From Thermanaerothrix sp. (GTDB taxonomy: Bacteria; Synergistota; Synergistia; Synergistales; Synergistaceae), in assembly GCA_026417795.1 (NCBI GenBank), contig JAOACP010000024.1, positions 1 through 32,773 on the forward strand: a DNA stretch of 32,773 nt, read 5' to 3'. The notes beneath the pieces are model-generated. The model ran no database searches, had not been told where the DNA came from, and worked only from the letters and a program-made list of their open reading frames with translations. Positions 1 to 32,773 of this stretch are shown here, piece by piece (position 1 is the first letter of the stretch; each line of letters opens with the position of its first letter). A program made the translations under genes and the position numbers.

Positions 1-1230
1 AAGGCCAGCAAGCAGGACGTGGAGATGCTGAAGAAGCTGGTGGTGGAGTTCAAGGACGAGCTGGACGCCCTGGGCGTGAAGGTTGACAAGCTCGACAGCC
101 GCGTGGCGGTTCTTGAGAAGGACCTTGGCGGCTGGAGCCTCTCCGGTGAGCTCCGCTTCGACGCCAAGTTCGCCGATGAGGACAGCACCAAGTATGGCTT
201 CGACGGCAAGAACGAGTTCAGCCTGAACAGGTATCGCCTGTGGATCAAGAAGCGGATCAACGAGACCACCACCTTCACCTCCCGTCTTGGCTACAAGCAC
301 GACAGCCAGGGCTACGACAGCGCTAAGTGGGACTACTACTACGTGACCACCAAGCTGCCCTACGATATCACCATGACCGTGGGTTCCCAGAACATCGACT
401 GGGAGGACGAGAGGGGCCTCTATGTGGACAACGAGGCCTTTGTGGGCGACTGGGATCTGAAGGGCTTCCGGTTCCAGAGGAGCTTCGGGATGGTGGACTT
501 CGACTCCTTCGTGGCCCACCAGGATGATGACACTGCCTCCGTGGACGAGTACTTCATGTATGGTGCCCGGATGGACTTCAACTTCAACGAGCAGTTCCGC
601 CTTGGGCTCATGGGGACGTGGTACAGCTATGATTACTCCGAGGCTTCCAGGACGGAGAACCACGGCGTTGACAACGTCTACGGCGCAGACATGGAGTTTA
701 AGTTCAACCCCTCCGTGTCCCTGAAGGGCGCTTACTACAAGCAGAACCTGTGGGAGAAGTCCGCTGTTACCCTTGCCAACGACAGCCCCAAGGCCTACAA
801 GGTGATCGTGGATGCCAAGCAGGATCTTCTGAAGTTCACCAGCCTGTGGCTCGAGTATGCCAAGATCGATGACGCTTTCTACATGACCGGCGACGGTGAT
901 TCCACTGCTTACAGCAATTACGGTGCCGAGGTGCTTAAGAACCGTGGTGCCAAGACCGGCAACGGGGAGACCTCCGTCTTCTTCGCCAGGGCTGATCAGA
1001 AGTGGAGCGACAAGTGGAGCACCTTCCAGCGCTACGTGTTGGCCGATTTCGACGGCACTGGCGTGGATGACACCAAGAACTACACCTTCGGCGTGGCCTA
1101 CAAGCTCAACCCGGCGGTGAAGTTCGAGCTTCTCTACGACAAGGTTGACTATGGTCAGAGCGACCCTGGGGCCAATAAGGAGACCGGTGACGATCACCTG
1201 ATCCGTCTGCGGACCCACGTGGTGTTCTAA
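1..1230 (+). CDS. SLH-type outer-membrane porin, 3' part (5' end outside the window)
   Basis: The frame is open from base 1 with no convincing start inside the window, so this is the C-terminal part of a larger protein. The first 40 or so residues form a heptad-like coiled coil (…LDALGVKVDKLDSRVAVLEKDL). The rest alternates aromatic and charged residues in strand-like stretches (LRFDAKF, YRLWIKK, FTSRLGYKH, FELLYDKVDY) and ends RLRTHVVF, with the terminal Phe typical of outer-membrane β-barrels. In Synergistota, Negativicutes and Deinococcus-Thermus, such proteins carry an N-terminal SLH domain that binds the cell wall, a coiled-coil spacer and a porin barrel. The SLH part would lie upstream and is not visible, so that assignment is inference. 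The likely role is a major outer-membrane pore and envelope tether. A strong terminator follows. The GTG at position 19 is an internal codon, not a start. Confidence 0.8.
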   Translation, partial: KASKQDVEMLKKLVVEFKDELDALGVKVDKLDSRVAVLEKDLGGWSLSGELRFDAKFADEDSTKYGFDGKNEFSLNRYRLWIKKRINETTTFTSRLGYKHDSQGYDSAKWDYYYVTTKLPYDITMTVGSQNIDWEDERGLYVDNEAFVGDWDLKGFRFQRSFGMVDFDSFVAHQDDDTASVDEYFMYGARMDFNFNEQFRLGLMGTWYSYDYSEASRTENHGVDNVYGADMEFKFNPSVSLKGAYYKQNLWEKSAVTLANDSPKAYKVIVDAKQDLLKFTSLWLEYAKIDDAFYMTGDGDSTAYSNYGAEVLKNRGAKTGNGETSVFFARADQKWSDKWSTFQRYVLADFDGTGVDDTKNYTFGVAYKLNPAVKFELLYDKVDYGQSDPGANKETGDDHLIRLRTHVVF

Positions 1231-1248
1231 GCTCTCTAGCTTAGCTCC

Positions 1249-1286
1249 GGGGGATTGGCACATGCCAATCCCCCCTTTTTATTTTT
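1249..1286 (+). terminator. Intrinsic terminator of the porin gene
   Basis: GGGGGATTGGC (1249-1259) pairs perfectly with GCCAATCCCCC (1264-1274) around an ACAT loop. TTTTT, A and TTTTT follow. It lies 19 bases after the stop codon. Confidence 0.93.
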
Positions 1287-1312
1287 ATATTTGCTTTGTC
1301 GTCTTGCACCCC

Positions 1313-1352
1313 AAGGCCCCGGCGGGGGCTTGCCCCCTCCCGCCGGGGCCTT
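1313..1352 (-). terminator. Stem-loop at the 3' end of glnN, probable terminator
   Basis: AAGGCCCCGGCGGG (1313-1326) is fully complementary to 1339-1352, giving a 14-bp GC-rich stem just downstream of the minus-strand glnN stop. No U-tract follows on the minus strand, so it may act as a 3' stabiliser or need Rho rather than being a classical terminator. Confidence 0.55.
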
Positions 1353-1359
1353 ACCTTTC

Positions 1360-3480
1360 TTAGCCCAGGGACAGCAGCTGCCGGTAAGTGGGATAAATCC
1401 AGGCCTCCCCGGGGCACAGCTCCTCCCCCAGGTCCGCCGCCCGCCTCAGCCGCTCCATGGCCTCAACGCAGCCTTCCGCGGCCCTGCAGGCCTCAAGGGG
1501 GTCTTCCTTTGATGCTGTCTCCTTTAGCTTTGAGAGGGCCCCCTCAAGCTCCTTAAGCCCTTCGCTCACCCTAAGCCTTGCCTCCCATAGCCCCTTTAGA
1601 AGCCATGAGCCGGACCCTGCGGGATCCCAAAGGCCGAACGCCTTCGCCGCCTGAAGCGCCGCCCCTTCGTCCCTCACCGCCTTGCCTAAGGCGGGAAGTA
1701 TCCCCTCCAGCACCATGTTCCTCATGACCCCCATCTCGATCTCCGTCCACTTGGCGTGCTGCTCCAGCCTGGTCTCGAATAGTATCCGGCACTCCCTCTC
1801 CCTCATGACCCCAAGGCGGCTCAGCAGTGCCGCGTTCTCCGGCGCCACCAGCCTCTCCAGGGCCTCCGACGGTCGCCGGGCCACCGCGAGCCCCCTCCTG
1901 CGGGCCTCCTGTTCCCACTCGGGGCTGTAGCAGTTCCCCTCGAACATGACCCCCCTGGACCGCCGCACCGCTTCCCGCACCGCCTCCAGCGCCGCATCCC
2001 GGGGCTCCATGCCCGAGGCAATCCGGGACTCCATCCGGTCCCCTATCCACTCAAGCCCCATGGCCCAGGCAGAGGCCAGCATGGTCAAGGGCCCCGCTAT
2101 GGACTGGGATGACCCGGGGGACCTAAACTCCAGCTTGTTCCCCGTGAAGGCTATGGGGGCGGTCCTGTTCCGGTCCGTGTTGTCCGCCCTTATGGACGGG
2201 AGCCGGTTCAGCCCAAGGTCCATGGGCCTCTTCCCCTCCAGGGCCTCCAGCTCCTCGTCTATCCGGTCCAGCACCCGGGTTATGACCTCTCCAAGGTATA
2301 TGCTCATTATCACCGGCGGGGCCTCGCTTCCCCCAAGGCGGTGCACGTTCCCTGGGCACGCCGTGGAGGCCCGAAGCAGCCCCCCGTGCTCCCAAAGCCC
2401 CAGAACGAAGGCCGCAAGGTACGTTAGGAACTGCACGTTCCGCCTTGGGTTCTGGGAGGGGGACAGGAGGTTCCGGCCCTCACTGTCCATGAGGGAGAAG
2501 TTCACGTGCTTGCCGCTGCCGTTGAGCCCAGCGAAGGGCTTCTCGTGCAGCAGAAGTCTTAACCCGTGCCGGTGCGCAAGGCGCCGCATGGTGAGCATCA
2601 TCATCTGGTTCTGGTCGCACGCCAGGTTGGCCTCGCAGTGCTGGGGGGCGAACTCGTACTGGCAGGGCGCCACCTCGTTGTGCCGGGTCTTCACCGCCAC
2701 CCCAAGCCGCAGGAGCTCCTCCTCCACCTCCTCCATGTACGAGAGCACCCGGTGGTGGATGGAGCCGAAGTAGTGATCCTCCATCTGCTGCCCCTTCGGC
2801 GGCTCCGCTCCGAAGAGGGTCCTGCCGCAGTGCAGTATGTCGGGCCTCCTGCGGGCCCGCTCGGCGTCGATGAGGAAGAACTCCTGCTCCGCCCCGCAGG
2901 TCATCTTTATCCACCGGACCCCCCGGTTGCCGAAGAGCCGGGATATCCTAAGGGCCCGCTGCTCCAGGGCGCTTAGGGCCTTTAATAGGGGGGTCTTCAT
3001 GTCCAGCGGCGTGCCGTCGAAGGCTATGAACACCGAGGGCACGCACAAGGTCCCCCCCCGCTCGGTGGCCACCAGAAAGGCGGGGCTAGTGGGGTCCCAG
3101 GCGGTGTACCCCCGGGCCTCAAAGGTGCTCCTCACGCTCCCGCAGGGAAAGCTTGACGCGTCGGGCTCCCCCTGGATCAGCTCCACCGCCGAGAAGGCCT
3201 CCAGGGGGGTGCCGTCGCTGTCCACCGTGAGGAACGCCATGTGCTTCTCCGCGGTCATCTCGTTCCTAGGGTGGAACCAGTGGGCGTAGTGGGTGGCCCC
3301 CTTGGACACCGCCCACTCCTTCATGGCGGAGGCTATGACCCCAGCCAGCGCCTCGTCCATCCGGCCGGTGCCCTCCATAACCTCCAACAGCTGGGCGTAC
3401 ACCTCCCGGGGCAGCCGCTCCCTCATGGCCCGGCGGTCGAAGACGTTTTCCCCGAACAACGATGTGCCTTTCCTGCCCAA
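1360..3480 (-). CDS. glnN: Glutamine synthetase type III (GlnN)
   Basis: ATP-dependent ligation of ammonia to glutamate in the cytoplasm. The protein is about 706 residues, the size of GSIII (about 700) rather than GSI/GSII (about 350-470). GSIII signatures run in order: WFHPRNEMTAEKH near residue 70, GAEQEFFLID near 200, KTRHNEVAPCQYE near 265, LACDQNQM, the GSGKHVNFS segment near 320 and the DNTDRNRTAP/KLEFR block near 440. I place the start at TTG 3480, because AGAGGTGAT, almost a full anti-SD match, lies six bases before it. The GTG at 3489 lies inside that SD. The gene is monocistronic, flanked by the porin terminator and a divergent DUF72 gene. In an amino-acid fermenter it would assimilate ammonia or tune glutamine levels. 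No PII or GlnR gene is nearby. Confidence 0.96.
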   Translation of the reverse strand: MGRKGTSLFGENVFDRRAMRERLPREVYAQLLEVMEGTGRMDEALAGVIASAMKEWAVSKGATHYAHWFHPRNEMTAEKHMAFLTVDSDGTPLEAFSAVELIQGEPDASSFPCGSVRSTFEARGYTAWDPTSPAFLVATERGGTLCVPSVFIAFDGTPLDMKTPLLKALSALEQRALRISRLFGNRGVRWIKMTCGAEQEFFLIDAERARRRPDILHCGRTLFGAEPPKGQQMEDHYFGSIHHRVLSYMEEVEEELLRLGVAVKTRHNEVAPCQYEFAPQHCEANLACDQNQMMMLTMRRLAHRHGLRLLLHEKPFAGLNGSGKHVNFSLMDSEGRNLLSPSQNPRRNVQFLTYLAAFVLGLWEHGGLLRASTACPGNVHRLGGSEAPPVIMSIYLGEVITRVLDRIDEELEALEGKRPMDLGLNRLPSIRADNTDRNRTAPIAFTGNKLEFRSPGSSQSIAGPLTMLASAWAMGLEWIGDRMESRIASGMEPRDAALEAVREAVRRSRGVMFEGNCYSPEWEQEARRRGLAVARRPSEALERLVAPENAALLSRLGVMRERECRILFETRLEQHAKWTEIEMGVMRNMVLEGILPALGKAVRDEGAALQAAKAFGLWDPAGSGSWLLKGLWEARLRVSEGLKELEGALSKLKETASKEDPLEACRAAEGCVEAMERLRRAADLGEELCPGEAWIYPTYRQLLSLG

Positions 3481-3512
3481 ATAAATCACCTCTTTCGGCT
3501 AAAATATGGCTA

Positions 3513-3541
3513 TTTGTAGCATCTTGTCCGGAATTAAGCAA
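3513..3541 (-). promoter_or_regulatory. Candidate sigma-70 promoter of glnN
   Basis: On the minus strand TTGCTT (3541-3536), a 17-base spacer, then TACAAA (3518-3513). Both boxes are imperfect, but the spacing is ideal and the position lies upstream of the glnN SD. Confidence 0.35.
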
Positions 3542-3604
3542 GCTGAATGGCTGATTTAATTGTTTACGCTGAAGATTCTCCGCATGGGGCAGGGCGGCCC
3601 CCTG

Positions 3605-3613
3605 TGGTAAAAT
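3605..3613 (+). promoter_or_regulatory. Extended -10 promoter of the DUF72 gene
   Basis: TGGTAAAAT is a TGn-TAAAAT extended -10 element about 40 bases before the start codon. I see no good -35 box at the right distance. Similar TGn elements precede queD and the gene at 16655. Confidence 0.45.
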
Positions 3614-3654
3614 CCTTACTTAAAGAAAAAGAATCCTTAAGGGAGGTGTCCTTG

Positions 3655-4521
3655 ATGGAGCTCCGGGTGGGCCTTTGTTCCTTCAAGGGGCTTAACCGCC
3701 GCCAGCGGGCCCGGGCCCTTTCGGAGCCCTTCTCGGCCCTTGAGATGGGCTCCTCCTTCTACGCCGCGCCATCGCCGGAGCAGGTTTTCCGCTGGGCCGC
3801 GGAGCTGCCCAAGGGATTCCTCCTTGGCGTCAAGGCCTTGGGGCTTTTTACCTTCCACCCGGTGCGCCCCTCATCCCTCCCCGGCTGGGCAAGGCCCCCC
3901 GGCGCTACGGAGGCGGTGATGCGCCACATGGTACACCCCAAGGTAAGGCGGGCCCTGTACCGCTGGTTCCTGGAGAGGCTGGAGCCCTTGCGGGAGACCG
4001 GGAAGCTTGGGTACCTGCTCTTCCAGTTCCACCCATCCTTCGCCCCCTCCGAAGAGGCCCTTGGGTACCTTAAGGCGGTGCGGGACATGTCCCCCTCCTG
4101 GCCCCTGGTGGTGGAGGTGCGGAACCTGCTTTGGCTTAAAGAGCCCTGGCTTGGCCCCCTCACAAATACCCTGAAGGACCAGAACGCCGCCTTCGTGGGA
4201 TTCGACGCCCCCTGGGCCCCAAAGGAACCCTTTTGGCCTAAAACCGCCAGCTGGGGCGCCGTGGCCAGGTTCCACGGCAGGGGCGGCGCTGGTGGCTCGT
4301 CCCCCACGCCTTCCCCCGACGTACGGGGGGACTACCTCTACGCGCCTGAGGACCTAAGGCCCTGGAGGGAACGGGCCCTGCTCCATAGCTCCCAGGGGGG
4401 CAGGGTGTTCCTCATGTTCTGCAACTGCGTTCATGACAACGCCATGAGGTCCGCATCCCTCATGGCATCCCTGCTGGGCCTTAAAGACCCCGACTCCCGC
4501 CAGCGGGAGCTCGGCATTTGA
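3655..4521 (+). CDS. DUF72 (YecE-like) family protein
   Basis: The protein is 288 residues, normal for the family, which has a TIM-barrel fold and no firmly established biochemical role. It begins MELRVGLCSFKG, has the SSFYAAPS stretch around residue 40 where other members carry a conserved aromatic motif, then GVKALGLFTFHP, LLFQFHPSF and VEVRN. The end (LMFCNCVHDNAM) matches the family's conserved C-terminal YFNN-like region only loosely. I chose ATG 3655 because GGGAGGTG (3641-3648) sits at proper distance. The reading frame is open back to 3547, but there is no SD there. It is transcribed away from glnN and is separated from queD by a promoter and a structured leader, so it is probably its own unit. 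Confidence 0.82.
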   Translation: MELRVGLCSFKGLNRRQRARALSEPFSALEMGSSFYAAPSPEQVFRWAAELPKGFLLGVKALGLFTFHPVRPSSLPGWARPPGATEAVMRHMVHPKVRRALYRWFLERLEPLRETGKLGYLLFQFHPSFAPSEEALGYLKAVRDMSPSWPLVVEVRNLLWLKEPWLGPLTNTLKDQNAAFVGFDAPWAPKEPFWPKTASWGAVARFHGRGGAGGSSPTPSPDVRGDYLYAPEDLRPWRERALLHSSQGGRVFLMFCNCVHDNAMRSASLMASLLGLKDPDSRQRELGI

Positions 4522-4536
4522 CCCCCCGGCGGGGGA

Positions 4537-4545
4537 TGTTAAAAT
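4537..4545 (+). promoter_or_regulatory. Extended -10 promoter of the queD-folE2 operon
   Basis: TGTTAAAAT is a TGn-TAAAAT extended -10 element 16 bases after the DUF72 stop codon. It predicts a transcript start near 4552, just at the base of the stem-loop leader at 4554. Confidence 0.5.
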
Positions 4546-4553
4546 AAAAGGAA

Positions 4554-4660
4554 AAGGCACCCGGCCCACAGGGGAGGGCAAGGGCGTTCTTAGGGCCCTC
4601 GGCGCCCCTTGAAAGCCCAGGCTGGCCGGGGCCATTTAAACCGTGCCTTCGGAAAGGAAG
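4554..4660 (+). promoter_or_regulatory. Structured 5' leader of queD, possible riboswitch
   Basis: Nested complementary arms are visible: AAGGCAC (4554-4560) with GTGCCTT (4643-4649), CCGGCC (4561-4566) with GGCCGG (4624-4629), GGGC (4576-4579) with GCCC (4615-4618), and GGGCG (4582-4586) with CGCCC (4603-4607). The CCTT at 4646-4649 can instead pair with AAGG (4654-4657) in the queD SD. The outer stem and SD sequestration would therefore exclude each other. I cannot match it to the preQ1-I, preQ1-II, THF or Moco consensus by eye. GC-rich sequence folds easily, so this stays a candidate. Confidence 0.4.
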
Positions 4661-4667
4661 AAACCCC

Positions 4668-5033
4668 ATGATCCTCAAACGTTCCTTCTCCTTCGACGCC
4701 GCCCACCACCTGCCCCGATACAAGGGCCGCTGCGAGGCCCTCCACGGCCACACCTACCGCTTCACCGTGGCCCTTGAGGGTTCCCCGGACCACGAGGGCG
4801 TGGTGATGGACTTCACGGAGCTTAAATCCCGCGTCAGGGACCTGGTCCTGTCGAAGCTGGACCACACCTGTCTCAACGACCTTCTGGAGCAGCCCACGGC
4901 GGAGAACATAGCCCGGTGGATCTTCAATGCCCTGGATGAGCCCCTTGGGGCCCCAAATCGGCGCCTTGCCTGGGTGGAGGTCTTCGAGGGCCCCGAGAGC
5001 TCCGCGCTCTTCAGCAGGGAGGACCTTCGGTGA
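4668..5033 (+). CDS. queD: 6-carboxy-5,6,7,8-tetrahydropterin synthase (QueD)
   Basis: QueD converts dihydroneopterin triphosphate to 6-carboxytetrahydropterin, the second step towards 7-deazaguanines such as preQ0 and queuosine. The 121-residue protein has the family features in order: FDAAHHL with zinc ligand His13, CEALHGHTY with catalytic Cys22 and zinc ligands His26 and His28, DFTELK, LDHTCLND, PTAENIA and the EGPESSA end with the conserved Glu. The SD GGAAAGGAAG precedes ATG 4668. The stop overlaps the folE2 start by four bases (GTGA). It shares an operon with folE2, which makes its substrate. queC, queE and queF are not in the window. The eukaryotic-type PTPS activity is less likely, because the Cys-Glu-x-Leu-His-Gly-His arrangement and the folE2 partner fit QueD. 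Confidence 0.93.
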   Translation: MILKRSFSFDAAHHLPRYKGRCEALHGHTYRFTVALEGSPDHEGVVMDFTELKSRVRDLVLSKLDHTCLNDLLEQPTAENIARWIFNALDEPLGAPNRRLAWVEVFEGPESSALFSREDLR

Positions 5034-5809
5034 GGGACCTGCAGTCCGAAATAGACCACCGGGGCGTCCCCATAGAGCGGGTGGGCATAAGGGGACTCAC
5101 CCGCCCCATGACGGTCATCTCAAAGGATGCCTCACCGGTGCCCACCATAGGCTCCTTCTCGCTGTTCACGGACCTTCCGACGCACCTAAGGGGCACCCAC
5201 ATGAGCCGCCTGGCGGAGCTGGCCTCCTCCTGGGATGGCCCGGTGCCGTGCCCCAAGTCAGCGGAGGAGTTCCTCCGCTCACTTCTTCGGTCCCTCGACG
5301 CCCGAAGGGCTGAGATGAAGGTAAAGTTCCCCTACTTCGTGCCCAAACGGTCCCCCGTGACCAACCTGCCGGGGGTCCTTGAGGTTAAGGCGTCCCTTAA
5401 GGCGGAGCTTGACCTTAAGAAGGACCGTAAGGGGGTTGACTTCTTCCTCTCCGTCACGACGCCGGTGCTCACCCTGTGCCCCTGCTCCCGGGAGATATCC
5501 CGGTTCGGGGCCCACAACCAGCGGGCGTCGGTGAGGATAAGGGTGCGCTCAAAGGAGATGATCTGGATAGAGGAGCTGGCGGAGCTGGCGGAACGGAACG
5601 CCTCATCCCCCCTTTACCCGGTGCTTAAGCGCCGGGACGAGCAGTTCGTCACCGAGAGCTCCTACGGCAGGCCCCGCTTCGTGGAGGACCTGGCCAGGGA
5701 CTGCGCCCTGGAGCTCAAGGAAGACCCAAGGGTGCGGGGCTTCAACGTAAAGGTCACCAGCTTCGAGAGCATACACCGGCACGACGCGGTGGCGGAGGTG
5801 GTAGGATGA
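5030..5809 (+). CDS. folE2: GTP cyclohydrolase IB (FolE2)
   Basis: FolE2 opens GTP to 7,8-dihydroneopterin triphosphate, the shared precursor for folate and queuosine. It is the type IB enzyme (COG1469), unrelated in sequence to FolE. The 259-residue protein carries LCPCSREIS at 149-157, whose first Cys (Cys150) matches the catalytic/metal Cys of characterised FolE2. GAHNQRA follows with His162, then the C-terminal ESIHRHDA block with the metal-binding Glu. The N-terminal GIRGLTRP also fits the family. The start is GTG 5030, overlapping the queD stop, with GGGAGG at 5018-5023. The 3' end overlaps the next gene by four bases (ATGA). Type IB enzymes can use metals other than zinc and are often zinc-repressed, but no Zur site is evident here. 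Confidence 0.95.
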   Translation: MRDLQSEIDHRGVPIERVGIRGLTRPMTVISKDASPVPTIGSFSLFTDLPTHLRGTHMSRLAELASSWDGPVPCPKSAEEFLRSLLRSLDARRAEMKVKFPYFVPKRSPVTNLPGVLEVKASLKAELDLKKDRKGVDFFLSVTTPVLTLCPCSREISRFGAHNQRASVRIRVRSKEMIWIEELAELAERNASSPLYPVLKRRDEQFVTESSYGRPRFVEDLARDCALELKEDPRVRGFNVKVTSFESIHRHDAVAEVVG

Positions 5810-7038
5810 AGGACCTTAAGGCCCAGGGTACCGGGGGGAACTCCATTCAAAGAAGGCCCAGGGTCTTCCTGAAGCCCCAGGGGCAGGAGGCCTTGAAGAA
5901 GGGGCATCCCTGGATATACAGGGGCGCCGTGGCGGACGTTGAGGCCCAGGCGGGGGACGCGGTGGACCTGGTGTACCGCGGCAAGGTGGTGGGCCTTGGG
6001 CTCTACGGGACGTCGGACATCGCCGTGAGGGTCCTCTCGTTCCGGGAGGAACCGGACCTCTGGGGCCTTTTGGGGCAGCGCCTTAAGAGCGCCCTTTCCT
6101 TGAGGGCCAGGACCATGAAGCGCCACCGGGCGCTTAGGCTCATCCACGGGGAGTCCGACGGGCTTCCCGCCGTGGTGGCGGACCTTTACGGCTCCACCCT
6201 GGTGCTGCAGCTGTCCCACCCCGCGTGGATTAAGCGGATAGGAACCTTGGCCAAGGCCCTCCTGGAGGCGTCGGAGGAGCACCATTTCCCGGTGGAGAAC
6301 CTGGTGTTGAAGAACACCGGGAAGCACCTGGGCAAGGAGGGCCTCGAGGAGGAGATCCGGCCCATTTTGGGGGCTATGCCGGTGGATCTTGCGGTGCCCT
6401 TCGGCCGGGTCCTTCAAAAGGTGGACGTGGAAGAGGGGCAGAAGACCGGCCTGTACCTGGACACCCGTTTTTGGGCCTTCAGCCTTGCCAAGCTTCCCCT
6501 GGAGGGGGCCTCGGTGCTGGACGCCTTCTCCTACCAGGGGCACCTGTCCCTTCACTGCCTGCTGGAAGGGGCCTCCCGGGCGGTGATGCTGGAGCAGTCC
6601 CAGGGGGCCATAGACCGGGCCCTATGGGCCGCCGGGAACCTGGGCCTTAAAGACCGGGTGGAGGCCTTAAGCGGCAACGCCTTTGACCAGATGAGGCGCC
6701 TTGAGGCCTCAAACGCCAGCTTCCGGGTGGTGGCGGTGGACCCGCCCCCCTTCGCCCCCTCCAAGAAGCAGCTTCATGGGGCCTTGAGGGGCTACAAGGA
6801 GCTTTTGGTGAGGGCCTTCAACCTGACGGAACCCGGCGGGTTCGTGCTCTTTGGATCCTGCAGCCACGCGGTCTCCCAGGGGGACCTCACCGCCCTTGTC
6901 TTTGAGGCCGCCTCCGACCGGGGGGCGGAGATAAGGATCCTGGAGAGGCTCTGCCAGCCGCCGGACCATCCGGTGAACCCAAGGGTGCCCCAGGGGGAGT
7001 ACCTGAAGGGAATGATCATGGAGGTGGAGAAGAAGTGA
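5806..7038 (+). CDS. Class I SAM-dependent rRNA methyltransferase, RlmI-like (COG1092)
   Basis: The 410-residue protein has an N-terminal PUA-like RNA-binding domain (about residues 20-95, starting RVFLKPQGQEALKKGHPWIYRGAV), a central linker domain and a C-terminal Rossmann methyltransferase. The EGQKTGLYLDTR motif, the SAM-binding segment VLDAFSYQGHLSLH near 230 and the catalytic VDPPPFAPSK near 310 are typical of RlmI/RlmK-type 23S rRNA m5C methyltransferases. The likely role is methylation of 23S rRNA, but the exact base (C1962 in E. coli) cannot be deduced. A second ATGA overlap joins it to folE2, and it overlaps the next gene by four bases. The motif I segment reads FSYQGHLSLH where many relatives have FCYTGGFS, a mild divergence. 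Confidence 0.87.
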   Translation: MKDLKAQGTGGNSIQRRPRVFLKPQGQEALKKGHPWIYRGAVADVEAQAGDAVDLVYRGKVVGLGLYGTSDIAVRVLSFREEPDLWGLLGQRLKSALSLRARTMKRHRALRLIHGESDGLPAVVADLYGSTLVLQLSHPAWIKRIGTLAKALLEASEEHHFPVENLVLKNTGKHLGKEGLEEEIRPILGAMPVDLAVPFGRVLQKVDVEEGQKTGLYLDTRFWAFSLAKLPLEGASVLDAFSYQGHLSLHCLLEGASRAVMLEQSQGAIDRALWAAGNLGLKDRVEALSGNAFDQMRRLEASNASFRVVAVDPPPFAPSKKQLHGALRGYKELLVRAFNLTEPGGFVLFGSCSHAVSQGDLTALVFEAASDRGAEIRILERLCQPPDHPVNPRVPQGEYLKGMIMEVEKK

Positions 7039-7721
7039 AAACCCAAGCATCCCTCCCGATGCCCGGCGTCGTGGAGGCGGCCATATTCGACTTTGACATG
7101 ACCCTGGTGGACTCAAGCCACGCGGTGACCCAGTGCCTCAACCTCTTAGCCCGCGACGAGGGGCTTGATCCCGTGACCTGGGATGAGCTCATGGCCACCA
7201 TAGGGCTTCCCTTCGAGGAGTCCCTTCTTAGGCTTTTCGGCCGCTTCGACCCCTCCTGGCCTGTGAAGTACCGGGAGCGCTACCGGCAGAAGGAGCACTC
7301 CATGATACGCCCCATCCCCGGCGCCCTTGAGGCCCTTAGGGAGCTTAGGTCCATGGGGCTTAAGATCGGATTGGTGTCCAACAGGAACATGCTCTCCCTG
7401 GCGGCGGAGCGGCTGGGGGTGGCGGAGCTGGCGGACGTGATGGTGGGGCTTGAGGCGGGGCTTCCGCCTAAGCCGGAGCCGCACATGTTAAACCACGCCA
7501 TGCAGGAGCTCCGGGTGAGCCCACAAAGGGCGGTGTACGTGGGGGATACCGGGTCAGACGTGCTTTGCGCCCTGAACGCCCGGGTGGCCCCCGTTGGGGT
7601 CGCCACGGGGCCCCTGGGCCAAGAAGAGCTCAAGGCCCTTGGGGCTTCCATGGCCCTTGACTCCGTGGCGGAGCTTCCGGCCCTCTTAAGGCCGCTGGTG
7701 AAGGTTGCGGCAGCCCTCTAG
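7035..7721 (+). CDS. HAD-superfamily phosphatase, Gph/PGP-like
   Basis: The 228-residue hydrolase has the HAD motifs in order: nucleophile DFDMT at 19-23 (Asp19 and Asp21), a helical cap, GLVSNR with the motif II Ser near 113, PPKPEP with the motif III Lys, and YVGDTGSDV with the metal-binding Asp pair. The family includes phosphoglycolate phosphatases and β-phosphoglucomutase-like enzymes, and substrate cannot be predicted from sequence. The start is GTG 7035, which overlaps the upstream stop by four bases, with GGAGGTGGAG as SD. It lies in the middle of the queD operon, which might suggest housekeeping of phosphorylated side products, but this is speculation. Confidence 0.85.
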   Translation: MKTQASLPMPGVVEAAIFDFDMTLVDSSHAVTQCLNLLARDEGLDPVTWDELMATIGLPFEESLLRLFGRFDPSWPVKYRERYRQKEHSMIRPIPGALEALRELRSMGLKIGLVSNRNMLSLAAERLGVAELADVMVGLEAGLPPKPEPHMLNHAMQELRVSPQRAVYVGDTGSDVLCALNARVAPVGVATGPLGQEELKALGASMALDSVAELPALLRPLVKVAAAL

Positions 7722-7731
7722 GGACAAAGGC

Positions 7732-8622
7732 ATGGGAAGGGCCCTGTACCTCGGGGCCCTCCTGGTCATAGGGGTCCTGTGGATAGCGGGGTACATGAGC
7801 TATGTGGACCACCACCGCCGCACCAACCCCAGGATAACCTGGGGGGTGCCCTGGACCGAGTGGTACCTCCTGCCCTCCAAGGGGGCCCTCATCTGGGAGG
7901 AGCGGGTTCTAAGGTCCCCATCCTCCGGGGCGGTTTCATATCCTAAGGGGGAGGGTCCCGTGAAAGTCCCCGCCGGGGCGGTGGTGGCAGTGGTGGGCGG
8001 CGTGCCGGTGAAGACCCCCGTGCAGGGGATCTTCGCCGCCCGGCTGGATGGGATGGAGGGCAAGTGGCGGTATCAGTACCTTTGGGACAACCGGGACAAC
8101 CTGCCGAGTCCCCCGCCGCCGGGGCAGCCTAAAGGTTCCGCCTTACCCGGAGAGCCCATAGGCAAGGTGGTGGAACAGCCCCAGGAGATCCGCTTCCTGG
8201 GCTACGTTGACATGGCGGGCACCGTGCCGGAGTCGCTGAAGGAAAGGCGCCTTCCGGTGCGAAGGGACCGGTTCGACATGAACCTCTTCGGGGAGGTGCG
8301 GTTCTACGAGGTACTGGGCCCCAAGGCGCTGGTCTACATGGATCTTCCCTGGGTGACCGAGGATATAATAACCCGGAGGACCTTGGACATCCTGGTGGAG
8401 GCCGGGCGCTTCGACGGGGTGGCGGTGCCGGAGTCCTCGGTGGTCCAGCGGGACGGCTCCTACGGCGTCTACGTGGTGCGGGGCAACGTGGCCCGTTTCA
8501 GGCCCGTGGAGGGCCGGCCGGTGGGATTCAGGCGTTTTCTGGTGACCAAGGGCCTTGTCATGGGGGAGGCGGTCATCGTGGACGGCCGACTGGCCAGGGA
8601 GGGAAGGGTGCAGCTTTGGTGA
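7732..8622 (+). CDS. Membrane-anchored HlyD-like adaptor protein
   Basis: This protein of about 296 residues has one N-terminal membrane segment (LYLGALLVIGVLWIAGYMSY) and then an extracytoplasmic, β-rich region. That region contains a short biotinyl/lipoyl-like hammerhead (VPAGAVVAVVGGVPVKTPVQGIF) and a C-terminal β-barrel (VAVPESSVVQRDGSYGVYVV, then GEAVIVDGRLAREGRV) seen in HlyD/RND adaptor proteins. It lacks the long coiled-coil hairpin of true efflux adaptors, and no inner-membrane pump or TolC gene is adjacent. Similar short HlyD-like genes precede yggS in Firmicute cell-division clusters (knowledge of gene neighbourhoods, not checked here). I chose ATG 7732, preceded by ACAAAGG. An upstream TTG (7705) overlaps the HAD gene and lacks an SD. 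Confidence 0.65.
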   Translation: MGRALYLGALLVIGVLWIAGYMSYVDHHRRTNPRITWGVPWTEWYLLPSKGALIWEERVLRSPSSGAVSYPKGEGPVKVPAGAVVAVVGGVPVKTPVQGIFAARLDGMEGKWRYQYLWDNRDNLPSPPPPGQPKGSALPGEPIGKVVEQPQEIRFLGYVDMAGTVPESLKERRLPVRRDRFDMNLFGEVRFYEVLGPKALVYMDLPWVTEDIITRRTLDILVEAGRFDGVAVPESSVVQRDGSYGVYVVRGNVARFRPVEGRPVGFRRFLVTKGLVMGEAVIVDGRLAREGRVQLW

Positions 8623-9347
8623 GCGGTTACTCTTGTTTGAAGGATAATCTTGAGCGCGTCATGGACGCCATAGCCAAGGCGGCCTTGACCGCCGGCAGGG
8701 AACCTCGTGAGGTGCGGGTGGTGGCGGTCACCAAGAACCACCCTCCCGAGGCGCTGAGGGCGGCCCGTGAGACGGGAATCCGCCTCGTAGGCGAGAACCG
8801 GGTTCAAGAGGCGGCGGCCAAAAGAGCTGAGCTTCAGGACCTGGACGTGGTGTGGCTTATGATCGGACACCTCCAGCGGAACAAGGTTCGAAAGGCCCTG
8901 GAGACCTTCCATGAGGTCCACAGCCTGGACAGCCTGGAGCTTGCTTTGGCACTGAACCGGGTGCTTTTGGAGGGGGTCCAAGAGGGGGATGGGGGGAAGA
9001 AACCCACCCTTCCGGTGCTCCTGGAGGTCAACGTCTCCGGCGAGGCCGCCAAGCACGGCGTAATGCCCCAAGGGGCGCTTCAGCTTGCGGAGGCGGTGCT
9101 TGAGAGGTGCTGCATGTTGGACCTTAAGGGGCTTTTCTGCGTGGGGCCCCTCACGGAGGACGAGACGGCGGTGCGCTCCGCCTTCGCTTCCCTCCGGGAG
9201 CTTCGGGACCGGCTTGAGGAACGGCTCGACATAAAGCTGCCGGAGCTCTCCATGGGCATGAGCTCCGACTTCCACCTGGCGGTCATGGAGGGCAGCACCA
9301 TGGTGAGGCTTGGGACTTGTCTTTTTGGCCCCAGGGGGGTATTTTAA
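8619..9347 (+). CDS. yggS: Pyridoxal-phosphate homeostasis protein, YggS/PROSC family
   Basis: The 242-residue protein has an alanine-racemase-like TIM barrel without the racemase C-terminal domain. The PLP Lys lies in VVAVTKNHP at about residue 39. GENRVQEA, MIGHLQRNK, VHSLDS, VNVSGEAAKHG and LSMGMSSDFHLA…GSTMVRLGTCLFG follow in family order. It is a non-catalytic PLP carrier that buffers free PLP and amino-acid pools. The start may be GTG 8619, giving the GTGA overlap that recurs in this operon, or TTG 8616. An AAGGGTG SD serves both. It is the last gene of the queD operon and precedes divIVA, an arrangement like that in Firmicutes, but sepF and yggT, which usually sit between, are missing. 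Confidence 0.93.
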   Translation: MSGYSCLKDNLERVMDAIAKAALTAGREPREVRVVAVTKNHPPEALRAARETGIRLVGENRVQEAAAKRAELQDLDVVWLMIGHLQRNKVRKALETFHEVHSLDSLELALALNRVLLEGVQEGDGGKKPTLPVLLEVNVSGEAAKHGVMPQGALQLAEAVLERCCMLDLKGLFCVGPLTEDETAVRSAFASLRELRDRLEERLDIKLPELSMGMSSDFHLAVMEGSTMVRLGTCLFGPRGVF

Positions 9348-9358
9348 AATCTAGATTG

Positions 9359-9370
9359 TGTATATATAAT
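9359..9370 (+). promoter_or_regulatory. Promoter of divIVA-recG
   Basis: A consensus TATAAT (9365-9370) lies in an AT-rich run starting TGTATATA, 12 bases after the yggS stop codon and about 95 bases before divIVA. The -35 region is poor (TTTTAA at 9342-9347, 17 bases upstream). Confidence 0.6.
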
Positions 9371-9422
9371 ATAAGGCCATAAAAACCCTTATGTCCGCAA
9401 TGCGGCGGGGCGGCTGAAGGGC

Positions 9423-9446
9423 GGGAGCAAGGGAGCAAGGGAGCAA
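9423..9446 (+). repeat. Three tandem copies of GGGAGCAA before the divIVA SD
   Basis: Exact octamers lie at 9423-9430, 9431-9438 and 9439-9446. They are followed at once by GGGAAGGAGGG, the divIVA SD. The short purine-rich direct repeat lies in the 5' untranslated region. Confidence 0.9.
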
Positions 9447-9463
9447 GGGAAGGAGGGATTAGC

Positions 9464-10291
9464 ATGGGTCATTTGATAACGCCTTTGGATGTGGTGAACC
9501 AGTCCTTCAAGAGGGGTTTGAGGGGCTACGACGTGGAGGAGGTCGACGACTTCCTGGACCAGGTGGCGGAGAGCCTTCAGGCCTACATCCAGAGGAACAA
9601 CGAGCTGGAGAGGGAGTTGGAGAACCTCAAGGAGCAGGCGGAGGAGTTCAAGAGCCTTAAGGAGTCCCTCAACGAGACGTTGATCTTGGCGCAGAAGAGC
9701 GCGGAGGAGAGGGTTAAGACCGCCAACGAGCAGGCGGAGGAGAGGGTAAGGGCCGCCATGGAGCAGGCGGACGCCATACTTAGGGAGGCCAAGCTCAAGG
9801 CGGACCGCATAGTGGGAGACGCAGAGGTTGAGGCCGCGGCCCTCAGGCGGGAGCTGAACCGCCTCACCCAGATGCGCTGTCAGTGCGTGGCGGAGTTCCG
9901 GGCCATGCTCTCGAAGTTCGACATGATGATCCGGGAGGAGGCCCCGGTGAGCGGGGATGTCCAGCCCGCAGCGGCCCAGCCTGCTTGGCAGGCCCAGACG
10001 GTCCAGCAGCCGGACCCGGTCCAGCAGTGGGAGTCCCAGACGGTCAAGGGCAGCGATCCGGCCCCGCAGGTTCAGCCCCAGACCCCACAGCCGGAGCAGC
10101 AGATCAGGATAGATACCCCAAAGCACGATTCCTACGACCCCCCAAAAGCCCTTGACCCCCAGGAGTTGGTCCAGATGGTCTCGAAGAAGTCCTATTCGAA
10201 CCCTGGGAAGGGAGTGAACCCCATATCACTTTCGGTGGAAGAACCAACGTTCAAGGTGGCTGGGGACCTGGGGGTCGCTAGGGAGGTTTAA
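9464..10291 (+). CDS. divIVA: DivIVA domain protein
   Basis: The 275-residue protein opens with the DivIVA membrane-binding region (LITPLDVVNQSFKRGLRGYDVEEVDDFLD, residues 4-32), with the Phe and Arg that insert into curved membrane. A coiled coil rich in Glu, Lys and Gln runs from about 36 to 165. A Pro/Gln-rich linker (about 170-215) and a short tail follow. DivIVA proteins mark negatively curved membrane at poles or septa and recruit division or growth partners. In this diderm organism the role is inferred only. ATG 9464 has the strong SD GGAAGGAGGG. recG begins six bases after its stop codon. The low-complexity Gln/Pro linker is longer than usual for Bacillus DivIVA. Confidence 0.9.
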   Translation: MGHLITPLDVVNQSFKRGLRGYDVEEVDDFLDQVAESLQAYIQRNNELERELENLKEQAEEFKSLKESLNETLILAQKSAEERVKTANEQAEERVRAAMEQADAILREAKLKADRIVGDAEVEAAALRRELNRLTQMRCQCVAEFRAMLSKFDMMIREEAPVSGDVQPAAAQPAWQAQTVQQPDPVQQWESQTVKGSDPAPQVQPQTPQPEQQIRIDTPKHDSYDPPKALDPQELVQMVSKKSYSNPGKGVNPISLSVEEPTFKVAGDLGVAREV

Positions 10292-10296
10292 ACGCT

Positions 10297-12297
10297 GTGC
10301 TGCAGCGTCCGCTTGATGATATCCGCCTTCGAGGGGTGGGGCCCAAACGGGCCCTGGCCCTGAAGGAAGAGGGCGTCCTCACCGTAAGGGACGCCCTCTT
10401 CCTTTTGCCCCGCCGCTACGAGGACCTGCGCCGCCCTTTAGATCCCTGCGAGGTTTCTTCCCGCCGTAGGTGTCTGGTCATGGGCACGGTGACCCGGGTC
10501 TCATCCATCGGAGGCCCTAAGGGGGGGATCCGCTTTTCCCTGGCCTCCCAAAGGGGCGCCGTGACGGTGGTTTACTTCGGCGTCAAGCGCCTTCCCTTCG
10601 GCGAAGGAGATCGAATCATGCTCTTAGGCCCCGTGAGGGAGTTCAACCAAAGGCCCGTGATGGCCAACCCCAAGCTGGTGTCCCAGGACTACCCTTACCT
10701 GGGGCGCATAGCGCCGGTCTACCCTTCCTCCAAGGCCCTGCCCTCCTGGTTCTTAAGGGACCTCATAAGACAGCTTCTGGACGGGTTGGAACGTTCCCCC
10801 GTGGAGGATCCCATCCCAAGGCCGGTGATGGAGACGAGGTCCCTCATGGGACTTAACGAGGCCCTTCGGGAGATCCATTGGCCCTCGTCGGAGGCCTCCT
10901 GGAAGGCCGCCCGGCGGCGCCTTGCGTACCACGAGCTGTTCTTCCTTCAGGCCGCCTTCGCCATAAGAAGGCGCAAAAGGTTCCAACCCAAAGGGCAGGC
11001 CCCACCCCCATGGGCTAAGGCCAGTTCCTGTCAAATGGTGGGATCCTACTCAAAGATGTTGCCCTTCCGTCCCACCGCCGGGCAGATGGAGTGCATGGGC
11101 CGGATACTTAAGGCCTTCGAGTCCGGCCCCTTCGACATACTGCTCCAGGGGGACGTGGGATCCGGCAAGACCGCGGTGGCCCTGTTCGCTGGGTACCTGT
11201 GCCTCATGGCGGGGCGCAGCGCCGTCTTCATATCCCCCACGGAGATACTGGCCAAACAGACCTTCAAGTTCGCCTCCTCGGTGCTTAGGGGCTTTGACGT
11301 GCACCTCATCACGTCCTCCGAGAGGACCCTAAAGGGGGAGTCCCTTTCTAAGGCGGCCCCCTCCCTGCTGGTGGGCACCACCGCCCTTCTTCATCTCAGG
11401 GATCTTGAGTCCCTTGGGCACCGGCTGGTCATAGTGGACGAGCAGCAGCGCTTCGGGGTGTCCCAGCGGGCGGCCCTGGCAAAGGGCCCAGACGTGAGCC
11501 TGCTCATGGTGAGCGCCACCCCCATACCGAGGACCATGGCCTTAGGACTCTATGGCGATCTTGACGTGGTGACCCTGTCAAGCCCTCCGCCGGGAAGGGG
11601 TGAGGTGCGAACCTTGGCGCTCCCCTCGTGCGGCCTCATGGAGGTTTTGCGGGCGGTGGAAAGGGACTTGAGGTCCGAAGGCAAGGCCTTCTGGGTGTGT
11701 CCCGCGGTGAGCTGCGGTCCCTCCTCCGCGGAGGAGCGCTTCCGGTGGCTCAAGCGCCACTTGCCCTGGGCCCGCCCCGTCCTGGTGCACGGCAGGATGA
11801 GCCCCGGGGAGAAGGAAGAGGCGGTGAGGGCCTTCCGGGAGGGGTCGTCGTCGGTGCTTGTGGGCACCACCGTGCTGGAGGTGGGAATAGACGTGCCCGA
11901 CGCCACCGTGATGGTGGTGGAGGGTGCGGACATGATGGGCCTGAGCCAGCTTCACCAGTTGAGGGGAAGGGTGGGCCGGGGCAGCAGTGACGGCCTTTGC
12001 GTGCTGCTTTGCTCCTCAAGGCAGGTGCCCGACCGCATAAGGGCCCTTGAGAGGGTGAGGAACGGCTTTGAGGTGGCGGAGATAGACCTTCGGGAGAGGG
12101 GATCCGGCACCTTTCACGGCACCGCCCAGCACGGGGACCTGGGGCTTAGGGTGGCGGATCTTAGGCGGGATCTTGGACTCCTTGAGATGGCCCGGGAGGA
12201 CGCAAGGCGCTGGGTGGAGGAAGAGGACGCAGAGGGCCTTTGGGAGGAGCTGGAGGGTCTCTTCCCCGGCTTCATGGGTATCATTGACGGCGGCTGA
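10297..12297 (+). CDS. recG: ATP-dependent DNA helicase RecG
   Basis: RecG remodels stalled replication forks and Holliday junctions. The 666-residue protein has an N-terminal helix-hairpin and OB wedge domain (residues 5-150, IRLRGVGPKRALALKEEG then VMGTVTRV). Helicase domain 1 has GDVGSGKT near 285, the motif II DEQQ near 380 and SATPIPRT near 405. Helicase domain 2 has VLVGTTVLEVGIDVP near 515 and QLHQLRGRVGRG near 550, followed by the TRG-like ERGSGTFHGTAQHG. Motif II is DEQQ where E. coli RecG has DEQH. The start GTG 10297 follows AGGGAGG by about ten bases and lies just after divIVA, so the two genes are probably cotranscribed. Confidence 0.96.
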   Translation: MLQRPLDDIRLRGVGPKRALALKEEGVLTVRDALFLLPRRYEDLRRPLDPCEVSSRRRCLVMGTVTRVSSIGGPKGGIRFSLASQRGAVTVVYFGVKRLPFGEGDRIMLLGPVREFNQRPVMANPKLVSQDYPYLGRIAPVYPSSKALPSWFLRDLIRQLLDGLERSPVEDPIPRPVMETRSLMGLNEALREIHWPSSEASWKAARRRLAYHELFFLQAAFAIRRRKRFQPKGQAPPPWAKASSCQMVGSYSKMLPFRPTAGQMECMGRILKAFESGPFDILLQGDVGSGKTAVALFAGYLCLMAGRSAVFISPTEILAKQTFKFASSVLRGFDVHLITSSERTLKGESLSKAAPSLLVGTTALLHLRDLESLGHRLVIVDEQQRFGVSQRAALAKGPDVSLLMVSATPIPRTMALGLYGDLDVVTLSSPPPGRGEVRTLALPSCGLMEVLRAVERDLRSEGKAFWVCPAVSCGPSSAEERFRWLKRHLPWARPVLVHGRMSPGEKEEAVRAFREGSSSVLVGTTVLEVGIDVPDATVMVVEGADMMGLSQLHQLRGRVGRGSSDGLCVLLCSSRQVPDRIRALERVRNGFEVAEIDLRERGSGTFHGTAQHGDLGLRVADLRRDLGLLEMAREDARRWVEEEDAEGLWEELEGLFPGFMGIIDGG

Positions 12298-12326
12298 TTA
12301 CCCGTACGCCCGGGTCGTTATATAAT
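12298..12326 (+). promoter_or_regulatory. Promoter of rny-ymdB
   Basis: TATAAT (12321-12326) is preceded at exactly 17 bases by TTACCC (12298-12303), right after the recG stop codon. The -35 box is weak. The predicted leader is about 75 bases. A short ACCCG/CGGGT stem lies between the boxes. Confidence 0.55.
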
Positions 12327-12409
12327 AGGCCTTGAGGAAGCCATGGGTGGCTTGACTTTTAAATAAGCGTTAGGGATTGGACCTTGACAACTGAACAGGG
12401 GGGAAGGAG

Positions 12410-13939
12410 ATGTCGTTTTTGATGATGGCGGCCGGCGCCGCCATAGGCGCCGTGGTGGTCTTCGTCCTCATCCGCCAGCTGGACGCCAAGAGGAACAAGG
12501 AGGCCCTGAGCGAGGCGGAGAGGGTTCTCAAGGAGGCCGCCGCCTCGGCGGAGCGCTCGAAGCGGGAGATGCTGACCGAGGCCAAGGAGGAGATCCTGCG
12601 TTTGAGGCAGGAGGTGGAGCGGGAGACCAAGGAGCGCCGCAGCGAGCTTCAGAGGGCGGAGCGCCGGCTTGAGCAGAAGGAGGAGAGCCTGGACCGGAGG
12701 CTTGAGGCCCTCTCAAGGCGGGAGGAGGAGCTTAAGGCCAGGCAGCGGGAGTTGGAGGAGCGCATGGAGTCCCTCTCGGAGCGGGAGAGCCAGATATCCG
12801 CCAAGCTGGAAGAGGTGGCGGGGTTGAGCCGGGAGGAAGCGAGGGAGATACTGCTCCGCAAGGTGGAACAGGAGGCGGCCCATGTGATAGGGCTGCGCCT
12901 CAAGGAGCTGGAGGAGAAGGCCCGCCGGGAGGCGGACCGGAAGGCAAGGGAGATAATAGCCACCGCCATACAGCGGTGCAGCGCGGATCACACGTCGGAG
13001 GTGGCGGTAAGCGTGGTGCCCCTTCCGTCCGACGAGATGAAGGGCAGGATTATAGGCCGGGAGGGTCGCAACATACGGACCTTTGAGACCCTTTCGGGTG
13101 TGGACCTCATAGTGGACGATACCCCCGAGGCGGTGACCATAAGCTGCTTCGACCCGGTTCGCCGGGAGGTGGCCAGGCTGGCCCTGGAGCGGCTGGTGGC
13201 GGATGGTCGCATACATCCCGCCCGAATAGAGGAGATCATCGAGAAGTCCCAAAGGGACGTGGAGGAGGAGATATTGGAGGCCGGCGAGGGAGCCCTTTTG
13301 GAGACCGGCATCAAGTCCATGCACCCCGAGCTGGTTAAGATCCTGGGGCAGCTTAAGTTCCGGTTCAGCTACGGCCAGAACGCCCTTCAGCACAGCCTCG
13401 AGGTGGCTTATCTGGCGGGCATAATGGCGTCGGAGCTTGGGCTTGACGAGTCATTGGCCCGCAGGGCGGGGCTGCTCCACGACATAGGCAAGGCGGTGGA
13501 CCACCAGGTGGAGGGCCCCCACGCCAAGATCGGTTCGGACCTGGCGAAGCGCTACGGGGAGCTCCCCGAGGTGGTGAACGCCGTGGCGTCCCACCACGAG
13601 GACGAGGAGCCCCAGTCCATATACGCCATACTGGTGGCCGCGGCGGACGCCGTGAGCGCCGCAAGGCCCGGGGCTAGGAGGGAGAGCCTGGACGCCTACG
13701 TGAAGCGCCTGGAGAAGCTGGAGTCCATCGCCAAGGAGTTCTCCGGGGTGAGCAAGGCCTTCGCCATCCAGGCGGGCCGGGAGGTGCGGGTGGCGGTGCT
13801 GCCCCAGGTTACCGACGACGGGGCCATGCAGAAGCTGGCCTATGACATCGCCCGCAAGATCGAGCAGGAGATGAAGTACCCGGGGCAGATAAAGGTGACC
13901 CTCATAAGGGAGACCAGGGCGGTGGAGTACGCCAAATGA
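12410..13939 (+). CDS. rny: Ribonuclease Y
   Basis: RNase Y is a membrane-tethered endoribonuclease that starts mRNA decay. The 509-residue protein has one N-terminal membrane segment (residues 2-21) and a long charged coiled coil to about residue 195. A KH domain follows ([15 protein letters not shown] near 210), then an HD domain ([11 protein letters not shown] near 358, ASHHEDEEP near 400), ending with a helical tail. Length and order match the family. ATG 12410 has the SD GGGGAAGGAG. Its stop overlaps the ymdB start by four bases; rny-ymdB pairing is common in Gram-positive bacteria. Confidence 0.97.
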
Positions 13940-14748
13940 TCGGTGGCGCCATGCGGGTCCTCTTCGTGGGGGACGTGATGGGCAAGCCGGGCCGCAGGGC
14001 CCTCGGGCGGGCCCTTCCGGAGCTCAGGCGCTCCATGGGACCCTTCGATTTCGTGGTGGCCAACGGCGAGAACGCCGCCGCGGGGTTCGGCATAACCGCC
14101 TCCGTGGCGCAGGAGCTCTTCAACGCCGGGGTGGACGTCATAACCGGCGGCAACCACAGCTTCGACAAGAGGGAAGCCCAGGAGCTCATGGAGGAGGACC
14201 CCCGTATACTGCGTCCTGCCAACTATCCGCCGGGGGTGCCCGGACGGGGCAGCGGGGTCTTTACAAAGGGAGCTATGAGGCTGGGAGTGGTTAACCTGCA
14301 GGGGAGGGCCATGCAGCATCCCATAGATTGCCCCTTCCGCAGGGCCCTCGAGGAGATAGAGGCGTTGGGGGAGCGGTGTGTGCTGGTGGACTTCCATGCC
14401 GAGACCACCAGCGAGAAGCGGGCCCTGGGGCTCTTCCTTGACGGCCGGGTTTCCGCTGTGATAGGCACCCACACCCACGTGCAGACCGCCGACGAGGACC
14501 TCTTGCCCAGGGGAACCGCCTACATAACCGACGCGGGCATGACCGGCGGCGCGGGGGGCATAATAGGCATGACCTATCAATCGGTGATCCCAAGGTTCCT
14601 CCTGGGAACGCCCAGCAAGTTCGAGGTGTGCGGCGAAGACATTCGCTTCTGCGGGGTGGTGGTGGACATATGCCCGGAGACCGGGCTTGCCCTCCGGGTG
14701 AAGCGGGTCATGATGAGGCTTTCTGAACCTATGGAAGGACAGGATTGA
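13936..14748 (+). CDS. YmdB-family metallophosphoesterase
   Basis: This is a calcineurin-like phosphoesterase of the TIGR00282 family, whose Bacillus member hydrolyses 2',3'-cyclic nucleotides and affects RNase Y-linked decisions. Metal-binding motifs run in order: [40 protein letters not shown] and GTHTHVQT. Listed from ATG 13936 (overlap ATGA with rny), it is 270 residues. ATG 13951 begins MRVLFVGD, as most relatives do, and may be the true start. A strong terminator at 14806 ends the unit. The pairing with rny supports a role in RNA turnover. Confidence 0.9.
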
Positions 14749-14805
14749 CGGGTTTTCTGTGAAATAAGCCCCGAATCGGGCGTATCTTTGACGAACCTGA
14801 GCCGA

Positions 14806-14857
14806 GAGGCCGGCGCTCCGGGAGTTTTGAACTCCCGAGACGCCGGCCTCCTTTTTT
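14806..14857 (+). terminator. Intrinsic terminator of rny-ymdB
   Basis: GAGGCCGGCG (14806-14815) pairs with CGCCGGCCTC (14841-14850). The inner CGGGAGTT (14819-14826) pairs with AACTCCCG (14830-14837). A TTTTTT run follows (14852-14857). The gap before it (14749-14805) holds only a small GCCC/GGGC hairpin (14768-14781). Confidence 0.93.
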
Positions 14858-15116
14858 GCGTTTTAATTAGCGTTTTATCCTTTTTGGGCTCCTTTGACTT
14901 TGACATGTAGATATCTAACTTGACAAAAGCGGGGACTTTGGTTTTATTTATTCCAACCCGATGGGTTAGACTTTTCTTGAAGGTTCTTGCCGATATATCT
15001 TAGGGAAGGGGGCGGTTTTCGGGGTATATTTTGTTGATGTAAAGGTTTTATAGGCGTATCTTGTTTCTTTTTTATGTAGTTTTATTGCTTTCATATGAAA
15101 AAGAGGGGTGATTCAG
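14858..15116 (+). promoter_or_regulatory. AT-rich promoter and leader of the first NSS transporter
   Basis: The gap between ymdB and the transporter (about 370 bases) contains no gene that I can support. After the terminator it becomes distinctly AT-rich. A perfect TTGACA lies at 14920-14925, with TTTATT 17 bases downstream (14943-14948) as a weak -10. The predicted leader is about 150 bases. It ends in AGAGGGGTGAT (15102-15112), the SD. No clear riboswitch consensus is visible. Confidence 0.5.
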
Positions 15117-16454
15117 TTGTCCACCAACGATCGTGAGCAGTGGGGTAGCCGTCTTGGTTTCATCATGGCGGCGGCGGGTTCCGCGGTTGGTCTTGGCAAC
15201 ATCTGGAGGTTTCCGTACGTAACCGGAATGAACGGCGGCGGCGCCTTCGTTCTGATATACCTTCTCATAGTGTTCACCATAGGCGCCTCCGTCATGTTGG
15301 CGGAGATGGCCATAGGCCGGGGCGCGGGCCTTAACGCGGTGGGCTCCTTCAAGAAGCTTCGCGGCGGGGCTTGGCCCTTGGTGGGGTGGATGGGTGTCAT
15401 AGCGGGCTTCATAATCCTCTCCTTCTACGGGGTGGTGGCGGGCTGGACCATAGCCTACATGATCAAGTCCTTCGGGGGCCTCATGGAGATAGCCGCCCAG
15501 GGCAAGGCGGGGGATGCCTTCGGGGCCTTCATCTCCAACCCAACCCAGGTAATCCTCTACCAGGCGGTGTTCATGCTCGGCACCATTTGGATCGTCTTCA
15601 GGGGCATAGGGGAGGGAATTGAGAAGTACTGCAAGGTCATGATGCCCGCCCTGTTCCTGCTGCTGCTGGTCCTCATCGTCCGGGCGGTCACCCTTGACGG
15701 GGCCATGAAGGGCCTTGAGTTCTACCTCAAGCCGGACTTTAGCAAGGTGACCGGCAAGACCATCCTTGACGCCCTGGGCCAGGGCTTCTTCTCCCTGTCG
15801 CTGGGCATGGGCTGCATGATCACCTACGGAAGCTACCTCAGCAAGGACGAGGCCCTTCCCTCCGCGGCCTTCACCGTCACCTTCCTTGACACCATGGTGG
15901 CGTTCCTGGCGGGCTTCGCCATATTCCCCGCGGTGTTCGCCTTCAACATGGAGCCCGCCGCGGGGCCTGGGCTCACCTTCATAACCCTGCCGTCGGTGTT
16001 CTCCAAGATGCCCATGGGGGCCTTCTTCTCCTTCGTGTTCTTCCTGCTCCTCTTCTTCGCCGCCATAACTTCCTCGGTGTCGCTCCTGGAGGTCTGCGTG
16101 GCCTACTTCAAGGACGAGCTGGGCTGGGACAGGGCCAAGGCCTCCTGGATACTGGGGCTCGTCATATTCCTCCTGGGCGTGCCCTCCGCCCTCTCCCTCG
16201 GCGGCCACTTCCCCAAGGTGCTTGGCAAGGACTTCCTGGACCTCATGGACTACCTGTCCAGCAACGTGCTCCTTCCCTTGGGCGGCATCTTCATATCCAT
16301 CTTCGCCGGCTGGATATGGCTGGACGGCGCCAGGGAGGAGGCCACCAGCAACGGCAAGGTGCGGTTCGCCTTTGAGACTGCCTGGGTCTGGATCTGCCGG
16401 GTGGTCGCCCCCGTGGCGGTGGCCATAATCTTCATCAAGGGCGTCAAGGGCTAG
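15117..16454 (+). CDS. Sodium-dependent transporter, NSS (SNF) family, copy 1
   Basis: Na+-coupled amino-acid symporter of the LeuT fold in the inner membrane. The 445-residue protein begins REQWGSRLGF and carries the NSS signature GSAVGLGNIWRFPY in TM1, the NGGGAF loop, MLAEMAIGR, and ITYGSYL in the TM7 area. It has about 11-12 hydrophobic segments, typical of bacterial members. TM7 contains FLDTMVA, an acidic residue as in chloride-independent bacterial relatives (tentative). Substrate is unknown; bacterial members carry Trp, Tyr, Leu and others. I chose TTG 15117, six bases after AGAGGGGTG. The GTG at 15108 is inside the SD. It is very similar to copy 2 at 19771. A 3' terminator suggests a monocistronic unit. 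Confidence 0.95.
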   Translation: MSTNDREQWGSRLGFIMAAAGSAVGLGNIWRFPYVTGMNGGGAFVLIYLLIVFTIGASVMLAEMAIGRGAGLNAVGSFKKLRGGAWPLVGWMGVIAGFIILSFYGVVAGWTIAYMIKSFGGLMEIAAQGKAGDAFGAFISNPTQVILYQAVFMLGTIWIVFRGIGEGIEKYCKVMMPALFLLLLVLIVRAVTLDGAMKGLEFYLKPDFSKVTGKTILDALGQGFFSLSLGMGCMITYGSYLSKDEALPSAAFTVTFLDTMVAFLAGFAIFPAVFAFNMEPAAGPGLTFITLPSVFSKMPMGAFFSFVFFLLLFFAAITSSVSLLEVCVAYFKDELGWDRAKASWILGLVIFLLGVPSALSLGGHFPKVLGKDFLDLMDYLSSNVLLPLGGIFISIFAGWIWLDGAREEATSNGKVRFAFETAWVWICRVVAPVAVAIIFIKGVKG

Positions 16455-16467
16455 GACCGCCTGCTTC

Positions 16468-16527
16468 ACCGGCCTCCCGGCCGGTTGGCTCAAACTTCGG
16501 GAGGGGCCTTAGGGGCCCCTCCTTTTT
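16468..16527 (+). terminator. Double stem-loop terminator of NSS copy 1
   Basis: ACCGGCC (16468-16474) pairs with GGCCGGT (16479-16485). GGAGGGGCC (16500-16508) then pairs with GGCCCCTCC (16514-16522) and is followed by TTTTT. The second hairpin is the effective intrinsic terminator. Confidence 0.9.
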
Positions 16528-16606
16528 GACGGCTTGTTTTGGATTAACTTTGCGTTGAGCTGTTGGGGTTAATCTGCGCTTCCCCGGTGGCTTGGGCCGT
16601 GGAATG

Positions 16607-16615
16607 TGCTAATAT
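16607..16615 (+). promoter_or_regulatory. Extended -10 promoter of the secreted protein gene
   Basis: TGCTAATAT, a TGn-TAATAT element, lies 40 bases before the start codon. No good -35 box is seen. Confidence 0.45.
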
Positions 16616-16654
16616 CTTCCGGGGTAACAGACAACCATGGGAGGAGATGTTTAG

Positions 16655-17410
16655 ATGCGGTTGAAGACCCTTGGATTTGCGTTGTCGGCGGTTTTCCTCA
16701 TGGTCCTTTCCGTTGGGGCCCATGGCTCCCAGTTCACAGACGCCATGGCCCGGGGGAGCCGGTCGGTGAAGTACACGAACGACATGGGCAACAGCCTGGA
16801 GATAAGGGCCACCTACTACTCCGCCGAGTACGTGGAGGCCATGTTCCAGGCGGAGGCGGACAAGAACATGTGGACCAAGGACGAGCTGGAGAACTTCAAG
16901 TACACCTTCCTAAAGAACGTGCGCATAGGGGAGACCATACCCATAAGGCTGGAGTTCGAGAACCTGGGCCCCTCCATGAGGATGGCCCCCTTCGATGAGC
17001 AGGTGAGTCTCATGATAAACGGCAAGGAGTACAAGCCCGTGGAGTACGACCCTAGGTTCAACTTCAAGCTCCAGGGCAAGCGGGACGGCATGGTCTTCTT
17101 CCCCCGGTACGACGAGAAGACTCAGAAGGACCTCCTGAAGGGGGTCAAAAGCGTGCGGCTGCTCATCAAAGGCGGCATAAGCCCCATAACCGAGGGCAAG
17201 AAGATAGACTTCATCTGGGACGTGGACAAGGACAACCCCCAGCGGCTCTTCCAGGGCAAGGCGGCGGCCAAGCTGGAGGTGGATCGGCTCATAAAGAGGC
17301 TTGAGACGTTGTCCAAGGAGAAGCGCCAGCTGGAGGAGCGGCTTTCCGCGGTCAACGGGGAGATTGAGTCGGTCAACAAGAGGATGGACGAGCTGTCAAA
17401 GGAGCAGTGA
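16655..17410 (+). CDS. Exported protein with unnamed envelope domain and C-terminal coiled coil
   Basis: I do not recognise a named family. The 251-residue protein has a signal peptide (LKTLGFALSAVFLMVLSVGAHG, cleavage near residue 23). A β-rich domain (about 53-190) contains YYSAEY, IPIRLEF, INGKEYKP, YDPRF and GMVFFP. A C-terminal coiled coil (about 203-251) is rich in Lys, Glu and Leu. The central domain aligns without gaps, at an offset of 11 residues, to residues 66-161 of the exported protein encoded at 29028. ATG 16655 has GGGAGGAG eight bases upstream. The gene sits between NSS copy 1 and pfkA with its own promoter. It is likely periplasmic. The coiled coil could mediate oligomerisation. 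No enzyme motif or lipobox is visible. Confidence 0.75.
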   Translation: MRLKTLGFALSAVFLMVLSVGAHGSQFTDAMARGSRSVKYTNDMGNSLEIRATYYSAEYVEAMFQAEADKNMWTKDELENFKYTFLKNVRIGETIPIRLEFENLGPSMRMAPFDEQVSLMINGKEYKPVEYDPRFNFKLQGKRDGMVFFPRYDEKTQKDLLKGVKSVRLLIKGGISPITEGKKIDFIWDVDKDNPQRLFQGKAAAKLEVDRLIKRLETLSKEKRQLEERLSAVNGEIESVNKRMDELSKEQ

Positions 17411-17520
17411 TCGCGTTTTCTGCCCTTTCGCGGCTTTGTCCTTGCGGGAGGCTTAGGGGCGTTCTGGCCCCTGACTTCGGGGCCCCTTAGGGCTTCATGG
17501 AGAAGAGGGGAGATGATGGC

Positions 17521-18480
17521 TTGAAGAGGATAGCGGTGCTTACCAGCGGCGGAGACTCGCCGGGGATGAACGCCGCCATAAGGGCGGTTACCAGGACGGC
17601 CATATACAAGGGCCTTGACGTCATAGGTTTCAGACGGGGCTATGAGGGCCTTTTGGACGGGGACGGCATACCCCTTACCAAGAGCTCCGTGGGGGGCATA
17701 ATCCTAAGGGGCGGCACCATACTGAGGACCGCCCGGAGCGAGCGGTTCCGCCGGCCTGAGGGGGTTAACGAGGCCTACGCCAGGCTCAGGGAGTACGACA
17801 TAGACGCCCTGGTGGTCATAGGCGGCGACGGATCCTTCAAGGGGGCCTGGAGGCTTCATGAGATGGGTTTCCCCGTGGCGGGCATACCGGGCACCATAGA
17901 CAACGACATAGCGGGCACCGACTACACCATAGGGTTCGACACCGCCTGCAACACCGCCCTTGAGGCGGTTCAGAAGTTGAGGGACACCGCCTCCAGCCAC
18001 GACCGGCTCTTCATCGTCGAGGTCATGGGCCGTTCCTCCGGGTTCCTGGCCCTTGAGGTGGGGGTGGCCTCCGGCGCGGAGTACGTGCTGGTGCCGGAGG
18101 TGCCCTTCAAGATAGAGGACCTCTGCGAGAAGCTGCGGTACGCCCGTCAGAGGGGCAAGACCCACTCCATGATAATCCTGGCGGAAGGGGTTATGTCCGC
18201 CGGGGAGCTGGCGGAGCAGCTCAAGGACACCGGGGGCTACGAGGCCCGCATAACCGTACTGGGGCACATCCAGCGGGGGGGCGCCCCTTCATCTTTCGAC
18301 GCGGTCCTGGCCTCCCGGATGGGTGCCGCGGCGGTGAACTCCCTGCTTGAGGGGCATAAGGGTTTCATGGTGGGATACGTGGACGGCCGGATCGTGACCC
18401 CCCCCATGTCCACCTCCTGGGAGGAGAAGAAGCCCCTGAACCGGGAGATGATGGAGCTGGTGGACTGCCTTAGCATATGA
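17521..18480 (+). CDS. pfkA: 6-phosphofructokinase, ATP-dependent
   Basis: PFK phosphorylates fructose 6-phosphate in glycolysis. From TTG 17521 the protein is 319 residues, the classical bacterial PfkA length, and the numbering falls in register with the E. coli enzyme: GGDGS at 101-105 puts Gly104 in the ATP-type position, and PGTIDNDI has the catalytic Asp127. SGGDSPGMNAAIR, the MGRSSGFLA block and LGHIQRGG are also present. The SD AAGAGGGGAG precedes this TTG, while the ATG at 17497 has none. The spacer before it holds an AGGGGC arm (17455-17460) that can pair with either of two downstream GCCCCT copies (17467-17472, 17482-17487). The DUF4392 gene follows after four bases. Confidence 0.96.
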   Translation: MKRIAVLTSGGDSPGMNAAIRAVTRTAIYKGLDVIGFRRGYEGLLDGDGIPLTKSSVGGIILRGGTILRTARSERFRRPEGVNEAYARLREYDIDALVVIGGDGSFKGAWRLHEMGFPVAGIPGTIDNDIAGTDYTIGFDTACNTALEAVQKLRDTASSHDRLFIVEVMGRSSGFLALEVGVASGAEYVLVPEVPFKIEDLCEKLRYARQRGKTHSMIILAEGVMSAGELAEQLKDTGGYEARITVLGHIQRGGAPSSFDAVLASRMGAAAVNSLLEGHKGFMVGYVDGRIVTPPMSTSWEEKKPLNREMMELVDCLSI

Positions 18481-18484
18481 TCCC

Positions 18485-19309
18485 ATGGCTTCCATAGGGG
18501 AAATAATAGCCTCCGACAGGGCGGGAAGGGGGGCTCCTCGGCTCTTCCATCCCGCCTGGCTTCAAGGCGCCGCCAAGGCCTTGGGGAAGGCCCAGAGGGT
18601 GGCGGTGGTAACCGGCTTCTTGATACCCGAGGCCATGGTGCCCGAGACCGACGGGCCCCCCGGCGCTGTGTGGATCGCAAGGGTCCTTCTAAGCCATGGC
18701 CGGTCCGTGAGCATCCTCACCGACCAGGACTGTCTTAATGGGCTTTCCGCGGCGGCTCAGGCCGCTGGGGTGCCTAATACGGTGGTGCGGCCCTTCGACC
18801 CCCGGGTTGAGGTTTCTTCCTTCGACCTCCTGCTGTACGTGGAGAGGATGGGCCGCTCCGCCGACGGCACCTACCGGAACATGAGGGGCTTAGACGTCAC
18901 CCCTTGGGTGGCTCCTTGGGACCGGTTGGCCCTTGAGGCCCTCGACTCGTCGGAGGGGCCTTGGGTGGCGGCGGTGGGGGACGGGGGCAACGAGGCTGGG
19001 ATGGGCAGCTTCAGGGAAATCCTGTCCTCCATGCTCCCTCATTTCGCCCCCTGTCTTTCGGTGGTGGGCTCCCACTTCCCGGTGGCGGTGGACGTTTCCA
19101 ACTGGGGCGCTTACGCCCTGGCGGGTGAGGCCTTCGGCGGCGATGTAATCCCCTCTCCGGAGGAGGAGATGCGGATGCTGGAGGCCATGTTGGACGCCGG
19201 CGCCGTGGACGGGGCCACCCTAAGGCGGGAGCGCTCCGTGGACGGCTTCGGTGAGGAGGAGCTGCGGCGGGTTCTGGAGGAGCTTAAGAGGTTTTTTGAC
19301 CGCCGTTGA
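18485..19309 (+). CDS. DUF4392 protein, D-glutamate cyclase-like
   Basis: The 274-residue protein matches the DUF4392 domain, which forms the C-terminal part of the mitochondrial D-glutamate cyclase DGLUCY. Visible hallmarks are VAVVTGFLIPEAMVPETDGPPGA near residues 40-62, DLLLYVERMGRSADGTYRNMRG near 113-134 and GDGGNEAGMG near 165-174. Members are thought to convert D-glutamate to 5-oxo-D-proline, but activity of stand-alone bacterial proteins is unproven. The start ATG 18485 lies four bases after the pfkA stop and has no clear SD, so translation is probably coupled. No glycolytic partner role is known for this family. Confidence 0.8.
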   Translation: MASIGEIIASDRAGRGAPRLFHPAWLQGAAKALGKAQRVAVVTGFLIPEAMVPETDGPPGAVWIARVLLSHGRSVSILTDQDCLNGLSAAAQAAGVPNTVVRPFDPRVEVSSFDLLLYVERMGRSADGTYRNMRGLDVTPWVAPWDRLALEALDSSEGPWVAAVGDGGNEAGMGSFREILSSMLPHFAPCLSVVGSHFPVAVDVSNWGAYALAGEAFGGDVIPSPEEEMRMLEAMLDAGAVDGATLRRERSVDGFGEEELRRVLEELKRFFDRR

Positions 19310-19361
19310 ACCTGGGGCCGGGTACTTGCGGGGGCGCTTGGGTTTTCAATGCCTTTAAAGA

Positions 19362-19393
19362 CGCCGCCCTTAAAGCCTGGGCGGCGGTTCTTG
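19362..19393 (+). terminator. Terminator of pfkA-DUF4392
   Basis: CGCCGCCC (19362-19369) pairs with GGGCGGCG (19379-19386) around TTAAAGCCT. A broken T-run (TTCTTGTTT) follows. Confidence 0.65.
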
Positions 19394-19398
19394 TTTCT

Positions 19399-19550
19399 CG
19401 GCGGACCCCTAGATGGCTCCGCCGCTTCTGTTGTTCCCTTAGGCCTGGCTTTGGGCCTGTGCCCCGTGGTGTGTAAAAGCTAGTTCGTTGGCTGCTTCGA
19501 TAATTACTTAATATGCAGTGGCGCCGGATAAGGTGGCCACTGTTTTTATT
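19399..19550 (+). other. Three stem-loops ending in a good terminator; possible small RNA
   Basis: The gap 19310-19770 (about 460 bases) has no supportable protein gene. After the operon terminator it holds stem CGGCGGA/TCCGCCG (19399-19405 with 19418-19424), stem AGGCC/GGCCT (19441-19445 with 19454-19458), and stem CAGTGGC/GCCACTG (19516-19522 with 19536-19542) followed by TTTTTATTTT. The last is a clear intrinsic terminator, with no gene of its own upstream. It could back up the pfkA terminator or end an unannotated small RNA. No convincing promoter was found. Confidence 0.4.
19516..19550 (+). terminator. Orphan intrinsic terminator
   Basis: A seven-base stem (CAGTGGC/GCCACTG) is followed by TTTTT, A, TTTT. 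It stands just upstream of the promoter of NSS copy 2 and insulates it. Confidence 0.8.
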
Positions 19551-19573
19551 TTGCTGAAAAATTCCCATAAGAC

Positions 19574-19603
19574 TTGACAAACACAGCCAACAATGGCTTT
19601 ATA
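19574..19603 (+). promoter_or_regulatory. Promoter of NSS transporter copy 2
   Basis: A perfect TTGACA (19574-19579), an 18-base spacer, then TTTATA (19598-19603), in an AT-rich stretch. The predicted leader is about 160 bases. Confidence 0.65.
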
Positions 19604-19661
19604 TTCAACAAATTTTATCTTTTCCCTATGGCTACCACCAATTATTAAACCAATGCTCCTC

Positions 19662-19680
19662 GGGGGGTGATCGTTTGTAG
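19662..19680 (+). other. SD-like element followed by a TTG-TAG start-stop in the NSS2 leader
   Basis: GGGGGGTGATC (19662-19672) is nearly a full anti-SD match. Shortly after it, TTG (19675-19677) is followed directly by TAG (19678-19680), in the frame of the transporter. It may be a minimal leader ORF or a decayed older start site. The same SD could instead serve GTG 19667, which opens a 20-codon frame closing at 19729. Confidence 0.3.
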
Positions 19681-19770
19681 GGTTTTTTATTATTTTAGGT
19701 ATATCGCGGAATTTTGGATGTTTTCATAGGCAAAAATCGGGTCATGTCTTTTTTAAAAGGGGTGATGTCC

Positions 19771-21102
19771 GTGTCTGACGGAAGGGAGCAGTGGAGCAGC
19801 CGGCTTGGTTTCATAATGGCCGCCGCGGGGTCCGCGGTGGGCCTTGGCAACATATGGCGTTTCCCGTACCTGGCGGGCATAAACGGAGGCGGCATATTCC
19901 TGCTGCTGTACCTGTTGATGGTGGCGGTAATAGGCATGCCGGTGATGTTGGCGGAGATGGCCATTGGCCGCGGAGGAGGCCTCAACGCCGTGGGCTCCTT
20001 CAGAAAGCTCAAGGGCGGCCTTTGGCCCATGGTTGGGTGGGCCGGCGTGGTGGCGGGGTTTGTCATCCTGTCCTTCTACGGGGTCGTGGCGGGCTGGACC
20101 GTGGCGTACATGGTGAAGTCCTTCGGCTCCCTCATGCCCCAGGCCCTGGCGGGCAACGCCGAGGGGCTGTTCAAGTCCTTCACCATGGACTGGCGCCAGC
20201 AGGTGGCCTACCAGGGGGCGTTCATGTTGGCCACCATCTGGATAGTCTACAAGGGCATAGGCAACGGCATCGAGCGCTACTGCAAGGTCATGATGCCCAT
20301 GCTCTTCGTCATCCTCTCGGTGCTCATGGTGCGCTCCCTCACCCTGGAGGGCGCCATGAAGGGGGTTGAGTTCTACCTTAAGCCCGACTTCTCCAAGATG
20401 AGCTCCAAGACGGTGCTGGACGCCCTGGGCCAGGCCTTCTTCTCCCTGTCCGTGGGGATGGGCTGCATGATAACCTACGGCAGCTACCTCGGCAACCGGG
20501 AGTCCCTGCCCTACTCGGTCACGGTGGTCACGGTTATGGACGTGGCGGTGGCCATACTGGTGGGGTTCGTTATCTTCCCCGCGGTCTTCGCCTTCGGCAT
20601 GGAGCCCACCTCCGGCCCGGGACTCATATTCATAACCCTGCCGGCGGTGTTCGCCCGGATGCCCATGGGGTCCGCCTTCTCCTTCCTCTTCTTCCTGCTG
20701 CTGTTCTTCGCCGCCATAACCTCCTCGGTGTCGCTCCTTGAGGTCTGCGTGGCCTACTTCAAGGACGAGTTCCGCTGGGATAGGGCCAAGGCCTCTTGGA
20801 TCCTTGGCTTCGCCACCTTCCTCTTGGGCATCCCATCCGCCCTCTCCTTGGGAGGCCATTTCCCCAAGGTCTTCGGCATGGACTTCATGGGGGCCATGGA
20901 CTTCTTAGCCAGCAACGTCCTGCTGCCCTTAGGGGGCATCTTCATCTCCATCTTCGCCGGCTGGAGCTGGTTTGAGGGGGCCAGAGACGAGGTCCGCCGG
21001 GGCGGCAGGCTTCCAAAACCGCTTGAGGCCTTCTGGGTCTTCTCCTGCCGGGTGTTGGCCCCCATCGCGGTGACCTGGGTCTTCATCGGCAGCATCCGCT
21101 GA
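19771..21102 (+). CDS. Sodium-dependent transporter, NSS (SNF) family, copy 2
   Basis: Na+-coupled symporter in the inner membrane, very similar throughout to copy 1 at 15117: both share REQW.SRLGFIMAAAGS, GSAVGLGNIWRFPY, MLAEMAIGRG and SFYGVVAGWT. The TM7 area has MITYGSYL and VMDVAVA, again acidic. It has 443 residues and about 11-12 membrane segments. I chose GTG 19771 by alignment with copy 1 and the AAAAGGGGTGATG SD. ATG 19765 is possible, and the frame is open back to 19714. The two copies differ mostly in the loop after TM4 and in the C-terminus, which may reflect different amino-acid substrates. It ends in a terminator shared with the convergent ECF gene. Confidence 0.94.
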   Translation: MSDGREQWSSRLGFIMAAAGSAVGLGNIWRFPYLAGINGGGIFLLLYLLMVAVIGMPVMLAEMAIGRGGGLNAVGSFRKLKGGLWPMVGWAGVVAGFVILSFYGVVAGWTVAYMVKSFGSLMPQALAGNAEGLFKSFTMDWRQQVAYQGAFMLATIWIVYKGIGNGIERYCKVMMPMLFVILSVLMVRSLTLEGAMKGVEFYLKPDFSKMSSKTVLDALGQAFFSLSVGMGCMITYGSYLGNRESLPYSVTVVTVMDVAVAILVGFVIFPAVFAFGMEPTSGPGLIFITLPAVFARMPMGSAFSFLFFLLLFFAAITSSVSLLEVCVAYFKDEFRWDRAKASWILGFATFLLGIPSALSLGGHFPKVFGMDFMGAMDFLASNVLLPLGGIFISIFAGWSWFEGARDEVRRGGRLPKPLEAFWVFSCRVLAPIAVTWVFIGSIR

Positions 21103-21146
21103 GGAGCTTCTTTGCCCCTGTGTGAACCCAGCAGGTCAAACAAAAG

Positions 21147-21180
21147 CGCCAAGGGGTTCCCATGTCCCTTGGCGTCTTTG
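21147..21180. terminator. Bidirectional terminator between NSS copy 2 and the ECF gene
   Basis: CGCCAAGGG (21147-21155) pairs with CCCTTGGCG (21166-21174). T-rich sequence follows on the plus strand (TCTTTGTT), and the minus strand continues with CTTTTGTTTG. It lies between the converging genes. Confidence 0.85.
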
Positions 21181-21197
21181 TTACACCGCTTGCACTG

Positions 21198-21716
21198 CTA
21201 CCGCTCTTCCCCTTGGGATCCCCCGCCCTTGAGCCGTTCTGACAGCAGGCTCCTCAATGGCCTTAGGGCCACAAGGGCCGCCCCCATCCCAACCGACGTC
21301 TGCACCAGGTCCGTCACGGCCTCAACCGGAGCCGCCGCGGGGCCGTACATGACGTAGGCGCTCGTGGTGTAGCCCGTTATCATCACCAACGCCCCCGCCG
21401 CCATGCCCCATAGGGGCTTGGTCCTGGCGGACACGTATCCGGTTACGAAACCCTCCAACCCCTTGATCACGAAGGATAAAGGCGCCCACATGGGGTATCC
21501 CAGGATGAGGTCCCCCGCGGAGGCCCCAAGGGCGCCGGCGAAGAAGCCCACCCTTGGGCCGAACAGCAGCGCCGAGAGGTACACCGCCCCTTCCCCCAGG
21601 TTGAAGTAGAGCCGGTACCCCGGCACGGGCACCGATACCATGGTGAGCGCCGTCACCGTGGCGGCGCAAAGGGCCCCCAATGCCAGGGTGTTTGGCAAAG
21701 TTTTGCTTTCCTTCAT
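21198..21716 (-). CDS. ECF transporter S component
   Basis: The 172-residue, very hydrophobic protein with five or six membrane segments resembles the substrate-binding S components of energy-coupling-factor vitamin transporters (PF12822-like). GEGAVYLSALLFGPRVGFFAGALGASAGDL (residues 40-69) and the PMWAPLSFVIKGLEGFVTGYV stretch fit this group. The substrate is not predictable. No EcfA/A'/T genes are near, so it would use a shared module encoded elsewhere. ATG 21716 lies about ten bases after GGGAGG on the minus strand. The frame is open upstream to 21800 without SD support. Confidence 0.8.
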   Translation of the reverse strand: MKESKTLPNTLALGALCAATVTALTMVSVPVPGYRLYFNLGEGAVYLSALLFGPRVGFFAGALGASAGDLILGYPMWAPLSFVIKGLEGFVTGYVSARTKPLWGMAAGALVMITGYTTSAYVMYGPAAAPVEAVTDLVQTSVGMGAALVALRPLRSLLSERLKGGGSQGEER

Positions 21717-21861
21717 CTTCGGTGTTCCTCCCTTTGTTTTTTTGTGGTATCTTGTTCTGCATGGATTTTCCCACCGGTAAGGCCTCTTCACCATGCACAA
21801 CCCCGCCCGTTACGGGGGCCCATCTGGCACGCCGGTCCATCCCATCCTTGGGAGGTACTCA

Positions 21862-22320
21862 ATGACAGACAGGATGAGAGATCTGATTTACAAGGTCCTC
21901 AGCGGTGACAGGAGCGTCCTGGCCCTTTACGCCGGGGCTTTCGTGCTCTTCCTGATGAGCCTTTGGGTCTTCGGAGCCGGTTCCTTCGTGGACCGGCTGG
22001 AGGTCTTCGACGCCGTTTCCTGCTCGGACCTCTCGGATTCCATGGAGCCCCAGGAGGTCTCGTCGGAGTTCCCGAAGGACGCAAGGCAGGTATGCGTGTT
22101 CTTCCGCTACAGGTCCCCAGGGGAGGAACAGGTGGTCATAATATGGTCCCACCGGGGAAGGGTCATCCAGAAGGAAACCCTGTCCCTCCACAAGGGGGAC
22201 GGGAAAAAGGCCTTCTACCTCCTGAGGGAGGACGGAAGCCCCTTGCCCAGCGGGGATTACGAGGTAAGCGTCATGTGGGGAATTCGCCGCCTTGGGTCCG
22301 TGAGGTTCCGGGTCCTGTGA
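21862..22320 (+). CDS. Small membrane-anchored protein of unknown function
   Basis: I do not recognise a family. The 152-residue protein has a short cytoplasmic N-terminus, one membrane segment (about residues 18-40: [23 protein letters not shown] broken by a few polar residues) and an extracytoplasmic domain. The domain runs [40 protein letters not shown] and [24 protein letters not shown], an Ig-like or β-sandwich pattern. ATG 21862 has GGGAGG eight bases upstream. The frame is open to 21793, without an SD. It is divergent from the ECF gene and upstream of transaldolase, with no obvious partner. Confidence 0.65.
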
Positions 22321-22381
22321 CCTTAATGCCGATGCCGCCAAGGAAAGCCTTTCGCCGCCATGGGCTTTAAGTTCTCGCCCC

Positions 22382-22414
22382 CCGCCGAGGAGCGCCGCTG
22401 CGGCGTCCCGGCGG
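22382..22414 (+). other. GC-rich hairpin in the tal leader
   Basis: CCGCCG (22382-22387) pairs with CGGCGG (22409-22414). Inside it, CGCCG (22393-22397) pairs with CGGCG (22401-22405). No U-tract follows, so it is more likely a leader structure or a weak terminator of the upstream gene. Confidence 0.4.
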
Positions 22415-22477
22415 ACCTTGGGGTTTTGTATAGGCCGCATTGTTGAATTTGATATCGATGAAAGGGAGGAGATTAAG

Positions 22478-23134
22478 CTGAAGTTTTTTCTTGATACCGC
22501 AAACCTGGAGGAGATCCGGTCCGCCATATCCATGGGGGTTATAAGCGGGGTGACCACCAACCCCACCCTGGTGGCCCGGGAGGGGGTAAGGGACTTCCAC
22601 TCCCACGTGAAGAAGATAGCCCAGATGGTGGACGGCCCCGTGAGCGCCGAGGTCATATCCTTGGAGGCGGAGGGCATGGTGGCGGAGGCCCGGGAGCTGG
22701 CGGCTCTGAGGGACAACGTGGTCATAAAGATCCCCATGACCCCGGAGGGCATGAGGGCGGTCAAGGTGCTGTCCTCCGAGGGCATAAGGACCAACGTGAC
22801 GCTGGTGTTCTCCCCTCAGCAGGCCCTTCTGGCCGCGGCGGCGGGGGCCTCCTACGTGAGCCCCTTCGTGGGAAGGCTGGATGACATCGGGGAGGACGGC
22901 ATAGGCTTGGTGCGGGACGTGGCGGAGGTGTTCTCCGTCCACAACATAGAGACCGAGATAATAGCCGCCAGCTTGAGGCACCCCAAGCACGTGTTCGATT
23001 CTGCCGTCGCGGGGGCCCACATCGCCACGGTGCCCTACAAGGTGCTTGGGGACCTCTTCAAGCACCCCCTGACCGACCAGGGGATACAGCGGTTCCTCAA
23101 GGACTGGCAGGAGCTGTCGAAGGACAATGGATGA
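22478..23134 (+). CDS. tal: Transaldolase, FSA/TalC-type, probable CTG start
   Basis: The enzyme transfers dihydroxyacetone units in the non-oxidative pentose phosphate pathway. It belongs to the small subfamily (about 215 residues) that includes fructose-6-phosphate aldolase. From CTG 22478 it has 218 residues. [26 protein letters not shown] with the Schiff-base Lys84, [22 protein letters not shown] and IIAASLRHP follow in order. The start is unusual: AGGGAGGAG (22463-22471) sits six bases before CTG 22478, where homologues begin M-x-FFxDTAN, while the in-frame TTG at 22418 has no SD and would add 20 atypical residues. It overlaps the rho start by eight bases. Confidence 0.92.
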
Positions 23135-24497
23135 TCTGCTGATGGAGGCCCGTCCCGAGGAGGCCCCAGCGGAGGAGAATAAGGCGAAGGAGGAGGTCCG
23201 GGAGCCCAAGAGGGCGGGCCGCTCCAAAAGAAGCCAGCCCCAGGCCCCAAAGCTCTCCTTCACCAAGCTCAGCTCCATGGGAGTGACGGAACTTAGGAAG
23301 CTGGCCAGGGAGGCTGGGGTGTCGGGTTTCTCCTCCATGAAGAAGGACGACCTGGTCCTGGCGGTCCTCAAGGCCCACTCGGAAAAGCAGGGCCAGCGGT
23401 TAGGCGGGGGCACCCTGGAGTGCATGACCGACGGCTACGGCTTCCTGCGGGGTCCGGGACTTCTTCCCGCCCCGGGGGACATATACGTGTCCCCCTCCCA
23501 GATAAAGCGCTTTGGCCTGAGGAACGGAGACCTCGTGTGGGGGGTCGTCCGGCCCCCTAAGGATCAGGAGCACTACGAAGCCCTGGTTAGGGTGGAGACC
23601 GTTAACTACCAGGACCCGGAGTCTTTACGCTCCCGCCCCGCCTTCGAGTCCCTGACCCCCATATTCCCGGACCGGCGGCTCAGACTGGAGACCACCCCCC
23701 AGGAGATATCCACCCGGCTCATAGACCTCTTCGCCCCCATAGGCAAGGGGCAGAGGGCCCTCATAGTCTCCCCCCCAAAGGCGGGAAAGACCACGCTCCT
23801 TAAGAAGATCGCCAATGCGGTGACCCATAACCACCCGGAGGTCACCCTCATGGTGCTCCTGATCGATGAGCGCCCCGAGGAGGTGACCGACATGGCCCGG
23901 TCCGTTAAGGGGGAGATCATAGCCTCTACCTTCGACAGGCCATCGGACGAGCACATAAGGGTCGCCTCCCTGGCCCTTGAGAAGGCCAAGCGGCTGGTGG
24001 AGGCCAAGAGGGACGTGGTGCTGCTTCTGGACTCCATAACCCGGCTCGCCAGGGCATCCAACCTGGTGGTGCCTCCCTCCGGCAGGACCCTATCGGGAGG
24101 CATGGACCCCGCGGCCCTCTACTTCCCCAAGCGCTTCTTCGGGGCCGCCAGGAACATCGAGTCCGGCGGGAGCCTCACCATAATAGGCACCGCTCTGGTG
24201 GAGACCGGAAGCCGGATGGACGACGTCATATACGAGGAGTTCAAGGGCACCGGCAACATGGAGGTCCACCTGTCAAGGAAGATATCCGAGCAGCGGATAT
24301 TTCCGGCGGTGGACATCACCAAGTCCGGCACCAGGAGGGAGGACCTGCTCATGGAAGAGGAGGTCCTGCAGAAGCTGTGGGTGCTCCGGCGCCGGATAGC
24401 CAACATGGACGAGGCGGAGGTGCTCTCCTTGATACTGGAGAAGCTTAAGAACACGCCTACAAACAGGGACTTCCTGGCCACCGTGAAGATGGCCTAG
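23127..24497 (+). CDS. rho: Transcription termination factor Rho
   Basis: Rho is a hexameric RNA-dependent ATPase that ends transcription. The 456-residue protein has an extra N-terminal segment of about 45 residues rich in Glu, Lys and Arg, then the Rho-N helical region ([16 protein letters not shown]). The cold-shock RNA-binding domain follows ([34 protein letters not shown]). The ATPase core has Walker [23 protein letters not shown], the Walker [13 protein letters not shown], the [21 protein letters not shown] loop and [12 protein letters not shown]. It is intact and normal in length. ATG 23127 lies inside the transaldolase end, with GAAGGAC as SD. The transaldolase-rho pairing is also seen in some Firmicutes. 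Confidence 0.97.
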
Positions 24498-24520
24498 GTG
24501 TCCCCAAGGGAGGAGATCCT

Positions 24521-25816
24521 ATGCTTAAACCCCGAGGACGCGGAGGCCTTTGGGTCTTCGCCGCCGCGGCCTTCGCCGCCACCGCAGCGGTATCCATTGG
24601 GGCGGCGGAGAGATCCGGCCTTTTCTGGGCTGACGTAACCGGCCAGGACGGCATGGTGGCCCCAAGCGGGTCGGGATTTTTAATGGTGGACGCCTCCGCT
24701 GCCTATGTGCCCAAGAGCGCCGAAAGGGCCGCCAAGGGCGGCGCCGACTTCGGCGTGGGCCCCTTCGACGCCCCAAGCCTTTCCGATGACGGGCTGGTCA
24801 TAATGGACGCGGATCAAAAGCCCAAGGATCAGGAGGAGGCCGCTAAGGTTTGGAAGGAGGTAACCGTTCAGGAGGGGGAAAGCCTATCTGTCATAGCTCA
24901 AAGGCACGGCCTTACCGTGAAGGACCTGGTGACCGCCAACGACATAAAGGATCCAAACTCCATTCAGGAGGGGCAGGTCCTGTTCATCCCCTTAGGTCCC
25001 GAGAAGGTCCTTGAGACCTTAGCCCACGTAAAACACCTTCGCCGCATGGAAGAGGAGGCCCAGAAGAACCCCCCAAGGGTGGAGGTCCGATACTACACAG
25101 TCAAGGAGGGGGACTCCCTCTGGTCCATAGCCAACTCCTTCGGGCTGGACGTCAACACCCTCTTCGGGGTCAACCGGAACGCCGGGGATCTCATAAGGCC
25201 CGGCAGCTCCGTGAGGGTCCCTAACCAGGACGGTATTTTCGTAAAGGTTCGCCGGGGCGACACGGTAGCTAAGCTGGCGGACAAGTACGACGTATATCCC
25301 GAGGCCATACGGTCCGCCAACGGCTTGGACCAGTCCTCTCCGCTCCGGGAGGGGGAGGAGATATTCATCCCCGGCGCCAAGGTGGAGATAGACGAACAGG
25401 CCTCCCAGGCGGTGGAGAGGCGCAGTTCCTCAAGGCGCATGATATGGCCCGTCACGGGGCGGATAAACAGCCCCTTCGGCTGGAGGGCGGATCCCTTCGG
25501 TGGGAGGAGGGGCTTCCACACCGGCTTGGACATAAAGGCCCCCCACGGCCGGGAGATCCGGGCGGCCCTGTCTGGCGTGGTGGTTTACTCCGGCTGGATG
25601 AGCGGCTACGGAAAGACGGTGGTGGTTCAGCACCCCAACGGTACGTCCACCCTGTACGCCCACTGCAGCGCCCTTTTGGTATCCGAGGGCAGAAGGGTCT
25701 CCCAAGGGGATATAATAGCCCGGGTGGGCAGCACCGGCAGGTCCACGGGGGCGCACCTGCACTTTGAGGTGCGGGTCGGCGGGGTTCCCGTGAACCCCCT
25801 GAAATCCCTCCGGTAG
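24521..25816 (+). CDS. LysM-repeat M23 family metallopeptidase
   Basis: This envelope protein of 431 residues cuts or regulates cutting of peptidoglycan cross-links. It has an N-terminal membrane segment or signal (10-28) and a linker. Three LysM repeats follow: 114-157 (VQEGESLSVIAQRHG), 191-234 (VKEGDSLWSIANSFG) and 240-284 (VRRGDTVAKLADKYD). The M23 peptidase domain (about 309-430) carries HTGLD with His333 and Asp337 and the HLHFEV motif, so the catalytic zinc ligands appear intact. Genes like this work in cell separation or as LytM activators. ATG 24521 has GGGAGGAG upstream. It follows rho by 23 bases, so it may be cotranscribed. Confidence 0.93.
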   Translation: MLKPRGRGGLWVFAAAAFAATAAVSIGAAERSGLFWADVTGQDGMVAPSGSGFLMVDASAAYVPKSAERAAKGGADFGVGPFDAPSLSDDGLVIMDADQKPKDQEEAAKVWKEVTVQEGESLSVIAQRHGLTVKDLVTANDIKDPNSIQEGQVLFIPLGPEKVLETLAHVKHLRRMEEEAQKNPPRVEVRYYTVKEGDSLWSIANSFGLDVNTLFGVNRNAGDLIRPGSSVRVPNQDGIFVKVRRGDTVAKLADKYDVYPEAIRSANGLDQSSPLREGEEIFIPGAKVEIDEQASQAVERRSSSRRMIWPVTGRINSPFGWRADPFGGRRGFHTGLDIKAPHGREIRAALSGVVVYSGWMSGYGKTVVVQHPNGTSTLYAHCSALLVSEGRRVSQGDIIARVGSTGRSTGAHLHFEVRVGGVPVNPLKSLR

Positions 25817-25840
25817 CTGGGATTGCCGGGCATCTTTTGA

Positions 25841-27478
<1,638 letters not shown>

Positions 27479-27535
27479 GTTAAGAGGTCTTCTAAAACTT
27501 GGATCAGCAGGATAAGACCTGTGGAGGTGATGAAA

Positions 27536-28555
27536 TTGTCAAGCCCATTTAAGTTGTCCCGCAAGGCCCTTTACCTTTTGCTGGCGGCCCTTTGCCTTGT
27601 GGCCCTGCCGGTTGCCGCCCTGGCGGACGGTACCGGAGAGGTGCCCACTGGGTTCACCCAGAGCCTTGAGAAGGTGGAGACAGTGCTTTACGGCGGTCCC
27701 CAGGCGGGCGGCCTTTTCGACCGGCTCGCCAGGGCCGAGAAGGACCTCTTCGGACGGGAGCTGCCCGGCAGCCTGGTGGAGAGGCAGAACGCCCTGGTGC
27801 AGTTCCTGGACCGGGGCACCCAGGGGCAGCCGGGGTTTCTCTTCAAGCTCTCGGTTGCGGAGTGGGCGCTGTTCAAGAAGGTAAGCCCCGAACGCTTCGC
27901 CGCCTCCAGGATAGAGTCCCTGGAGCAGGTTCTGGAGGGATCCATCCAACAGGGGCCCCTCTCCATGCGGCTTGAGCGGATGATCACCAAGCTGCTGCCC
28001 GGCGGAGTCCAGTCCACCCTTGTGACCGTGCCGGCGGGGCAGGTCTTCAAGGTCAACCTCCTGCAGCCCCTGTCCGCCCGTTACTCCAAGCCCGGGGACC
28101 GGGTTAAGATGGAGCTGGTGGAGGATCTTGCGCTGAACCAGGTGCTGGTGGCCCCCAAGGGCAGCCGGGTGATGGCCTCGGTGGAGAAGGTGGAGGGGCC
28201 TAAGACCTTTGGACGTCCCTCCAACGTTAAGCTCTCCTTCCAGCAGCTGGAGTCCCTGGGGTCCGAGGCGGTGCCGGTGGTCATGGGAGAGGCCTCCAGG
28301 AAGGCCACGGAGCTGGACAAGAGCCTGGTGGGCGCCGCGGGGGCCAGCGTGGCGGGCCTTGCCCTGTTCGGGCCTTTGGGGCTCGCTGGGGGCTTCCTGG
28401 TGAGGGGCGACGACAAGACCGTTCCCGCGGGAACCCAGTTCTACCTGGAGACCGCCGGGGAGGCTCAGGTGTTTGGGTACCCCATAGCAAAGGAGCTTTC
28501 TCCGTTGCTTAACGGGGGCGGCAATGTAAAAGGAACTGGAGGTGCTGGAAATTGA
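27536..28555 (+). CDS. Exported protein with VirB10-like β-barrel and glycine zipper
   Basis: No named family is certain. From TTG 27536, behind the SD GTGGAGGTGA, the protein has 339 residues. A signal peptide (LYLLLAALCLVALPVAALA) is followed by a helical region with repeats of DR and LFxR type. A β domain (about residues 165-300) starts VPAGQVFKVNLLQPLSARYSKPGDRV and resembles VirB10/TrbI-type barrels, in particular PAGxxxxVxLxxPxS. A Gly/Ala-rich zipper (VGAAGASVAGLALFGPLGLAGG) and a Gly-rich tail follow. It is first in a run of three unknown exported proteins before lptC/lptD, and its stop overlaps the next start by four bases (TTGA). A GTG at 27521 or ATG at 27530 are weaker start options. 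Confidence 0.65.
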   Translation: MSSPFKLSRKALYLLLAALCLVALPVAALADGTGEVPTGFTQSLEKVETVLYGGPQAGGLFDRLARAEKDLFGRELPGSLVERQNALVQFLDRGTQGQPGFLFKLSVAEWALFKKVSPERFAASRIESLEQVLEGSIQQGPLSMRLERMITKLLPGGVQSTLVTVPAGQVFKVNLLQPLSARYSKPGDRVKMELVEDLALNQVLVAPKGSRVMASVEKVEGPKTFGRPSNVKLSFQQLESLGSEAVPVVMGEASRKATELDKSLVGAAGASVAGLALFGPLGLAGGFLVRGDDKTVPAGTQFYLETAGEAQVFGYPIAKELSPLLNGGGNVKGTGGAGN

Positions 28556-28998
28556 AGGGTAAGAGCGCGGGAAAGAGGAGTTTAGCTAAGTGGGCGGTCT
28601 CTGTTGGGTTGGTACTGGCCTTGGGGATTCCCGCCTTCGCCATAGACTTAAGCAGCATAATAGGCGTGGTTGGCGGAGGTTTCCTGGTATCCGCTGTGGC
28701 GGAGCCCCTTAACAAGTTCATAAACACCATAACCTTCAATAAGGGATTGGAAAACCAGTCCTCCACCAAGGTGGTCCCCATAGTCTCCATAGGAGACGGC
28801 ACCAGGATAGGGGCCGCTCAGGTGTCGGGCCCCACCGGGGCGGTAAACAGGACCAAGGCGGTGGCCCAGCTTGAGACCAGCTTCCAGGACAAGCTTAGGG
28901 TGAAGGTGCTGATACCCATAGACTCGGAGAACCCCCTTCAGCAGTTCCGCCGAGTCCAAGGGGTAGGTGTGTCCGCCGTCATCGACCTGAGGCTTTAA
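28552..28998 (+). CDS. Small exported protein of unknown function
   Basis: I do not recognise this 148-residue protein. It has a signal peptide (WAVSVGLVLALGIPAFA) and a mature part of about 115 residues. That part includes a hydrophobic Gly-rich stretch (IIGVVGGGFLVSAVAEPL), a polar β segment (VVPIVSIGDGTRIGAAQVSGP) and VLIPIDSENP…GVGVSAVIDL at the end. TTG 28552 overlaps the preceding stop by four bases and has GGAGGTGCTG as SD. The tight coupling suggests equimolar production with the upstream VirB10-like protein and possible physical partnership. Confidence 0.65.
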   Translation: MKGKSAGKRSLAKWAVSVGLVLALGIPAFAIDLSSIIGVVGGGFLVSAVAEPLNKFINTITFNKGLENQSSTKVVPIVSIGDGTRIGAAQVSGPTGAVNRTKAVAQLETSFQDKLRVKVLIPIDSENPLQQFRRVQGVGVSAVIDLRL

Positions 28999-29027
28999 GG
29001 TTTGCCGGGAAGCGGAGGCGTGACGTC

Positions 29028-30233
29028 TTGGCGGTGAGTAAATCGCTCCGGCGGGCCCTTGAATTTTTGAGGGCTGCCGGAGCGGCCCTGTCCGTTCTGG
29101 CGGCATTGGCCTTTTCTGAAGGGGCTTCTTGCGCCGCCTCGCCGGAGGAGGCGGTGGCCCGGCATCTTGACCGCTGGAGCGCCATAAGGTGGGGAAGCGA
29201 CTGCGTGGTGTGGCTGGTCCACTACCCGGAGGAGATGGTCCCCGCCTGGGTTAAGCTGGAATCCAAGCGCAGGAGGTTTTCGCCGAAGGATGCCTCAGCC
29301 TACGAGAAGTCCTTTCGGGAACAGCTCCGCATGGCTACGTCAAGGCCCTTCCTTTTGACCGTTCAGGTCTTCGGCAGCCCCCTTAAGCTTGGGCCCATCA
29401 AGGAGAACCTGTCCATGAGGGCCAATGGGCGGGTTTTCAAGCCCTCCGCTTACGACCGCCGGCTGGACCAACCCATCTCGGGCCTCGTGCAGGGGCTGGT
29501 GTTCTTTCCCAAGGAGGCTACCCCCCCTTACAGGATCCAGTTGAAGGGGCTCCTGCCTTCGACGGTCACCGTGGACCTTCCCGCGGCCCCCGGGGCGGTG
29601 GACGTCGCGGCTCCTTCGCCTAAGCCCTTGGAGCCGTCCAGTAGATCCGCTGGGCCCCCTAAGGGACGCCAAAAGGATGAGGTGGGAAAGGCTGAGGTTA
29701 AGGCCCAAGGGGCTCAACTGGCCGAAAGGCCCAAGGCTGAGACCCCGTCGGTCCCGCCAAAGCCCAAGAAGGGCGAGGTTAAGCCTACCCCGGAGCCGAA
29801 GATCCCGAGAGCCCCTGGTACGGAACCGGAGCCGCCCAAGGCTGTCAAGGCGGCGGAGCAACCCAATGTATCCCAGGACGTGCCGGAGCAGCCGAAGGTT
29901 CAGGCCCCTAAGAAGGAGGAGACACAGAAGGATGACCGAAGGGCCCGGGAGGAGGCCATAAGGGCCTTCCTTGACGCCTGGCGGCGGGATGACCTGGAGG
30001 CGGCCTGGGGGATGATGTCCTCAAGAAGCCGTTCCCAGGGCAAGGAACAGCTGATCTCCCGTCTTGGCTCCCATTCCTTCCGGTGGGCCCTGAAGGAGGG
30101 GTACAAGGTTTCCCTGGAGGGTGACGCCGCAAGGGTTTCCGCCACCCAGAGGTTCCTCATGGTGAAGATGATGAAGACCGAGACCTTCCGCTTGGTGGAG
30201 GAAGGGGGGCGCTACAGGGTTGACTGGCAATAA
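29028..30233 (+). CDS. Exported protein: unnamed domain shared with the protein at 16655, Pro-rich linker and NTF2-like end
   Basis: This is a three-part exported protein of 401 residues. A signal peptide or membrane anchor (about 12-36) precedes domain A (about 55-184), which carries PEEMVPAW, RPFLLTVQ, ANGRVFKP, YDRRL and GLVFFP. It matches the protein at 16655 without gaps over residues 66-161. A Pro/Lys/Glu-rich linker (about 185-305) follows. The last 95 residues (AIRAFLDAWRRDDLEAAWGMM, then VSATQRFLMVKMMKTETFRLVEEGGRYRVDW) look like an NTF2-like or DUF4878-type fold. The start is TTG 29028, nine bases after GGAGG. The stop overlaps the start listed for lptC. The envelope operon suggests a role with LPS export or outer-membrane assembly. 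Confidence 0.75.
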   Translation: MAVSKSLRRALEFLRAAGAALSVLAALAFSEGASCAASPEEAVARHLDRWSAIRWGSDCVVWLVHYPEEMVPAWVKLESKRRRFSPKDASAYEKSFREQLRMATSRPFLLTVQVFGSPLKLGPIKENLSMRANGRVFKPSAYDRRLDQPISGLVQGLVFFPKEATPPYRIQLKGLLPSTVTVDLPAAPGAVDVAAPSPKPLEPSSRSAGPPKGRQKDEVGKAEVKAQGAQLAERPKAETPSVPPKPKKGEVKPTPEPKIPRAPGTEPEPPKAVKAAEQPNVSQDVPEQPKVQAPKKEETQKDDRRAREEAIRAFLDAWRRDDLEAAWGMMSSRSRSQGKEQLISRLGSHSFRWALKEGYKVSLEGDAARVSATQRFLMVKMMKTETFRLVEEGGRYRVDWQ

Positions 30234-30768
30234 GAGGAGGCTTGCGTTGTGGGGCGTGGGCCTGGCGGGGCTTTTGACCTTTCTATTCTACATGGCAAGG
30301 GATCTTAACCTCCAAAGGCAGGAACCCCCTAAGGGCCTTAAGGCCCTTCCGGACGTGGAGGCGGAGGACCTGTCGCTGGTGCGGACCGTCAACGGCGAGG
30401 AGTGGAGGATAACCGCAAAGGGGGCGGCCAAGGCCTGTAGCACCGTCAAGGCCCGGGGGTTGTGGGTCCAGAAGGGCCCCGAGGGGGCTCCTACGGGGAA
30501 GCTTCAAGCGGCGGAGGGTTTTTACGACGAGGATCTAAGTTCCATGGAGCTTAAGAGTTTCAGGGGGCTTTGGACCGTTGGGGGGCGGCCCTATCAGTTC
30601 TCCGGGGACCGGGGGATCTACAGCTTCCAAAAGGATATTTGGAGTTTCAGCGGAGGCGTTGAGATACGTCAAGACCGCATGTCCGCCAGGTCAGACAGCG
30701 GCAAAGTGGAGGGCGGCCGTAAGGTGCTCCTTGAGGGGAACGTAGAGGTTCTCATGGAGGTGAGGTAG
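30220..30768 (+). CDS. lptC: LptC-like LPS export protein
   Basis: LptC is an inner-membrane-anchored periplasmic protein that passes LPS from the LptBFG transporter to LptA. This 182-residue protein has a short N-terminus (NKRRLALWG), one membrane segment (about 9-25) and a β-jellyroll-like domain with repeated strand patterns (AEDLSLVRTVNGEEWRITAKGA, FYDEDLSSMELKSFRGLW, RGIYSFQKDIWSFSGGVEI). I list TTG 30220, because it keeps KRR on the cytoplasmic side. A second TTG at 30247 has the better SD (AAGAGGAGG) but would lose these charges. It is directly followed by the lptD-like gene, and no separate lptA is visible. Confidence 0.75.
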   Translation: MTGNKRRLALWGVGLAGLLTFLFYMARDLNLQRQEPPKGLKALPDVEAEDLSLVRTVNGEEWRITAKGAAKACSTVKARGLWVQKGPEGAPTGKLQAAEGFYDEDLSSMELKSFRGLWTVGGRPYQFSGDRGIYSFQKDIWSFSGGVEIRQDRMSARSDSGKVEGGRKVLLEGNVEVLMEVR

Positions 30769-32553
30769 TTGTTCCACCGGCTTTCAAATCCCCTTAAGGG
30801 GCGTAAAGTGTTTAAGGGCCCGCTCCTCTTGGGATGCGTCCTGTTCCTGTTGGCTTCGATCTTTGGGGCGAGCTCCTCCCTTGGGGCTTCTCAGGATCTT
30901 AAGGAAGTTCAGGAGGCCAGGCTCACGGCGGACCAGGTGGTCTATGAGGAGGACACCGGGGTGGCCTCCGCCTTCGGAAGGGCCAGGCTGGTCCACGGGG
31001 ATCTAAGGCTCTTCGCGGAGAACATCGTATACGACACCCAGGCCAACCGGGTGGAGGCTTGGTCCCCGGGGGGAGAGGTGACGGTGCTCTCCAAAGGCCG
31101 GCGGTTGAACGGCCTTCGCCTGGTCTACAGTTTGGATGACCGGTCCGGAGTCCTCTCCTCCGCCCACGGGGAGGACCAAGGGGTCTTCATAAGGGGCAGC
31201 GACCTGGAATTCATGCCCCTTGAGGAGGCGATATCCAGGGGGCTTGTCTCCAGAAAGGCGGCCCTTGAGGTCAAGGGCAAGAAAACAAACAACGCCAAAG
31301 ACGCGGCGGTGTGGAGGGACGTCTCCGCCACCACCTGCGAGCTTCCAAGCCCCCACTACCTGCTAAAGTCCAAGCAGGTGGTGGTGGCCCCCGGAAGGTC
31401 CACGGTGATAAGGAAGCCCCAGGTGTATTTGGGGGGGCGGCTCCTTTTCAACTACCCCTTCGATTACGTGGTGAAAGACAAAAAGGACAAAAAGGAGCAG
31501 CAGGACTCCTTCGTCCCCTTCGTCAAGTACGATTCCTCCAAGGGGGTGGGGGTGGGCATATCCGGGCCCCTGGAGGAGGAGGGGTTGGACGTATCCATGG
31601 GGCTTATCGGTTGGACCAAGGTTGACCCCGAGGGCTGGGTGGAGGCCAATTACCGGCTTTCGGATTGGGCGTCGGTCTTCGGCCGGGTGGACCGGGTGTA
31701 CGACACCACCATGGAGGAGATGCTTTGGCGTCCCAAGTGGGGAGCTAGGTGGACCATGGGAGATGTCTCGGGTTCGGCCCTCTGGTCCCAGCGGGAGCTC
31801 CTGAAGGTGGAGAAGACCCTGGGGCGCAGCGAGAGCTACTTCCTCTATCGGGAGCCCGAGATCTCCCTGTACGGCCCCTGGGCCAAAGCGGGTGAGGGCG
31901 GCCTCACGTGGCGGCTTGGGGTCCTGTACGGCCGATACGAGGAGAGCCGCAAGGACTTCGAGAGGAAGTCCATTTCCGGAGAGCTGGCGTGGTCCGGCCT
32001 TTTGGGCTCCCTAAGGCCAAGGTTCTACCTTTCCCACCTGTATCACTCCTACGGCGGCGGTGATCACCAGGGTACCACCTATGGGGAGGTGGGGGTGGAT
32101 TGGCGGCTCGGCGAGTTTGACATGTCCACGGTCTACGCCAGGCGCTGGGTGTCCGGATCCTCCCCCATGGAGTGGGACCGGTACTCCGAGGCGGAGAACC
32201 TCTATCAAACCACTTCTTTCTACCTTGGGGATCCCAAGGGGGACTACAACTGGCGGATCTCCGTGCAGGCGGGCTACGACCTGAAGGCCTCGTCGCTGGC
32301 CAGGATGGTGTACACGGTGTCCTATAAGCACCACTGCCTCATATGGGACCTGGTGATGAGGGACAACCGTTCCGACGGGGACAGGTGGTTCGGGTTCAAC
32401 CTGAGGCTCAAGGACGCTCCCCCGAGGACCTTTGAGGACAGCGGCTACTATGAGCCCATGGTGCAGCGGTTCGACGAGATCTACAACGCTTCTTCCCCGG
32501 CGTCCTCGGATCTCAAGGAGGATGAGGCCCCAGAGGGCGGCGTTGACCGGTGA
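30769..32553 (+). CDS. lptD: LptD-like LPS assembly protein (OstA/Imp family)
   Basis: LptD receives LPS and inserts it into the outer membrane. The 594-residue protein has a signal peptide (about 18-38), an OstA/LptA-like N-terminal domain (about 45-170: ARLTADQVVYEEDTG, FAENIVYD, AEDQ-type repeats) and the family block ATTCELPSPHYLLKSKQVVVAP, after which YLGGRLLFNYPFDY begins the barrel. It is shorter than E. coli LptD (about 780), suggesting fewer or shorter loops. A hydrophilic tail of about 45 residues follows the last predicted strand. TTG 30769 has GGAGGTGAGG upstream and starts right after the lptC stop. Only one conserved Cys region is evident, so the E. coli disulfide pattern may be absent. 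Confidence 0.85.
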   Translation: MFHRLSNPLKGRKVFKGPLLLGCVLFLLASIFGASSSLGASQDLKEVQEARLTADQVVYEEDTGVASAFGRARLVHGDLRLFAENIVYDTQANRVEAWSPGGEVTVLSKGRRLNGLRLVYSLDDRSGVLSSAHGEDQGVFIRGSDLEFMPLEEAISRGLVSRKAALEVKGKKTNNAKDAAVWRDVSATTCELPSPHYLLKSKQVVVAPGRSTVIRKPQVYLGGRLLFNYPFDYVVKDKKDKKEQQDSFVPFVKYDSSKGVGVGISGPLEEEGLDVSMGLIGWTKVDPEGWVEANYRLSDWASVFGRVDRVYDTTMEEMLWRPKWGARWTMGDVSGSALWSQRELLKVEKTLGRSESYFLYREPEISLYGPWAKAGEGGLTWRLGVLYGRYEESRKDFERKSISGELAWSGLLGSLRPRFYLSHLYHSYGGGDHQGTTYGEVGVDWRLGEFDMSTVYARRWVSGSSPMEWDRYSEAENLYQTTSFYLGDPKGDYNWRISVQAGYDLKASSLARMVYTVSYKHHCLIWDLVMRDNRSDGDRWFGFNLRLKDAPPRTFEDSGYYEPMVQRFDEIYNASSPASSDLKEDEAPEGGVDR

Positions 32554-32618
32554 GGCTTAAGGCGGGGGGCCTTGGAGAGATTCAGAGTTTGAGAGTTTGA
32601 AAGGACAGTGGTCTTAGG

Positions 32619-32773
32619 GTGAAGGTTTTAGTGGCTTACGGGGGAAACAGCCCCGAAAGGGAGGTATCCCTGCGGTCCGGAGAGGCGGTGGCGTCGGCCC
32701 TTAGGCGTCTTGGCTGGTCGGTGGAGGATCTTGACGCCAGGTCTCCCCTCGAGGTGGTCCGCCAGGCGAAGGA
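32619..32773 (+). CDS. ddl: D-alanine-D-alanine ligase, N-terminal fragment
   Basis: The frame starting GTG 32619 runs off the end of the window. The first 51 or so residues read [27 protein letters not shown], the conserved N-terminus of Ddl, which ligates two D-alanines for peptidoglycan. The SD is weak (GAAAGGAC about 13 bases upstream). It lies 65 bases after the lptD stop codon, in a spacer with a direct GAGTTTGA repeat (32584-32600 area), and may belong to the envelope operon. Confidence 0.88.

What the first reader, a model, noticed from the sequence alone, without database searches (positions are those of the whole stretch)
27536..32553. Three unknown exported proteins directly upstream of lptC/lptD
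A run of overlapping genes encodes a VirB10-like/glycine-zipper protein, a small exported protein, the shared-domain protein and then LptC-like and LptD-like proteins. Four-base overlaps (TTGA) and strong SDs point to one transcript. The position suggests accessory factors for LPS export or outer-membrane anchoring in a lineage whose system is not well described.
Basis: partly seen in the sequence, partly recalled or inferred. Interest (0 to 1): 0.6.

Follow-up and report, generated by a model that had tools for sequence, protein, structure and literature searches.

The report
VirB10-like protein locked to lptC–lptD
In essentially every member of the bacterial phylum Synergistota, an unstudied exported protein that resembles a piece of the type IV secretion pore is encoded directly in front of the genes thought to carry lipid to the outer membrane, which makes it a candidate for a missing part of that machine in these bacteria.

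Summary
Window 27536-32553 carries five co-directional genes: A (339 aa), B (148), C (401), an LptC-like and an LptD-like protein. A, B and C have signal peptides and no family above any curated cut-off. Gene order was read in 61 Synergistota loci from 11 families. lptC follows A on the same strand in 56 of 56 loci with enough sequence, lptD in 55. A is found in 114 of 116 good genomes, nearly always single copy. C is often present, B facultative; where both are missing, A abuts lptC (7-86 nt). In four loci without pyrG upstream, A-lptC-lptD remains.

An AlphaFold model of A shows a helical repeat domain, then a beta domain whose 13 best PDB matches are all VirB10/CagY outer-membrane domains. 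An uncharged, glycine-rich hydrophobic insert sits where, from general knowledge, VirB10 places its outer-membrane helices. Sequence evidence for that kinship is weak. The Pfam LptE model finds nothing above cut-off in 188 genomes.

Best reading: A is a core accessory of an LptE-less Lpt bridge, probably inserted in the outer membrane beside LptD; C is a frequent partner. Function is inferred; unrelated pyrG is also usually syntenic, so linkage alone is not proof.

The parts
27523..27527 (+). Shine-Dalgarno GGAGG for gene A, 8 nt before TTG 27536
   Evidence: sequence
27536..28555 (+). gene A: exported VirB10-like protein, 339 aa; core and nearly always single copy in Synergistota
27536..27625 (+). 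A signal peptide (aa 1-30, LPVAALA|DG)
   Evidence: sequence; cleavage site inferred
27662..27994 (+). A helical repeat domain (aa 43-153); E-x4-G-x9/10-R unit at aa 48, 68, 130
28007..28483 (+). A beta domain (aa 158-316), fold like the VirB10/CagY C-terminal domain
28331..28414 (+). A glycine-rich uncharged hydrophobic insert (aa 266-293), at the place of the VirB10 outer-membrane helices; low confidence in the model
28552..28998 (+). gene B: small exported protein, 148 aa, 65% mean column identity in 20 sequences; facultative in this operon
29028..30233 (+). gene C: exported protein, 401 aa: N-terminal shared (weakly DUF4352-like) domain, Pro-rich linker, C-terminal NTF2-like (MecA_N-like) domain
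29106..29567 (+). C N-terminal shared domain (approximate bounds)
29934..30230 (+). C NTF2-like domain (approximate bounds; PF05223 in 16 of 22 family members)
30220..30768 (+). lptC-like gene, N-terminal membrane anchor (NKRRLALWGVGLAGLLTFLFYMARDL); TTG 30247 is an alternative start
30769..32553 (+). lptD-like gene: LptA/LptD N-terminal domain plus presumed beta-barrel
31336..31338 (+). LptD invariant Cys190 codon (20/20 sequences)
32335..32337 (+). LptD invariant Cys523 codon (20/20 sequences); candidate long-range disulfide partner of Cys190
25877..27478 (+). pyrG, usual upstream neighbour (49 of 55 loci), not thought part of the function

Best explanation
A, with C as a frequent partner, is an accessory of a lineage-specific Lpt bridge that lacks LptE. 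Proposed working: A is exported and its signal peptide removed; its beta domain assembles like a VirB10 C-terminal domain at the inner face of the outer membrane; the glycine-rich hydrophobic segment inserts into that membrane; and the helical repeat domain reaches into the periplasm towards the LptC/LptD jellyroll bridge or the wall. There it helps LptD fold, be placed or be held. Shown here: gene linkage and order, phylum-wide presence, repeat architecture, VirB10-like fold of the model, chemistry of the insert, no LptE by the Pfam model. Inferred: oligomeric state, membrane insertion, contact with LptD or LptC, and any effect on glycolipid export.
For: A in 173/188 genomes, 114/116 good ones, one copy with two exceptions. 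Of 15 genomes without A, 11 also lack a detectable LptD; in the other four LptD lies by a contig end, consistent with assembly gaps. lptC directly downstream on the same strand in 56/56 loci, lptD 55/56; in L074, L077, L085 and L086, without pyrG upstream, the A-lptC-lptD run is kept; in 11 loci without B and C, A abuts lptC by 7-86 nt. AF2 model pLDDT 76, pTM 0.73; the 13 best of 350,542 PDB chains are all VirB10/CagY (probability 0.92-1.00; next unrelated hit 0.08). Insert aa 263-288 uncharged in 30/34 sequences, with invariant G and P. LptE model: 0/188 over cut-off, while controls ring. LptF/G present once in the genome. Diderm Terrabacteria are reported to lack outer-membrane lipoproteins such as LptE (PMC11784454).
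Against: No direct evidence of interaction, localisation or phenotype. pyrG, rho and M23 are also syntenic, so conserved order does not equal shared function. Sequence kinship to true VirB10 is weak (hhalign E 0.0017, probability 15%); Foldseek E only 1.5e-3; the insert is the least confident part of the model (pLDDT about 40). An absent Pfam hit does not exclude a diverged LptE. No multimer prediction could be run.
Confidence: 0.45

Rival explanations
1. A (with C) is an envelope-structure factor: an outer-membrane-inserted ring or plug that ties the outer membrane to the wall, not tied to lipid export; it sits near lptCD because the whole run (M23/LysM peptidase, A, C, lptC, lptD, a following gene of about 315 aa that looks like ddl) is an envelope-assembly locus.
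For: LysM/M23 peptidase gene upstream in nearly all loci; helical repeat domain of A of unknown target; Pro-rich linker and NTF2-like domain of C, the latter resembling the N-domain of wall-synthesis enzymes such as MecA.
Against: The strictest linkage of A is to lptC/lptD, not to the wall genes; no known peptidoglycan-binding domain (LysM, SPOR, OmpA-like, SLH) found in A, B or C.
Confidence: 0.25
2. Hitch-hiking: the order is frozen by operon inertia around essential genes in this phylum, and A, B, C act elsewhere in the envelope.
For: pyrG, functionally unrelated, precedes A in 49/55 loci; rho and M23 are also conserved; B leaves the locus freely and is then found among amino-acid metabolism and IclR-regulator genes.
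Against: A-lptC-lptD survives where pyrG linkage is lost (4 loci) and where B and C are lost (11 loci).
Confidence: 0.25
3. A is a component of a real type IV secretion system.
For: VirB10-like fold, TrbI weakly in 3/34 members.
Against: The Pfam TrbI model finds genuine VirB10 in only 36/188 genomes, at other loci, and none in the window's own genome, while A is in nearly all; no other VirB gene among the conserved neighbours; A has a signal peptide instead of VirB10's inner-membrane anchor.
Confidence: 0.03

Closest known systems
VirB10/TrbI family (C-terminal domain, T4SS outer-membrane core complex; PDB 3jqo, 7o3j, 8rt6, CagY 6odi)
   Same: Predicted fold of A's beta domain; hydrophobic insert between strands at the place of the outer-membrane helices; colinear motif around PAGxV, LVAPxGSRV and FG.
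   Different: Sequence below Pfam cut-off; signal peptide rather than inner-membrane anchor; glycine-rich insert; new helical repeat domain; no other T4SS genes; linked to lptC/lptD.
LptE (LptD partner lipoprotein)
   Same: Position in the pathway proposed for A: partner of LptD.
   Different: No sequence or fold likeness; A is not a lipoprotein; LptE itself not found above cut-off in the phylum.
LptC (PF06835, TIGR04409) and LptD (PF03968 N-domain)
   Same: Fourth and fifth genes match these at family level; two invariant Cys in LptD recall the long-range disulfides of E. coli LptD (from general knowledge).
   Different: Divergent; window copies below curated cut-offs; short LptD (594 aa).
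MecA_N / NTF2-like and DUF4352 domains
   Same: C-terminal and, weakly, N-terminal domain of protein C.
   Different: Joined by a long Pro-rich linker in an exported protein without a transpeptidase domain.

Membership tests
VirB10/TrbI | Match to PF03743 above its cut-off | tested here: not met
   Weak TrbI matches in 3/34 A-family members, best E 5e-4; none in the own genome even at E 0.1
VirB10/TrbI | VirB10 C-terminal beta-domain fold | tested here: met
   Top 13 PDB hits all VirB10/CagY, probability 0.92-1.00, but E about 1.5e-3
VirB10/TrbI | Membrane-inserting segment between strands at the outer membrane | tested here: inconclusive
   Uncharged Gly-rich segment aa 266-293 in the equivalent place; insertion not shown, model confidence low there
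VirB10/TrbI | N-terminal inner-membrane anchor | tested here: not met
   Signal peptide with a likely cleavage site read from sequence; not assayed
Type IV secretion system | Other VirB genes next to the VirB10-like gene | tested here: not met
   Conserved neighbours are rho, M23, pyrG, lptC, lptD
LptE | PF04390 match, outer-membrane lipoprotein | tested here: not met
   A, B, C: no match, no conserved lipobox; 0/188 genomes over cut-off
LptC | PF06835/TIGR04409 match and N-terminal membrane anchor | tested here: met
   TIGR04409 E 4e-7 but below cut-off; PF06835 in 8/20 family members, best 1e-6
LptD | LptA-like N-terminal jellyroll domain | tested here: met
   PF03968 in 7/20 members; profile hits PDB LptA 7e-10 and LptD 4e-5
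LptD | 26-strand beta-barrel | not tested
Lpt accessory factor | Physical or genetic interaction with Lpt proteins | not testable with these tools
   Only linkage and co-occurrence

The most novel reading that the evidence does not exclude
Synergistota use a VirB10-type outer-membrane ring protein in place of LptE: A forms an oligomer inserted in the outer membrane beside or around LptD, an Lpt translocon of a kind not yet described.
Probability: 0.15. Interest if true: 0.88.

Novelty: new variant of a known kind. Interest (0 to 1): 0.6.

Why it matters
How diderm Terrabacteria complete lipid transport at the outer membrane without lipoproteins such as LptE is an open question (PMC11784454), and earlier surveys found no LptD/LptE in diderm Firmicutes (PMC5007114) or set Synergistetes aside (PMC8871954). 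A conserved, single-copy, exported protein encoded against lptC/lptD in essentially the whole phylum is a concrete, testable candidate for a missing part, and would extend the VirB10 fold from secretion to outer-membrane biogenesis.

Tried and rejected
T4SS membership of A: rejected. LptE identity of A, B or C: no match. Sequence search of A, A's beta domain, B and C profiles against the PDB: nothing significant. Structure of B: poor model (pLDDT 54, first 67 residues below 50), and its Foldseek hits are at noise level, so I draw nothing from them. PHROGs for A, B, C and plasmids for A: nothing. NCBIfam for B: scattered chance-level hits. hhalign of A against genuine VirB10 from Synergistota: colinear but weak. 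Promoter/terminator scan: uninformative. Relatives outside the phylum: the single genome-contig scan, with short exact peptide patterns, found only seven loci, all Synergistota, so absence elsewhere is not established. Papers: no report of this gene set found in the held library, which lacks most subscription journals.

Full report
What is there. The window (G000:C24, a Synergistota genome) ends with pyrG, then five co-directional genes: A 27536-28555, B 28552-28998, C 29028-30233, lptC-like 30220-30768 and lptD-like 30769-32553. Only the A/B junction is a 4-base TTGA overlap. A, B and C carry signal-peptide-like starts. Pfam and NCBIfam name none of them above cut-off.

Identity of the two Lpt genes. 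The fourth protein matches LptC TIGR04409 (E 4e-7, below cut-off) and 8 of 20 family members match PF06835. The fifth is LptD-like: PF03968 in 7 of 20 members, and the family profile hits PDB LptA (7e-10) and LptD (4e-5). It has exactly two invariant cysteines, 190 and 523, in 20 of 20 sequences, which recalls the long-range disulfides of E. coli LptD (general knowledge). The barrel was not modelled. LptF/G is encoded once, elsewhere in the genome. The LptE model finds nothing above cut-off in 188 Synergistota genomes, while it rings in E. coli, Caulobacter and Bacteroides controls.

Linkage. A is present in 173 of 188 Synergistota genomes, 114 of 116 good ones, single copy with two exceptions: a split gene in G039 and two loci in G103. 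The 15 without A are mostly fragmentary: 11 also lack a detectable LptD, and in the other four LptD is at or near a contig end. I read gene order in 61 loci, one per genome and mostly one per genus, from 11 families including the divergent family f11. Of 56 with at least 4.5 kb downstream, lptC follows A on the same strand in 56 and lptD in 55. B and C are both present in 16, C alone in 23, B alone in 6, neither in 11; in the last group A precedes lptC by 7-86 nt. pyrG precedes A closely in 49 of 55; in L074, L077, L085 and L086 no pyrG was detected upstream but A-lptC-lptD is kept. So A is the constant element. The caveat is plain: pyrG, rho and an M23 peptidase gene are also conserved in this run without any evident link to lipid export.

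B and C. C has a full-length relative in roughly 125 genomes and its N-terminal domain recurs in a second protein family (window 16655-17410) found in most genomes. C's C-terminal domain is NTF2-like (PF05223 MecA_N in 16 of 22 members), its N-terminal domain weakly DUF4352-like, joined by a Pro-rich linker. B is the most conserved in sequence (65% mean column identity) but is present in only 93 of 188 genomes; in a good part of these it lies elsewhere, beside amino-acid metabolism or IclR-regulator genes. Its tie to Lpt is therefore loose. Its structure could not be predicted well.

What A looks like. Foldseek against 350,542 PDB chains ranks VirB10/CagY outer-membrane-complex domains in the first 13 places (probability 0.92-1.00, E 1.5e-3 to 6e-3); the next hit has probability 0.08. 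Sequence support is weak: TrbI in 3 of 34 members, hhalign with genuine VirB10 of Synergistota E 0.0017 and probability 15%, colinear over 71 columns. Genuine VirB10 proteins occur in 36 of 188 genomes at other loci and not in this genome, so A is not a T4SS part. The insert (aa 263-288) is uncharged in 30 of 34 sequences, mean hydropathy 1.2 over 263-293, with invariant Gly and Pro, and lies where VirB10 carries its outer-membrane-spanning helices (general knowledge of VirB10). The model is least confident exactly there.

Mechanism. I think A most likely inserts into or sits at the outer membrane and supports the Lpt bridge in a lineage without LptE, with C as a frequent periplasmic partner. 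That A touches LptD or LptC, that it forms a ring, and that it affects lipid export are inferences. Rivals are an envelope-anchoring role and plain operon hitch-hiking.

Comparison with known work. Diderm Terrabacteria are described as having Lpt homologues but no outer-membrane lipoproteins (PMC11784454). LptD/LptE were not found in Negativicutes and Halanaerobiales (PMC5007114). A survey of outer-membrane genes left Synergistetes out of its tree (PMC8871954). I found no description of this gene set in the held library, which is incomplete.

Verdict. A real, phylum-wide, uncharacterised gene association with a testable hypothesis. New variant of a known kind: a VirB10-like fold in a new architecture and context.

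Noticed in passing
window 16655-17410: Exported 251-aa protein sharing the N-terminal domain of C, followed by a coiled-coil-like tail; relatives in most Synergistota genomes, often far from the lpt locus.
   Followed up: partly
window 31336-31338 and 32335-32337: Two invariant cysteines (190 and 523) in the LptD-like family, kept in 20 of 20 sequences of this phylum, suggesting a conserved long-range disulfide.
   Followed up: partly
window 19-1230: Coiled coil followed by a beta-barrel-like sequence at the contig start, resembling an OmpM-type outer-membrane tether whose N-terminal part is cut off; no Pfam hit.
   Followed up: no
L104:7998-8426, L105:7998-8492, L106-L123: Unlinked copies of B beside amino-acid metabolism or IclR-type regulator genes; reason for the move unknown.
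   Followed up: partly
L083 (G105): LptD-like gene not detected after lptC; a 444-aa ORF stands in its place, possibly a diverged LptD.
   Followed up: no
L070 (G047), L071 (G086): Extra ORF(s) between C and lptC (one 281-aa ORF in L070).
   Followed up: no
window 21793-22320: Uncharacterised 175-aa protein with an N-terminal membrane segment upstream of the transaldolase gene; relatives in 11 of the fetched loci.
   Followed up: no
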